Source: Christiangramia sp. (GTDB lineage: Bacteria > Bacteroidota > Bacteroidia > Flavobacteriales > Flavobacteriaceae). From it: a stretch of 54,615 nucleotides of DNA. Below the pieces are notes generated by a model that saw nothing but the letters and a program-made list of their open reading frames with translations, was not told the origin of the DNA and did no database searches. Of this stretch, positions 1 to 54,615 are shown piece by piece. The stretch covers positions 1 through 54,615 of the forward strand of contig NZ_JAPYPC010000005.1 in NCBI RefSeq assembly GCF_029937855.1. Direction: 5' to 3'. The first letter of the stretch is position 1, and every line of letters begins with the position of its first letter. Both the position numbers and the translations under genes were made by a program.

Positions 1-1014
1 TTTGTTTACCACGTCTTTCCATTTCCTCGCCATTGCGAGTGCAACGCGCCACTGTTCCTTTCCGGGGTTTTGTACGGGTTCTTCAGGAATATAATCTCCA
101 TAGTAGATGATAATGGGAATTTCAGTCAGGCGTTTAAACTCAGCCATGGGGACACCGCGGGCACTTAGTTCTCCGCCAAGATAAGGCATTGGCTCCGGCA
201 CTTCGCCTTCAGGAAAAACGAAATTACTTCCGGGTTCATAAGAGGCAATCGCCTTAATACTATAGGTTTTCAGAGCGGTTATCCAGCCCTGGCCGCCACT
301 ATGTGAATGCGTAACCAGCACTGCGGGGCCTGTTTTTTCGAATAATTCTGAAACAGCATCAATATTCACATCGATCTCCAATGGGCCGGTATCCGGTGTG
401 ATCTGCCTGAAGAATTGTTCTACAGCTTCAGGTTCTTTGGAGAACTGGATACCGGGATAAAAATCGGGCCATAGTCCCAATCTAAAAATCCCAAACCAGA
501 GTTGGTCATCCGTTGCAGCTGTAATGGTGGTTGGTTTTGTGCTGCGTCCCGCTTTCCCGCGCCTGGGCTGATCGATTAGATAAACCGGAAAACCTTTCCG
601 CAGAAATAGCGTCTGAAATCCTTCCCTGCCATCGGGCGTGGTTTGCCAGGTTTTCATAGACTGGCCGTAGCCGTGCCAGAAAACAAGGGGAAGCTTCCGC
701 GCTTTTACAGGTTTTTGATAAAAAACAAAAGCGTGGTCCCCGTGCAGGGTCTGGCCCTCTGTACTTTGATTGCCCGGATTAAACGCACCGTGCGCGATGG
801 GATCAAAAGTTCCCGGACTCGTTTTTACGGTACCTCCCACAGCGAAACTTCCCTGTTCTTCGATAATCAATTGATCATTCTTTTTTATTCCGCAGGAAAT
901 CGTTATCAAGATTAACAGCAACATTAAAAATCCTTTGAAGCTTTTACCCTGTATGCTTTCGGCTAAACCTTTAAGAGAAAAATCTAAATTATCTTGCTTT
1001 TTAAATAGTTTCAT
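1..1014 (-). CDS. Alpha/beta-fold hydrolase, predicted lipoprotein (3' end missing)
   Basis: The reading frame enters from the left edge and is open for 338 codons, so the C-terminus is outside the window. The protein has a hydrophobic N-terminus ending in a lipobox (LITISC, Cys41), an oxyanion-type FWHGYG segment near residue 112, and a nucleophile elbow THSHSGG with Ser239, all typical of alpha/beta hydrolases. The catalytic Asp and His presumably lie nearer the C-terminus. The first ATG is at 1014; a second ATG at 924 would put the signal peptide directly at the N-terminus, as expected for a lipoprotein, and is a credible alternative start. Probably anchored in the periplasm or outer membrane and acting on an ester; the substrate is unknown. 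Confidence 0.8.
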   Translation of the reverse strand, partial: MKLFKKQDNLDFSLKGLAESIQGKSFKGFLMLLLILITISCGIKKNDQLIIEEQGSFAVGGTVKTSPGTFDPIAHGAFNPGNQSTEGQTLHGDHAFVFYQKPVKARKLPLVFWHGYGQSMKTWQTTPDGREGFQTLFLRKGFPVYLIDQPRRGKAGRSTKPTTITAATDDQLWFGIFRLGLWPDFYPGIQFSKEPEAVEQFFRQITPDTGPLEIDVNIDAVSELFEKTGPAVLVTHSHSGGQGWITALKTYSIKAIASYEPGSNFVFPEGEVPEPMPYLGGELSARGVPMAEFKRLTEIPIIIYYGDYIPEEPVQNPGKEQWRVALAMARKWKDVVNK

Positions 1015-1162
1015 TATCTGCTCTTTACATTTTAATCTTTCTAATATCAAATATCATTCTATTATAAAGTTTTTTGAATATCCAGAAAACTGTTTTCCTA
1101 ACCATTTTTACTGATTGGCTTCCATTTTCAATTTAGAACTTACTATCCTTCAGTTATTTGAT

Positions 1163-3361
1163 TTAAAGATTTAACCAATAGGTAAACTTTAAGTTAATAG
1201 ATCTGTATCTCGGTTCAAACCGGTTTGTGAAATAATTATCATTATATACCAGAAAAAGGTCTGATAACGGGGCGAACCGCCACTGTAGCCTGGAGTTGAT
1301 CCCTAAATTTTCCCGCTGATTGCTGTACTGTACCAAAGTTGACCAGAACAGATTTTTGGTAAAAGTCACCTCAGCCTGGGGAGAGACCAGCCAGATATCG
1401 GCATCTGCGTAGGGTTGCGGTAACCTGATACCGTCATAATTCACCGCCAGGTTTAACTGTACCCAGGGCTGAAATCTATACCCGGCCCGGATACCCGCAC
1501 CATAGCTTTCCCCATTAAAGAATCCACCTGCGGAAACTTCACCGCCATAGGTAAACAATTTTGAAAGGTTGGATTGATATTTCAGAGTGCCTTGCGTAAA
1601 ACGGTATCCCCGGTTCCCCGGGAGCGGTTCGGCGCCCTGGCTTCGTGTAGGATCAAAAGGATTGGCCAGAAATATATAGTTATTGATAATTTGGGCTTCT
1701 AAAACAGATTGGTCTTTGAACTCCGCGTCCCAGGAAAACCTGAAGAACTGGTCAGTATTCTGATAATTAAGTGTGGGCCTCCAGAAAAGCACCGATAGCC
1801 CGCCAAACGAATGACGGTTAATGTTTCCGGAATCCGGATAAAAATTTCTCGTTGCGGAGAGCCCGTTTTTAATGATATCCTTCCTGGGAACAAAACCAAG
1901 ATCTGCCCGGTATTCCTCATCAACATAAACGAGATCTGCTGCAAATCGCCAGTTCCTGGTATTGCGTACGATAAAAGCCTGAGTAGAAAAATTTCCTTTG
2001 CTGTCATCAGGCTGGAAAGATTTATGCACGTAGAAATTACCGGTCCAGACGTTATCCGGGGAAGCCAGGTCATAATCTATTCCTATTACCCTGTTGTAAC
2101 GCTCTTTTGGATCAAGAAAATCGTAGTCGTCAAATGTCTGCCTGTTCACCACGAAGAATCCCAGATTTGATCTGGAAAACATTTTTTTCTGAAAAGCGAG
2201 CATCGAATTATTAAATGAAGCGATCTCGTTCTCACGATCTGCCGCAGTTTGCAGATTTAAAAATCCGAGTCTCCAATCCTGGTCCAGTTTTCCGCTTAAA
2301 CGCACACCGCCCAGGATTTGGTTCTCGATACGGTTGCCTTCAGGATCCCTGGCTATTCCTATTCTTCTGGAAAAGAAAGGACGGTCATCCCTGCCACTTC
2401 CGTAATTTGAAAAAAGATCGGCGTTATCAATAAAAAACTGACGCTTTTCAGGAAGGAATACCTCAAACCGGGTGAGGTTGGTGAAAATATCATCTACCTC
2501 CACATTGGAAAAATCCGGATTAATAGTGATATCGAGGTTCATTCCGTTGCTGACCGCGATTTTGGCGTCCCCGCCTACTTTAAAGTCTAAATTGGAATTA
2601 TCTGCGGCATAATCTTTTTCCGCCAGTGTATTCACATAGGGTATCAAAGCCAGGAGTGTCCTGGAGCGCCCCAGCGGCTTTTCAAAAACCAGTTCGTTCA
2701 TATAGGCAAGGCTGGAGAGCATTTGGTTTTGAGGCACCCGGGCAGAAGTACTTTGTTCGTTGGTCTGCAGGTCCCATCTATAAGCCCTGAACCTCCAGCT
2801 TTGACTTTCTTCCACAAATTTTAATGAAGTGAACGGGATGGCTATTTCCAGCACATAATGGTCATCATACATCTGGCTTTCTGCCTGCCAATTATTGTCC
2901 CAGGTAGTGTTAAATGCCGAACCGCCTTCGGAAACAAGACCTTCCCGCTGTACCCCATAAGGTGTCACCCCAAACACAAAGGCGTTTGCGCCATCACTAA
3001 ATGTATCGAACAAAAAAGAAATATTATCATTACTGGTTCCCCCGAAATCCCTTTTCAGGGAGGAAACCACATAATTGCCACTTTTCGCATCGGCTCGTAC
3101 ACCTATATACAGGTTCAGCTCATCATAAAGGATTTTGACCGTTGTTTGGGACACCGCCCTTACGGAGTCGGTTGGGAAAAATTGAAAGAAATTGTCAAGC
3201 GAATCTGCTTCTTCCCAAACCTGCTCATCCAGAATTCCATCCAGTTCTATAAAATCATTTATATATTTTACCTGAATGGATCTTTCGGTATTTTGAGCAT
3301 AACCAAAAATGCCGGAAAATAACAGCAAAACAAAAAGAGTTAATTCGAACTTTTTAGGCAT
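1163..3361 (-). CDS. DUF5916 outer-membrane protein with CBM9-like N-terminal domain
   Basis: About 732 residues. A signal peptide (cleavage near YAQ) is followed by a CBM9-like sugar-binding fold recognisable from the IELDGILDEQVWEEAD segment, then a long aromatic-rich beta-strand region matching DUF5916, a Bacteroidota family predicted to form an outer-membrane barrel. An upstream ATG exists at 3379, but it overlaps the -7 promoter element at 3377-3384, so transcripts would begin downstream of it and the ATG at 3361 is the better start. The gene stands alone and is divergent from the AraC gene at 3510. Function is not established for the family; a role in binding or passage of an extracellular polymer or peptide is inferred from its architecture. 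Confidence 0.82.
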   Translation of the reverse strand: MPKKFELTLFVLLLFSGIFGYAQNTERSIQVKYINDFIELDGILDEQVWEEADSLDNFFQFFPTDSVRAVSQTTVKILYDELNLYIGVRADAKSGNYVVSSLKRDFGGTSNDNISFLFDTFSDGANAFVFGVTPYGVQREGLVSEGGSAFNTTWDNNWQAESQMYDDHYVLEIAIPFTSLKFVEESQSWRFRAYRWDLQTNEQSTSARVPQNQMLSSLAYMNELVFEKPLGRSRTLLALIPYVNTLAEKDYAADNSNLDFKVGGDAKIAVSNGMNLDITINPDFSNVEVDDIFTNLTRFEVFLPEKRQFFIDNADLFSNYGSGRDDRPFFSRRIGIARDPEGNRIENQILGGVRLSGKLDQDWRLGFLNLQTAADRENEIASFNNSMLAFQKKMFSRSNLGFFVVNRQTFDDYDFLDPKERYNRVIGIDYDLASPDNVWTGNFYVHKSFQPDDSKGNFSTQAFIVRNTRNWRFAADLVYVDEEYRADLGFVPRKDIIKNGLSATRNFYPDSGNINRHSFGGLSVLFWRPTLNYQNTDQFFRFSWDAEFKDQSVLEAQIINNYIFLANPFDPTRSQGAEPLPGNRGYRFTQGTLKYQSNLSKLFTYGGEVSAGGFFNGESYGAGIRAGYRFQPWVQLNLAVNYDGIRLPQPYADADIWLVSPQAEVTFTKNLFWSTLVQYSNQRENLGINSRLQWRFAPLSDLFLVYNDNYFTNRFEPRYRSINLKFTYWLNL

Positions 3362-3376
3362 TTTAATTCTTTCCTG

Positions 3377-3384
3377 CAAATTTA
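3377..3384 (-). promoter_or_regulatory. Bacteroidota -7 promoter element
   Basis: TAAATTTG on the minus strand matches the TAnnTTTG consensus of the Bacteroidota primary sigma factor. It lies 16 bases before the ATG at 3361 and decides the start of the DUF5916 gene. I see no clear -33 TTG. Confidence 0.5.
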
Positions 3385-3482
3385 GACTGCAAAACCCCCG
3401 CGCCCTGTACCCGGATTACGGAAATCCTTACCTTGATTACGGTTTTCAAAAAAAGCTTTTGATTTGCTTGGTATCAATGCCT

Positions 3483-3490
3483 TATCTTTG
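3483..3490 (+). promoter_or_regulatory. Bacteroidota -7 promoter element
   Basis: TATCTTTG matches TAnnTTTG and sits 20 bases before the AraC-family start codon. Several TTG triplets 16-21 bases upstream could serve as the -33 element. Confidence 0.55.
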
Positions 3491-3509
3491 ATTAAACTTT
3501 TATTTCGAA

Positions 3510-4421
3510 ATGAAGAACATACTACATATTGAAACCATAGGCGATTATTTTTCGCTTCGAAAACAGGAAGTGCTTCATCCTTTGGTGGGCATCGTTGATT
3601 TTAACCAGGTAGAACCGGAAGCAAAGAAAGCATCCGGTTATGATGCTTTTAAATTTGAGTGTTATGCCATTTTCCTGAAAGATGCAAAGGGATGCAAAAT
3701 GAAATATGGCGGCAAAGCATATGACTATGATGAAGGCACCCTTGTTTTTATCGGGCCAGGCCAGACCATAGAACTTGGCGGTTATGAACCCGGTCATGTT
3801 CCAAAAGGCTATGCACTCCTTTTTCATCCCGATCTTTTACTGGGAAGTTCTATGAGCAGGAAAATTCATGATTATAATTTTTTCGCCTATTCGGTAAACG
3901 AGGCTTTGCACCTTTCTGCCAAAGAGCGGAAAGTGATTTTAAGTCTGCTTGAAAAAATACAGTTTGAACTGGAACAAAACCTGGACAGGCACAGCAAAAA
4001 ACTGATCGTTTCCAATATTGAACTTTTCCTGGATTATTGTGTGCGTTTTTACGACCGCCAATTTTTGATCCGGGAATTCGAAAATCAAGGCTCCCTGGAA
4101 AAATTCAATGATCTGCTGAACGAATATTTCCTATCTGATAAAGCACAAAAATACGGGACACCTTCAGTGGCCTATTTTGCAGAGAAACTTCATCTTTCAC
4201 CAAACTATTTTGGAGATCTGGTTAAAAAGGAAACCGGAAAATCTGCGCAGGAGCACATTCAGAATAAATTGATCGAAGAAGCAAAAGAAAAAGTTTTTGA
4301 CGCTGAAAAATCTATAAGCCAGATCGCTTATGAATTAGGTTTTAAATATCCACAACATTTCAACAGGATGTTTAAGAAGAATACCGGTTATACTCCCAAT
4401 GAATACAGGTCGTTGAATTAA
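3510..4421 (+). CDS. AraC-family transcriptional regulator
   Basis: A 303-residue cytosolic protein. Residues about 20-180 form a cupin-like sensor region (RhaS/AraC-type), and about 200-300 carry two helix-turn-helix motifs, with ISQIAYELGFKYPQHFNRMF and NTGYTPNEYR as the classic second HTH and C-terminal signature. It is transcribed divergently from the DUF5916 gene with about 150 bases between them, and upstream of a TPR histidine kinase. Divergent orientation suggests that it may regulate its neighbour, which is inference. No amidase or kinase domain is attached. Confidence 0.9.
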   Translation: MKNILHIETIGDYFSLRKQEVLHPLVGIVDFNQVEPEAKKASGYDAFKFECYAIFLKDAKGCKMKYGGKAYDYDEGTLVFIGPGQTIELGGYEPGHVPKGYALLFHPDLLLGSSMSRKIHDYNFFAYSVNEALHLSAKERKVILSLLEKIQFELEQNLDRHSKKLIVSNIELFLDYCVRFYDRQFLIREFENQGSLEKFNDLLNEYFLSDKAQKYGTPSVAYFAEKLHLSPNYFGDLVKKETGKSAQEHIQNKLIEEAKEKVFDAEKSISQIAYELGFKYPQHFNRMFKKNTGYTPNEYRSLN

Positions 4422-4603
4422 CATATTAAGAAAAATGACTTAAAATTAAGGAGGTTTTCATTCTTTCAAAAATTCCTATTCTTTGTCTGCAGTCAAAAGA
4501 ACTTTATCATATCCATCGCTTTACTTATTTTAAAAATAATTAATGGGCAATAAAAGAATAGAACCTTGCCTAAAATAAAATTTTTCATTAATAATACACT
4601 ATA

Positions 4604-4615
4604 AAACAGCTGTTT
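4604..4615. promoter_or_regulatory. 12-bp perfect palindrome upstream of histidine kinase
   Basis: AAACAGCTGTTT reads the same on both strands and lies about 40 bases before the TTG start of the kinase gene. It could be an operator half-site pair; nothing else supports this and a single palindrome of this length can arise by chance. Confidence 0.2.
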
Positions 4616-4656
4616 AGTTGTATATTCCCTTTTCCATCAAAGATTTATAGAAAACC

Positions 4657-6615
4657 TTGATCTTCATAGAAAATAATATTTTAAGGCTGGTTTTTATCTT
4701 CTTTTTGAGCTTTCCTGTTAATGGGCAGATCTTTGATTTTTCACAGCAAGATCCTTATAAAAAAGTGTTTGTAGAAACTGATGCTTTTGATGCATCGTAT
4801 TTGCAGGAACTGGAAGATGCTCTCAAAATAGTAAAGCAGGACACGGTTTATTATAATATACTAAATGATCTGGCTTATTACTGGCATACACGTAATTTAG
4901 TAACAGCCCTAAAATTCACACGGAAAGGACTGAAGCTAACCTCCCAAAAAAAAGATTCTCTATGGCATGGAAAATTTCGGATTACCCAGGGCGCTATCTT
5001 ATTAAGACAGGAAAAACTTGATGCCGCTGAAGTAGTTTTAAAAACTGCTGAAAGAAAGGTGGAAAAAATAGAACTGCCACTTTTGTTTACCCAATTGGGA
5101 TATGTATATGAACGGCGCGGAAAACTAGATCTTGCTGCAGATTATGCTATGAAATCACTGGCGCTAGGGGAAGAAATTAATGATGATTGGGCCCGGGGAA
5201 TGGCCTATAGCGATCTTAGCAACCTTTTTTGGAAACAGGGAAAATACGACGAGGGTCTTAAATATGGGCTTATGTCCCTGTCTTTTTTTGAACGTAGGAA
5301 TATCGAAGACCTTGACTATGATTTTACGCTTTATATCGTTGGAAATAATTACCTAAGCCTCGAAAAATATGAAGAGGCTATGGATTATTATTTGCGCGCT
5401 ATAACAATTGGGGAGCGTTATGGCTTCTATAATAATTTAAGCGATGTTTATATTTCCCTCGTAGCTCTTTACGATATTTTAGATGATTTTGAAAATGCTG
5501 AAAAAGCCGGAGAGAATGCTATTAAATACGCTTATCTTTTAGATAACTCCTTTATGTTAATGCGGTCTTATCTTTCAGTCGGGGAATTACAAATCCAGAA
5601 CCAGGATTATTCTGCTGCCATAGAGAATATAGAAAAATCTATAGCTGTAGCTACCCCAAATTTTGGAGATCATTTTTTCCTAAGTAAAGCTTATAACAAT
5701 CTGGGTATGGCTTATGCGGGTAATGAACAATATAAAGAGGCTTATGCAGCCTTCTCCAAATATGATTCCATCAGTAGTCTTGTTTTTACTGCAGAAGCAG
5801 ACCAGCGTATTGCCCAACTGGAGACCCAGTTTAATGTGGCGCAAAAGGAAAATACGATACAGCAGCAGGGAAATCGGCTTATCCAGCAAAGAACCCGGCA
5901 AAATCTTATAAGCCTGGTGGCCGTCTTATTATTTCTTACTCTTACAGTTTTACTGGTTGCTTTTTTTAATAACCGCAGGAAGAATAGACTTTTGGCAGAA
6001 CAAAACCGGGAAAAAGAATTTCTTTTAAAGGAAATACATCACCGGGTGAAGAATAATCTCCAGATTGTTTCCAGTTTGCTCGCCCTTCAAACTGCACAAA
6101 CAAATAATCCAACGGTGGTAAGTGCAATGAAGGAGAGCCAGAACAGGGTATATTCTATGAGTATGATACACCAGCGTCTCTACCAGAAAGAACATCTCTC
6201 CTCTATAGAAATGAAAGATTACTTAAAAAATCTTGGAAGTCACATTCTGGAATCGTTTGGGTTGGAAGATCGAATACAAATAGTCTGTCACTTCCAGGAG
6301 TTGCATCTGGATGTAGATACGGCGGTGCCTTTAGGGCTTATAATTAACGAATTGATCACGAACAGTCTTAAATATGCCTTCCCGAATAATCGGAAAGGGA
6401 AGATATATATCGATCTTTCCAGGGAAGCTTCAGGCATTCTAAAGCTGGAAGTAAAAGATAACGGATTGGGTAGCTTGGCTGATGAGCCCGCTAAAGGCAC
6501 AGGCTTTGGTAAAAAGCTTATAGAATTACTTACCCGGCAGTTAGATGGCAGCTTTAAAGTGAATACTACAGCAGGCACTCAATATCTCTTTTTATTTAAG
6601 CTGCATCGCATGTAG
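4657..6615 (+). CDS. TPR-containing sensor histidine kinase (HisKA_2 type)
   Basis: 652 residues. Signal peptide (about 1-23), tetratricopeptide repeats from about 60 to 370, a short coiled coil, one membrane helix (about 416-437), then a HisKA_2 dimerisation/phosphoacceptor helix with EIHHRVKNNLQ (His461/462) and an HATPase domain with N box NELITNSLKY, DNGLG and GTGFGKKL. The start is TTG: a TAG stop lies three codons upstream and no ATG precedes the signal peptide. The TPR part should be periplasmic. In Flavobacteriia such kinases commonly pair with LytTR response regulators, and one lies at 11111-11857, beyond an accessory cluster. Partnership is inferred. Confidence 0.9.
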   Translation: MIFIENNILRLVFIFFLSFPVNGQIFDFSQQDPYKKVFVETDAFDASYLQELEDALKIVKQDTVYYNILNDLAYYWHTRNLVTALKFTRKGLKLTSQKKDSLWHGKFRITQGAILLRQEKLDAAEVVLKTAERKVEKIELPLLFTQLGYVYERRGKLDLAADYAMKSLALGEEINDDWARGMAYSDLSNLFWKQGKYDEGLKYGLMSLSFFERRNIEDLDYDFTLYIVGNNYLSLEKYEEAMDYYLRAITIGERYGFYNNLSDVYISLVALYDILDDFENAEKAGENAIKYAYLLDNSFMLMRSYLSVGELQIQNQDYSAAIENIEKSIAVATPNFGDHFFLSKAYNNLGMAYAGNEQYKEAYAAFSKYDSISSLVFTAEADQRIAQLETQFNVAQKENTIQQQGNRLIQQRTRQNLISLVAVLLFLTLTVLLVAFFNNRRKNRLLAEQNREKEFLLKEIHHRVKNNLQIVSSLLALQTAQTNNPTVVSAMKESQNRVYSMSMIHQRLYQKEHLSSIEMKDYLKNLGSHILESFGLEDRIQIVCHFQELHLDVDTAVPLGLIINELITNSLKYAFPNNRKGKIYIDLSREASGILKLEVKDNGLGSLADEPAKGTGFGKKLIELLTRQLDGSFKVNTTAGTQYLFLFKLHRM

Positions 6616-6662
6616 TTTATCCTGGCTTAAAAGTTTCTTTTTAAACAGGAATTTACTCATAT

Positions 6663-6910
6663 TCAATAATTTTTAAGTTCCTTGGTAATCAGATTTTCTA
6701 GTCCTTCGGCCCTTGAAATAAATTGGGTGCTTACGTAATCAATATATAGAATTCGGTATCATCTGCAATGCGATTTAAATCAAAACTTACTAGAGAATAT
6801 GATAGGTTCAGATTCAGTGAACTAGAAATATCAGAATTTTCCGATTTACACGCAGCCAGTATCGAAATGAGTATTACGGTTACAATTAGGATAAAACGGT
6901 TTTTATTCAT
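6663..6910 (-). pseudogene. Small lipoprotein gene, apparently frameshifted
   Basis: From the ATG at 6910 the frame encodes a lipoprotein signal with lipobox SILAAC (Cys21) and continues for 59 codons to a TAA at 6731-6733. Directly after a TATATATT stretch, the alternative frame continues in coding style (sense STQFISRAEG, then ENLITKELKNY) to a TGA at 6663-6665. Removing one TA dinucleotide would join both halves into an 81-residue protein. This looks like a two-base slippage, a sequencing error, or a real 59-residue product. The family is not recognised. It follows the minus-strand NTF2-like cluster but has its own upstream gap. Confidence 0.5.
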
Positions 6911-6956
6911 TTAGCTTTTTTTAAATATGGCTTTAACCGACATTAAATAGATACCA

Positions 6957-7796
6957 TTATTTACTCGTGGCATCGGCCAGTTTTTTGGTATCCACATACT
7001 GCTGAAAGCCCATTATTTTCCCGTTTTTAAGCGTCCAGAGATGGGCCACCTGTGCATTAAAGGTGTTACCGGTTTCTTTCACTTTTGCATCATAGCGCAG
7101 TGTTGCCAGGACTTTGTTATCGCTCATTTCGTGCAGCTCAATATCTTCCAGTTTAAAATAATCGTATTCCGCGCCAACCCTTGCAAAAACACCATTCAAA
7201 ACAGCATCGGGTCCTATATATGGGTTGCCGTCTGCATAGGCATTTCCTTCGGCTTCCATCCAGACCACCTTTTCATCAAGAGCGGCCAGAACAACAGGGA
7301 TATCCCCTGCGGAAAAGGCTTGGTAGAGACCGTCAACAATATCTTTATTATTTGTAGTTTCAGTAAAACGATAGCTCTTATCAATTTTCCATTGGCCTTC
7401 AACATTTTTCAGGGTGTTCACAAATGTGCCTTTTTGAATCATTTGTGGTTCATCAATTTTGGTAAAGACAAAAGCGCCACTAACAAACTTAAAATCCTTA
7501 TTCAAGGCTTGTTCTTCTATAGTTTTTAGAGTGATTTCGTAATCTCCATTATCAAATGTGGCATTGTATTGTTCTTTAACATTATTAAGTCCGGCTACCA
7601 TACTGCCGTCTGAATTCCGGATGGAAATATCATCTGTATATAAAGCGTTCAAATTACCGGAATCACCTGTATTTATAGTTTTGATATAGAGTTTATGTAA
7701 TTCTTCTACCGCTGTACTTTGAGCATTTGTTTGAAAGGAAAATATTGAAACAAAAAAAGCGAGTAAAATGCTGTAAATAATTTTTTGACTGTTCAT
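6957..7796 (-). CDS. Exported protein with two NTF2-like (SnoaL/DUF4440) domains
   Basis: 279 residues with a clear signal peptide (cleavage near TNAQS). Two consecutive NTF2-like folds follow: about 30-145, beginning ELHKLYIKTINTGD and containing LYTDDISIRN, and about 150-275, beginning IVDGLYQAFSAGD with the VVWMEAEGN strand and HLWTLKNGKI near the end. These resemble SnoaL-like/DUF4440 proteins, a family of small isomerase, cyclase or binding folds. No catalytic residues can be assigned with certainty. It is the last gene of a minus-strand series running from 10986, 54 bases after the RidA gene. Periplasmic location is predicted. The substrate is unknown. Confidence 0.78.
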   Translation of the reverse strand: MNSQKIIYSILLAFFVSIFSFQTNAQSTAVEELHKLYIKTINTGDSGNLNALYTDDISIRNSDGSMVAGLNNVKEQYNATFDNGDYEITLKTIEEQALNKDFKFVSGAFVFTKIDEPQMIQKGTFVNTLKNVEGQWKIDKSYRFTETTNNKDIVDGLYQAFSAGDIPVVLAALDEKVVWMEAEGNAYADGNPYIGPDAVLNGVFARVGAEYDYFKLEDIELHEMSDNKVLATLRYDAKVKETGNTFNAQVAHLWTLKNGKIMGFQQYVDTKKLADATSK

Positions 7797-7850
7797 GATT
7801 TCTAAAATTTTTGGTTGTCTTTTTGAATTTTAAGTGTATTGTTTTGTCTA

Positions 7851-8252
7851 TTATAATATATGCGCTTCCAGTTCTATCTCTATCAGAAATTCGGGGAGTG
7901 CAAGTTCATTTACTCCAAGCCATGAACCGGTAGGAAAATGGCTGGTATAAATTTCTTTTCTATAGTCCGCAACTTCTAAGAATTTAGCCATGTTGGTGGT
8001 AAATATGTTTTCTACCACTACATCTTCAAAGCTACAGGCAAAGTGTTCCAGTATCTTTTCCAGATCTGAATAGCAATTTTTCATCTGCTGCTTAAGATCA
8101 TTTACAGCAGTGGGATTGCCTTCATCATCCATGCTTACTGCCCCAGAAATTTTTATACTATTACCAATTTTTACGGCATGTGAATAGCCATAGGCTCTTT
8201 CTGTTTCCGGACGAAGTAGAAAATAATCGGGTTTTTGAATGTTTTTATTCAT
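7851..8252 (-). CDS. RidA family protein
   Basis: 133 residues matching the Rid/YjgF trimeric fold, with the SHAVKIGNSIKISGAV start strand, the central NCYSDLEKILEHFACSFEDVV helix/strand pair and a C-terminal strand rich in acidic residues (EIELEAHIL). Canonical RidA proteins hydrolyse reactive imine/enamine intermediates using an Arg near residue 105. Here the equivalent region (TGSWLGVNELALPEFLIEIE) lacks that Arg, so this is more likely a Rid subgroup with another activity, related to Rid5-7 types. No signal peptide. It starts two bases after the stop of the reductase gene at 8255, so the two are surely co-transcribed. Confidence 0.85.
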   Translation of the reverse strand: MNKNIQKPDYFLLRPETERAYGYSHAVKIGNSIKISGAVSMDDEGNPTAVNDLKQQMKNCYSDLEKILEHFACSFEDVVVENIFTTNMAKFLEVADYRKEIYTSHFPTGSWLGVNELALPEFLIEIELEAHIL

Positions 8253-8254
8253 GA

Positions 8255-9193
8255 TTAAGAGTTTTGATAATTATTTAAAGTTTCTTTTACAGGTCTGAAT
8301 TGCACTCCCAAATCAGTTTTTGCCAGATTGTTCTTATAGATGATCTGTGCATTTTCTTTTGGCTCCCGTTTATTTAACATCTCGTGGATATCAGATACCT
8401 TATAAGATTCACTTGTTAAGAGATAGTCTTTTCCGTGCAATCCTTTGGTAGTCGCTGCTTTATATACTGCTTTTGCTACATCTTCAACATCAACTACCGC
8501 AAAGGCCAAATTCTTATCATAAAATGACTGAAATAATTCATCGGGGGCTATCTTATTTTTTATAAGAAACTGCACCCCCTTAGAAGTAGATTCACGGGTA
8601 GAGAGTGATTTTCCCATAACCATCACGGGTGAGACTGAAACAATTTCAAAAGGAAGATCCTTATTTTTTTTTATGAATGTCTCTACCACCTGGTTAGCAA
8701 TGAACTTTGCCTGGCAATACGGATGGCTTTCTGGACTGCTGAACCGCAGCTCCTGCTCATCAAAAATATCCTCAGCGCTTTTACCCGCTGCGGGAAGTGG
8801 AAAATTGGTGTTCCAGGCCGCTACCGATGCAAGAAATAATACTTTCTTAACATGGGACACTTCTGAAACAGCTTCAAGAAAATTCGTGGTGCCCTTTATA
8901 GTAGGATCCAACAGTTCGGTTTTCGCGTCCCGAACGTTCAGCCGGAATGGAGTGCCACTATGTACCATGATTTCACAGTCTTCAATAAAATGGTTTAAGG
9001 CTTTCCGGTCTTCAAGTTTTAAACGCTGAATATTAATATTCTCTGAGTTTTTAAATTTAAAAAGGTGTTCATATTTTTCACTCCGCTTAATATCGGTTAC
9101 AGATACTTTTACCCGGTATCCTTCTTTCAGAAATTTCTTTGTGATATAGCTTCCTATGAAACCAGCGCCACCAACAACTCCTATAGCTTTCAT
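8255..9193 (-). CDS. NAD(P)-dependent epimerase/reductase (extended SDR)
   Basis: 312 residues. The Rossmann motif GGAGFIGSY (residues 8-16) and the catalytic pair YxxxK in HPYCQAKFI define an extended short-chain dehydrogenase, closest in style to dihydroflavonol-4-reductase-like enzymes that reduce carbonyls with NADPH. No signal peptide, so it is cytosolic. It sits between an exported NTF2-like gene and RidA with gaps of 29 and 2 bases. The surrounding exported proteins and the RidA partner suggest a small metabolic or detoxification module, but the substrate cannot be told from sequence. Confidence 0.85.
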   Translation of the reverse strand: MKAIGVVGGAGFIGSYITKKFLKEGYRVKVSVTDIKRSEKYEHLFKFKNSENINIQRLKLEDRKALNHFIEDCEIMVHSGTPFRLNVRDAKTELLDPTIKGTTNFLEAVSEVSHVKKVLFLASVAAWNTNFPLPAAGKSAEDIFDEQELRFSSPESHPYCQAKFIANQVVETFIKKNKDLPFEIVSVSPVMVMGKSLSTRESTSKGVQFLIKNKIAPDELFQSFYDKNLAFAVVDVEDVAKAVYKAATTKGLHGKDYLLTSESYKVSDIHEMLNKREPKENAQIIYKNNLAKTDLGVQFRPVKETLNNYQNS

Positions 9194-9222
9194 TTTTTAA
9201 CTGGTTTTGTTCTAAGTGATGA

Positions 9223-9777
9223 TCAAAATTCTGAAGGGAAAATACTTCGACATACTGGGCCCAGACTTCTATTGAAAACCAGGTTCCTGGATTCGTTTAT
9301 CACCTCTAATTCTATTGCGATCGCAGAAAAATCCCAGTATCCTATTTCCTTTACTATTTTACCCTCTACAAATTCAATATTTATCTGAGTGGGAACCATA
9401 TATTTTTTATTATTGGCTTTTAAGACACCTTCCCTTACACCTCGAAAATTTACCCAGGTTTTCCCATCATCGGTTACCACCATTTCAAATTGAGAATATC
9501 TATCTATAAACCTCCACCTGCTGAAAATTGCCTCATCTCTTTTATTTTTTTGTAAGACTTCGGAAATATCAATCCCCTTACTTTCAATAATATTGTGAAT
9601 TATGATTGCAGTATCTGCATAAAAGGTGACAAAGCTTTCCCAATCTTTGTTATCATAAGCCTCCAGTGATTCTTTATAGAATTCTATTTCTTCTGACTGC
9701 TGAGTGTATTGCCTTTTTGGCTCATTATGCGCTATAAAAAGCACTGCTGCGAATCCCAATGTTGCCACCTTGTTCAT
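9223..9777 (-). CDS. Exported NTF2-like protein
   Basis: 184 residues. A short hydrophobic N-terminus (MNKVATLGFAAVLFIAHN) suggests export. Residues about 30-150 fit an NTF2-like fold: EFYKESLEAYDNKDW, then FYADTAIIIHNI, and late strands KTWVNFRGVR and YMVPTQINIEFVEGKIV. This is the SnoaL-like family with no assigned activity. It lies 16 bases downstream of a second small NTF2-like gene and 29 bases upstream of the SDR gene, in the same orientation, so the series appears to be one transcript. The C-terminal tail after about residue 160 is not recognised. Confidence 0.7.
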   Translation of the reverse strand: MNKVATLGFAAVLFIAHNEPKRQYTQQSEEIEFYKESLEAYDNKDWESFVTFYADTAIIIHNIIESKGIDISEVLQKNKRDEAIFSRWRFIDRYSQFEMVVTDDGKTWVNFRGVREGVLKANNKKYMVPTQINIEFVEGKIVKEIGYWDFSAIAIELEVINESRNLVFNRSLGPVCRSIFPSEF

Positions 9778-9793
9778 ATTTCTCCTTTTTTGA

Positions 9794-10204
9794 TTACTCT
9801 ATAAATTGTATAAGTTCCTCCTTCCGCGAAATCCATGTGTGTTCAAAGAAATTTGAAATAAAATCACATTCTGTAGGTTGCCGTGCTTTTACAGTTCCAT
9901 GTACCACTATCCTGTCTTCGGTTACTATTTGAAACTTAAGATCTTCAAACTGAACATTGATCCAATGCCTCCTGAGTATAGCCCCTACTGAAATTTTATC
10001 TGGTGAAATTATTTCCGGTGAGACTTCATTCCACTTTATATCCGGTATAGACGCCGTGGTATGTCGTGAAGATTTATCCTTATCCTGCAAATCCTCATAG
10101 AACTTTAATATTTTCTGATGCTTGCCTATATTCTGTCCCATCAAACCATGGGATGAAGTCACTATCGCTATCATCAATGCCAAAAACAGTTGTGGTAGTT
10201 TCAT
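9794..10204 (-). CDS. Small exported protein, probably NTF2-like
   Basis: 136 residues from the ATG at 10204. A TTG at 10222 would extend it six codons and overlap the upstream stop, but the signal peptide (MKLPQLFLALMIAIVTSSHG) fits the ATG start. The mature part begins KHQKILKFYEDLQDKD and has a strand pattern (ISVGAILRRHWINVQFEDLK) resembling the neighbouring NTF2-like proteins, though the match is weak. It follows the barrel-domain gene at 10219 by 14 bases. Function not recognised. Confidence 0.6.
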   Translation of the reverse strand: MKLPQLFLALMIAIVTSSHGLMGQNIGKHQKILKFYEDLQDKDKSSRHTTASIPDIKWNEVSPEIISPDKISVGAILRRHWINVQFEDLKFQIVTEDRIVVHGTVKARQPTECDFISNFFEHTWISRKEELIQFIE

Positions 10205-10218
10205 CCCGGAATTATTTC

Positions 10219-10986
10219 TCAATTAGAAGCGTATGCTAAATCAGGTCTCATACGCCCGATTTTTGACTCATATTTATGTACATATTTCATCATTTCATCA
10301 AATAACTTTTCGCCTTCCTTTCCCAGAACTCTTTCGGTCTCATCGGAAGTTTGCGCATAAGATTGCGCATCTTTTGCGGAAATTACTACGAGGTAATAAT
10401 CTCCGTCACTTCCAAAACCATTACGGTAAACCCGAAAATGCTCTTTGGATTCTTTCTTTTCATAGAGTTCTTTAATTTCTAACATCTTATTTCTAAGATT
10501 TACCACATTTTCAGGAGTAACATGTAAAAAATGCCACTTTCTATATTCTTTTCCCGGTGTATTGGTAGTTAAGCCGTTCGGCATGTAAGACATCTCACTT
10601 ATAAGGTGCACAATATAATCGCGGTGGGAGTCATAGCATTTATTAAAGCGGGTGAATATCTGGCCAAATTTTTCTTCTCCCATTTTTTCAGCAAGCGGTG
10701 CTAGCGGATTTTTATCAAGATCGGCCATTTTGGTCACGGGAGATATACTTAAATATGTCCCATCATCTAAACTGGCTGTAGTAAAACTGGCGTCTTTAAG
10801 GCCATGTTCTTTACAGGCAGCGATAAAATCTTTGGTCACTGCCTCATACTCGGTTAGCATAGAGGGTTTAACCTTGTCTTCGTGTACCCAAAAGGCCTGA
10901 TTTTCATTCGTGGCCTGGGCAATTAGATTTGTAGTTTGTAATGAAAATAAAGCAACGAATAGCGGCAATAGAGATGTAGTTTTCAT
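10219..10986 (-). CDS. Exported protein with two dimeric alpha/beta-barrel-like repeats
   Basis: 255 residues with a signal peptide cleaved near IAQA. The mature protein appears to contain two ferredoxin-like repeats: residues about 30-125, starting AFWVHEDKVKPSMLTEYEAV, and about 145-245, starting KWHFLHVTPENVVNLRNKML with YRNGFGSDGDYYLVVISAKD. Such alternation is seen in NIPSNAP/ABM-like dimeric alpha/beta barrels. No cofactor motif is visible. It is the first gene of the minus-strand series that ends at 6957 and starts 124 bases after the LytTR regulator's stop. A role in the proposed periplasmic module is inferred only from position. Confidence 0.65.
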   Translation of the reverse strand: MKTTSLLPLFVALFSLQTTNLIAQATNENQAFWVHEDKVKPSMLTEYEAVTKDFIAACKEHGLKDASFTTASLDDGTYLSISPVTKMADLDKNPLAPLAEKMGEEKFGQIFTRFNKCYDSHRDYIVHLISEMSYMPNGLTTNTPGKEYRKWHFLHVTPENVVNLRNKMLEIKELYEKKESKEHFRVYRNGFGSDGDYYLVVISAKDAQSYAQTSDETERVLGKEGEKLFDEMMKYVHKYESKIGRMRPDLAYASN

Positions 10987-11110
10987 AATTTCTGACTTTT
11001 TTTAGTTAATCATAAACTAATATATACCTGTAAATCACTGAAAACAAATGATCTAGGACGAAGATACTGTTATATTGTCCGAAAGGTTAGAATTGATACC
11101 CGAATGGGGT

Positions 11111-11857
11111 TTAGATGGTTTGCAACCTCTTTAGAAGCTCTTTACGCATCTTTTTGGCCATGGGGATGGCCTTTTTGGAAATTACAATATGAGTGCCGGC
11201 AATTTCATCAATTCTAGAGAGGTTTATAATATAGGACCGATGCAGCCGGAAGAAATGTTTCTGAGGTAAATTTTTCTCCATTTCCTTGAGTGTACAAACC
11301 AGCAGAAATTCTTTTTTTGAGGTAATAATATGGCAATAATTACGGTCTGCCTCAATGTAAAGGATATCTCTGATATCTACTTTTATCATAGAGTCATGGT
11401 GCCTTATAAACAGGCAATCTTTCAGAATATAGGTAGAGCGAGCGTTGTTAAGCTCCTGCGGAAAGCTATCATCATTATTTTGTAGTTGCGAGATAGTTAA
11501 TTCTAAACTGCGTTGTAGGTCAAGCTTCTTAAATGGTTTAGAAATAAAAGCGTAGGGATGGGTGGCTTTTGCCCGCTTAAAGTAGGCCTCGTCATTATTG
11601 GCGGTAATATAAATCACAGCAATATTGCTATTATATTCTTGCATCTTTTGAGCTGTATCTATACCATCCAGGGGCCCTTTAAGTTGGATATCTATAAGTA
11701 AGATATCAGGGACTTCGTTCTTAATAAAATTTAATGCTTCTTTACCACTAGGGATGATTCCCAATACGATATGACCCATCTCTGCTAGTTGCATTGAGAT
11801 ATTGGCTGCAATGATCATTTCATCTTCAACTACTAATATCTTTGCAGGTTGCTCCAT
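11111..11857 (-). CDS. LytTR-family response regulator
   Basis: 248 residues. The receiver domain (about 5-120) has the acidic pair E11/D12, phosphoacceptor Asp56 in LLIDIQLKG, Thr85 and Lys107. It is followed by a LytTR DNA-binding domain (about 145-245) with DILYIEADRNYCHI and FFRLHRSYIINLSRI. It activates transcription from direct-repeat sites in known members. Its likely partner is the TPR kinase at 4657-6615, which has the HisKA_2 type usually paired with it in Flavobacteriia. It lies upstream and in the same direction as the exported-protein cluster at 10986-6957, which is a plausible target. Confidence 0.92.
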   Translation of the reverse strand: MEQPAKILVVEDEMIIAANISMQLAEMGHIVLGIIPSGKEALNFIKNEVPDILLIDIQLKGPLDGIDTAQKMQEYNSNIAVIYITANNDEAYFKRAKATHPYAFISKPFKKLDLQRSLELTISQLQNNDDSFPQELNNARSTYILKDCLFIRHHDSMIKVDIRDILYIEADRNYCHIITSKKEFLLVCTLKEMEKNLPQKHFFRLHRSYIINLSRIDEIAGTHIVISKKAIPMAKKMRKELLKRLQTI

Positions 11858-12138
11858 GGCAATGCTTTATTTTGGATTCAAATTAACTTCAGGGAAATAT
11901 TCATATAATACGGTTTTCAAAAAAGCAGGGATCTTACATAAGCCAATTAATTGAAATACAAAATATTAGGAGGAGGGTAAGACTGCTAATTTAATAAAAA
12001 CAAGAATAAAAAATAAGCTTTATTTCTGATTATTAGTCATATAGCATAAATCCAAATGTTTCGGAAAACAAATAGAATTCGTCCTCTTCAGGTTAAACAG
12101 CATATATGCTATCTATCACATACCTGCCATCCAAAGAT

Positions 12139-12573
12139 CTAAATGATACTCGATTTGAAATCATGAAAGTCTGACAAAATTAAATGAGTCGTAGGTTCTC
12201 CATAAGCCAAAAGCCTATCTATGAATTGCTGAAGATGCGACTGATCTTTCAGCACTACTTTCATAAAAATATTATGTGGGCCGGTAATTCTATATAGCTC
12301 TTTAATTTCCGGAAAATCATGCACCTGCTTATTAAAGTCCTTTAATTTCCCACTGAACATCTTTAGCATGATCATTACTTCCAGCCCATAACCCAGTTTA
12401 TTATAATCCAGCTGAGCCTTATAAGCTTTGATCACATTGGTTTCTTCCAGCTTTTGTACCCGCTCCCTTACCGAAGAAGGTGAAAGCCCTATTTGTTTTC
12501 CAATTTCAACAAATGATGCCCTGGAATTTAATTGAAGTCTGCTTATAATTTTAAGATCTATCGCGTCTACCAT
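12139..12573 (-). CDS. Lrp/AsnC-family transcriptional regulator
   Basis: About 144 residues from the ATG at 12573, where the typical family start (MVDAIDLKIISRLQLNSR) is found; a TTG at 12642 would add an unlikely 23-residue extension. The N-terminal winged HTH (IGKQIGLSPSSVRERVQKLE) is followed by the RAM/AsnC ligand domain with YRITGPHNIFMKV. Family members sense amino acids or related small molecules. It is divergent from a TauE/SafE transporter about 105 bases away, and regulation of that exporter is likely by analogy with Lrp-type exporter pairs. Confidence 0.93.
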   Translation of the reverse strand: MVDAIDLKIISRLQLNSRASFVEIGKQIGLSPSSVRERVQKLEETNVIKAYKAQLDYNKLGYGLEVMIMLKMFSGKLKDFNKQVHDFPEIKELYRITGPHNIFMKVVLKDQSHLQQFIDRLLAYGEPTTHLILSDFHDFKSSII

Positions 12574-12678
12574 AAAATAATCTGTAAAAACCTTAAAATT
12601 ATATTTTTCTATGGGAAAATCAAACAAAATCCGTTGAATCAATTTTAAAAATTATTGATCTCCAAGTACTTTTATACT

Positions 12679-13392
12679 ATGGATATGATGCTTTTATTAT
12701 TGATTATTGGAATATTTGTCGGGTTTTTTATTCAAACCATTATTGGCTTTGCAGGTGCGCTCATTGCTCTTCCTTTTTTACTATTTGTTATGCCTTTGCC
12801 CAGCGCCATCGCGTATCTGTCTATTTTTTATTTGATCTCCACCCCTTACTACGTTTATAAAGAGCGTCATAATATTGATAAGCAATTATTAATGAGGCTG
12901 GCGATCTCCTCCCTTATTGGAGTTGTAGCAGGAATTATCCTGCTAGTCTATGCCAAACCCATCATATTAAAAAAAGCACTGGGAGTATTTATTATTCTGT
13001 TTGTGCTGAACAGTCTGAGACCAAAAGGAGACCTGCAACTGGGAGCGAAGATGAAATATCTCTTTGGCTTTTTGGGAGGTTTCTTTTCCGGGGTTTTTTC
13101 TACAGGAGGCCCTTTGTATGTGATGATCGTAAAAAATGCCACACCAGATGTACGAACCTTTAGAGCCACGATGTTTGGGGTATTAGGCCTGGTGACTTTA
13201 ATTAGAATACCCGCCCTGGCCATCGGCGGAATCTTAACCTTAAATCAGTTATATAACTCTTTATTTGTGATCCCCTTTTTTATTCTTGCTATTTTCCTTG
13301 GCAAAAAAGTTTATATGAAATTAAACGAAAATGTTTTAAAGAAGGTCATCCTGGGTTTGTTGTGTCTTTCAGGAATTATGTTGATTTTCTAA
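12679..13392 (+). CDS. Sulfite exporter TauE/SafE family membrane protein
   Basis: About 237 residues from the ATG at 12679, with a TTG at 12655 as a less likely start. It has about eight hydrophobic segments in two halves. The typical repeated motifs are visible: GFFIQTIIGFAGALIALP in the first half and GFLGGFFSGVFSTGGPLY in the second. The family exports organosulfonates, sulfite or similar anions across the inner membrane. The divergent Lrp-type regulator suggests an amino-acid-derived substrate signal. Substrate not determinable from sequence. Confidence 0.9.
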   Translation: MDMMLLLLIIGIFVGFFIQTIIGFAGALIALPFLLFVMPLPSAIAYLSIFYLISTPYYVYKERHNIDKQLLMRLAISSLIGVVAGIILLVYAKPIILKKALGVFIILFVLNSLRPKGDLQLGAKMKYLFGFLGGFFSGVFSTGGPLYVMIVKNATPDVRTFRATMFGVLGLVTLIRIPALAIGGILTLNQLYNSLFVIPFFILAIFLGKKVYMKLNENVLKKVILGLLCLSGIMLIF

Positions 13393-13444
13393 ATTCTGCC
13401 TCATTATAAAAATATTTCTGCAATTTATTCACGCATAATATATG

Positions 13445-13452
13445 TAATTTTG
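13445..13452 (+). promoter_or_regulatory. Bacteroidota -7 promoter element
   Basis: TAATTTTG matches TAnnTTTG and lies 27 bases before the Crp-family ATG at 13480. Confidence 0.55.
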
Positions 13453-13479
13453 TGATCTGAATAACTTTCTGAAAATCGG

Positions 13480-14049
13480 ATGTTTCATCAAATAGCCACG
13501 CATATACAACGCGACATTCAGCTGGAAAAAGCTGAAATGGATGAATTCCTTAGTCTGTTAGTGGAAAAAAAAGTTTCAAAAAAGGATTTCCTCATCAAAC
13601 CTGGACAGGAAGTGCAATATGAATATTTTGTAGTTAAAGGCTGCTTAAAAGCTTATTACCTGGACAAAAAAGGCAACAAACATATTCTGCAATTCGCTAT
13701 TGAAGACTGGTGGATCAGTGATTTTGAAGCTTTTTTTAAAAATGAACCGGCTTCGCTACATATCGAAGCCATTGAAGATTCTTATTTACTAGGCATTAAA
13801 AAGGAAATCCTGGAACCTTTATATGAACGAATTCCTAAATTTGAACGTTTTTTCAGGATCAAAACCACCAATGCTTTTGTAGCGCTTAGAAGCCGAATCC
13901 TTTCCAGTCTGCAAATGGACGCGCGTGAACGCTATCTCGATTTCTGTGCTACCTATCCATCCATAGAAAAAAGAGTCCCAAATTATCATATCGCCAATTA
14001 CCTGGGGATCACTCCAGAAAGTTTGAGCCGCATTCGTAGATCGGTCTAA
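13480..14049 (+). CDS. Crp/Fnr-family transcriptional regulator
   Basis: 189 residues. A cyclic-nucleotide-binding-like beta roll (about 20-125; FLIKPGQEVQYEYFVVKGCL, then IEAIEDSYLLGI) is followed by the dimer helix and a short C-terminal HTH (YHIANYLGITPESLSRIRR). The cNMP-contacting Glu/Arg motif of true CRP is not evident. Bacteroidota members of this short type generally act without cAMP. The gene has its own promoter and is followed by an Old Yellow Enzyme gene with a separate promoter, which suggests control of a reductive stress response. Confidence 0.9.
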   Translation: MFHQIATHIQRDIQLEKAEMDEFLSLLVEKKVSKKDFLIKPGQEVQYEYFVVKGCLKAYYLDKKGNKHILQFAIEDWWISDFEAFFKNEPASLHIEAIEDSYLLGIKKEILEPLYERIPKFERFFRIKTTNAFVALRSRILSSLQMDARERYLDFCATYPSIEKRVPNYHIANYLGITPESLSRIRRSV

Positions 14050-14111
14050 TGCTTAACATGCTTTAACGCTTCTTATTAACCTACATCAATTTTTAGAAGA
14101 AGGCTTTCCGG

Positions 14112-14119
14112 TACTTTTG
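14112..14119 (+). promoter_or_regulatory. Bacteroidota -7 promoter element
   Basis: TACTTTTG matches TAnnTTTG and lies 25 bases before the alkene reductase ATG at 14145. Confidence 0.55.
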
Positions 14120-14144
14120 TATTCAATTTTTGAAGAATTAAACT

Positions 14145-15260
14145 ATGAGTACACAAGCACTTTTAAAAACATACAAATTAGGCGACCTGGAACTTAAAAA
14201 TCGGGTTATAATGGCACCCATGACACGTGGTCGTGCAGATAACGAGGAGAAAAAGCCTACCCGTGAACTACATGCAGAATATTATAAGCAGCGTGCAAGT
14301 GCAGGTCTTATCATTTCAGAAGGTTCGCAGATTTCTGAAGATGCCGTTGGTTATATAAATACACCTGGAATTCATTCAAAACCACAAATAGAAGGATGGA
14401 AAGAAGTGACCTCTGCAGTTCACGATGCCGATGGAAAAATCTTTATTCAGCTTTGGCATGTGGGCAGGATGTCCCATCCAGATTTTCATGGCGGTGAGTT
14501 GCCACTGGCACCTTCCCCGGTAAATCCAAATGCTAAATCTTTTACACCGGAAGGTTTTAAAGACACCGTGGCACCAAGAGAAATGACCATTGATGACATC
14601 AAGCAAACGATTGCCGATTTTAAACAGGCTGCAAAGAATGCCATGGAAGCCGGTTTTGACGGAGTAGAAATTCACTCTTCTAATGGTTATCTTTTTCATC
14701 AGTTCTTTAATGCAACTTCCAACCATAGAAATGATGAGTATGGCGGAAGCATAGAGAACAGGGCCAAAATACTTTTTGAGGTTCTTGATGCCGTTAAAGA
14801 GGTAATGCCAGAAAATAGAATTGGTATTCGCCTTAATCCTTCCATGCATGGATTATTTGGAATGACGATGGACGAAGAAACGATCCCTACTTTCGATTAC
14901 ATTATTGAGAAACTGAATGAGTATGATCTTTCCTACCTTCATCTTTCGGAACCTTTCTCAGATGTATCTGAAATTTCTTTTGCTGAAACACATATCGCCA
15001 AACGTTACCGTCCGGTTTATAATGGGACATTAATGATCAACAGCAATTTTGATCAGGAAAAAGGAAACAAGGTAATTGAAGATGGCGATGCAGATCTTGT
15101 CGCTTTTGGAAAACCTTTTATTTCCAATCCAGATCTTGCTGAAAGGTTTGCTCAGGATGTGGAGCTTGATCCGTGGGATGAGGATACTTTTTACTCTGGT
15201 GGTGAAAAAGGATATACCGATTATAAAGTAAAAACAGAAAGAGAAGGAGTTCTTAATTAA
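14145..15260 (+). CDS. Alkene reductase (Old Yellow Enzyme, NADH:flavin oxidoreductase)
   Basis: 371 residues, full family length. An FMN-binding TIM barrel begins KLGDLELKNRVIMAPMTR. The catalytic segment EIHSSNGYLFHQF supplies His177 and Asn180, the pair that binds the carbonyl or nitro group of the substrate, and FNATSNHRNDEYGGS follows as usual. These enzymes reduce activated C=C bonds of enals, enones and quinones, or nitro compounds, using NAD(P)H. It lies downstream of a Crp-type regulator and convergent to an SDR gene, separated by a strong bidirectional terminator. Probable role: detoxification of electrophiles. Confidence 0.94.
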   Translation: MSTQALLKTYKLGDLELKNRVIMAPMTRGRADNEEKKPTRELHAEYYKQRASAGLIISEGSQISEDAVGYINTPGIHSKPQIEGWKEVTSAVHDADGKIFIQLWHVGRMSHPDFHGGELPLAPSPVNPNAKSFTPEGFKDTVAPREMTIDDIKQTIADFKQAAKNAMEAGFDGVEIHSSNGYLFHQFFNATSNHRNDEYGGSIENRAKILFEVLDAVKEVMPENRIGIRLNPSMHGLFGMTMDEETIPTFDYIIEKLNEYDLSYLHLSEPFSDVSEISFAETHIAKRYRPVYNGTLMINSNFDQEKGNKVIEDGDADLVAFGKPFISNPDLAERFAQDVELDPWDEDTFYSGGEKGYTDYKVKTEREGVLN

Positions 15261-15278
15261 TTTAGAAATATCAGTTAT

Positions 15279-15317
15279 AAAAAAGTCCTTTAGATCATTT
15301 CTAAAGGACTTTTTTTA
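15279..15317. terminator. Bidirectional intrinsic terminator
   Basis: An 11-bp perfect stem (AAGTCCTTTAG with CTAAAGGACTT) with a 7-base loop is flanked by A and T tracts, extending the pairing. It separates the convergent alkene reductase and SDR genes and should work in both directions. Confidence 0.9.
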
Positions 15318-15343
15318 TGTTAATTCAAACAATACTCAAAAAT

Positions 15344-16090
15344 CTAGAATTCCTGTACCGTTGGTCTTATCACGATCTCATTCACATCTACATCATTTGG
15401 TTGTTCAATTGCATAAGCAATAGCCCTGGCAATAGAATCTCCGGGAATCGCCTGCTTGTAAAATTCATTTACATTTTCTGAACTTTCATCATGGCTACTT
15501 CCATATTTTAATTCAGAATCTATAGCTCCAGGTTCAATAGTAGTAGTTCTAATATTTCCACCTACTTCATGTCTCAATCCTTCAGAAATTGCTCTTACCG
15601 CATATTTCGTTCCACTGTAAACCGTTCCTCCGGGGCTAAATACTTTAATCCCCGCCACTGAAGACAGGTTAATAAAGTGCCCATGTCCCTGTTCCTGGAA
15701 TACCGGTAAAGCCGCAGAAATTCCGTACAACACTCCTTTTACGTTGATGTCTATCATTTTATCCCACTCTTCTACCTTATCCTCAGCCATCGGTGCGATC
15801 GCCATAAGACCGGCATTATTGATAAGCACATCAATTTTTCCAAATTCTTTTTTGGTGGTATCTATAAGATTTTTCACTTCCTTTCTATTGGTCACATCGG
15901 TTTTCACTACCAATGCTTCGCCTCCATTTTTCTTAATGTCTTCGGCAATAGCTTCCAGTTTTTCCTTACGTCTGGCAGCAATGACTACTTTGGCTCCTTT
16001 TGAAGCTAAATGACGGGCAGTATCTTCACCTAGTCCGCTGCTTCCACCTGTAATTATTACTACTTTTCCTTTAATATTATCGTCCATCAT
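15344..16090 (-). CDS. SDR-family oxidoreductase (classical)
   Basis: 248 residues with the cofactor motif GGSSGLG (about 15-21), the NNAG motif in VLINNAGLMAI, the catalytic Ser in NLSSVAG and YSGTKYAV (Tyr/Lys). This is a classical short-chain dehydrogenase of the YdfG/clavaldehyde-type group that reduces carbonyls with NADPH (AARRKEK after strand 2 favours NADP). Two consecutive ATG codons (16090 and 16087) are possible starts. It has its own promoter element at 16124-16131. With the adjacent alkene reductase it suggests stepwise reduction of enals/enones and aldehydes. Confidence 0.92.
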   Translation of the reverse strand: MMDDNIKGKVVIITGGSSGLGEDTARHLASKGAKVVIAARRKEKLEAIAEDIKKNGGEALVVKTDVTNRKEVKNLIDTTKKEFGKIDVLINNAGLMAIAPMAEDKVEEWDKMIDINVKGVLYGISAALPVFQEQGHGHFINLSSVAGIKVFSPGGTVYSGTKYAVRAISEGLRHEVGGNIRTTTIEPGAIDSELKYGSSHDESSENVNEFYKQAIPGDSIARAIAYAIEQPNDVDVNEIVIRPTVQEF

Positions 16091-16123
16091 TCTATAATTT
16101 TAATTTATGATTCCTTGAGAAGA

Positions 16124-16131
16124 CAAAACTA
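16124..16131 (-). promoter_or_regulatory. Bacteroidota -7 promoter element
   Basis: TAGTTTTG on the minus strand matches TAnnTTTG, 33 bases before the SDR start. Confidence 0.5.
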
Positions 16132-16373
16132 GGGCTCTTAAATAAGGAAATCTGGTATATCGAGATGATTATAAATAGTTTAACCTGTTTTCTTAACCTA
16201 GGTCAAGAGGATTCCTTAACAGAAGTTTAAATAAGAATCCTGCCTCGAATAGATTCTAATAAATCCTGAAATTATTACTTTTCTGAATAAACTATGAATT
16301 TCAATAATTGTCGGCTAACTTTATTCCTGGAACAATGAGGTTTAATAAGGTCACCCCCGATTTACAAAAGGAA

Positions 16374-17003
16374 ATGAGCATAGCATTTTCAGAAGTCAGT
16401 TTTTCTTACCATCCTGAACAGGATCCGGTAATCAATAAGGTATCATTAGAAGCAAATCCTGGGGATGTAATTGGCATCAAAGGAAGCTCAGGATCAGGAA
16501 AAACTACACTGTTTCGTCTGCTTCTGGGTTTTGAAACTCCCACTAGCGGAAAAATTCTATATAAAGGCAAAGAATTGAAACCGGAGCGAATAAAAGTTTT
16601 ACGTAAACAAACAAGCTGGTTACCCCAGGATCTGGATTTAGGAGAAGGTCCTCTTAGCGAAGTGTTTTTCTATCCCTTTACTTTTAAAGCCAACAAATCG
16701 AAAATACCTTCAGAAGAAAAGGTGTTGGAAATTTTTGCAGCTCTGGGCCTGAATAAAAATATCTGGACACAATTATTTAGTGATCTTTCTACCGGACAGC
16801 GTCAACGCGTAGGACTTGCATTGGGCTATTTGATGGATAAAAATATACTCATTTTAGATGAACCTACCTCTGCCCTGGACGACGAATCCAAAGAGAAAGT
16901 AGAAAATTTACTTTTTGACGGCACACGTATTATTATCTCTGCTTCTCACGATCCATGGTGGCTTGAGCGATGTTCAAAAGTGATCGATTTAAATGCTTCC
17001 TAA
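16374..17003 (+). CDS. fetA: ABC transporter ATP-binding protein, FetA-like
   Basis: About 209 residues from the ATG at 16374, which has AAAGGA immediately upstream; an ATG at 16335 is an alternative. Walker A GSSGSGKTT, Q-loop WLPQDL, signature LSTGQRQRV and Walker B ILILDEPTSALDD are all intact. The C-terminal part is short, as in FetA/YbbL. It overlaps the FetB-like permease by 11 bases. FetAB exports iron and supports peroxide resistance in Escherichia coli. The same role here is inferred from gene pairing. Confidence 0.88.
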   Translation: MSIAFSEVSFSYHPEQDPVINKVSLEANPGDVIGIKGSSGSGKTTLFRLLLGFETPTSGKILYKGKELKPERIKVLRKQTSWLPQDLDLGEGPLSEVFFYPFTFKANKSKIPSEEKVLEIFAALGLNKNIWTQLFSDLSTGQRQRVGLALGYLMDKNILILDEPTSALDDESKEKVENLLFDGTRIIISASHDPWWLERCSKVIDLNAS

Positions 17004-17799
17004 TATGGATATTATAGATCTCACCTGGCCTCAGTTAGCTATTGGTTTTGCCATTCTCATTATACCGGCGTTTATACTCTGGAAATTTAAAACCGGCCTC
17101 CTCAGCAAAATGGGAATTGCCGTAGTGCGGATGACCCTCCAATTAATATTCGTAGGTTACTATTTAGAATATTTGTTTGAATACGACAATGCCTGGATAA
17201 ACATGGGTTGGATCTTCATCATGGTTGTTGTAGCCGACTATGCGACCATAGATCGCAGTGAACTTAAACGCACAAAGGGGCTTCTAATCAGTATATTTGG
17301 AGCCACATTTTTAGGAATTATAATAATTGATATTTTTTTCCTTCGATTTGTGATACAGCTACCTGAACTTCTTGCCGCCCAATATACCATTCCCATAACC
17401 GGTATGGTGCTGGGTAACTGCCTGCGCAGTAATGTAATTGGTATTAATGAATTCTATTATGGTTTATCTGGTCACCAGGAACGCTACCGGTACTTTCTGG
17501 CCAATGGAGCAAGTCGCAGGGAGGCCATTTATCCTTTTTTCCAAGGCGCTTTAAAGAAATCTGCCAATCCCACCCTCGCTTCTATGGCTACTATAGGCCT
17601 GGTTTCCTTACCCGGAATGATGACAGGGCAAATTTTAAGCGGTAGTTCACCACTTATAGCAATTAAATACCAGATCATGATCATGCTGGCGATCTTCTCC
17701 GGCACTATTTTGTCTGTGTATTTGGGGATCAGGTTTTCCAGTAAATTTGTTTTTGATAAACAGGATAATTTTAACAAGAACATTTTAAAGAAGAATTAA
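16993..17799 (+). CDS. fetB: ABC transporter permease, FetB-like (UPF0014)
   Basis: 268 residues with about seven membrane segments and the family-typical signatures VRMTLQLIFVGYYLEYLFEY and YTIPITGMVLGNC, plus LASMATIGLVSLPGMMTGQIL near the C-terminus. The start at 16993 overlaps the ATPase gene; a second ATG at 17005 follows its stop directly. This is the inner-membrane partner of the FetA-like ATPase, together predicted to export iron. No terminator is obvious after it. Confidence 0.92.
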   Translation: MLPNMDIIDLTWPQLAIGFAILIIPAFILWKFKTGLLSKMGIAVVRMTLQLIFVGYYLEYLFEYDNAWINMGWIFIMVVVADYATIDRSELKRTKGLLISIFGATFLGIIIIDIFFLRFVIQLPELLAAQYTIPITGMVLGNCLRSNVIGINEFYYGLSGHQERYRYFLANGASRREAIYPFFQGALKKSANPTLASMATIGLVSLPGMMTGQILSGSSPLIAIKYQIMIMLAIFSGTILSVYLGIRFSSKFVFDKQDNFNKNILKKN

Positions 17800-17954
17800 T
17801 TTGGATTCCCTCCCTAATAAATAGAATTCCAGTTATCTACCTAACAAATTGAAATTTTATTCAATTAAAAAACTTCTAATAAAACCGCATTCTCATTATT
17901 CTCGTAACTATAATATGTATATTGTCGCGGAAATTTAGCCGCTTAATCTTATAA

Positions 17955-18659
17955 ATTATTTCTACCAGAAAAAATACTGCCTTACTCGTTTTTTCACTTT
18001 CTGCCCATATAGAGGCAGAAAGGAAAGTCCTTTTTAATAAAACGAGAGGATCCCGCTCTGTTCAGGGAGATTTTTTCAATCTATTAATTGAAAATACCCG
18101 GGATATCGCCGAAACCAGTAATCTGGATATTTTCTGGTATGATGAGGAAAAACAAAAAGGCGCAAACTTTGCTGAAAGATTCAGCAATGCATTTCAGGAA
18201 ATTTTTGAGCAGGGTTATAACAAAGTGATTTCTATTGGAAATGACTGTCCTTACCTCACCACTTCCATTCTTGAGGAAGCGATAGAAATGATTTATCATA
18301 ATAATGTGGTATTGGGCCCGGCCAGTGATGGCGGTGCTTACCTCATCGGAATGGATAGATCGGCTTTTCATGCTGAAAGCTTTCAGTCTTTATCCTGGCA
18401 ACAGGAAAATCTTCTAGAGGAATTTTTAGCTCTTGGCTTCCACAACGAGCATTCTATTGAATTTCTCGAAGAACTTTCTGATGTGGATGAGCTTCAGGAC
18501 ATGCTGGAATTGATAAGCCTGAAATCTGAAATTTTCTTTCAGTTTATTTGGTTTTGTATTACCACCTGTATTAAAAAGCTTGCATTCGCTCATATCTCGT
18601 TTGAAAATAAATTCAACCAGGTCTATTTTTCCCTAAGGGCACCACCTCACTCCGCTTAA
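17955..18659 (+). CDS. DUF2064/TIGR04282-type transferase with non-canonical start
   Basis: About 235 residues. The core resembles the DUF2064 (CofC/MobA-like nucleotidyl/glycosyl transferase) family: KTRGSRSVQGDFFNLLIENT, then GANFAERFSNAF, ISIGNDCPYLT (the usual GNDxP) and VVLGPASDGGAYLIGM. Homology starts well before any ATG or GTG: in frame upstream there is only TAA followed by ATT ATT TCT, so the start is either ATT (17955 or 17958) or the start codon has been lost. A GTG at 18225 would delete the first third of the fold. The ending SLRAPPHSA is common just upstream of SusC genes. The gene precedes the SusC gene by 79 bases. Substrate unknown. Confidence 0.7.
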   Translation: MISTRKNTALLVFSLSAHIEAERKVLFNKTRGSRSVQGDFFNLLIENTRDIAETSNLDIFWYDEEKQKGANFAERFSNAFQEIFEQGYNKVISIGNDCPYLTTSILEEAIEMIYHNNVVLGPASDGGAYLIGMDRSAFHAESFQSLSWQQENLLEEFLALGFHNEHSIEFLEELSDVDELQDMLELISLKSEIFFQFIWFCITTCIKKLAFAHISFENKFNQVYFSLRAPPHSA

Positions 18660-18738
18660 ACCCGAATCTTTTCTGAAAAATGTTTTATAACATTCTTTTC
18701 AGCACTTAATCTATCTATCCAATTACAATATTAAATTT

Positions 18739-21700
18739 ATGAGAATAGCTATAATAGCTGTGCTCCAGCTATTTGTTACTACGGTATTATGCCAAACGAA
18801 GGAGTATTCTTCCACAGTAATAGATAATGAAGGGCAACCGGTAGCTTTTGCTACTATTAACCAGACAGGAACCGATAACTACACTACTTCAAATGAAAAC
18901 GGTTATTTCACCCTGCAAACAAATTCACGTGAATTTACCCTGAAAATAACTTCCATAGGCTATGAACCTTTGGAGATAAAGATTTCCAACGGAAACTTCC
19001 CCGATCAAATCTTAATGCAAATTTCTTCGGAGGCCCTGGATGAAGTAATCGTTACTGCATTGGGTATCGAAAGAGAAAGACAATCTTTGGTATCTTCGGT
19101 AACCGAAATCGATTCTGAAAAACTGACCGATGTGACCATACCCAATGTGGTAAACAGCCTCGCCGGTCAGGTTGCCGGGGTGCAGATCACCAATGGCGCT
19201 TCTGGCGTTGGTTCTTCTTCCCGAATTGTAATTCGAGGGGAAAATTCTCTTGGTGGCAGTAACCAACCGCTATTCGTAGTAGACGGTGTACCTATTAATA
19301 ACGAACAAATTACCAGCGACCTGGTAAACGATGGTGCTTTACAGGAGGTGGATTACGGGAATGGAGCTTCAGAAATTAGCCCCGACGATATTGCATCCAT
19401 TTCGGTTTTAAAAGGAGCGGGTTCTGCCGCTTTATATGGAACCAGGGCTGCAAATGGTGTTATTCTTATTACTACCAAAAAAGGAAAAAACAATCGTGGC
19501 TTTGGGGTGAGCACCAACAGTTCTCTTACTATTGAAACTTTATTGACCCTCCCGGATTATCAGAACGTGTATGGTGGTGGATCCAACGGTGAATATGCTT
19601 TTGAAAATGGAATTGGCGCCGGCGTAAATGATGGTGGAATTAGCAGTTATGGCCCCAGGTTAGATCAGGGTTTGTTAATCCCGCAATTCGACAGTCCTTC
19701 CGTAGATATTAATGGAAACCCGGTTCGTGGGGGCGATGTAATTGCCCGCACCTTTCCCGATGGTTCTTTTACAGAGATCACTCCTACACCATGGGTTTCA
19801 AGACCAGATAACGTAAGGGATTTCTTTGAAACAGGGGTTACTTACCAGGATAATATCGCTATTAGTTCTGGATGGGAAGAAGGAAGCGCAAGACTCTCTT
19901 ACAGTAGCCTAAGAAATGAAGGCATTCTACCCAATACCGATCTTAAGAGGGACGGGATTTCCATAAGCCTGGACCAGGAACTTTCGGAAGATTTCCGCAT
20001 AAATACCTTCTTAAATTATATAAATACCAGAAGTGGTAACCGGCCAAACCTGGGTTATGGGTACGAAAATGTGATGTATGGTTTTAACTGGACCGGAAGA
20101 CAGACCAATATTGGTTCTTTAAGGGATTACTGGCAGGCCGGTCAGGAAGGCGTGCAGCATTTTGACTTCAACTACTTATGGCTTACCAACCCTTATCTAA
20201 CTCTTTTTGAAAACACCAACAGTTTTGATAAAAATCGCGTATTGGGAAATGTTTCCGCTATCTATGATATCACTGATAAATTAAGCTTAAAGATAAGGGC
20301 CGGACTGGATACTTATAACGATGATCGTGAATTCAGACGAGCGGTAAGTACTAACCGAAATCCAAAAGGAACCTACAGGGAAGACAATGTGAATTTCAGG
20401 GAGCTGAACACAGATTTTTTACTCACCTACCAGGACAGCTTTAATGAGGATTGGAATTATACGCTTACCGCCGGCGGGAACAGGTTCGATCAGCATATCA
20501 AATACCAGTTTGCAGAAGCTTCTCAACTGGCCCTTCCGGGGATCTATACCCTGGCAAATTCGGCAACTCCATTGAAAGGGGATAGCCAGAATTTTGAAAA
20601 AAGGATCAACAGCTTATACGGAACAGGAAATTTAGCCTATAAAGATCAGGTGTATCTTGATCTTACCTTCAGGAATGACTGGAGTAGTACCTTGCCAAGT
20701 GGTGATAACTCCTTCGCTTATTATTCTGCCGGCTTCAGTTATGTAATTTCAAATATGTTCGATCTACCTGAAGACATTTCTTTTCTGAAATTAAGGGGAA
20801 GTGTGGCCAGTGTGGGTAATGATACCGATCCTTACCAAAATGCACAGAACTTTTTATTCAACCAAAACTATGGTTCCAACTTCAGGGTAACCAACGAAAC
20901 CGTTCTTAAGAACATCAATTTAAAGCCAGAAAGGCTCAATGCCTATGAAGCCGGTTTAGAAGCATGGTTTTTCGGCGGAAGACTGCAAACCGATTTTTCA
21001 GCCTATCAAAATGTGAGTATAGACCAGATCATTTCCCGTCCTATCTCCCCTACCAGTGGTTTTCTTAATTATAATGTAAATGGAGGAGAAGTGCGCACGC
21101 GAGGATTTGAAGCAGCGATTAGTGGAGAAATTATCCAGGCACAGGATTTTAGCTGGAAATCGTCTTTAAACTTTTCCACCTATGAAAGTGAAGTCACTGA
21201 ACTGCCTGAAGGGGTTACCCAGTTTGTAACCGGTACTGCCGATGTTTTTGGCGGTTCAGGAGGATCAAATTCCGTTTTCTATATCGCCCGGGAAGGTGGT
21301 AAAGTGGGAGATATGTATGGCACCGGGTTTGTAGAAATTGACGGCCAAACGCTTTATAATTCAAACGGACTTCCGGTACAGGATGGTACCTTAAAATTGC
21401 TGGGGAATTATAACCCAGATTTCATTGTAGGCTTTAATAATAGCTTCAGCTATAAAGATTTTAATCTGAATATTTTATTCGACTGGCGTAAAGGCGGCAC
21501 TATTGTTTCCAGAACAAAAGCCCTGGGAAGTACCTCAGGTGTATTACAGGAAACTCTCGCAGGCCGTGAAAATGGAGTTATTGGAGAAGGAGTTACCAAT
21601 GTGGGCACGCCTGAAAATCCGCAATATGCACCCAATACCACCTCGGTACCTGCAAGCCAGTTCTACAATAATTTCTATGACCGCGGAAATGAAGCCAGTG

Positions 21701-21957
21701 CACTTTACAGCGCTTCTTACGTAAAACTGAGACAGCTAAGCCTTTACTATTCATTTTCAGACAAATTTGTAAAGTCTATAGGATTCCAGAGTTTAAAACT
21801 GGGCTTTGTAGGAAGCAACTTATTATTATTTACCGAAAACCCGCATTTTGATCCGGAACTGAATGCCCTGCAGGGAAGAAATATCGTTTACGGAGTAGAA
21901 GATATGTCATACCCTTCTACCCGTAGCTTTGGAATGAGTTTAAAAACACAATTTTAG
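18739..21957 (+). CDS. SusC/RagA-family TonB-linked outer-membrane transporter
   Basis: 1072 residues. Signal peptide (1-19), a carboxypeptidase-regulatory-like beta sandwich (about 22-90), a TonB plug beginning ALDEVIVTALGIERE and including SALYGTRAANGVILITT, then the 22-strand barrel ending with SFGMSLKTQF. It imports a ligand captured with its SusD lipoprotein across the outer membrane using TonB energy. There is no N-terminal STN domain, so no FecR-type anti-sigma signalling is expected. It is followed after 11 bases by SusD and then by an ABC transporter, nucleoside hydrolase and sugar kinase, not glycoside hydrolases, so the ligand is probably not a polysaccharide. Confidence 0.95.
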   Translation: MRIAIIAVLQLFVTTVLCQTKEYSSTVIDNEGQPVAFATINQTGTDNYTTSNENGYFTLQTNSREFTLKITSIGYEPLEIKISNGNFPDQILMQISSEALDEVIVTALGIERERQSLVSSVTEIDSEKLTDVTIPNVVNSLAGQVAGVQITNGASGVGSSSRIVIRGENSLGGSNQPLFVVDGVPINNEQITSDLVNDGALQEVDYGNGASEISPDDIASISVLKGAGSAALYGTRAANGVILITTKKGKNNRGFGVSTNSSLTIETLLTLPDYQNVYGGGSNGEYAFENGIGAGVNDGGISSYGPRLDQGLLIPQFDSPSVDINGNPVRGGDVIARTFPDGSFTEITPTPWVSRPDNVRDFFETGVTYQDNIAISSGWEEGSARLSYSSLRNEGILPNTDLKRDGISISLDQELSEDFRINTFLNYINTRSGNRPNLGYGYENVMYGFNWTGRQTNIGSLRDYWQAGQEGVQHFDFNYLWLTNPYLTLFENTNSFDKNRVLGNVSAIYDITDKLSLKIRAGLDTYNDDREFRRAVSTNRNPKGTYREDNVNFRELNTDFLLTYQDSFNEDWNYTLTAGGNRFDQHIKYQFAEASQLALPGIYTLANSATPLKGDSQNFEKRINSLYGTGNLAYKDQVYLDLTFRNDWSSTLPSGDNSFAYYSAGFSYVISNMFDLPEDISFLKLRGSVASVGNDTDPYQNAQNFLFNQNYGSNFRVTNETVLKNINLKPERLNAYEAGLEAWFFGGRLQTDFSAYQNVSIDQIISRPISPTSGFLNYNVNGGEVRTRGFEAAISGEIIQAQDFSWKSSLNFSTYESEVTELPEGVTQFVTGTADVFGGSGGSNSVFYIAREGGKVGDMYGTGFVEIDGQTLYNSNGLPVQDGTLKLLGNYNPDFIVGFNNSFSYKDFNLNILFDWRKGGTIVSRTKALGSTSGVLQETLAGRENGVIGEGVTNVGTPENPQYAPNTTSVPASQFYNNFYDRGNEASALYSASYVKLRQLSLYYSFSDKFVKSIGFQSLKLGFVGSNLLLFTENPHFDPELNALQGRNIVYGVEDMSYPSTRSFGMSLKTQF

Positions 21958-21968
21958 AACATACTAAC

Positions 21969-23411
21969 ATGAAAAACATAAAATCAATTATACTTGGATG
22001 TAGCATTTTCAGCTTAGTACTATTTAGCTGCACCAATGATTTTGAAGAGATTAATACAAATCCAAATTCACCGGAAAATGTAGATCCACAGTTCCTGCTG
22101 GCGAATGTAATTTCTGTTCAGGCGAATATGAACACTTATGACCAGGGATTCCGCCTGGCGAATTACCTCGATCAATTCTCGGCCAGTGTAGAATTTGAAC
22201 GAATAGATCGCTATGAAATGGGGTCTAACAGTGGTTACTGGAACAACATATTCAGGTTACAATCAGATATTCGCAGTATGAAAGACCTGCCGGCCTCCAA
22301 CGAAGCTTATGCTGCCGTGGGTGATATTTTAAGAAGTTATCTGTTCTCCCAGTTAACCGATATGTGGGGGGATGTACCCTATACCGAAGCTATTCAGGCC
22401 CTGGACGGGAATTACACTCCAAAATATGACACCCAGGAAAGTATCTATACCAATCCTGAAACAGGAATTCTGGCAGTGCTGAAAAGATCTGCCACCACCC
22501 TGGAGAATACTTCCGCTACCATTAAAGGTGACGTAATGTTTCAGAATGATCTGGACAAATGGGTGCGCTTTGCCAATTCTCTTAGATTGCGCTACCTGAT
22601 GAGAATTAGTAAAAGGTTGAGCGATTATTCTGAAATTCAGGAACTGGCAGATTCAGGCAAACTGATACAATCAAACTCACAGAATGCCGTCGTTCCTTAC
22701 CTGAGCACGGCACCAAACCAGTGGCCGATGTTTCTTTCAGGTCTTGGATTATACCAGGAACATCGTATGACAAAAACGGTAGATTCGGTTCTTACGCTAT
22801 GGAACGATCCCCGTGTTGAAGTACTTTACAAACCCACCCAAAAAAGTGTAAATGATGGAAATCCTCAATATAAAGGATTATTGAACGGGCAAAGTCGGGA
22901 GACCATTAGTTCAAAAGGCATTAACCTAAACGATATTTCCCTTTTTGGCGCCATGTTTCGTGATGTCCCCGATGCTGTGAACGGGCAGTATATGCAATAT
23001 GCTGAAGTTCAATTTGCTCTGGCAGAAGCTGCAGAACGCGGTTTTATAACTCAGGATCCTGAACCTTATTATAAAGAAGCAATCAGAGCCAGTTTTGACT
23101 ATTTTGATGTAGAAGTGCCAGAAGATTATTTTAACAGGGATGCAATCGCACTTGGTGAAGATAATCTCACTAAGATTCTAACTCAAAAATGGCTGAGTCT
23201 AATTAATAATGGACATGAAGCTTGGTTTAACGTGCGTAGAACGGGAATTCCAAATCTTAATCCGGGCCCAGATAATTTGAATGATGATCGCTATCCTGTG
23301 CGTTATCTTTACCCGGAATCTGAACAGGCGACCAATAGAACGAATTATGAGGAGGCTGCAGAGCGTATAGGTGGAGATAACATCAACAGCGAAGGCTGGT
23401 GGGAAATGTAG
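21969..23411 (+). CDS. SusD/RagB-family lipoprotein
   Basis: 480 residues. Lipobox LVLFSC with Cys21, then the SusD-like motif NDFEEINTNPNSPENVDPQFLL. The TPR-like helical scaffold and the closing YPESEQATNRTNYEEA element match the SusD-like_2 group. It sits on the cell surface as the lid of the SusC channel. The ligand-binding aromatic residues cannot be assigned by eye. It is co-transcribed with SusC (11-base gap) and ends before a 400-base stretch of palindromic elements. Confidence 0.94.
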   Translation: MKNIKSIILGCSIFSLVLFSCTNDFEEINTNPNSPENVDPQFLLANVISVQANMNTYDQGFRLANYLDQFSASVEFERIDRYEMGSNSGYWNNIFRLQSDIRSMKDLPASNEAYAAVGDILRSYLFSQLTDMWGDVPYTEAIQALDGNYTPKYDTQESIYTNPETGILAVLKRSATTLENTSATIKGDVMFQNDLDKWVRFANSLRLRYLMRISKRLSDYSEIQELADSGKLIQSNSQNAVVPYLSTAPNQWPMFLSGLGLYQEHRMTKTVDSVLTLWNDPRVEVLYKPTQKSVNDGNPQYKGLLNGQSRETISSKGINLNDISLFGAMFRDVPDAVNGQYMQYAEVQFALAEAAERGFITQDPEPYYKEAIRASFDYFDVEVPEDYFNRDAIALGEDNLTKILTQKWLSLINNGHEAWFNVRRTGIPNLNPGPDNLNDDRYPVRYLYPESEQATNRTNYEEAAERIGGDNINSEGWWEM

Positions 23412-23431
23412 TATATAATTAAACGCAAAAA

Positions 23432-23489
23432 GGTCACCTCGAGCGCAGTCGAGATGTCTTAATAAGCCTTCGACTGCGCTCAGGGTGAC
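23432..23489. repeat. Imperfect palindrome, interspersed-repeat type
   Basis: Two arms, GGTCACCTCGAGCGCAGTCG and, on the right, a near reverse complement reading CGACTGCGCTCAGGGTGAC, are separated by about 15 bases. The arms resemble short palindromes common in flavobacterial intergenic regions. Located 20 bases after the SusD stop, it could also weaken or end transcription. Confidence 0.65.
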
Positions 23490-23591
23490 GAAACCAAATT
23501 GAAATAGATAGAAATGAATTATTAAATAGCACAAAAGCTAACTTTAGTAAAGAGTAAAAATATTTCACTTCTGTTCTTTTTTGCAAGTGTA

Positions 23592-23650
23592 GCGATTCCC
23601 TGGCGTCAAAAATTTTTTAAGCCCTGGAGGAAATTTAGCCAGGGAATCGC
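23592..23650. repeat. Perfect 13-bp inverted repeat with 33-base spacer
   Basis: GCGATTCCCTGGC (23592-23604) and GCCAGGGAATCGC (23638-23650) are exact reverse complements. The spacer holds a run AAAATTTTTT and a nested CCCTGG...CCAGGG hairpin. It sits between SusD and the binding-protein gene, and no gene overlaps it. It could be an RNA stem-loop or a miniature repeat element. Confidence 0.7.
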
Positions 23651-23698
23651 GGTTTTGATTTTGCATTAGCAAAACTGGAACACCACAATGATAAAAAA

Positions 23699-23780
23699 CG
23701 TCATTCTGAACTCCTTTCAGAATCTCATTTGAGAGTAAATCAAAGCTATATTGAGACCCTGAAATAAATTCAGGGTGACG
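23699..23780 (-). repeat. 82-bp interspersed element, copy 1
   Basis: Its reverse complement aligns without gaps to 36309-36390 with about 73 of 82 identical bases. Ends are imperfect inverted repeats (CGTCAYYCTGAA) and each half forms its own small hairpin. It lies 33 bases before the binding-protein gene. Confidence 0.8.
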
Positions 23781-23813
23781 AAAACAAATTGAAATAATAT
23801 AAATTCAGTTTTT

Positions 23814-25040
23814 ATGAAATTGAAACAAATTCAGCAAGTCTTTTTAATGTTAGGTTTTTCACTGCTATTGGCTAGCTGTGGTTCCGAATCAAAAAAAGAA
23901 GACGACCTGCAAAAAGCTTCCTGGGAAGAAATTGAAGAAAAAGCAGATGGTACCACCGTAAATTTTATGATGTGGCAGGGAAGCCCGGTGATCAACAATT
24001 ATATCAATAATTATGTAATCCCCACGGTGAAGGAAAATTACAACATTAATCTTGAAATTAGTGGCGGGCAGGGCCCCGAGATCGTTCAACTGGTAATGGG
24101 CGAAAAGGAAGCCGGTGTGACCAGAAGTCAGGTAGATATGGTTTGGATCAATGGGGAGACCTTTTTTCAGCTTAGAAAGATCAAAGGCCTTTATGGCCCT
24201 TTTGTTAAGCAACTTCCAAACGCAGAATATATTGATTTTTCAGATCCCTATATTAATACCGATTTTCAACAACCGGTGAATTATATGGAAGCACCATGGA
24301 GTATTGGGCAGTTTGCCATGGTAGCTAATTCAGCCAAAATACAGGAACCGCCCTCGAACCTGGAAGAACTGGAAGCTTATGTCAAGGAATATCCGGGAAC
24401 TTTTACCATTTCGAATGATTTTACGGGAATGACATTACTTAAAAGTTTCCTTGCAGAAATTGGTGGCGGCCCCAACAGCCTGGATGGAGAATTTAAAGAG
24501 GAGAAATATCTTGAATTATCTAGTCAGCTTTGGGAATATCTTAACCGGAATAAGCAATATTTCTGGAAAGAAGGCGAAACTTTTCCGAAGGAACAGTCCA
24601 AAATGAGTCAGTTGTTCGCCAATGGAGAACTGGCAATCGCCTGCGGATTTAGCGAAGGTGGCATTGAGGAAAAAGTAAAAAGTGGCTTATATCCCAAATC
24701 TACCATTGCTTACGCCTGGGACAACGGTACCATTAAAAATGCCAATTATCTTGGGATTTTGGATAATGCCTCGAACAAAGCCGGAGCGATGCAGGTAATC
24801 AACTTTCTTATCTCCCCGGAAGCACAATATCTCAAGGCTAATGCAGATGGGATGGATGCCAATACGGTACTGGAAATTAGCAGGCTTCCCGAAAAATGGA
24901 AACAAAAATTTGAAAATGCGCAAGAACGTGAATATGGCCTGAAAATGAAAGACCTGGAAGCATACGCCATTGCCGAGCCAGCCCCGGAATATATGATTCG
25001 TTTGTATGAAGATTTTAGAACCAAAGTAATTGAACAGTAA
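23814..25040 (+). CDS. ABC transporter substrate-binding lipoprotein, YnjB-like
   Basis: 408 residues. Lipobox LLLASC (Cys22), then a binding-protein fold with WQGSPVINNYINNYVIPTVK, SQVDMVWINGETFFQLRK and PVNYMEAPWSIGQFAMVANS. These segments follow the pattern of Escherichia coli YnjB (VDLLWVNGENF and a following ESPWG element), a binding protein of an uncharacterised transporter. It is the first gene of a set overlapping two permeases and an ATPase, so it supplies the inner-membrane step after SusCD. Ligand unknown; the downstream nucleoside hydrolase suggests a nucleoside-like compound. Confidence 0.88.
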   Translation: MKLKQIQQVFLMLGFSLLLASCGSESKKEDDLQKASWEEIEEKADGTTVNFMMWQGSPVINNYINNYVIPTVKENYNINLEISGGQGPEIVQLVMGEKEAGVTRSQVDMVWINGETFFQLRKIKGLYGPFVKQLPNAEYIDFSDPYINTDFQQPVNYMEAPWSIGQFAMVANSAKIQEPPSNLEELEAYVKEYPGTFTISNDFTGMTLLKSFLAEIGGGPNSLDGEFKEEKYLELSSQLWEYLNRNKQYFWKEGETFPKEQSKMSQLFANGELAIACGFSEGGIEEKVKSGLYPKSTIAYAWDNGTIKNANYLGILDNASNKAGAMQVINFLISPEAQYLKANADGMDANTVLEISRLPEKWKQKFENAQEREYGLKMKDLEAYAIAEPAPEYMIRLYEDFRTKVIEQ

Positions 25041-25884
25041 AACCTCCAATATTGGCATCCTGTTTTTTATCCTCATTGGGGTGATTCCCTTTGCGGCGGC
25101 ATTTATCTATGCTTTATTATACAGTTTTGGAATCCTGGGAGTGTTTAACGACGGTTTTACGCTGAAATTCTGGGAAAGTGTTTTTAGCTCCGGGGAATTT
25201 CTATCTTCTTTTGGGTACAGCGCACTTATTGCCTTGGTTTCTACCGTACTTTCTGTAAGTGGTGCCCTTTGGATCACCCTGAAATTCAAGGAAAGCCTGG
25301 ACAAACGCTTTCTTTCTTTTGTTATGTACCTTCCTTTGGCAATACCAGGAGTTGTAGCTGGTTTTTTCACTTTTCAATTACTTTCCCGTGGCGGATTTTT
25401 CGCCAGGCTTTCCTATCAATTAGGACTGATTTCTGAAGCGCGGCAATTTCCCGATCTGGTTAACGACACCTATGCCATTGGGATCATTTTGGCTTTTATC
25501 ACCATGGTAATGCCATTTTTCGTGTTACTTTTTCTAAATGTCTATAAGAATGAAAGGCTGGAGGATCTGGGCGTTCTGGCACAATCACTCGGCGCTAAAA
25601 AGAACCAGGTGACCACCAAAGTTTTTCTGCCCATTCTGCTGAAAAAGACCTCGATTTTAATTGTATTATATTTTATTTTTCTATTGGGAGCCTATGAAAT
25701 TCCGCTAATTTTAGGTCAGGAATCACCGCAAATGCTTTCCGTATTAATTATCAGGGAAATTAAACAGTTTGATCTCAGCCAAATTTCTGAAGGTTATGTG
25801 GTAGCAGTAATCTATACCATCGTGGTGAGTATCTCGGCAATTTTATTGTTTTTACCCAAAAAAGGTATCGCCCATGAGACTTAA
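25030..25884 (+). CDS. ABC transporter permease, first subunit
   Basis: 284 residues with six membrane segments and the permease EAA-type loop LEDLGVLAQSLGAKKNQVTT. The start is TTG, overlapping the end of the binding-protein gene by 11 bases; no ATG occurs before the conserved transmembrane region. It pairs with the permease starting at 25874 as in YnjC-like or polyamine/thiamine-type systems, where the two domains are on one or two chains. Confidence 0.9.
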   Translation: MNSKTSNIGILFFILIGVIPFAAAFIYALLYSFGILGVFNDGFTLKFWESVFSSGEFLSSFGYSALIALVSTVLSVSGALWITLKFKESLDKRFLSFVMYLPLAIPGVVAGFFTFQLLSRGGFFARLSYQLGLISEARQFPDLVNDTYAIGIILAFITMVMPFFVLLFLNVYKNERLEDLGVLAQSLGAKKNQVTTKVFLPILLKKTSILIVLYFIFLLGAYEIPLILGQESPQMLSVLIIREIKQFDLSQISEGYVVAVIYTIVVSISAILLFLPKKGIAHET

Positions 25885-26647
25885 CTGGAAAACTTTTGTA
25901 TTAAGCTTTTTAGTGATATTGGTACTTTTCCCCTTTATCTATATGGTTTTGCTTTCACTGGCGACCGACTGGCGTTTCCCCGATCTCATGCCCAATTATA
26001 TCGGACTCAAAAACTGGAAAACCATCCTTAATTCTGAAACCGGACTACTGGAAAGCTTTTTTCAATCATTATTTATTTCCCTCTCGGTTGGTATAGTTTC
26101 CACATTTTCCGGCTTTTTTATAAGTCGTAGTGTGTATTACCACCCGAAGAGAAAATACCTGAATCTGCTCACCTATTTCCCCTATATCCTGGCACCAGTG
26201 GTTTTTGCTGCCTGCCTGAGCTTTTTCTTTATTAAAATGGGACTCTTCGGAAATATTGGCGGTGTGATCATCGCCCAGTTTTTAATCGGTTTCCCTTATG
26301 CTATGATCTTTTTCAGCAGTTTCTGGAACAAAAAAATTCGGCATTACGAAGATCTCGTGGCAACCCTGGGCGGGAACAGGCGCCAAACATTTATAAAAGT
26401 ATTGCTGCCACTGGCCAAAAGTATGCTGCTCATCTGCTTTTTCCAGACCTTTTTGATTTCCTGGTTTGAATATGGATTAACTTCAATTATCGGTATTGGA
26501 AAAGTACAGACCCTGACCATTAAGGTTTTCCTGTTTATCAAGGAATCCAATAATTATTACGGCGCTTTAAGTTGCTGTTTGCTTATTTTTCCGCCCGTGG
26601 TTTTATTATATCTTAACAAGCGGTACGTGTTTAAAAATCTGGTGTAA
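25874..26647 (+). CDS. ABC transporter permease, second subunit
   Basis: 257 residues, six membrane segments, with an EAA-type loop YEDLVATLGGNRRQTFIKVLLP. It begins inside the previous gene (11-base overlap) and ends by sharing one base with the ATPase start. In E. coli YnjC the two permease halves are fused in one chain; here they are separate, which is the more usual arrangement. Inner-membrane channel of the transporter. Confidence 0.9.
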   Translation: MRLNWKTFVLSFLVILVLFPFIYMVLLSLATDWRFPDLMPNYIGLKNWKTILNSETGLLESFFQSLFISLSVGIVSTFSGFFISRSVYYHPKRKYLNLLTYFPYILAPVVFAACLSFFFIKMGLFGNIGGVIIAQFLIGFPYAMIFFSSFWNKKIRHYEDLVATLGGNRRQTFIKVLLPLAKSMLLICFFQTFLISWFEYGLTSIIGIGKVQTLTIKVFLFIKESNNYYGALSCCLLIFPPVVLLYLNKRYVFKNLV

Positions 26648-27396
26648 TGTTTTTAGAAGTAGAAAGAGTTTTTAAAAGTTTTCAGAAAGAAAAGGTGGTA
26701 AAAGACCTGAATTTCAGCCTGGATCCTCAGCATACCCTGAGTATCCTGGGAAAATCGGGCTGCGGTAAAACTACCATGCTTAAAACCATTAGCGGACTCG
26801 TAAAGCCGGACTCGGGCAGGATTATGTTGAACGGGGAAGATATTACGATGCAGAAGCCCGAAAAGCGAAATATCGTGTATCTCTACCAGGAAGATTTGCT
26901 TTTTCCGCATTTAAACGCTTTTGAAAATATTGCTTTTGGTCTAAGGCTGAAAAAGATTAGTGAAAGTGAAATTAAAATTCGCGTAAATAATATGATACAT
27001 AGCCTGGAACTGGAAAAACAGGCCTTGAAAATGCCCAATCAGTTATCTGGCGGTCAGCGGCAGCGGGTTTCTTTTGGAAGGGCCATTATTACCAATCCGT
27101 CGCTACTACTTTTAGACGAACCTTTTGGAAGTCTGGACTCAGGAACGCGCCAGAGAATGCAGGTATTGTTTAAAAAGCTAAGTGCCGAATTTAAGATCAC
27201 CTCCCTCTTTGTAACCCACGATCTAAAAGAAGCTGTATTAATGGGAGATCAAATTGGGTATATGCGTGAAGGAATGCTGAAAGTATATAAAAATAAGACA
27301 GATTTTGTGAACGATCCCGAAACTGGTGTACAAAATGAAATTGAATTCTGGGATAATCTAAAAATAAGAACAGGAACAGAAATGAGTGGTTTGTAG
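26647..27396 (+). CDS. ABC transporter ATP-binding protein
   Basis: 249 residues with Walker A GKSGCGKTT, Q-loop YLYQEDLLFPHL, signature LSGGQRQRVSFGRA, Walker B LLLLDEPFGSLDSG and H-loop FVTHDLKEA. This fits the CysA/PotA/YnjD-type importer ATPases. It lacks a long C-terminal regulatory domain. The TAATG overlap with the second permease indicates translational coupling. It energises uptake with the two permeases and the YnjB-like protein. Confidence 0.94.
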   Translation: MFLEVERVFKSFQKEKVVKDLNFSLDPQHTLSILGKSGCGKTTMLKTISGLVKPDSGRIMLNGEDITMQKPEKRNIVYLYQEDLLFPHLNAFENIAFGLRLKKISESEIKIRVNNMIHSLELEKQALKMPNQLSGGQRQRVSFGRAIITNPSLLLLDEPFGSLDSGTRQRMQVLFKKLSAEFKITSLFVTHDLKEAVLMGDQIGYMREGMLKVYKNKTDFVNDPETGVQNEIEFWDNLKIRTGTEMSGL

Positions 27397-27737
27397 TAAA
27401 TAAAAGTCATCAAGAACTTTATAAGCACACTTCGACAAGCTCAGTGTGACAAGCGCAGTGTGACAAGTTAAACCTGATGAGAAAAAGATTTTTTGCACCT
27501 ATCTTTTTTTGGTTCACTTTTTTGACAGGCAAAAAATGAAAAATCATAAAATTACCTCGAAATATATTTTGAGCAAAGCGAATGTTTTAAAGGAGTGAGT
27601 AAATTATGCTCAATTTCAGCTTCTAATTTTAAAGATTCTGAAACAAGTGCAGGATGACGTGCAGCTACTTTTAAAACTTCCTTATTTAATAAACGGGTCC
27701 ATAATTTTAAAAATTGATGGCCAAAAAATATAAAAAA
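27397..27737. repeat. Gene-free gap with palindrome and half element
   Basis: About 340 bases with no gene. 27426-27467 holds a CACACT...AGTGTG hairpin containing a CTTCGACAAGCTCAG core followed by a repeated CAGTGTGACAAG unit. 27632-27659 matches the right half of the 82-bp element (ATTCTGAAACAAG, ending GATGACG). No promoter is clear. Confidence 0.5.
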
Positions 27738-28649
27738 ATGAAAAAACAGGTTTGGATAGATACCGATCTTTCGGTAGGAATGAAAAGGCATCAACGGGAA
27801 GGTTATTGTGATGTTGATGATGGATTTGCGGTACTTCAGCTTATGAAAGCTGATAATATTGAAATTAAAGGCATCAGTGCCGTTTTTGGCAATACGCTTA
27901 TCGAGAACTCCTTTCCCCTATCCCAGAAAATAACTGAATTTTCCGAAGTTGATATTCCGGTTTATAAGGGTGCAGGAGAAGCGATAAAACTTCAGGATTT
28001 AACGTCCAATGAAGCAGTGGAAGCACTGGCTGAAGCTTTAAGGAAGGAGAAAATGACCATTATGGCCATTGGCCCGGCGACCGATATGGGCATCCTGCTT
28101 TTAAAATACCCGGAATTAAAGGATCAAATAGAAGAAGTGGTTTTGGTAGCCGGCAGAAGAAAACATACCGATCATTTTGGGATTGGAAACAAAGGTGTGT
28201 ATGCCAGAGACCTTAATTTTGATCTGGACAATGATGCTTTCAGAATTATGTTTGAGCACGGAGTGAAAGTTGTTCTTTGTCCGTTTGAGATTTCCAGTAA
28301 GGTTTGGGTTAAAAAAGAAGACCTGGATATTTTAGCGAAAGGCGATGCCGGTAACCAATGGATTTCAGAAGCTTCTGAAGCCTGGCTGGAACAATGGATA
28401 GGTTTGGGCGCCGACGGATTTAATCCCTTCGATGTTTTGGCAAGCCATTATATCATTGCTCCCGAAGATATTATTTCAGAAGACTTAAATGCCCACCTCG
28501 AAATTCACCCGGACGATACTATTGCTGAAAATGACAAAAAACATTTTAAGCAGTACCTGATCTGTGATAAATCAGATGGGTTTCCGGTTACCTACTGCTA
28601 TGATGTGGTGGAAGATTACCACCAGAAATTAATGGATAGTTTAACCTAA
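27738..28649 (+). CDS. Nucleoside hydrolase (IUNH superfamily)
   Basis: About 303 residues from the ATG at 27738, which is preceded by an A-rich leader; an ATG at 27717 is possible. The Ca-binding Asp cluster is present but split: DTD at residues 8-10 and DVDDGFA at 25-31, separated by a 14-residue basic insert (LSVGMKRHQREGYC). The usual IAIGPATDMG and the C-terminal GFNPFDVLA aspartate are also present. It should cleave the N-glycosidic bond of a nucleoside to free base and sugar in the cytosol. It sits directly after an ABC importer and 12 bases before a sugar-kinase-like gene, which supports a salvage role. Base preference is unknown. Confidence 0.88.
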   Translation: MKKQVWIDTDLSVGMKRHQREGYCDVDDGFAVLQLMKADNIEIKGISAVFGNTLIENSFPLSQKITEFSEVDIPVYKGAGEAIKLQDLTSNEAVEALAEALRKEKMTIMAIGPATDMGILLLKYPELKDQIEEVVLVAGRRKHTDHFGIGNKGVYARDLNFDLDNDAFRIMFEHGVKVVLCPFEISSKVWVKKEDLDILAKGDAGNQWISEASEAWLEQWIGLGADGFNPFDVLASHYIIAPEDIISEDLNAHLEIHPDDTIAENDKKHFKQYLICDKSDGFPVTYCYDVVEDYHQKLMDSLT

Positions 28650-28661
28650 AATAGCACAATT

Positions 28662-29648
28662 TTGAAGTTAACATCAGACAAAAAAGAGCTAGAAAAGTAT
28701 TTAAAAGATCAGGGATGGCTAAAATCCGCTGAAAGTATTGAAGCTGTAGAAATACCCGGTGAGGGAAATATGAATTTCACCTTGCGGATAAATACCGGTT
28801 CACGTAGCTTTATTATCAAGCAAAGTCGGGAATTTGTGAAGAAATATCCGCAGGTTGCCGCACCAGAAGAACGCGTGTTACGGGAAGCCGAATTCTACAA
28901 GCTCATTGAAAGCGAAGTGAAACTTAATGGCATGACCCCCGCAATTCTGGGTCTGGATAAAGAAAACCATGTTCTGGCCATGGAAGACCTGGGAGTAGGC
29001 GCAGACTATAGCTTTTTATATCAAATAGCTAAAGAGATTGCCGAAGATGAATTGCAGGTAATCATGGAATTTGCTGCAAAATTGCATACCGGAGTTACTG
29101 TTGCTAATACTCATACTCCTTTAAGAAACAGGGAAATGAGAAAGCTTAACCACGAGCATATTTTTCAATATCCGTATATGGAAGATAATGGTTTGAACCT
29201 GGATGATATTTTACCAGGCTTACAGGAAGAGGCTGAAAAATATAAGCGGGATGAAATACTCAAGAAAGAATTAAAAGTGCTTGGCGATCTATATCTGGAA
29301 GATGGAAACAGCCTGCTGCACGGGGATTATTTTCCCGGAAGCTGGTTGAAAACCAAAGACGGCGTAAAAATAATAGATCCCGAATTTGGTCATTTTGGGC
29401 AGCCTGAATTTGAAATAGGAGTTACTATTGCCCATCTAAAAATGGCTGATCAACCGGAACAACTTGTTAAAAAAGCTCTACAAACCTATCTGGAGATTGC
29501 ACCTTTAGATGAGAATCTTCGGAAAAAATTCACCGCAGTGGAAATTCTAAGAAGGATTTTAGGCCTGGCGCAATTACCCCTGGAAATAGGACTGGAGAAA
29601 AGAAAGGCGTTATTGGGAGAATCCAGGGAAGCAATTCTGAGCAGTTAA
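28662..29648 (+). CDS. Phosphotransferase resembling 5-methylthioribose kinase
   Basis: 328 residues with protein-kinase-like fold motifs: GEGNMNFTLRI glycine strand, IIKQ (likely ATP Lys53), AMEDLG, catalytic loop LLHGDYFPGSWL (218-229) and metal-binding IIDPEFGHFGQPEFEIG (237-253). The combination HGDxxxGS plus IDPEFxxxG is characteristic of methylthioribose kinases (MtnK), which phosphorylate C1 of a 5-modified ribose. The start is TTG with no upstream ATG in frame. It follows the nucleoside hydrolase, so the sugar released there is its natural candidate substrate. True MtnK identity is not proven. Confidence 0.85.
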   Translation: MKLTSDKKELEKYLKDQGWLKSAESIEAVEIPGEGNMNFTLRINTGSRSFIIKQSREFVKKYPQVAAPEERVLREAEFYKLIESEVKLNGMTPAILGLDKENHVLAMEDLGVGADYSFLYQIAKEIAEDELQVIMEFAAKLHTGVTVANTHTPLRNREMRKLNHEHIFQYPYMEDNGLNLDDILPGLQEEAEKYKRDEILKKELKVLGDLYLEDGNSLLHGDYFPGSWLKTKDGVKIIDPEFGHFGQPEFEIGVTIAHLKMADQPEQLVKKALQTYLEIAPLDENLRKKFTAVEILRRILGLAQLPLEIGLEKRKALLGESREAILSS

Positions 29649-29676
29649 CGTCACCCTGGACTTGTTTCAGGGTCTA
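29649..29676 (+). repeat. Half copy of the 82-bp element
   Basis: CGTCACCCTGGACTTGTTTC followed by AGGGTCT matches the left end of the 82-bp elements and forms a small hairpin right after the kinase stop codon. Confidence 0.55.
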
Positions 29677-29803
29677 TGCAAATGAATTGGTTAGAAATAT
29701 TAGAATGAGATGCTGATATAAATTACCATTGACATATTTCTGAAATTAGTAATCATAAAGTTAAATACTTATTTTAAGAGCTTCCATTTTCCCGGCCAAT
29801 CGA

Positions 29804-29928
29804 AAATTTATCGTAAAATGTGAAGTGTAAGCACCGTGAAATTTTAGGCTGTTTGAGCTAAACAAGTTTTCTATAAAAACACATTTCAATGGCGAGTTCC
29901 TAAAATTTAGGTGCTCAACGATAAATTT
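29804..29928. repeat. About 125-bp imperfect palindromic element
   Basis: Outer arms AAATTTATCGT (29804-29814) and ACGATAAATTT (29918-29928) are exact inverted repeats. Inner arms AGCACCGTGAAATTTTAGG (about 29830-29848) and CCTAAAATTTAGGTGCT (about 29899-29915) pair with a two-base bulge. No coding potential. It has the look of a miniature mobile or REP-like element. Confidence 0.7.
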
Positions 29929-30158
29929 AAATAGAGTTTCGAAAACCTAATGGTTCGTTTTTTCATCCAATTTTTTACTCTATATTAAACTGATTTACAA
30001 TTATTTAAATATATTTTCTATCTTTATCACAGCTTATGAAGATCTTTAGGTTAAAGGTCGTTAAAACATAAGAACAAGAACCCTTCTACACTTTCTGATT
30101 TTCAACATCAGACTTTTTGACCCTACTTTTTTTACCAACTAAATAAATCAAAAAAATT
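29929..30158. other. AT-rich gene-free leader region
   Basis: I see no gene here. It precedes the secreted protein/adenylate cyclase pair and must contain their promoter, but only imperfect TAnnTTTG-like sites occur (for example TATCTTTA near 30019). Confidence 0.4.
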
Positions 30159-30626
30159 ATGGGATTAAGGATCACGTTTGCCATGCTGTTAATCAGTTCA
30201 CTTCTAATTTCTACCTATTCAAATGCGCAGGGGAAAAAAATCGATATCATATTAACAGTAGAAACCGACAGTATAAATCAGAACAATTTAGATAAAACCT
30301 GCAGTTTTGGTCAGCCCTCAACCATTAGTAATGAAGATTTTCTTACTGAAGTTCAAATGGGGGATGAAATCAAATGGAAAATAAAGCGTAAAGACGGCAG
30401 TAGCGGTTCTGCAAAACTGGTAAAATTTAAACATGATAACGGTACCAGGTTTTTCAAAAAAGACTCTATCCTGGAAAGGAGCGGCAGAATAAAAGGTGTC
30501 ATAGATTCTGGGAGGGTAAATGATATAGAAAAATATTCTTTAGAGTTTATGGTGAAAAAGCAAAATAGTAATACCTGGGAAAATTACACAATTGACCCTA
30601 AGCTTAAGCTAATCCCTTCAGAGTGA
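30159..30626 (+). CDS. Secreted protein of unknown function
   Basis: 155 residues. Signal peptide ends near SNAQG. The mature part is soluble and charged, with a likely beta-sandwich pattern (KIDIILTVETDS, EIKWKIKRKDGS, KYSLEFMVKKQ), two Cys only if the SP is ignored (one at CSFG). I do not recognise the family. It ends 10 bases before the adenylate cyclase gene, so the two are probably co-transcribed and it may act in the periplasm as a partner of the cyclase's TPR domain, which is inference. Confidence 0.7.
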   Translation: MGLRITFAMLLISSLLISTYSNAQGKKIDIILTVETDSINQNNLDKTCSFGQPSTISNEDFLTEVQMGDEIKWKIKRKDGSSGSAKLVKFKHDNGTRFFKKDSILERSGRIKGVIDSGRVNDIEKYSLEFMVKKQNSNTWENYTIDPKLKLIPSE

Positions 30627-30636
30627 ATTATATCGT

Positions 30637-32505
30637 ATGCAATTAAACTGGATTTGTATCTGGATTTTTAATAGCAGGAGCTGTTTGTTCCTGTGGTTTT
30701 TTATTGTTTCAGCAACAAATTTTTTAGATGCCCAAAACCAGGCTATAGCAGACAGTTTGGAAAAAATCTATAATTCAGGGGGAAGTAATAAACAAGATTT
30801 AGAGACTTTAAAAGGTCTGGCCGAAAACAGCGTTGCCCCATACAAAAAATTACAATTTTCCCAGGAACTTTTAATACTGGCTAAAAAAAAGGATTCCACT
30901 AGCTATATATATTCTGCGCTGTTACAAAAAGGAAATGCTCTTGCAACAAGAGGTGATTTTAGCGAAGCCCTGGAAAGTTATTTCAAGGCAGCTTCCATAG
31001 CACAGACACCAAAAGAATTGGCTTTAATAAAGGTAACTCTTGGTGATGTGTATTCCCTAACAAAAAATCACAATAGATCAATAAGCTACTATAATGAGGC
31101 CATAGACATTTTCAGAAAAGCAGATGACTCCCTTAGTCTTGGATCTGTAATTTTCAATACAGGAGATGAATACCTCAAACATAATGATATTGATAAAGCT
31201 ATTTCTTATTTAGAGGAATCCCAGGGAATTTTCCGAAAATTAAAGTTTGACCTGGGACTCGCTTATTGCTCGGGTACATTGGGTCTTGCTTATGCCAAAT
31301 TAGGGCGAAATGCAGAGGCCGAAGAAAATATTAAAACAGCCATCCAGGCGCTGGAAAGACATGGAGATTATTCTCCAATTTGTGAGTTCTTAAACGGGAT
31401 GTCTGATATTTATGTAGAAAAGGATGAGGATTCAATCGCCATAGAATTTGCCAGTCTCAGCAGGGATTTAGCCAAAAGTTATGGTTTTAAAAATGAGATT
31501 AGGGAAGCAAATTTCAAATTGTCAAAGATCTATGAAAAAACTGGAAAAATACCGGAGGCATATGAATCCTACAAGGAGTATATTTTATACAGGGACAGTA
31601 TACTAAATGTTTCTACCGCCCAAAACATGGCTGGACTGCGGGCAGATTATGAGGTAGCCCAAAAGCAAGCCGAAGTGGACCTGCTCCATGAACAAAGAAA
31701 AAATCAGCAGCTGGTAAATATATCGGTTGGTGTAGCCGCTTTTTTAATTTTTTTACTTGCTTTTGGACTTTATCGAAGGAACCGATTTATTAAGCGTACC
31801 AGCGCTATTATTGAAAAAGAAAGAAATCGCTCAGATCGCCTATTACTTAATATCCTTCCGGAAGAAACTGCTAAAGAATTAAAGAAAAATGGTAAGGTTA
31901 GAGCTAAGAAATTTGAATCGGTTACAGTACTATTTGCAGATTTTAAAAGGTTCACCCAAATTGCTGAAAAACTTCCTCCAGAAAGGCTTATAAAAACAAT
32001 AGATTATTACTTCTCCCAATTTGATAAGATCATGGAGAAATACAATATAGAAAAAATAAAAACTATAGGTGATAGCTATATGGCGGCAAGCGGCTTACCT
32101 TTTACCAATCCTAATCATGCAATTAATATAGTACAGGCTGCCTTTGAAATGACTCAATTTGTTAAGGATACCAAAGAAAATTCCCTGTATGATGATGCAG
32201 ATTTTGACGTTCGTATTGGTTTAAATTCCGGGCCGGTTGTTGCAGGGGTCGTTGGCACTAAAAAGTTTGCATACGATATATGGGGGGATACGGTAAATAT
32301 TGCTGCAAGAATGGAATCTCATTCAGATATAGGCAGGATAAATATTTCTGAAAATACCTACGACCTAATAAAAGATAAATTTGAATGTGAATATCGCGGT
32401 GAAGTAGAAGTAAAAAATGGAAGAATACTTAAAATGTATTATGTAGAGGGATTTTTGCATGAAATTTCCCAGTCTGAAATAAATTTTTCGAAAAATACCG
32501 GTTAA
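30637..32505 (+). CDS. Membrane TPR protein with class III adenylate cyclase domain
   Basis: 622 residues. N-terminal hydrophobic segment (about 6-31), tetratricopeptide repeats (about 60-330), a membrane helix (about 362-379), a coiled linker, then a class III cyclase domain (about 425-600). Metal-binding Asp435 (FADF) and Asp479 (IGDSYM) are present. The base-reading residues Lys475 (in KTIGD) and Asp547 (in YDIWGD) are those of adenylate rather than guanylate cyclases, and Asn554/Arg558 (NIAARM) complete the site. The enzyme should make cAMP on the cytosolic side in response to a periplasmic TPR input. Found downstream of a small secreted protein. Confidence 0.92.
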   Translation: MQLNWICIWIFNSRSCLFLWFFIVSATNFLDAQNQAIADSLEKIYNSGGSNKQDLETLKGLAENSVAPYKKLQFSQELLILAKKKDSTSYIYSALLQKGNALATRGDFSEALESYFKAASIAQTPKELALIKVTLGDVYSLTKNHNRSISYYNEAIDIFRKADDSLSLGSVIFNTGDEYLKHNDIDKAISYLEESQGIFRKLKFDLGLAYCSGTLGLAYAKLGRNAEAEENIKTAIQALERHGDYSPICEFLNGMSDIYVEKDEDSIAIEFASLSRDLAKSYGFKNEIREANFKLSKIYEKTGKIPEAYESYKEYILYRDSILNVSTAQNMAGLRADYEVAQKQAEVDLLHEQRKNQQLVNISVGVAAFLIFLLAFGLYRRNRFIKRTSAIIEKERNRSDRLLLNILPEETAKELKKNGKVRAKKFESVTVLFADFKRFTQIAEKLPPERLIKTIDYYFSQFDKIMEKYNIEKIKTIGDSYMAASGLPFTNPNHAINIVQAAFEMTQFVKDTKENSLYDDADFDVRIGLNSGPVVAGVVGTKKFAYDIWGDTVNIAARMESHSDIGRINISENTYDLIKDKFECEYRGEVEVKNGRILKMYYVEGFLHEISQSEINFSKNTG

Positions 32506-32530
32506 CTAATTTTACAGATACAAGATTAAT

Positions 32531-32716
32531 TTATCTGTTTCTTAACCTTGATTTTCCAGATTTGCCATCTATAATAAATTTTCCGGTAATTAACCAGCCA
32601 ATTCCAAGACCTATAAGAATTCCAGATAGTAGATGAACATCAGTTCTTGTGAAAAAGTAACCAATCAAAATTCCGCTGATAACAGCACCTATCCCCATAA
32701 TCCTCGCTTTATTCAT
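32531..32716 (-). CDS. Small two-helix membrane protein
   Basis: 61 residues from the ATG at 32716. Two glycine-rich hydrophobic segments (IMGIGAVISGILIGYFF and LLSGILIGLGIGWLIT) are separated by a short polar loop and followed by a basic tail (KSGKSRLRNR). A longer reading to 32836 has a non-hydrophobic extension and is unlikely. No function recognised. It is transcribed alone, convergent to the cyclase. Confidence 0.65.
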   Translation of the reverse strand: MNKARIMGIGAVISGILIGYFFTRTDVHLLSGILIGLGIGWLITGKFIIDGKSGKSRLRNR

Positions 32717-33061
32717 AATAGTTTTATTTATGGACTTAATCTCTAAATGCGGGGTAGGGTGTGCATCGAGTACGTTAAGATCTAATTTGGACGGGGAATT
32801 TAAACATTTTATCTTAATTTTTGAATGAAAATCCATGAAAATTTTATTTGCAAAAGACTACTGTTTACTCATTTAGAAATAAAAGAATACCTAACCTGGT
32901 CTAACATATCAAAATCGTAAAATACTATTGAGAGGGCTATAAATTATGCTAACCGGTCATTGTGAAGGATTTTTCTCCACTTCGAAATTGTAGTTTATTG
33001 AATCAGGATGAATTTGTGGATATCTATTTTCATTCTCTCTTTTCTGAATTTTTTTAAAATC
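32717..33061. other. Gene-free region
   Basis: About 345 bases, AT-rich, with no convincing gene, repeat or hairpin. It holds the leader regions of the small membrane protein and, at its right end, of the DUF4494 gene. Confidence 0.5.
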
Positions 33062-33069
33062 TATATTTG
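33062..33069 (+). promoter_or_regulatory. Bacteroidota -7 promoter element
   Basis: TATATTTG matches TAnnTTTG and lies 20 bases before the DUF4494 ATG. Confidence 0.55.
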
Positions 33070-33089
33070 GCCTCCCAAAAAAAGAAGAT

Positions 33090-33608
33090 ATGAGCGTTAT
33101 ATGGTATGAATGCAAAGTAAAATATAGAAAAACTCACGAAACAGGTGAAAGCAAAATAACTACAGAAAACTATCTACTTGATGCTGTTTCATATACGGAA
33201 GCAGAATCAAGGATCACCGAAGAAATGGCTGCCTACACCAGTGAGGAATTCAAAATCACCAATATAAAAGTCGCGAATTTCTCTGAGGTGCATCCTTTTG
33301 AAAATTCCGATCGTTGGTTCAAATCCAAAATTTCACTTATTTCTTACGATGAAGAGAGTGGTAAAGAAAGGAAATCCAATCTTTATATGCTTATTCAGGC
33401 CAATAATGTAAAAGAAGCATTTGAGAATACGGAACAGGCTTTACAGGGTACTACCGGGGATTATACTATTCCTGCGATCACAGAATCGCCTATTTTGGAT
33501 GTGTTTCCTTATTTCTCTGGAGACGAAGAAGAAGCTGAAAAATTTGCTACAATAAAAGATTCTGAAACTTCTGAGGAAGAAGTTTTAGAAGAAACCGAAA
33601 CCATGTGA
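33090..33608 (+). CDS. DUF4494 protein
   Basis: 172 residues, soluble, no signal peptide. Begins WYECKVKYRKTHETGESK, continues YLLDAVSYTEAESRITEEM and FKITNIKVANFSEVHPF, the hallmark pattern of DUF4494, conserved across Bacteroidota with no known function. The C-terminal 30 residues are strongly acidic. A clear -7 element stands 20 bases upstream. No neighbour suggests a role; the next gene is a glycosyltransferase 190 bases downstream. Confidence 0.88.
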   Translation: MSVIWYECKVKYRKTHETGESKITTENYLLDAVSYTEAESRITEEMAAYTSEEFKITNIKVANFSEVHPFENSDRWFKSKISLISYDEESGKERKSNLYMLIQANNVKEAFENTEQALQGTTGDYTIPAITESPILDVFPYFSGDEEEAEKFATIKDSETSEEEVLEETETM

Positions 33609-33800
33609 ATATAAAAGCTCCAAAAATATCTCCAGCAACCCCACTATTGGGGATTATTCTCCACTAGTGGAATAAATGCAGAAATATTCCACAGCCTGAG
33701 AGTTAAAAACCTTTCTAAGAACCTCATTACTAGCCAAATTTATCACTGGCACACGACTTGCTAGTGCCCTACACTAAAGGATTTAATTTAATCAGGAAAT

Positions 33801-35201
33801 ATGAGATCAGATTTGAAAAATTTTGAAATTGAACCTACAGAAACTAATACTTCTGCATCAACTATAAAAGAACCAAAGAATATATGGGGGATTGTCGTTT
33901 TATTAAGCACCTTTATTCTAATGATTGGGGCTGCTTTTTTAGTATTCAACCTTCAAAGCGACTTTTCCGCCTATAATATGGAAAGAATGAGTACTACCTG
34001 GGGATTAATCTTTGTGATTATCGCAGGGGCGTTATTTTTATATCGTGCAGGTTTCTTTATTTATAACCTGTACCTTTATTTTCGTTACAAGCCCGTGAAA
34101 TCGGTTACCGATGAAGAATTACCAACTTCTACGGTTATAGTTCCAGCCTATAATGAAGGCAGGCAGGTATATGATACTTTAATGAGTCTGGCGGCTAGTG
34201 ATTTCCCGAAGGAAAAACTTCAGTTATTAGCTATAGATGATGGTAGTAAAGATGATACCTGGCATTGGATGCAGGAGGCCAGGAAAATTCTGGGCGATCG
34301 GGTGGCGATTTACCAGCAACCAGAAAATAAAGGAAAACGTCATGCGCTCTACCGCGGTTTCAATCTGGGTACAGGAGATGTTTTTGTAACCGTAGACAGT
34401 GATTCTGTAGTAAAGCCGGATACCTTGAGAAACCTGGTAAGCCCCTTTGTGGTAAATGAGAAGTGTGGTGCCGTTGCCGGTAATATTCGAGTCCTGAACA
34501 ATAAAAAGGCGCTGCTTCCAAAAATGCTTAATGTAAGTTTTGTATTGAGCTTTGAATTCGTAAGATCTGCGGAAAGCACCCTGGAATCTGTATTATGTAC
34601 TCCTGGAGCACTGGCAGCCTATCGGAGGACTTCTGTTTTTGAATGCCTGCCTCAATGGATCAATCAGACCTTTATGGGAAAACCATCTGATATTGGTGAA
34701 GACCGGGCCATGACCAATATGATCTTAAAACAGGGAAAACACGTGCTTTTTCAGCGTAATGCCTATGCTTACACCAACGTTCCCGAGAAATACAAAGGCC
34801 TGTATAAAATGTTTATTCGTTGGGGAAGAAGTAATGTGCGTGAGAACATTGTGATGTCTAAATATGTATTCTCGAATTTTAGAGAAGGATCAAAAATAGG
34901 AACCCGTCTATTATTCGTTAATCAGTTTTTGAAGATCATCATGAGCTATCCATTGATTTTCCTGATGTTATTCTTTGTTATTTCTCATCCTATACTTTTC
35001 GTAAGTTCTACTTTGTTGAGCATCTTTATTCTGTCCAGCTTTCCAGCTTTGTTTTATGCAAAAAAATATAAGTCTACAGAATCTTTTTGGGCATATTCGT
35101 ATAGTATACTTTATACTTTTGGGTTGTTCTGGATCACACCTTATGCGATTGCCACGGCAAGTAAAAGCGGATGGTTAACCCGCGAATTGAGTCAGAAATA
35201 A
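33801..35201 (+). CDS. Processive-type family 2 glycosyltransferase
   Basis: 466 residues. Two N-terminal membrane helices (about 30-50 and 65-95), a GT-A domain (STVIVPAYNEG, AIDDGSKDDT, VTVDSDSVV as DxD, GEDRAMTNMIL as the acceptor motif and IRWGRSN as the QxxRW-like motif), then C-terminal membrane helices (about 370-450). The layout matches hyaluronan/chitin/poly-GlcNAc synthases, which polymerise a UDP-sugar and export the chain. The product cannot be told. It stands alone, ending in a strong terminator, so no PgaA/PgaB partners are adjacent. Confidence 0.9.
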   Translation: MRSDLKNFEIEPTETNTSASTIKEPKNIWGIVVLLSTFILMIGAAFLVFNLQSDFSAYNMERMSTTWGLIFVIIAGALFLYRAGFFIYNLYLYFRYKPVKSVTDEELPTSTVIVPAYNEGRQVYDTLMSLAASDFPKEKLQLLAIDDGSKDDTWHWMQEARKILGDRVAIYQQPENKGKRHALYRGFNLGTGDVFVTVDSDSVVKPDTLRNLVSPFVVNEKCGAVAGNIRVLNNKKALLPKMLNVSFVLSFEFVRSAESTLESVLCTPGALAAYRRTSVFECLPQWINQTFMGKPSDIGEDRAMTNMILKQGKHVLFQRNAYAYTNVPEKYKGLYKMFIRWGRSNVRENIVMSKYVFSNFREGSKIGTRLLFVNQFLKIIMSYPLIFLMLFFVISHPILFVSSTLLSIFILSSFPALFYAKKYKSTESFWAYSYSILYTFGLFWITPYAIATASKSGWLTRELSQK

Positions 35202-35221
35202 GTTGGAAAATCAAAAAACAA

Positions 35222-35256
35222 AAACACCGTTTCAATAAATTATTGAAACGGTGTTT
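35222..35256. terminator. Strong bidirectional terminator
   Basis: A perfect 16-bp stem (AAACACCGTTTCAATA with its complement) and a 3-base loop, with A and T tracts on either side. It separates the glycosyltransferase from the convergent fructokinase. Confidence 0.92.
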
Positions 35257-35354
35257 GTTTTCCTAGCAGGTATAATTTATACCACTCCCGTATAGATAAA
35301 ACTAAAAAATTCTCTAATAAATTTCTTATATATCAGGCTGACATCAGATCTCTT

Positions 35355-36257
35355 TTACCGGGATCTTTTCGGATCCATAAAAGCATTCAGGAGTTCTTCT
35401 GAAATTTCGGGATTTGCTCCTTCCTTAGCGGCTACCAATGCACCAACAGCGCATGCTTTGTCCAATGCCTGTTGAGGTTTCTCTCCCAGTAATAGTTTGG
35501 CCAGCAAAGTTCCTAAAAATGAATCCCCTGCACCTACCGTATCTTTTACGTTAACCTTATAACCCGAATTATAATACAGCTTTTTATCATGCAATAATAC
35601 CGCTCCATGCCTGCCTTTGGTAACACAAATTTGTGCTGCATTAGATTTTACAGCAATAAAAAGAAGATTCTGTTCCAGCGAAGTATATTCAGAACCCATC
35701 ATTGCGGCAATCTCAAAAAGCTCATCATCATTCAATTTAATGAATTCAGCATGTTGCATAAGCTCCATAAGGAGTTCTTTTGAATAATGAGGTGGTCGAA
35801 GGTTGAAATCCAGCACCCTGAATTTTGCCTTTGGAATTAATTCAAAAAGAGTATTTCGACTAACCTCATCACGGCATACCAGACTTCCAAAGATAAAAGC
35901 ATCTGCATTTTTTACAGAAGTGATCATCGTATTAGTAATCTCAATTTTATCCCAGGCAGATGGATAGTTAATTTCATAGGTGGCTGAGCCGCTGGCAGAA
36001 AGTCTTACATCTACCATCCCGGTAGGATGATTTTCATCCTTAATAATATTCCCTTTTTCGATATTTCTTGAACTAAGATAATTAAGTAATTTCTCTCCTT
36101 TTTTATCCACGCCAATCCTGCTTATCATTTCGGTTTCTATACCCATACTACTAAGCCTGCTCGCTACATTCAGCGGCGCACCGCCTATTCTCTCCATATC
36201 CGGAAAAACATCATACAGGATCTCTCCAAAACAAACCGCTTTTATTTTTTTACTCAT
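35355..36257 (-). CDS. Fructokinase (PfkB family carbohydrate kinase)
   Basis: 300 residues. N-terminal VCFGEILYDVFPDMERIGGAP and GG motif for sugar binding, and the C-terminal PfkB signature DTVGAGDSFLG with the catalytic Asp. The early GEILYD and NLRPPHY segments fit fructokinases. It converts fructose to fructose-6-phosphate. It is the last gene of the sugar porter/GH32/kinase group, separated from GH32 by a repeat-bearing 180-base gap. Confidence 0.92.
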   Translation of the reverse strand: MSKKIKAVCFGEILYDVFPDMERIGGAPLNVASRLSSMGIETEMISRIGVDKKGEKLLNYLSSRNIEKGNIIKDENHPTGMVDVRLSASGSATYEINYPSAWDKIEITNTMITSVKNADAFIFGSLVCRDEVSRNTLFELIPKAKFRVLDFNLRPPHYSKELLMELMQHAEFIKLNDDELFEIAAMMGSEYTSLEQNLLFIAVKSNAAQICVTKGRHGAVLLHDKKLYYNSGYKVNVKDTVGAGDSFLGTLLAKLLLGEKPQQALDKACAVGALVAAKEGANPEISEELLNAFMDPKRSR

Positions 36258-36308
36258 ATATTGAAATTAAATTTGCTAATATCCGTTTTCTGTCCTACAA
36301 GTTTCTTT

Positions 36309-36390
36309 CGTCACCCTGAATTCATTTCAGGGTCTCAATATAGCATTGATTTAAATCAAAATGAGATTCTGAAACAAGTTCAGAATGACG
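36309..36390 (+). repeat. 82-bp interspersed element, copy 2
   Basis: Matches the reverse complement of 23699-23780 with 9 mismatches and no gaps. Termini CGTCACCCTGAA and TTCAGAATGACG are imperfect inverted repeats. It separates GH32 from fructokinase. Confidence 0.8.
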
Positions 36391-36438
36391 TCATTTTTTG
36401 GTTTAGGAAACTTTACGGACAAACAATTAAATTTTAAA

Positions 36439-38079
36439 CTAGCGCTCCCCTTTCGATTCAGCGTCTTTTTTCCTCTGCTTATTAAACTTCAGTTCGTAGG
36501 CTTTAAAATTTTTCACAGTAAAATCCTCCAGTCCGCTAAAACTAAATGCTTCCCATGGTTGATTCGGAAAGAATATCTCGGTCATTACTGTTTTTCCATC
36601 ATCAAAGAACATTTCAATAGATGTCTTATCTAATATAAAAGTGGCTTTGAGATCCTCTGAATCTGAAATGCGTGGTGCGGTAGAAATTTCTGAAGCGAAT
36701 TTATCTGAAAAATCTGTTTGTCCGGAATGGGACCTATTCACGCTGAATTTTTTCTGGGCGTGATCGTAAGATACGATGAATTCTTCACCGGCTTTATTAG
36801 AAAGTCTGAAATTATAAGTGATTTCCTGAAGGTCATTTATAGTAAAACTGATCTCTGCCTTTCCCAGATCTATATTTTCCGAGTTAAGCACTGTAGTATT
36901 CCCGTTGATATTGACTTCCTTTTTTATTACCTCAGCAGCGCGATATTTATCTAATTCTTCTACCGGTCTTGAAGTAATTAAATAGCGATCACCTTCTTTT
37001 ATTAATTTCAATTCCCTGGCCACCGTCATGGCACTACGCCAGGTTTCCGTAGGAACTTCCTGTGCATAGAGCCAGTTAGACATCCACCCCATAAAAAGTT
37101 TACGGCCATCCTCAGCGGGTATATTTGCCCAGGTAACTCCTGCATAATTATCCCTTCCAAAGTCTATCCAGAAATTATGCTTTTCTTCCAGGTCTTTCAT
37201 GTTTTCTTCCGGTGTAAAAGTCTTTCCGTCAAAATCACCAATAAAATACTGTGTTCCAGAGCCACCATTATAACCACCGGGATTCAGGCTTTGTATTAAT
37301 ACCCATTTGGTTTGGTCGCTCCCTTCCACCTGCATTGGAAAAAAATCCGGACATTCCCAAACGCCATTATGAGCACCAGTTCCTTCACCAAATTCTGAAA
37401 CCTTTGTCCATTCTTTTAAGTTCTGTGAAGTATAAAAAAGTGTTTTCTCCCGGGTAGCAAGCGCCATAAGCCATTGCTTGTGAATATCATCCCAGGTTAC
37501 CTTCGGGTCTCTAAAATCCTTGATGCCGGGATTGGGGATGACGGGATTCCCTTCATATTTGATCCAGCTATAACCCTCATCCAGGCTATAGGCTATTGCC
37601 TGCGATTGGTAATCTTCCCGTTCTTCTTCCTCTCCAATTGGATCGTGATATGTAAAGATTGCCACTACGGGAGTTTTTCCTTCCTCGCCAAAACCTGAAG
37701 TATTTTTTTTATCTACCACTGCACTACCCGAAAAAATATAGCCTTTTTCATCTGGATACAGGGCAATTTCCTGCTCTTCCCAAGTAATCATGTCTTTACT
37801 GGTCGCATGTCCCCAATGCATGGGTCCCCAAACGTTATCTTTAGGATAATATTGGAAATACAGATGGTAAGTGCCATTGAGATAGAACATCCCATTTGGA
37901 TCGTTCATCCAGTTCTTTTCAGGAGTAAAATGGAAGTTTGGCCTAAAATCCTCATCGGTTTGAACTTCTGCTATTTGCCCTTCTTTGGAATCATTCGTTT
38001 CCTGCTCGTTATTCTTGCAGGAAAGAATAGAAAAAATAAAGATTCCGAAACATATAAAAGATAAAAGGTATTTTTTCAT
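36439..38079 (-). CDS. Glycoside hydrolase family 32 lipoprotein (fructan/sucrose hydrolase)
   Basis: About 546 residues from the ATG at 38079; a start at 38130 would run into the sugar porter gene. Lipobox FSILSC (Cys21). Beta-propeller with nucleophile Asp60 in WMNDPNG, FRDPKV (Arg190/Asp191) and acid/base Glu242 in WECPDF, then a C-terminal sandwich. It cleaves beta-fructosides such as sucrose, levan or inulin at the cell surface or in the periplasm. It starts two bases after the sugar porter stop, so both are co-transcribed. The missing SusCD suggests small fructosides. Confidence 0.94.
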   Translation of the reverse strand: MKKYLLSFICFGIFIFSILSCKNNEQETNDSKEGQIAEVQTDEDFRPNFHFTPEKNWMNDPNGMFYLNGTYHLYFQYYPKDNVWGPMHWGHATSKDMITWEEQEIALYPDEKGYIFSGSAVVDKKNTSGFGEEGKTPVVAIFTYHDPIGEEEEREDYQSQAIAYSLDEGYSWIKYEGNPVIPNPGIKDFRDPKVTWDDIHKQWLMALATREKTLFYTSQNLKEWTKVSEFGEGTGAHNGVWECPDFFPMQVEGSDQTKWVLIQSLNPGGYNGGSGTQYFIGDFDGKTFTPEENMKDLEEKHNFWIDFGRDNYAGVTWANIPAEDGRKLFMGWMSNWLYAQEVPTETWRSAMTVARELKLIKEGDRYLITSRPVEELDKYRAAEVIKKEVNINGNTTVLNSENIDLGKAEISFTINDLQEITYNFRLSNKAGEEFIVSYDHAQKKFSVNRSHSGQTDFSDKFASEISTAPRISDSEDLKATFILDKTSIEMFFDDGKTVMTEIFFPNQPWEAFSFSGLEDFTVKNFKAYELKFNKQRKKDAESKGER

Positions 38080-38080
38080 A

Positions 38081-39421
38081 TTATTCTGTTGTAGTTGAAA
38101 TTTGCTTTTTAAATGACAGTTCTTCCGCAAGCTGTTCCAGCGATTTTCCTTTAGTTTCCGGCATCATAAAGAGCACGAAAAGTAGTTGTAGGAACATCAT
38201 AAAAGCGAAAAATGCAAACACATATCCTGGACCAATACTGGAGAATAAGAAAGGAATAGAAGATGGGATTATTGCCGCTAACACCCAGTGTGTTGAAGAA
38301 CCAAAAGCCTGACCTGAAGCCCGTAGGCGATTCGGGAAAATTTCAGAAATAAATACCCAGATTACCGCTCCCTGGCCTATGGCATGAGAGGCTATAAAAA
38401 GGAATAGGAAAATTGGCACCCAAAGCCCTCCCCAGTTTAAAAAGAATGCGGCGGCTACCAAAGACAGTGAAATAATGTAACCTATGGAACCATAAAGCAT
38501 GAGTTGTTTTCTTCCTAATTTATCAATAAGGAAAACTCCCAGCAATGTAAATAAGAGGTTCACCACTCCTATTCCAATACTGCTCAAAAGAGCCGTGCTT
38601 TCCCCAAGCCCTGCAGATTCGAATATTCTTGGTGCATAATATAGAAAAGCATTGATACCGGACAACTGATTGAAAAATGCAATGAGAAATGCTAAGATCA
38701 GAGGAAAGCGATATTTACGCATAAAGATGTTTTCTCCGGTTGCTTCCATCCTATTTTGATGTTCGATCTCCGCCACTTTATCCCGAACATCCATCCCGGG
38801 ATCTATCATTTGTAGCACCTTCGTTGCTTCTTCCATCCTGCCTTTGGAAACCAGCCACCGCGGACTTCTGGGCAAAAACAGAACAAAAACACAATAAATA
38901 AGGGCCGGAATTGCCTCCACTCCCACCATCCATCTCCAGGGCTGCTCTCCTGTATCTCTTAATAAATAATTAGAAAGGAACGCGATAAGAATTCCCAAAA
39001 CAATATTAAACTGGTATAAAGAAACCAGTTTACCTCTTTTATCTGCAGGCGCTATTTCTGAAACAAAAGCTGGTGCGGCAATGGTGGAAGCACCAACTCC
39101 AAGACCTCCAAGGAATCTAAAAACTGCAAATGTAATAGAATCATTCGCGAAAGCAGAACCAAGGGCAGAAACAAAGTATAGCACTCCAATAATCATGAGT
39201 GTGTTCTTTCTTCCAATCTTATTCGTGGGGATACCACCGAAAATAGCACCTACCACCGTTCCCCATAATGCCATTGCCATCACTACCGAACCGTGAAAAG
39301 CATCTGAAGTATTCCATAATTCCTGCAACTGCTTATCAGCACCAGAAATTACTACCGTATCAAATCCAAAAAGAAAACCAGCAAGCGCAGCACTGATAGA
39401 CCAGGCAAGAATTTTATTCAT
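38081..39421 (-). CDS. MFS sugar porter (likely fructose or sucrose)
   Basis: 446 residues, 12 membrane helices, with the sugar-porter signatures NKIGRKNTL, FLGGLGVGAS, LPRSPRWLVSKGR, and PETKGKSLEQL at the C-terminus. It works as a proton-coupled or facilitative hexose importer. It is the first gene of the minus-strand group with a GH32 lipoprotein and fructokinase, so the cargo is probably fructose released by the GH32 enzyme. Its upstream region lacks a clear promoter match. Confidence 0.92.
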   Translation of the reverse strand: MNKILAWSISAALAGFLFGFDTVVISGADKQLQELWNTSDAFHGSVVMAMALWGTVVGAIFGGIPTNKIGRKNTLMIIGVLYFVSALGSAFANDSITFAVFRFLGGLGVGASTIAAPAFVSEIAPADKRGKLVSLYQFNIVLGILIAFLSNYLLRDTGEQPWRWMVGVEAIPALIYCVFVLFLPRSPRWLVSKGRMEEATKVLQMIDPGMDVRDKVAEIEHQNRMEATGENIFMRKYRFPLILAFLIAFFNQLSGINAFLYYAPRIFESAGLGESTALLSSIGIGVVNLLFTLLGVFLIDKLGRKQLMLYGSIGYIISLSLVAAAFFLNWGGLWVPIFLFLFIASHAIGQGAVIWVFISEIFPNRLRASGQAFGSSTHWVLAAIIPSSIPFLFSSIGPGYVFAFFAFMMFLQLLFVLFMMPETKGKSLEQLAEELSFKKQISTTTE

Positions 39422-39579
39422 ATTTACTAATTGAAATTAAAACCTGAGAAACCTCCCTTTGGTCCCAAAAGCAGAAATCCTACAGGCTCTGAGGGCAGAA
39501 TTTAGATAATTTTTGAAAGTTTCTACTTATTATTTTAGAAAAATCAACTCCAGGCTCCATATTTTCAGAAGCTTTTAAG

Positions 39580-41337
39580 TCATTTTAATGGCCAGAAAAT
39601 GGGAACAAGGATTAAAATAAGAAGAATCAGGATGCTTGTAAGAGGAACACCTGCCTTAATAAAATCCATAAATTTATATTTCCCTGGGCCGTACACTAAT
39701 ATACAGGAAGGTTCAAAAGGAGTAATAAGCGAAACCGATGCGCCCAGCATAATTGCAATGGCAAAACTACGAGGATCTGCCTGAAGAATCGCTGCAGCAT
39801 CCATGGCCACCGGTAAAATAACCAGTGCCGCGGCAGCATTAGACATAGGCTGGGTAAGCAGGATCACTAAGACCACAAAACCTGTTAACACCCACAGGGT
39901 ACCCATTCCGCCTAAAATATTAATGATATTGTTCGCCAAAAATTCTGAAGCACCCGAATTATGCATGGCTGTTCCGAACGCGCTCATCCCTCCAATAAGA
40001 ATGAGAAGTTTCCAATTCATTATCTCATACGCCCGCTCTGCGGGAATAGCACCTACTATTACTGTAACCAGGGCTGCAGTGAGAAAAGCTATAGACAGCG
40101 GAACCAGCTCCAAAGAGCCTGCGATAATTGCCAGAATAAAAATAATCACAGAAAAAATACCTTTTCGTTCTTTAAACATGTTTACCCTAAAATCTCCCAT
40201 TACAGAAAATTCAGTAGAATTCTTTATAGCATTTACTGCCTCTTCCGTTCCCTGTACCAATAGTACATCTCCTATATTTAGCTTAAGACTTCCTATTTTT
40301 TGTGATATTACTCCATCGAACCTGTGGATAGCCAGCACCACCAGATCATAATTTTGTCTAAACCTTGTTTCAATTAGAGTACGTTTAACAAACGGAGAGC
40401 CTGGGGTGACCAGCACTTCCATCAGCCGTATTTTATCACTCTGAATTTCTTCATTATCTATAGTATCTGCAAGTACCTTTAATCCTGAATGTTCTTTCAC
40501 TTTTATAAGATCATCTACTTTACACTCCACCAACAGGATATCGCTGAGCTGTAATTTTGTGGCATGATTAGGAATGATCTCATCCTTTTCCCGAATAATC
40601 TTGATGATACGCACATTCCATTTGGCCAATTCTGATGAAAAGGCCCTTTCCCCAATCAGGCTGGATCCTTCTAAAATTACAATTTCGGAAAGGTATTGTT
40701 TAATCTTATATTCTTCAGTATAGCTTCCTTTTTCCCTATCGGGCAGTAGCTTTTTCCAAAAAAGAAGCATGAAAATAATTCCTACAGTTGAAAGAATAAG
40801 TCCTATCCAGAAAATTTCAAAAAAATGCAGGGGTTCTAATCCTACACTGGCAATATATCCACTTACGGCAACATTAGTTGATGTTCCAATGAGGGTGCAG
40901 GTACCGCCAAGAATTGAAGAATATGCAACAGGAATAAGGACTTTGGAAGGACTTATGTTTAATTTTCTGCACATCCCCACTACAGGACCGGTTACCAAAG
41001 CAGTTACCGTGGTATTGTTCATGAATGCTGAAAATGAACCGGTAATAAGCATGGTATAGGCTATAAATAAAGATTTGCTTTTAATGCCTTTTATCAGCTT
41101 AGAGCCTAATTTATCGAGTAACCCGGTTTCAGAAAGTGCTCCAGATATGACAAAAATTGAGGCTAGAATGATCATAAAATCACTACTGAAACCCGCAAAA
41201 GCTTCAGCAGGAGTTAAGATTCCCGTGAGACTTAGAACCACCAATAAGCTTATGGTTATGATATCCACTGAAATCTTTTCCGTCGCAAAAAGAATTATGG
41301 CTACTACCAGCAGTCCCAAAACAAGCGCAATTTCCAT
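39580..41337 (-). CDS. SLC13-family permease with two RCK_C domains
   Basis: 585 residues. Membrane halves at about 1-195 and 390-585, with SLC13/DASS motifs such as NNTTVTALVTGPVVGMCRKL and TQPMSNAAAALVILPVAMDA. Between them lie two RCK_C (TrkA C-terminal) domains, each with the VQGTEEAV-type core. Members transport sulfate, dicarboxylates or other anions with sodium; RCK_C domains typically bind regulatory ligands. No partner gene is adjacent, so the substrate remains open. Confidence 0.92.
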   Translation of the reverse strand: MEIALVLGLLVVAIILFATEKISVDIITISLLVVLSLTGILTPAEAFAGFSSDFMIILASIFVISGALSETGLLDKLGSKLIKGIKSKSLFIAYTMLITGSFSAFMNNTTVTALVTGPVVGMCRKLNISPSKVLIPVAYSSILGGTCTLIGTSTNVAVSGYIASVGLEPLHFFEIFWIGLILSTVGIIFMLLFWKKLLPDREKGSYTEEYKIKQYLSEIVILEGSSLIGERAFSSELAKWNVRIIKIIREKDEIIPNHATKLQLSDILLVECKVDDLIKVKEHSGLKVLADTIDNEEIQSDKIRLMEVLVTPGSPFVKRTLIETRFRQNYDLVVLAIHRFDGVISQKIGSLKLNIGDVLLVQGTEEAVNAIKNSTEFSVMGDFRVNMFKERKGIFSVIIFILAIIAGSLELVPLSIAFLTAALVTVIVGAIPAERAYEIMNWKLLILIGGMSAFGTAMHNSGASEFLANNIINILGGMGTLWVLTGFVVLVILLTQPMSNAAAALVILPVAMDAAAILQADPRSFAIAIMLGASVSLITPFEPSCILVYGPGKYKFMDFIKAGVPLTSILILLILILVPIFWPLK

Positions 41338-41514
41338 AATTCAAAATCTTATAAATAAATTTAAATATAGATAAAATAGATGTCTATAAAATGTTAAATG
41401 AGAACTCGGTTTTTAATATTTAATTCAAAAGATAACTACTAGTATTCAAGATATACACTATCTTCATAATCGGCCAGAAATCAAAACTTTAAGCAACAAA
41501 AAACATAGAGTCCC

Positions 41515-41533
41515 GGGAATTGATAAAATTCCC
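41515..41533. promoter_or_regulatory. Small hairpin upstream of barrel protein
   Basis: GGGAATT and AATTCCC pair around a 5-base loop, ending 16 bases before the ATG at 41550. It could influence translation; no other support. Confidence 0.25.
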
Positions 41534-41549
41534 TTTACCTATATCATGA

Positions 41550-42038
41550 ATGGAAAGGATTTTTCTTTTGGTGCTTTTATTACTCCCAGCGCACGTCTTC
41601 TGCCAGTATTGGCTTACTCGGGAAGACCCTTATTTTTTTGCTGGTATAGGAGTTGATTTACGTAATGCGACTTTTGGGGGAACAGTAAACCCTCAGGCAT
41701 ACGACGGCACATTTAACCTGGGTTATAGAAATGAAAATTTCAGTATAATCGCCTATTATGAAACATTTTCAGCAATAGAATATGAATCTATGGGGATAAA
41801 TCCCGGCTATGTCTTTAGACCAGGAAAGATGCTTATTCCTGTCGCCGACCTCTCTCTATCTTTTATAAGGCGTCCCTGGAAAATTTTTCCATCGCTCGCA
41901 TTGAATAGTCGGTTAGAATTCCATTTTTCAAGGTTCTTCGTCCACCTGAGAGGTGAATATCGCTGGCGTACAGATTATGATTTTTTCCAGGTATCTGTAT
42001 ATGGAGGGATAAGTTATAAGTTTGGTTTTCCTAAATGA
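41550..42038 (+). CDS. Small exported protein, probably outer-membrane barrel
   Basis: 162 residues. Signal peptide cleaved near VFCQY. The rest is an alternating aromatic pattern (YFFAGIGVDLRNATFGG, FSIIAYYETFSAIEY, VSVYGGISYKFGF) typical of 8-stranded barrels ending with an aromatic residue close to the C-terminus. No recognised family. The gene is isolated between the SLC13 permease and a repeat region. Confidence 0.7.
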   Translation: MERIFLLVLLLLPAHVFCQYWLTREDPYFFAGIGVDLRNATFGGTVNPQAYDGTFNLGYRNENFSIIAYYETFSAIEYESMGINPGYVFRPGKMLIPVADLSLSFIRRPWKIFPSLALNSRLEFHFSRFFVHLRGEYRWRTDYDFFQVSVYGGISYKFGFPK

Positions 42039-42055
42039 AAATTTTCTTGAAGCCC

Positions 42056-42231
42056 ACTTTCCCCTGGGCAAACCGTAGGAACATTTCGCCGTACCGAGCT
42101 ATCGGGATTTTATTTCCCCTCACCCGGAACTGCGAAAAAATAGTTCCGACCGTGCATTCCTCTCCCTGCGGTCGTCCGGTGCAAGAGGAGAGGTGAAGCG
42201 GAAATTCCGAGGTAGATCCGTGAGGGAATTT
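42056..42231. repeat. Intergenic element with nested hairpins
   Basis: The GC-richer stretch between the barrel gene and terC carries GGAACT...AGTTCC and CCTCTCC...GGAGAGG hairpins. It also contains the CCCCTCACCC motif seen in common Bacteroidota intergenic repeats. Only one copy is present here and it has no gene. Confidence 0.45.
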
Positions 42232-42281
42232 GTAAGATTAAATTTCAAGACACTTCCTTATTGCTTTGTCAAAACTTTAAC

Positions 42282-42310
42282 TTGAACTCATCAATTTTTA
42301 TCTAATTTTG
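42282..42310 (+). promoter_or_regulatory. Complete Bacteroidota promoter
   Basis: TTG (42282-42284), 18 bases, then TAATTTTG (42303-42310). This matches the TTG-N(about 19)-TAnnTTTG consensus and stands 22 bases before the TerC ATG. Confidence 0.75.
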
Positions 42311-42332
42311 ATGCTTTGCCAACATATTTCTT

Positions 42333-43052
42333 ATGGAGATCTTTTTACAACCGGATACCTGGGTAGCACTACTCACACTTACATTCCTCGAAATTGTACT
42401 AGGGATAGACAACATCATTTTTATCTCCCTGGTGGCTGGAAAAGTGCCCGAAGAAAATCAAAAAAAGGCAAGAGTTGGCGGACTTTCTCTCGCTCTCATT
42501 ATGAGAATCTTACTACTTCTAAGTATCACGTGGATAATTGGTTTAACCAAACCTGTATTAACTATAGCAGATTTTGATTTGAGCTGGCGGGATATTATTT
42601 TAATTGCCGGAGGTATTTTCCTTCTAGTAAAGAGTACGCTGGAGATTCATCATAAAGTAGAAGGGCAACAGGAAGAAGCTGAAACTGGCAAAAAAGTCAA
42701 CCAAACCATGTCTTTTTCTTCAGCCATTATACAAATCGTATTGCTGGACCTCGTATTCTCATTCGACTCCATTTTAACCGCTGTTGGCCTTACAGATCAA
42801 ATCATTCTTATGGTAATTGCAGTGGTGGTTGCTATCATAGTAATGATGATTTTTGCAAAAGCCGTTGGTGAATTTGTAAACAAGCATCCAACGATTCAAA
42901 TCCTGGCATTGTCATTCCTGATATTGATCGGGGTGATGCTTATTGTGGAAGGTGCACACTATCATGTTCCCAAGGGCTACATCTATTTCGCGGTTTTCTT
43001 TTCCTTAGCCATTGAAATGCTGAATATGAGATACCGAAAGAAGAATATTTAA
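42333..43052 (+). CDS. TerC-family membrane protein (YkoY type)
   Basis: 239 residues with about seven membrane helices. Hallmark GIDNIIFISLVAGKVP near the N-terminus and VLLDLVFSFDSILTAVGLT in the middle carry the paired acidic residues thought to bind metal. TerC-type proteins are linked to tellurite resistance and, for YkoY/Alx relatives, manganese export. Role in metal handling is inferred from family. It ends 16 bases before the convergent DUF1989 gene. Confidence 0.92.
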   Translation: MEIFLQPDTWVALLTLTFLEIVLGIDNIIFISLVAGKVPEENQKKARVGGLSLALIMRILLLLSITWIIGLTKPVLTIADFDLSWRDIILIAGGIFLLVKSTLEIHHKVEGQQEEAETGKKVNQTMSFSSAIIQIVLLDLVFSFDSILTAVGLTDQIILMVIAVVVAIIVMMIFAKAVGEFVNKHPTIQILALSFLILIGVMLIVEGAHYHVPKGYIYFAVFFSLAIEMLNMRYRKKNI

Positions 43053-43068
43053 ATACCAGGTAAAATCT

Positions 43069-43647
43069 TTAATCTAAAATTTCGTAATGGATGGGCTTAA
43101 AACTCCCTCCATTGCTATCTTCTGCAGAACATGCTGTTAGACCTACGAAAAGGTCCATTTTAGCTTCAAAAAGTATATAATCGCCAGCTTTGCTTGTAGG
43201 CGGTTCCACCGTGATTTTACCGAATTTATCAAACTGAACATTCATAAAAATATTGAAAGCGGTAGGAATATCATCAGGCTCGATATCAAATCTCTTTAAA
43301 TTGGAATATAAATTCTCAAAACAACTGGGATGATAATCGGTATTTTTATACATGATCTTAAACGTTTCCGGGCTACATGGAGCCAACAAGAAGTCATTTC
43401 TACCATTGGTATCTTCCAGGATCTCCATCATTTTATTACTCCGATTGCTCCAAATGTAATTCGCCTTGGTAATAAGTATACTTTCTTCAAAATCCATAGT
43501 TTTCCCGCTGGAAATCTTCTCCCTGGTATCGTTCGCATTAAACAAAACCATATCGCTTACCTGTTCTCCCATGGGATCAATTACTTTAAGCAACTTACCT
43601 TTTTCCAGTTTAAAAGCTGCCCCTGTTTGCTTTTCTATAATTTCCAT
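43069..43647 (-). CDS. DUF1989 protein (urea carboxylase-associated family)
   Basis: 192 residues with conserved motifs DFLLAPCSPE (Cys91), HPSCFENL (106-113), FNIFMNV and ACSAEDSNGG near the C-terminus, all typical of DUF1989. The best-studied relatives (CgdA/CgdB) together deiminate carboxyguanidine in guanidine-degrading bacteria. The protein is the last gene of a five-gene operon with a GntA-type enzyme and begins directly after the PaiB-like stop. Only one DUF1989 gene is present and no guanidine carboxylase, so its substrate is likely different but related. No signal peptide. Confidence 0.9.
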   Translation of the reverse strand: MEIIEKQTGAAFKLEKGKLLKVIDPMGEQVSDMVLFNANDTREKISSGKTMDFEESILITKANYIWSNRSNKMMEILEDTNGRNDFLLAPCSPETFKIMYKNTDYHPSCFENLYSNLKRFDIEPDDIPTAFNIFMNVQFDKFGKITVEPPTSKAGDYILFEAKMDLFVGLTACSAEDSNGGSFKPIHYEILD

Positions 43648-44280
43648 CTAGTATTTTTTATTCTGTTCTATCCCGTTTTCTTCTCTAATTGCTTCGGAAA
43701 GATTCTTCTCATTTGCATTTTCAGAATTTTTCAAATGATTCATTGTACTTTTAATATCATGCTCGGCATATCCCTGATGTAATTTGGCAATCCCTTCCAC
43801 TTCGAAGGGTTCAAGCCAAAAACCGGTAATGAGTGGAAGGTGATCTTCAATCATTTTCCGCGGAAGCTCCTTATAAAAAAGAGGATTTTCCTGCTTCTTT
43901 TCAAATTTTTCCACAAGTAAACTAAGCGAATTTTCCAGCTCAGCTGTTGTTTGCAGTTTTATTTTGGCATTCACATGAACCGCAGAATAATCCCAGGTAC
44001 TAATATCCTTTTCCTTATACCAGGATGAAGAAACATAGGCATTTGCTCCATGGAAAATTACCAGAGCTTCCGCTCCATCTTTTAAAAACTTGAGTTGTTC
44101 GTTATGATTGGCTATATGGGCATAGAGTTTCCAGTTGTTAGCATTCCCATCGATAAGTACCGGAATATGAGTAGCCAGCAGCCTATTCCCATTTATAACA
44201 AAACTTGCAAAAGGATGATTTTGAATAAATGAAAAAATAAATTCTTTATCATCCTTTCGGTATTGGGGAGGTCTATACAT
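43648..44280 (-). CDS. PaiB-like FMN-binding split-barrel protein
   Basis: 210 residues. Family motifs: MYRPPQYRKDD at the N-terminus, HPFASFVI (22-29), ATHIPVL, HGANAYVSSSWY (77-88) and STWDYSAVHVNAKI (94-107), then HLPLITGFWLEPFEV. Related to Bacillus PaiB, called a transcriptional regulator but structurally an FMN-binding flavin reductase-like split barrel. Placed between a heme N-hydroxylase homologue and a DUF1989 enzyme, it may supply or accept electrons, or act on the same compound; this is inference. It follows the GntA-like gene with a 2-base gap. Confidence 0.92.
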   Translation of the reverse strand: MYRPPQYRKDDKEFIFSFIQNHPFASFVINGNRLLATHIPVLIDGNANNWKLYAHIANHNEQLKFLKDGAEALVIFHGANAYVSSSWYKEKDISTWDYSAVHVNAKIKLQTTAELENSLSLLVEKFEKKQENPLFYKELPRKMIEDHLPLITGFWLEPFEVEGIAKLHQGYAEHDIKSTMNHLKNSENANEKNLSEAIREENGIEQNKKY

Positions 44281-44282
44281 AA

Positions 44283-44978
44283 TTACTTTTTGCTATGAAA
44301 AGGACATTTCCACTCCTTGTCTACTTTTCTTCCACTATATTGTTTCGTTTCACTACTATTACCAAAATCCTCTAACATAGGATTAATTTCTCCCTGTAAT
44401 TCCCTGTCTCGTTCCCGTATTTTATTACGAACATTTTCATAAGTTCCCATTTCCCGCAATTTTTCAAACTGCCAGTGCAGGTTAAATGCGATTGCTGTAT
44501 ATGGAGTTTGCCTGGCAATTCTTGAAGCATTAGGATGCAAACCAACAATATAAAAAGCTTTCCCTCCAAGACTAAAGCTGAAATTTTTGTTTTCCGTATC
44601 TTTACTAACTTCAGGATCCCATTCTTTTTTATCTATATTATGAAGGTTTTGAAGTTGCTTCCAAAGAATTTTTTCAAATTGAATTTCGGAATATTCAGGA
44701 GAATCTGGAAATACCGCCAGAAATGTTTGAAAATCGTTCGATCCAAAATCGTAATTTGATACATACGTTTCCAAATCTACGATGAGTTTCTTTGCAGTTT
44801 CAATACTCCCGAAATCCTCATAAGTCTTTAACACCACTTTATCCATACTAAAAACGGTTTGAGCCATAATGCATGGATGATCATGCTTCAGAACAAAGTT
44901 CTCAAACTCCTTTTTAATATTTCCGTCATCGCGGTTTAGCGTATATTTCTTCTTTTTATTTCTATTCTTAACTTCCAT
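44283..44978 (-). CDS. GntA/YqcI-YcgG family heme-dependent N-hydroxylase homologue
   Basis: 231 residues. The conserved family blocks are present: HPCIMAQ (34-40), FYIVGLHPNASRIAR (142-156), FNLHWQFEKLR (165-175) and the C-terminal SGRKVDKEWKCPF (215-227). Characterised members are heme-dependent oxygenases that N-hydroxylate guanidino amino acids: GntA acts on L-enduracididine in guanitoxin biosynthesis, and the related DcsA makes N-hydroxyarginine for D-cycloserine. It lacks a signal peptide, so it is cytosolic. Operon partners (PaiB-like and DUF1989 proteins) support a guanidine-group pathway. Actual substrate unknown. Confidence 0.88.
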   Translation of the reverse strand: MEVKNRNKKKKYTLNRDDGNIKKEFENFVLKHDHPCIMAQTVFSMDKVVLKTYEDFGSIETAKKLIVDLETYVSNYDFGSNDFQTFLAVFPDSPEYSEIQFEKILWKQLQNLHNIDKKEWDPEVSKDTENKNFSFSLGGKAFYIVGLHPNASRIARQTPYTAIAFNLHWQFEKLREMGTYENVRNKIRERDRELQGEINPMLEDFGNSSETKQYSGRKVDKEWKCPFHSKK

Positions 44979-44988
44979 TCCTTTTATA

Positions 44989-45510
44989 TTATCTTTTCAC
45001 TCCCTTTATCAACCACTCTTCAATTTCTTCATCCATATCGCCGGTATGTAAAACAGAGATATCTCCGGTAGCCTCAAAGACAACGGCCCTTACCTCTTTT
45101 ATCCTTAGCACATTCGCCTCTCTTAATTTAGACCTAAGATCGTCCTCGGTTACCCGCGCTTTTTTTAAATTATGATATAAGACCTCCTTACCATCCATCA
45201 ACATTAATGGGGCATTGTCTACGGCATTCCTTACCAACTTATATCTTCTTAGTATTGCTACGGAAAGCTGAAGAAGATAGATGGCTCCCAGACCAATAAT
45301 TCCTTCCCATAAACTCACACTTTTAGATAACACAGTGGTCGCTATCATAGATCCTAATGCCACCGTCATGGCAAAGTCAAAACTGGACATTTTTGAGAAG
45401 CTCCTTTTTCCCGCAATACGTGTGTATATAATAATAGCTATATAAATTCCAACCGCAGTTAGAACTATTGCCAACATCGATTCAAGGTTAAAAGCAAACC
45501 ATTTTTCCAT
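44989..45510 (-). CDS. DUF421 membrane protein (YetF-like)
   Basis: 173 residues. Three N-terminal membrane helices (about 10-32, 42-60, 68-86) with the family motif RIAGKRSFSKMSSFDFAMTVALGS, then a cytosolic alpha/beta domain with DNAPLMLMDGKEVLYHNLKKAR. DUF421 proteins have no settled function; some appear to be linked with stress. It sits between the SDR and the GntA-like gene with gaps of 9 and 10 bases, so it belongs to the same operon. Confidence 0.9.
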   Translation of the reverse strand: MEKWFAFNLESMLAIVLTAVGIYIAIIIYTRIAGKRSFSKMSSFDFAMTVALGSMIATTVLSKSVSLWEGIIGLGAIYLLQLSVAILRRYKLVRNAVDNAPLMLMDGKEVLYHNLKKARVTEDDLRSKLREANVLRIKEVRAVVFEATGDISVLHTGDMDEEIEEWLIKGVKR

Positions 45511-45519
45511 CCTAATTAA

Positions 45520-46368
45520 TTAACTACCTATTATTTCCCCTCCATTTACATGAATTACCTGTCCTGTTATATAACTACTATCTTCCGAAGCTAAAAAAAC
45601 ATATGCAGGCCCTACTTCACTGGGTTGACCTGCCCTGCCCATCGGAACTTTTTTTCCAAAATCTGAAATATCATTAAATGTAGAAGGTATGAGTGGGGTC
45701 CAAATTGGGCCGGGAGCTACCGCGTTTACCCTTATATTTTTATCTACCAGCATTTTAGATAGCGACCGCGTAAAACTGACTATAGCTCCTTTAGTACTGG
45801 AATAATCAAGAAGATGTTCGCTCCCGCGATAGGCTGTAACCGAAGTAGTATTGATTATTACCCCTCCTTTTTTTAAATGATCAAGAGCTTTTTTAACGAT
45901 ATAAAAATATGGGTAAAGATTAGTGTCAAAAGTTTTTCTGAACTGGCTTGAACTAATATCCTCCACTTCTCCTTTCGGGAATTGCATGGCAGCATTATTC
46001 ACAAGGATGTCTAGTTTTTCAAAATGACCTATAAAGATTTCTACCAACTCCTTACAAAAATCCTCTTCTTTCAGATCCCCGTGAATCAATAAGCACTCTT
46101 TCCCTTCTTTTTTAACCAGCTCTTTTGTCTTTTGGGCGTCTTCTTCCTCGTCTAAATAGACAATTCCAATATCGGCACCCTCTCTGGCAAAATGAACAGC
46201 AACACTCCTGCCTATTCCACTATCTCCACCAGTTATTAGAACCGCTTTCCCTTCTAATTTACCACTTCCTTTATAATTATCCCTGATAATTTCCGGCTCG
46301 GGATTCATCTTAAATTCATCGCCCGGCTGTTCCTGATCCTGTGGAGGAAATTCCTTATTTTTACTCAT
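45520..46368 (-). CDS. SDR-family oxidoreductase, YhdF/YghA-like
   Basis: 282 residues. A hydrophilic leader (about 40 residues, KEFPPQDQEQPG) precedes the cofactor motif GGDSGIG, then DILVNNAAMQ, NTTSVTAYRG and YSSTKGAIV (catalytic Tyr/Lys), ending SSYITGQVIHVNGGEI. The leader and composition match the YghA/YhdF/glucose-dehydrogenase-like general stress SDR group. First gene of the five-gene operon, 9 bases before DUF421. It may act on the same pathway or be a stress enzyme. Confidence 0.93.
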   Translation of the reverse strand: MSKNKEFPPQDQEQPGDEFKMNPEPEIIRDNYKGSGKLEGKAVLITGGDSGIGRSVAVHFAREGADIGIVYLDEEEDAQKTKELVKKEGKECLLIHGDLKEEDFCKELVEIFIGHFEKLDILVNNAAMQFPKGEVEDISSSQFRKTFDTNLYPYFYIVKKALDHLKKGGVIINTTSVTAYRGSEHLLDYSSTKGAIVSFTRSLSKMLVDKNIRVNAVAPGPIWTPLIPSTFNDISDFGKKVPMGRAGQPSEVGPAYVFLASEDSSYITGQVIHVNGGEIIGS

Positions 46369-46527
46369 GACAATTCCAGCTTGTTAATTACTCAACTCAA
46401 AAAATCTAAATTACAAAGCGATCTTTCTAATTAAATGTTAAGCATTCATAATGATTTCTAAATCTTAGCAGAAGAGAGCAAAACCGCTAAAAAATAGTTC
46501 GTATGGATTAATTCGATAAGTTTGAAT

Positions 46528-47241
46528 ATGAATAAATTCCTAAAAATAGGACATAGAGGCGCGAAAAGCCACTTAGCGGAAAACACCCTGGAAAGTATCC
46601 AGAAAGCACTTTCTATAGGAGTGGATATGGTGGAGATAGACGTACATACATGTGCGAGTGGCGAATTATGGGTGATCCACGATTTCACTCTGGACCGAAC
46701 TACCGACGGAAGCGGGGAAATTGCCAAAAGATCTGCTGAAGAACTGAGCAAACTTAAAGTGGAAGGTTATTTTAAAATTCCTTTATTAACTGAAGTCCTG
46801 GATCTTATTGAAGGAAAATGCACTATAAATATAGAATTAAAAGGACTGAATACTGCTGCTGCGGTTTGTAAAATCGTTCAGGAAAGAGTGAACAGCAAAA
46901 ATTGGAAATATTCAGACTTTATAATTTCCAGCTTTCAGAAGAATGAGCTTTTTGAGGTTCGGAATATAGATAAACAGGTTCCCATCGCCGTGCTAAGTAA
47001 AGCAAGCGTCCCGGAAGCGATTGAACTGGGAAAACGACTTAGCGCCAGTGCCATCCATCCATCTCTGGGAATTATCACCAGGGATAATATAAAATTAAGC
47101 CATGATGCCGGCTTTAAAGTAAATGTATGGACGGTGAATGAAAGAAAGGATATACAACGCATGATAGATTTTGGGGTAGACGGCATTATTTCAGATTATC
47201 CCAACAGGCTGCATAATCCAGTATTAAATCTCAAGCCTTAA
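46528..47241 (+). CDS. Glycerophosphodiester phosphodiesterase
   Basis: About 237 residues from the ATG at 46528. It shows GHRGAKSHLAENTL, VEIDVHTCASGELWVIHD and the INIELKG segment, all metal-binding GDPD landmarks, and closes with WTVNERKDIQRMIDFGVDGI. No signal peptide, so it is cytosolic; it cleaves glycerophosphodiesters to glycerol-3-phosphate and alcohol. A TAAGTTTG box ends 3 bases before the ATG, which could mean a leaderless transcript, or an earlier promoter. Confidence 0.92.
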   Translation: MNKFLKIGHRGAKSHLAENTLESIQKALSIGVDMVEIDVHTCASGELWVIHDFTLDRTTDGSGEIAKRSAEELSKLKVEGYFKIPLLTEVLDLIEGKCTINIELKGLNTAAAVCKIVQERVNSKNWKYSDFIISSFQKNELFEVRNIDKQVPIAVLSKASVPEAIELGKRLSASAIHPSLGIITRDNIKLSHDAGFKVNVWTVNERKDIQRMIDFGVDGIISDYPNRLHNPVLNLKP

Positions 47242-47300
47242 CTAAATTTTCCCGCTTCTTTATATTCTGCCTATTTTTACCTTTTATTAAAACGGGAGAT

Positions 47301-48530
47301 TTGGATTTATACGATATTATAATTGTAGGCGGAGGCGCTGCAGGATTTTTTACCGCCATAAATGCTGCGGAAACTAATTCCAGTCTTAAAATTCTTATTC
47401 TTGAACGCGGCAAAGAAGTGCTTACAAAAGTTCGGGTTTCCGGTGGCGGCCGATGTAATGTAACCCATGCCGAATTTATCCCTTCTGAACTGGTTAAACG
47501 ATATCCAAGAGGAGAAAAAGAGCTGCGTGGCCCTTTTCATAAATTCATGACAGGTGATACGATAAGTTGGTTTGAAGATCGTGGAATTAAACTCAAAACA
47601 GAAGAAGACGGAAGAATGTTCCCTATAACAGATAGTTCTAAAACCATCATAGATTGTTTTAAGCGAGAATGTAAAAAGCTAAATATTGAGGTTAAAACCG
47701 GAGAAAGCCTGAAGGATTTTTCCAGCGAAAATAGTATATGGCAGATCAATACCACTAACTGTAGTTTCAAAGCTTCAAAATTAATGTTAGCAACCGGGAG
47801 TAATTTAAAAATCTGGAATTTACTGGAAAAGATGGGACATTCTATCGTTCCGGCAGTACCTTCCCTTTTTACTTTTAACATCCAGGACACACGGATAAAA
47901 GATCTCGCAGGGATAGCCTTAGATGCTGAAGTAAAAATTTTAAATGAAAAGCTTGAAAGTTCCGGTCCTCTTTTAATCACCCATTGGGGCATGAGCGGAC
48001 CTGCAATTTTAAAACTTTCGGCCTGGGGAGCCAGGGAATTGAACCAGCTAAACTACAATTTCAAAATTCAGGTAAACTGCTTACCGGGTAACACTTCAGA
48101 AGATATTATTACTGAACTCAAGCAGTTAAAATTTTCAATTTCTAAACAGCAGGTGGCAACCCGACCTCAATTTGAACTTCCAAAAAGGCTTTGGCAAAGT
48201 ATCGTTGCAGCTTCAAAAATAAAACAGGAAACAAAATGGGCAGACCTTAACAAGGATCAATTACAGAATTTATCAGAGCAATTGACTTCCGCAGTTTATA
48301 AAGTGAACGGCAAAAGTACTTTTAAAGAAGAATTCGTCACCGCGGGTGGGATCAGCCTGAAAGAAGTGAATTTTAAAACCTTTGAAAGTAAGATTCACAA
48401 AAATTTGTATTTCGCCGGAGAGATTTTAAATATTGATGCGATCACAGGCGGATTTAATTTTCAGAATGCCTGGACGGGAGGATTTTTAGCCGCAAAGGCT
48501 ATGAGTTTAACCTCCATATCTCAAAATTAA
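47301..48530 (+). CDS. HI0933/YhiN-family FAD-dependent oxidoreductase
   Basis: 409 residues. FAD-binding GGGAAGFFTA at the N-terminus, VRVSGGGRCNVTH (typical HI0933 signature) and the terminal GEILNIDAITGGFNFQNAW. Start TTG, with GGGAGA just upstream and no ATG in frame. Members of this family reduce aminoacetone-like compounds or act as flavoprotein oxidoreductases with unsettled physiological role. Its last 32 bases overlap the convergent tspO gene. Confidence 0.92.
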   Translation: MDLYDIIIVGGGAAGFFTAINAAETNSSLKILILERGKEVLTKVRVSGGGRCNVTHAEFIPSELVKRYPRGEKELRGPFHKFMTGDTISWFEDRGIKLKTEEDGRMFPITDSSKTIIDCFKRECKKLNIEVKTGESLKDFSSENSIWQINTTNCSFKASKLMLATGSNLKIWNLLEKMGHSIVPAVPSLFTFNIQDTRIKDLAGIALDAEVKILNEKLESSGPLLITHWGMSGPAILKLSAWGARELNQLNYNFKIQVNCLPGNTSEDIITELKQLKFSISKQQVATRPQFELPKRLWQSIVAASKIKQETKWADLNKDQLQNLSEQLTSAVYKVNGKSTFKEEFVTAGGISLKEVNFKTFESKIHKNLYFAGEILNIDAITGGFNFQNAWTGGFLAAKAMSLTSISQN

Positions 48531-48978
48531 AGGCAATGGCAAATAAAACCCATATTGCATACGGCACTAGCAAATAGGCCGATGAAAGGCTTACTACCTT
48601 AAACCATTTTATGGTAAAGAGTATCAAAATAAATAGCGCGATTAAATCCAACAAGGCAATAAATGGCTTTTCTAAAGCGAAAAAAAGCAAAAACCAGAAT
48701 CCGTTAAGCAATAGCTGAAAGCCAAAATGATATAATGCAGTTTTCACCCATTTATGATAAAAACCTTTACTCCAAACGATACCTGCAGAAACGCCCATTA
48801 ACGCATACATAAGTATCCAGATGGAAATAAAGATATCCTCTCGAATATGGAACCATGGTTTTTCCAGGCTGGGGTACCCATTTTCTAATCCCGTTTGAGT
48901 GGCAACCACACCCATAAAACCAAAAATGAAACAAATCATTACTGCAAAAGAACTTCTTATGAACAGTTTTTTAGTCAT
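48499..48978 (-). CDS. tspO: TspO/MBR-family membrane protein
   Basis: About 159 residues from the ATG at 48978; an in-frame ATG-like extension to 49044 has no homology appearance. Five hydrophobic helices, tryptophan- and phenylalanine-rich, with the typical YPSLEKPWFHI and LLLNGFWFLLFFA motifs. Family members bind porphyrins and cholesterol-like ligands and act as stress sensors. Convergent overlap with the flavoprotein gene and divergent from the mevalonate operon (97 bases apart). Confidence 0.85.
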   Translation of the reverse strand: MTKKLFIRSSFAVMICFIFGFMGVVATQTGLENGYPSLEKPWFHIREDIFISIWILMYALMGVSAGIVWSKGFYHKWVKTALYHFGFQLLLNGFWFLLFFALEKPFIALLDLIALFILILFTIKWFKVVSLSSAYLLVPYAIWVLFAIAFNFEIWRLNS

Positions 48979-49051
48979 AATTGGTTGGTTGGATCTACTA
49001 AAATAGCAATTTATTTGAATTGTTTTAGAAGGAATCCAAGCCATAAAAGTT

Positions 49052-49059
49052 TAACTTTG
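49052..49059 (+). promoter_or_regulatory. Bacteroidota -7 promoter element
   Basis: TAACTTTG matches TAnnTTTG and stands 16 bases before the ATG at 49076, so it probably serves the whole mevalonate operon. Confidence 0.6.
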
Positions 49060-49075
49060 ACAAAAATTTTTGAGG

Positions 49076-50167
49076 ATGACCCCACAGGATTTTATCCCTA
49101 AGAGAGAAGCAAAAAACATAGAAGCCGGTGAAGCTACCTGGCAGTCCCCCAGCAATATAGCTTTAGTAAAATACTGGGGAAAGAAGGAAAATCAAATTCC
49201 CGCCAATCCCTCCATTAGTTTTACGCTGAATAATTGTAAAACTACCACGAGCTTAAAATACGCAAAGAAAAAAGCTGAGTCAGATCCCGCAGATTTTAGC
49301 TTCGACTTCTATTTTGAAGGACAATCAAAGGAAGATTTTAAGCCAAAGGTTTTAAAATTTTTTCAAAGAATACACAACTACTGCCCTTACCTTAAAGAAT
49401 ACAAATTTGAGATCCATAGTGAGAATTCTTTTCCCCATAGCAGTGGAATTGCTTCCTCTGCCAGTGGTATGAGTGCGCTCGCACTTTGTGTAATGGACCT
49501 GGAAAAGAAATTATATCCAGATATAAATGAAGATTTTTTTAATATAAAAACGTCTTTTTTAGCCAGACTGGGTTCCGGTAGCGCTTCGAGAAGTATTGAA
49601 GGACCGTTGGTGGTTTGGGGAAAACATGAAAAAATTAAGGGTTCTTCAGATCTTTTTGGAGAAAAATATCCAGATGAAATTCATGATAATTTCAGGAATT
49701 ACCAGGATACAATTCTATTGGTAGATAAAGGAGAAAAGCAGGTAAGCAGTACCGTGGGACATGATTTAATGCACGAACATCCGTTTGCGGAACAACGCTT
49801 TAAACAAGCAAATGATAATTTAAATAAGCTTATTCCAGTTCTTAAATCGGGAGATCTTTCAGAATTTATTAAAATTATAGAAAGTGAAGCTCTAAGTCTC
49901 CATGCGATGATGATGAGTAGTCTGCCCTATTTTATTTTGATGAAACCAAATACACTTGAGATCATTAATAAGATCTGGTCTTTTAGAAAAAGTACTGATA
50001 TTGCTGTGGGTTTTACACTGGACGCAGGAGCTAATGTACATGTACTATATCCTGAAAACCAAAAAGATAAAGTTTTAGAATTCATTAAGAATGAGTTAGT
50101 TGCATATTGCGAAAACGGACAGTATATTTGCGACCAGGTTGGTGAGGGAGCGAAAAAAATATCCTGA
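49076..50167 (+). CDS. mvaD: Diphosphomevalonate decarboxylase
   Basis: About 363 residues from the ATG at 49076 (a TTG six bases earlier is possible). GHMP superfamily motifs are present: SPSNIALVKYWGK for substrate binding, ENSFPHSSGIASSASGMSAL as the ATP loop, and LARLGSGSASRSI. It converts 5-diphosphomevalonate to isopentenyl diphosphate in the mevalonate pathway. It heads the operon with a DUF4160/DUF2442 pair, a GHMP kinase and a prenyltransferase; its stop overlaps the next start (TGATG). Confidence 0.94.
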   Translation: MTPQDFIPKREAKNIEAGEATWQSPSNIALVKYWGKKENQIPANPSISFTLNNCKTTTSLKYAKKKAESDPADFSFDFYFEGQSKEDFKPKVLKFFQRIHNYCPYLKEYKFEIHSENSFPHSSGIASSASGMSALALCVMDLEKKLYPDINEDFFNIKTSFLARLGSGSASRSIEGPLVVWGKHEKIKGSSDLFGEKYPDEIHDNFRNYQDTILLVDKGEKQVSSTVGHDLMHEHPFAEQRFKQANDNLNKLIPVLKSGDLSEFIKIIESEALSLHAMMMSSLPYFILMKPNTLEIINKIWSFRKSTDIAVGFTLDAGANVHVLYPENQKDKVLEFIKNELVAYCENGQYICDQVGEGAKKIS

Positions 50168-50401
50168 TGCCTACTATTTTGAAACAAAAAGGATTTAGAT
50201 ATTTTTTTTTACTCCAATGAGCACTTGCCAAAGCATACTCATGTAGAGGGAAAAGGTGGAGAAGCTAAAATTGAATTAGATTCATTAACTTTGATTCATG
50301 CTTTTAATTTGAAAAAGAACGATTTAAGTACGATAATTAAAACTATCACAAATCAGCGTTTCTTTTTTATTAGAAAGTGGGATGAATTTTATCAAAAATG
50401 A
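50167..50401 (+). pseudogene. DUF4160 gene with one-base frameshift in a T9 tract
   Basis: Begins with ATG overlapping the mvaD stop and reads MPTILKQKGFRYFF, then a run of nine T (50202-50210) shifts the frame to a TGA at 50218-50220 after 17 codons. With one T fewer the frame continues as YSNEHLPKHTHVEGKGGEAK, IELDSLTLIHAF and VRKWDEF-like FIRKWDEFYQK to a TGA at 50399-50401, which matches DUF4160 (small proteins often paired with DUF2442). It may be inactive, phase-variable by slippage, or a sequencing artefact. No other function can be stated. Confidence 0.8.
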
Positions 50402-50661
50402 ATATTGCTGTAGATTCAAATATTAGAATTGATGAGGTTTTCTTCAGAGATGAAAAGGTTTTTTTTTATCTTAAAGATGGTCGTGAGATTGGAGCACCAT
50501 TAAAATGGTTTCCTAAACTTTTAAAAGCATCTGAAAAAGAACGCTTAGATTTTTCAATTTCCCCTACAGGATACGGGGTACATTGGAATAGGCTGGATGA
50601 AGATCTTTCCGCTTACGGAATGTTACATTATAACAAAGATTTAAATACCAAATCTAAATGA
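50398..50661 (+). CDS. DUF2442 protein
   Basis: 87 residues. Begins MNIAVDSNIRIDEVFFRDEK and contains LKDGREIGAPLKWFPKLLKA and the YGVHWNRLDEDLSAYGML element, the DUF2442 pattern. Its ATG overlaps the DUF4160 stop (ATGA) and its own stop overlaps the kinase start, so the pair is translationally coupled into the mevalonate operon. DUF4160/DUF2442 pairs recur in bacteria and are suspected toxin-antitoxin-like modules. That role is unproven. Confidence 0.85.
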   Translation: MNIAVDSNIRIDEVFFRDEKVFFYLKDGREIGAPLKWFPKLLKASEKERLDFSISPTGYGVHWNRLDEDLSAYGMLHYNKDLNTKSK

Positions 50662-51596
50662 AAGGACCATTATTTTATTCAAAAATCCTACTCTTTGGAG
50701 AATATGGGATCATTAAAGATTCCAAGGGATTATCCATTCCTTATAATTTCTATAAGGGAGCTTTAAAATTAGGTGAGAACCTTGGGAATGAGTCAAAAAA
50801 ATCGAATGAGAATTTAAGGAAATTTACCGCTTATTTGGAAGCTCTTCAGGAGAACAATCCAGATCTGGTACATTTTGACCTTGATGCATTGAGAAAAGAC
50901 ATTTCTAACGGAATGTATTTTGACTCCAGTATCCCACAAGGATATGGTGTTGGCAGTAGCGGTGCTCTAGTAGCAGCTATTTATGACAAATATGCCACAG
51001 ACAAAATTACTGTTCTGGAAAATTTAACAAGAGACAAGCTGTTAAAGCTGAAAAAGATCTTCGGAGAAATGGAGTCTTTTTTTCATGGTAAATCTTCAGG
51101 TCTTGATCCATTGAACTCTTATTTAAGCATTCCAATTCTTATTAATTCAAAAGAAAATATTGAGCCTGCCGGGATTCCATCTCAAACAGAAAATGGTACC
51201 GGAGCTGTATTTTTACTTGATAGTGGTATTACAGGAGAAACCGGTCCCATGGTAAGTATTTTCATGGAAAACATGAAACAGGAACCTTTCAGGAAAATGC
51301 TGAAAGACCAGTTTGTAAAGCAAACAGATGCCTGTGTGGATGATTTTCTTAAAGGAGATGTAAAATCTCTATTTTCGAATGTAAAGAAACTTTCCCACAC
51401 CGTATTGGATAACTTTAAACCTATGATTCCTGCTAAATTTCATAAACTTTGGAAAAAAGGAATCGATACCAACGATTATTATTTAAAACTTTGTGGTTCT
51501 GGTGGTGGCGGTTATATTCTTGGATTTACCGAGGATATTGAAAAGGCCAGGAAAGCTTTGAAGGGTTATAATTTAGAAGTAGTGTATAACTTCTAA
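50658..51596 (+). CDS. GHMP kinase, probably mevalonate kinase
   Basis: 312 residues. GHMP landmarks: ILLFGEYGII at the N-terminus, IPQGYGVGSSGALVAAIYD as ATP-binding loop 2, GKSSGLDPLNSY and LCGSGGGGYILGF as motif 3. The operon with diphosphomevalonate decarboxylase indicates a mevalonate (or phosphomevalonate) kinase; sequence alone does not separate the two. It overlaps the DUF2442 gene by 4 bases. Confidence 0.85.
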   Translation: MKGPLFYSKILLFGEYGIIKDSKGLSIPYNFYKGALKLGENLGNESKKSNENLRKFTAYLEALQENNPDLVHFDLDALRKDISNGMYFDSSIPQGYGVGSSGALVAAIYDKYATDKITVLENLTRDKLLKLKKIFGEMESFFHGKSSGLDPLNSYLSIPILINSKENIEPAGIPSQTENGTGAVFLLDSGITGETGPMVSIFMENMKQEPFRKMLKDQFVKQTDACVDDFLKGDVKSLFSNVKKLSHTVLDNFKPMIPAKFHKLWKKGIDTNDYYLKLCGSGGGGYILGFTEDIEKARKALKGYNLEVVYNF

Positions 51597-51605
51597 ATTC
51601 TACGT

Positions 51606-52511
51606 ATGGCTTCTGCGGCTAATAAGCGCTTACTACTGAAGACCTTCAGCCTTTTTTCTGTAGTTAGAGGCTATAATATCCTGGTAGTAATAATAGCCCA
51701 ATATCTTACTTCTGCATTTATTCTGGCTCATGATAAACCCCTGAGAGAAGTACTCTTTGATCCCAATCTTTTCTTTCTCATCCTGGCTTCTTCCAGCGTG
51801 ATCGCTTCAGGTTACATCATTAATAATTTCTATGACAGCGAAAAGGATTTAATAAACCGTCCTAAAAAAACGATGCTGGACAGGATTGTAAGTCAGCGAA
51901 CTAAACTTTCGGTTTATTTTATCCTGAACTTTGCCTCCATCTTTTTCGCCAGTTACGTATCCTTTAGGGCCGTAGTGTTCTTTTCTATCTATATTTTCGT
52001 CATCTGGCTGTATTCGCACAGACTTAAGAAAATATTATTTCTTGGGAATCTGGTGGCTTCCATTCTTAGTATCACGCCATTCTTTGTCATATTCATTTAT
52101 TATAGGAATTTTGAAACCGTCATTTTTATTCATGCCACCTTTCTTTACTTAATGATCGTGATGCGTGAGCTGGTAAAAGATCTGGAAAATATGCAGGGAG
52201 ACCTCGTTCAAAATTACCAAACTATTCCCCTGGTGTATGGTGAAAAATGGAGTAAATTTTTTCTTTCAATATGTACCGTTCTTGCTATTATTCCCATTTA
52301 TCTGCTTGTTACAAGATTTGAAACCGGATATATGGATTATTACTTCTACATTTCCTTCCTGCTATTGGTAATATTTCTATTGATGTTATATTTCAGCAAA
52401 GCCAAATGGCAATACCTTTTATTACATAATATTCTGAAACTTATCATCGTTACAGGTGTTTTCAGCATCTTATTGATTGATATAGACGAAGTATTAAACC
52501 GGGTTTTTTAG
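51606..52511 (+). CDS. UbiA-family prenyltransferase
   Basis: 301 residues with about eight membrane helices. First aspartate-rich motif NNFYDSEKDLINRPKK (73-88) and a second at RELVKDLENMQGD (around 185). The set resembles geranylgeranylglycerol-phosphate geranylgeranyltransferase-type enzymes, which attach a long prenyl group using the mevalonate-derived pool. It follows the mevalonate kinase by 9 bases, consistent with supply of its prenyl substrate. Acceptor is not determinable. Confidence 0.88.
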   Translation: MASAANKRLLLKTFSLFSVVRGYNILVVIIAQYLTSAFILAHDKPLREVLFDPNLFFLILASSSVIASGYIINNFYDSEKDLINRPKKTMLDRIVSQRTKLSVYFILNFASIFFASYVSFRAVVFFSIYIFVIWLYSHRLKKILFLGNLVASILSITPFFVIFIYYRNFETVIFIHATFLYLMIVMRELVKDLENMQGDLVQNYQTIPLVYGEKWSKFFLSICTVLAIIPIYLLVTRFETGYMDYYFYISFLLLVIFLLMLYFSKAKWQYLLLHNILKLIIVTGVFSILLIDIDEVLNRVF

Positions 52512-52545
52512 GTAAATCCCTCAGCTTAAATCTTTTCTCAAATAC

Positions 52546-52577
52546 TTGGCTTCCTCATTAGGGATGATGTATCTTTG
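52546..52577 (+). promoter_or_regulatory. Complete Bacteroidota promoter
   Basis: TTG (52546-52548), 21 bases, then TATCTTTG (52570-52577); 14 bases before the pseudouridine synthase ATG. Confidence 0.65.
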
Positions 52578-52591
52578 CAAAAAATTAAGCG

Positions 52592-53476
52592 ATGAGCAGA
52601 AACGACAGATCTTCAGGCAAAAATAGCAGGCCATCTGGGAGTAGAGGAAAAAGAACTACTGATGGAAAACATAGCGGAAGACAGGGTGGTGGAGCAATGA
52701 AAAAATCGCATGCACGCGGAAATGCTCCTATAAAACAAAAAATGGAGAAGAGTCCGCTATCAAATTCTGAAGGGATTCGGCTTAATAAATATATTGCCAA
52801 TTCAGGCGTTTGCTCTCGTCGTGATGCAGATATGTACATCGCGGCAGGAAATGTGACCGTAAATGGTAAAACCATTACTGAAATGGGTTATCGCGTGAAA
52901 CTTGAAGACGACGTGCGCTTCGACGGGCGAAGGCTAAATCCCGAAAAACCAGAATATATCTTACTTAACAAACCAGCAGGATTCTTTGTCACTGGAAATC
53001 CTGAAAAAGGGGGAAGAACTGTAATGGAGTTAGTTTCTAAGGCTACTTCAGCAAAGGTTAGCCCGGTAGGAAAACTGGATAATCAAGCGAAAGGCTTGCT
53101 CTTATTTACTAATGACGGTACACTTGCCAAGAAACTTGCCAAGCCGAAAAACGGGATCAGACAAATCTATCAGGTTACATTAAACAAAAATTTGAGCAAA
53201 GAAGATCTCGAAAATATAAAGAAAGGCGTTTACATTGAAGGTTCTAAAGTGATCATTACCAGCATCAGCTTTATTGAAGACAAACCCCACAACGAAGTAG
53301 GCATAGAACTTTACAGTATCAAGGAACATATCGTAACGAGGATATTTAAAAGCTTAGGTTACGAAGTGGAAAGTTTAGACCGTGTTGTTTTTGGCGGACT
53401 CACTAAAAAAGATCTGCCTCGTGGAAGACACCGTAACCTTACTCAGCAAGAAGTGATTAACCTGGGAATGCATTAA
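52592..53476 (+). CDS. 16S/23S rRNA pseudouridine synthase (RsuA/RluB family)
   Basis: 294 residues. A basic disordered N-terminus (about 1-57, Gly/Ser/Arg/Lys-rich) precedes an S4 RNA-binding domain (IRLNKYIANSGVCSRRDA) and the synthase domain, whose catalytic Asp163 lies in VGKLDNQAKGLLLFTNDG. It isomerises a uridine in ribosomal RNA; target site uncertain between RluB/RluE/RsuA types. The basic tail is common in Bacteroidota versions. Own promoter. Confidence 0.93.
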   Translation: MSRNDRSSGKNSRPSGSRGKRTTDGKHSGRQGGGAMKKSHARGNAPIKQKMEKSPLSNSEGIRLNKYIANSGVCSRRDADMYIAAGNVTVNGKTITEMGYRVKLEDDVRFDGRRLNPEKPEYILLNKPAGFFVTGNPEKGGRTVMELVSKATSAKVSPVGKLDNQAKGLLLFTNDGTLAKKLAKPKNGIRQIYQVTLNKNLSKEDLENIKKGVYIEGSKVIITSISFIEDKPHNEVGIELYSIKEHIVTRIFKSLGYEVESLDRVVFGGLTKKDLPRGRHRNLTQQEVINLGMH

Positions 53477-53699
53477 TATTAATTTTCACTTTTCCATTCT
53501 CTTTTTTTAATACATTTACCACGTCAAAAACGGAAGCATTTTATCCTGCTTCTTTTGGATCTTATGTAATTGAACAGAATCTATTTTTTTCAGTCTGATT
53601 TCTTTTCAGCAGTTGTAAATCCAGCACATCACAAATTCTCTGGTGCGATCACGGGATTTCTAAAAACCATTCTTAACATTAATTTACCAGTCGATTCTT

Positions 53700-53728
53700 T
53701 TGACCCTTTAAATTATTCTCTAATTTTT
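53700..53728 (+). promoter_or_regulatory. Near-consensus Bacteroidota promoter
   Basis: TTG (53700-53702), 18 bases, then TAATTTTT (one mismatch to TAnnTTTG) at 53721-53728, 22 bases before the TTG start of the next gene. Confidence 0.55.
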
Positions 53729-53750
53729 AGCCTTAAATCTATTTAAGACC

Positions 53751-54615
53751 TTGAATACCAAATATAGCGATCTAATTGACCAGACTTATTACTTCCCGCA
53801 GGAAGAATTTTCTTTGGAAGGAACAGAATTAAAATTCCATGATATCGACCTTATGGAATTAGTAGAAAAATATGGTACACCTCTAAAATTTACTTATCTA
53901 CCCAAGATCTCACAGAATATAAATCGTGCCAAGGGATGGTTTAATTCTGCTATCGAGAAACATGACTACAAGGGAAGTTATAACTATTGCTATTGTACTA
54001 AAAGTTCTCATTTTGAACACGTATTGAATGAAGCCCTGAAGAACGATATTCATATCGAGACCTCTTCTGCCTTCGACATTAATATCGTTGAAAAATTAAA
54101 AAAATCCGGTAAAATTTCAGATGATCGATGGGTTATTTGCAATGGTTTTAAAAGGGATCAATATGTGGATAATATTAGTCGGTTATTGAATGGCGGACAT
54201 AAAAATTGTCTTCCGGTAATTGATAATTATGAAGAATTAGAGCTGCTTTCAGAAAAAATCAATGATAAATTCCAGGTAGGAATCAGGATCGCTTCAGAAG
54301 AAGAACCGAAATTTGAATTTTATACTTCCAGATTGGGGATTGGCTACAAGAACATTGTGCCATTCTACAATAAGCAGATAAAGGAAAACGAACAGGTAGA
54401 ATTGAAAATGTTACATTTTTTCATCAATACCGGGATTCGCGATACTGCCTATTACTGGAACGAACTGAACAAGTGCTTAAAAGTCTACATCGCTTTAAAA
54501 AAGGTTGCTCCACACCTGGACAGTTTAAATATCGGCGGAGGTTTTCCAATTAAGAACTCACTGGCTTTCGAATATGATTATGCATATATGGTAGATGAGA
54601 TTATTAACCAGATCA
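53751..54615 (+). CDS. speA: Arginine decarboxylase, biosynthetic (3' end missing)
   Basis: The first 288 codons are present; the C-terminus lies beyond the window. Start is TTG (NTKYSDLIDQTYYFPQEEF), the usual beginning of Flavobacteriia homologues, with no earlier ATG. PLP-binding lysine is in NYCYCTKSSHFEHV, and LNIGGGFP is the glycine loop for PLP phosphate in the alanine-racemase fold. It makes agmatine from arginine as the first step to spermidine. Diaminopimelate decarboxylase is a less likely alternative given the long N-terminal region. Confidence 0.88.
   Translation, partial: MNTKYSDLIDQTYYFPQEEFSLEGTELKFHDIDLMELVEKYGTPLKFTYLPKISQNINRAKGWFNSAIEKHDYKGSYNYCYCTKSSHFEHVLNEALKNDIHIETSSAFDINIVEKLKKSGKISDDRWVICNGFKRDQYVDNISRLLNGGHKNCLPVIDNYEELELLSEKINDKFQVGIRIASEEEPKFEFYTSRLGIGYKNIVPFYNKQIKENEQVELKMLHFFINTGIRDTAYYWNELNKCLKVYIALKKVAPHLDSLNIGGGFPIKNSLAFEYDYAYMVDEIINQI

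What the first reader, a model, noticed from the sequence alone, without database searches (positions are those of the whole stretch)
43069..46368. Five-gene operon pairing a GntA-type heme N-hydroxylase homologue with PaiB-like and DUF1989 proteins
Gaps between the genes are 0-10 bases, so SDR, DUF421, GntA-like, PaiB-like and DUF1989 genes are one transcript. GntA/DcsA-type enzymes N-hydroxylate guanidino groups, and DUF1989 enzymes (CgdAB) deiminate carboxyguanidine. Both are guanidine-group enzymes in characterised systems. A flavin split-barrel protein sits between them as possible redox partner. No guanidine carboxylase or urea amidolyase is nearby, so this is not the known guanidine degradation pathway. 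It may make or degrade an N-hydroxyguanidine, releasing a hydroxylated or nitrosyl product.
Basis: partly seen in the sequence, partly recalled or inferred. Interest (0 to 1): 0.8.

Follow-up and report, generated by a model that had tools for sequence, protein, structure and literature searches.

The report
Heme hydroxylase and DUF1989 gene pair
In these bacteria a heme enzyme that probably adds an oxygen to a nitrogen of an arginine-like molecule is nearly always encoded beside one particular metal enzyme, so the two probably form an undescribed two-step pathway, often placed among stress-protection genes.

The parts
44283..44978 (-). GntA-type YqcI/YcgG protein, 231 aa: predicted thiolate-ligated heme N-hydroxylase; core gene 1
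43069..43647 (-). DUF1989 protein, 192 aa, pair-type: predicted metal-dependent hydrolase or lyase; core gene 2
43648..44280 (-). FMN_bind_2 (PaiB-like) protein, 210 aa; accessory, between the core genes in one part of Bacteroidota
   Evidence: PF04299 140 bits; between the core genes in 21 of 80 genome loci
44989..45510 (-). DUF421/YetF membrane protein, 173 aa; accessory
   Evidence: PF04239 and PF20730; a relative in 10 of 20 evenly drawn pair loci and 0 of 37 control stretches
45520..46368 (-). SDR oxidoreductase (PRK06701 type), 282 aa; accessory, first gene
   Evidence: NF005214 441.7 bits, cut-off 413; a relative in 7 of 20 pair loci and 0 of 37 control stretches
46369..46521 (.). 153-base gap between the divergent SDR and GDPD genes, the likely promoter region of the operon
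   Evidence: position only; no promoter was shown

Best explanation
The core is a conserved two-gene module. Step 1 (inferred from fold and residues): the GntA-type protein binds heme through Cys36 and N-hydroxylates a guanidine-bearing metabolite, most likely arginine or a simple derivative, with electrons from general cellular reductases. Step 2 (inferred from the family): the DUF1989 protein, with a metal held by Cys91, Cys109 and Cys173, cleaves the N-hydroxylated guanidine, most likely by hydrolysis of a C-N bond, which would release hydroxylamine, ammonia or a hydroxyurea-type fragment. Shown here: the two genes are strongly linked in position and in occurrence, and each protein keeps the active-site framework of its family. 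In Flavobacteriaceae the pair sits among stress-type genes, so a role in stress protection, or in clearing a metabolite made under stress, is likely. SDR, YetF and PaiB are companions in part of the lineages.
For: Pairing: 78 of 80 named-genome loci. In evenly drawn genomes, centre genomes left out, 48 of 52 GntA-type genes have DUF1989 just downstream on the same strand (3-659 bases between the matched domains): Pseudomonadota 21 of 22, Flavobacteriaceae 21 of 22, Actinomycetota 4 of 6, Bacteroidia 2 of 2. Orphans: L136 and L172 lie in genomes with a complete pair elsewhere, L038's genome has a pair-type DUF1989 elsewhere (350 bits), L039's MAG has a full pair on another contig, L021. Gene overlap in 44 of 87 scored pairs, 27 by exactly 4 bases (the start codon taken was the ATG nearest the stop, which favours short gaps). 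Distance matrices of the two proteins correlate, r 0.76 over 114 loci, 0 of 2000 permutations as high. Tree: GntA-type rows split from other YcgG rows at 99% SH-aLRT. Chemistry: AglA fold; in 62 of 62 rows C36, R156 and F171 match AglA C44, R166 and F182, and position 143 is F or Y where AglA has F152; the roles of these AglA residues are given in PMC12866846. DUF1989 metal site complete in 47 of 47. Stress context 15 of 20 against 0 of 37; 11 of 14 if the six test loci that also served to choose the markers are dropped.
Against: No activity, heme or metal was measured. The AglA residues that touch the guanidine water and the substrate carbonyl, Q177 and R179, are N166 and H168 in 62 of 62, so the substrate may differ, and may not be a guanidine. 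AglA's K196, R200 and loop L2 lie beyond the aligned part and were not tested. Outside Bacteroidota few neighbours recur: an SDR in 6 of 45 loci, others in 3, so the stress role rests mostly on one family. An Actinomycetota lineage (L011, L202, L203) has GntA-type genes without DUF1989 nearby. Fisher and permutation values treat related genomes as independent.
Confidence: 0.5

Rival explanations
1. DUF1989 works like its relative in trimethylamine N-oxide demethylase (Tdm): it binds the N-oxygenated product and splits the neighbouring C-N bond, so that an internally N-hydroxylated arginine would give an aldehyde and a free guanidine.
For: All 47 pair-type rows match the Tdm model at E 0.001 or better, far below its cut-off (window 73.6 of 1100 bits); D32 is invariant, and the Tdm-like His (H106) is kept in 43 of 47 but is Met or Leu in 30 of 30 UAAP2-like proteins; Tdm acts on an N-oxide.
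Against: The acid that PMC12560246 proposes as iron ligand (Tdm D346, three residues after the last cysteine) falls at position 176, which is E in 25 of 47, then L 6, P 5, G 5; the Tdm C-terminal domain is missing.
Confidence: 0.14
2. The pair makes nitric oxide or nitroxyl from arginine without a classical NO synthase: GntA makes N-omega-hydroxyarginine and the metal in DUF1989 oxidises it.
For: No NO synthase match in this genome; stress-gene neighbourhood; hydroxylation of free arginine by the family member ChmN.
Confidence: 0.1
3. The pair detoxifies or recycles a damaging guanidine or N-hydroxyguanidine compound, with the DUF1989 step first or independent of the heme step.
For: Patchy, partly plasmid-borne distribution and stress neighbours; in genome G299 the pair-type DUF1989 gene lies away from the GntA gene.
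Against: Order GntA then DUF1989 in 78 of 80 loci, which fits but does not prove step order; no riboswitch in 19 loci; the only recurring transporter seen is a PQ-loop protein in Bacteroidota.
Confidence: 0.16
4. It is a natural-product or guanitoxin-type biosynthetic cluster, as the NCBIfam name suggests.
For: NF041366 matches 62 of 62 rows at E 0.001 or better and the window protein above its cut-off.
Against: No biosynthetic families among 20 window proteins scanned, and none recurs around the pair; the constant partner is DUF1989.
Confidence: 0.03

Closest known systems
AglA, ChmN, DcsA, GntA, AmbT and Mhr24: YqcI/YcgG heme guanidine N-hydroxylases (PMC12866846, PMC10849742)
   Same: Same Pfam family; the model has the AglA fold and the heme cysteine is conserved
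   Different: Those work in natural-product pathways; AglA is about 16% identical; here the constant partner is DUF1989 and two substrate-contact residues differ
ChmN with the SznF-like ChmM (chalkophomycin), and DcsA with DcsB (cycloserine; DcsB is recalled, not from a call)
   Same: Same logic: a YqcI/YcgG hydroxylase coupled to a second enzyme proposed to process the hydroxylated arginine
   Different: The second enzyme is of another family; no NRPS or SznF-like family showed up among the neighbours identified
Carboxyguanidine deiminase CgdAB of the guanidine carboxylase pathway (DUF1989; UAAP1/UAAP2)
   Same: DUF1989 family; UAAP2-like proteins share C91, C109, C173 and D32 in 30 of 30
   Different: Single gene, not a tandem; partners score 273-354 bits to the pair-type profile (170 for one cut by a contig end) against 45-127 for 60 tandem proteins from the 30 best-scoring other Pseudomonadota loci; no carboxylase in the genome
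Trimethylamine N-oxide demethylase Tdm (DUF1989 domain)
   Same: Three cysteines and Asp kept, His in most
   Different: No GcvT-like domain; the proposed iron-ligand acid is not conserved

Membership tests
YqcI/YcgG heme N-hydroxylases | PF08892 above its curated cut-off | tested here: met
   215.3 bits, cut-off 27
YqcI/YcgG heme N-hydroxylases | AglA-type sandwich fold | tested here: met
YqcI/YcgG heme N-hydroxylases | Axial heme cysteine | tested here: met
   C36 aligned with AglA C44, 62 of 62 rows
YqcI/YcgG heme N-hydroxylases | Heme binding and guanidine N-hydroxylation | not testable with these tools
   needs protein
GntA of guanitoxin biosynthesis | NF041366 above its cut-off | tested here: met
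   323 bits, cut-off 145
GntA of guanitoxin biosynthesis | Guanitoxin pathway genes nearby | tested here: not met
   Pfam scan of 20 window proteins between 27714 and 53476 shows no PLP enzyme, 2OG oxygenase or methyltransferase; not every ORF was scanned, the rest of the genome was not searched, and the pathway's gene set is recalled
Carboxyguanidine deiminase CgdAB / UAAP1-UAAP2 | NCBIfam TIGR03424 or TIGR03425 above cut-off | tested here: not met
   108.9 of 284.7 and 74.7 of 205.95 bits; control: 4 of 4 tandem proteins pass TIGR03424 and their 4 neighbours pass TIGR03425
Carboxyguanidine deiminase CgdAB / UAAP1-UAAP2 | Two tandem DUF1989 genes with a carboxylase | tested here: not met
   One DUF1989 match in the genome, no match above the TIGR02712 cut-off
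DUF1989 metalloproteins | Fold and three-cysteine zinc site | tested here: met
Trimethylamine N-oxide demethylase | NF053776 above cut-off and a GcvT-like domain | tested here: not met
   73.6 of 1100 bits; the protein is 192 aa with DUF1989 as its only Pfam family
Nitric oxide synthase | PF02898 match | tested here: not met
   No match in the genome at E 0.001; PF02898 not listed for the GntA protein

The most novel reading that the evidence does not exclude
A self-contained two-enzyme pathway, spread by horizontal transfer through at least five phyla, turns arginine into N-hydroxyarginine with a P450-like but unrelated heme protein and then splits it with a DUF1989 metalloenzyme to release a reactive nitrogen species (nitroxyl, nitric oxide or hydroxylamine) as part of a general stress response. 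It would be the main natural role of the GntA-type YqcI/YcgG branch, and natural-product roles would be derived.
Probability: 0.15. Interest if true: 0.87.

Novelty: new variant of a known kind. Interest (0 to 1): 0.62.

Why it matters
The YqcI/YcgG enzymes with a known reaction come from natural-product pathways, yet in the evenly drawn genomes searched here 48 of 57 family members stand in one fixed pair with DUF1989. That makes the pair the likely main role of this branch, names the second enzyme to test, and makes an unknown arginine or guanidine pathway directly testable with two small proteins. It also shows that the name 'guanitoxin biosynthesis GntA', which NCBI annotation gives to these genes in ordinary bacteria, is misleading: a toxin pathway is not implied.

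Tried and rejected
Guanidine riboswitch control: no Rfam match in the window; in 19 loci only two tRNAs. Natural fusion of the two proteins: none in the frames of 126 sources, that is 125 loci and a window stretch. A PDB hit for the single GntA sequence: nothing credible; the profiles found AglA. Gramibactin GrbD as a DUF1989 protein: rejected, it is SznF-like. A conserved context outside Bacteroidota: little found; an SDR in 6 of 45 loci, and aldehyde dehydrogenase, malate synthase, BLUF, DUF2243 and others in 3 each (L005, of Bacteroidota, was among the 45 by mistake, and some high counts were antisense frames inside DUF1989). First gene calling failed on GC-rich loci (one search recovered 101 GntA genes) and was redone, where 4 loci still had no GntA gene. 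(PF00208 in the own genome) had no bearing on the question. In one search the column headed bits is wrong; bits were recomputed.

Limits. The A4 profile was built partly from rows it then scores, so its bits for paired proteins are biased upward. The unpaired DUF1989 proteins it was held against are those of the 30 Pseudomonadota loci with the best Pfam scores (plus L105 and L261); the other unpaired matches were not scored. In the tree 50 of 57 GntA-type rows count as paired, one of them (L081_629) only through a DUF1989 gene that belongs to the second GntA gene of that locus, and one (L010) with a cut-short DUF1989. A3 holds 62 of the 81 non-redundant GntA rows (80 and the window), three of them unpaired.

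Rows dropped before counts: one search leaves out the centre genomes G295 and G299; the 48 of 52 count also leaves out G296 and G000 and keeps only genes above 200 bits to A1, so it drops L138, L146, L147, L168 and L171, none with DUF1989 beside it; with those five put back it is 48 of 57. One search scored 87 of 115 pairs for overlap. One search used 20 of the 21 non-centre Flavobacteriaceae genomes with a GntA-type gene (G1098 left out, contig end), controls from 19 of these, and dropped one short control (L309); two requested stretches did not exist. Six of its 20 test loci are also among the named loci from which the marker genes were picked; without them 11 of 14 against 0 of 37.

Papers seen: PMC12866846 parts 1 and 2 of 7 plus passages; passages only of PMC12560246, PMC10849742, PMC12508155, PMC12186494, PMC11271267 and PMC11410670; all others search listings only, of which one search listed 20 of 39 and 20 of 23. 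A search on DcsA and DcsB found no paper on the pathway's enzymes that I opened. Schneider 2020 was not held. Statements on DcsB and on YetF, DUF892 and the SDR as stress-linked are recalled.
Full report
Observation. The five genes are present at the stated coordinates, on the minus strand, with gaps of 9, 10, 2 and 0 bases. Pfam and NCBIfam confirm SDR, DUF421/YetF, YqcI_YcgG (GntA type), FMN_bind_2 (PaiB type) and DUF1989. The block is closed by plus-strand genes on both sides. The genome (3.9 Mb, 99.89% complete) has one YqcI_YcgG and one DUF1989 match, no match above the urea carboxylase cut-off and no NO synthase match. In the tree the window's GntA lies among Bacteroidota rows, mostly Flavobacteriaceae.

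The conserved unit is a pair. In the window's class YqcI_YcgG is rare, 3 of 295 genomes including the window's own, and both others carry DUF1989 directly downstream. A scan of named genomes gave 80 loci (the best 80 of 567 relatives, so ranked by likeness to the query), and 78 have DUF1989 downstream on the same strand, 54 within 200 bases, 20 more within 1000 and 4 further off. PaiB stands between the two core genes in 21 of 80 and all five genes occur in the window's order in 7 of 80. On plasmids, 29 records match. Of the 12 opened, 8 carry a GntA-type gene (L005-L012), and 7 of these are followed by DUF1989, the one in L010 cut short by a stop; L013, L014 and L015 have other YcgG types with no DUF1989 annotated, and L016 has no annotation and was not analysed.

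Evenly drawn genomes remove the bias of a likeness-ranked list. With centre genomes left out, GntA-type genes have DUF1989 just downstream in 21 of 22 (Pseudomonadota, 397 genomes), 21 of 22 (Flavobacteriaceae, 198), 4 of 6 (Actinomycetota, 295) and 2 of 2 (Bacteroidia, 294): 48 of 52. Counting every YqcI_YcgG match, also the divergent and sub-threshold ones, it is 48 of 57. By genome content alone the two families go together with Fisher p 5e-25 in Flavobacteriaceae (21 both, 2 YqcI_YcgG only, 1 DUF1989 only, 174 neither) and 4e-13 in Pseudomonadota (21, 0, 88, 288). Four orphan GntA-type genes, L136, L172, L038 and L039, lie in genomes with a partner elsewhere. An Actinomycetota lineage, L011, L202 and L203, has none nearby; their whole genomes were not searched for DUF1989.

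The genes overlap in 44 of 87 scored pairs, 27 by exactly 4 bases, which suggests translational coupling; the start codon taken was the ATG nearest to the stop, which favours short gaps. The distance matrices of the two proteins correlate at r 0.76 over 114 loci (0 of 2000 permutations as high). Organism phylogeny contributes to this and was not removed. In the tree GntA-type rows separate from other YcgG rows at 99% SH-aLRT, and the paired state needs 5 changes against 12.0 in shuffles. Pairs are seen in Bacteroidota, Pseudomonadota, Deinococcota, Actinomycetota and Gemmatimonadota.

Context. In an evenly drawn Flavobacteriaceae set, 15 of 20 pair loci have at least one of DUF421, PRK06701-type SDR, KatE catalase, DNA ligase D or DUF892 within the fetched 16.6 kb, against 0 of 37 stretches of like length from 19 of the same genomes (p 7e-10). 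The markers were picked from the named GntA loci, and six test loci are also among those; without them it is 11 of 14 (p 8e-9). Singly, DUF421 is in 10 of 20, SDR 7, DUF892 5, KatE 3 and LigD 2, and KatE and LigD alone are weak (p 0.04 and 0.12). A PQ-loop transporter is in 9 of 20 and PaiB in 5 of 20. Outside Bacteroidota the most frequent neighbour beyond DUF1989 is an SDR, in 6 of 45 loci. That KatE and LigD serve in stress is established knowledge; calling YetF, DUF892 and this SDR stress-linked is recalled.

What is known. In the held library, searches for DUF1989, YcgG, guanitoxin with GntA, urea carboxylase-associated with GntA, pre-guanitoxin, urea amidolyase associated, and the accessions PF09347, PF08892 and IPR014988 gave no paper that, from its listing or the passages I read, describes the pair. 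Two listings were capped, and most subscription papers, including Schneider 2020, are not held. The nearest logic is ChmN with ChmM, where a YqcI/YcgG enzyme dihydroxylates arginine and an SznF-like enzyme is proposed to follow.

Verdict. The two genes as one pathway: very likely. Heme-dependent N-oxygenation: likely. Guanidine substrate: more likely than not. Hydrolytic cleavage by DUF1989: the best single guess, not shown.

Noticed in passing
L196:5931-8807 (minus strand): A GntA-type gene without DUF1989 is followed by a small-domain methyltransferase and a histidine-specific methyltransferase (Methyltransf_33) gene; it may be a separate small biosynthetic cluster, in a genome that also has a normal pair.
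   Followed up: partly
L013:3932-7873, L015:3881-6230, L197:6123-8723: YcgG proteins outside the GntA branch sit next to amino acid permease genes, with LysE and a 2OG oxygenase (L013) or a cupin (L015), which fits an amino acid substrate for that branch.
   Followed up: no
L077:7599-7937 and 28 other Bacteroidota loci: A PQ-loop/MtN3 transporter gene lies near GntA in 29 loci, mostly directly upstream on the same strand; the window's operon has no room for it.
   Followed up: partly
L010:4623-5114: On a Hymenobacter plasmid the DUF1989 frame behind GntA ends early at a stop, a possible decayed partner.
   Followed up: no
window:35355-39421: A sugar-use cluster on the minus strand: PfkB kinase, glycosyl hydrolase family 32 and a sugar transporter; by eye, SusC/SusD-like genes lie at 18739-23411.
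   Followed up: partly
L203:7073-8666: An Actinomycetota GntA-type gene without DUF1989 lies next to an aminoacyl-tRNA editing domain gene.
   Followed up: no
L204:4890-12827: A divergent YcgG gene of Flavobacteriaceae (42 bits to the GntA profile) lies near what look by eye like transposase and polysaccharide genes and without DUF1989.
   Followed up: no
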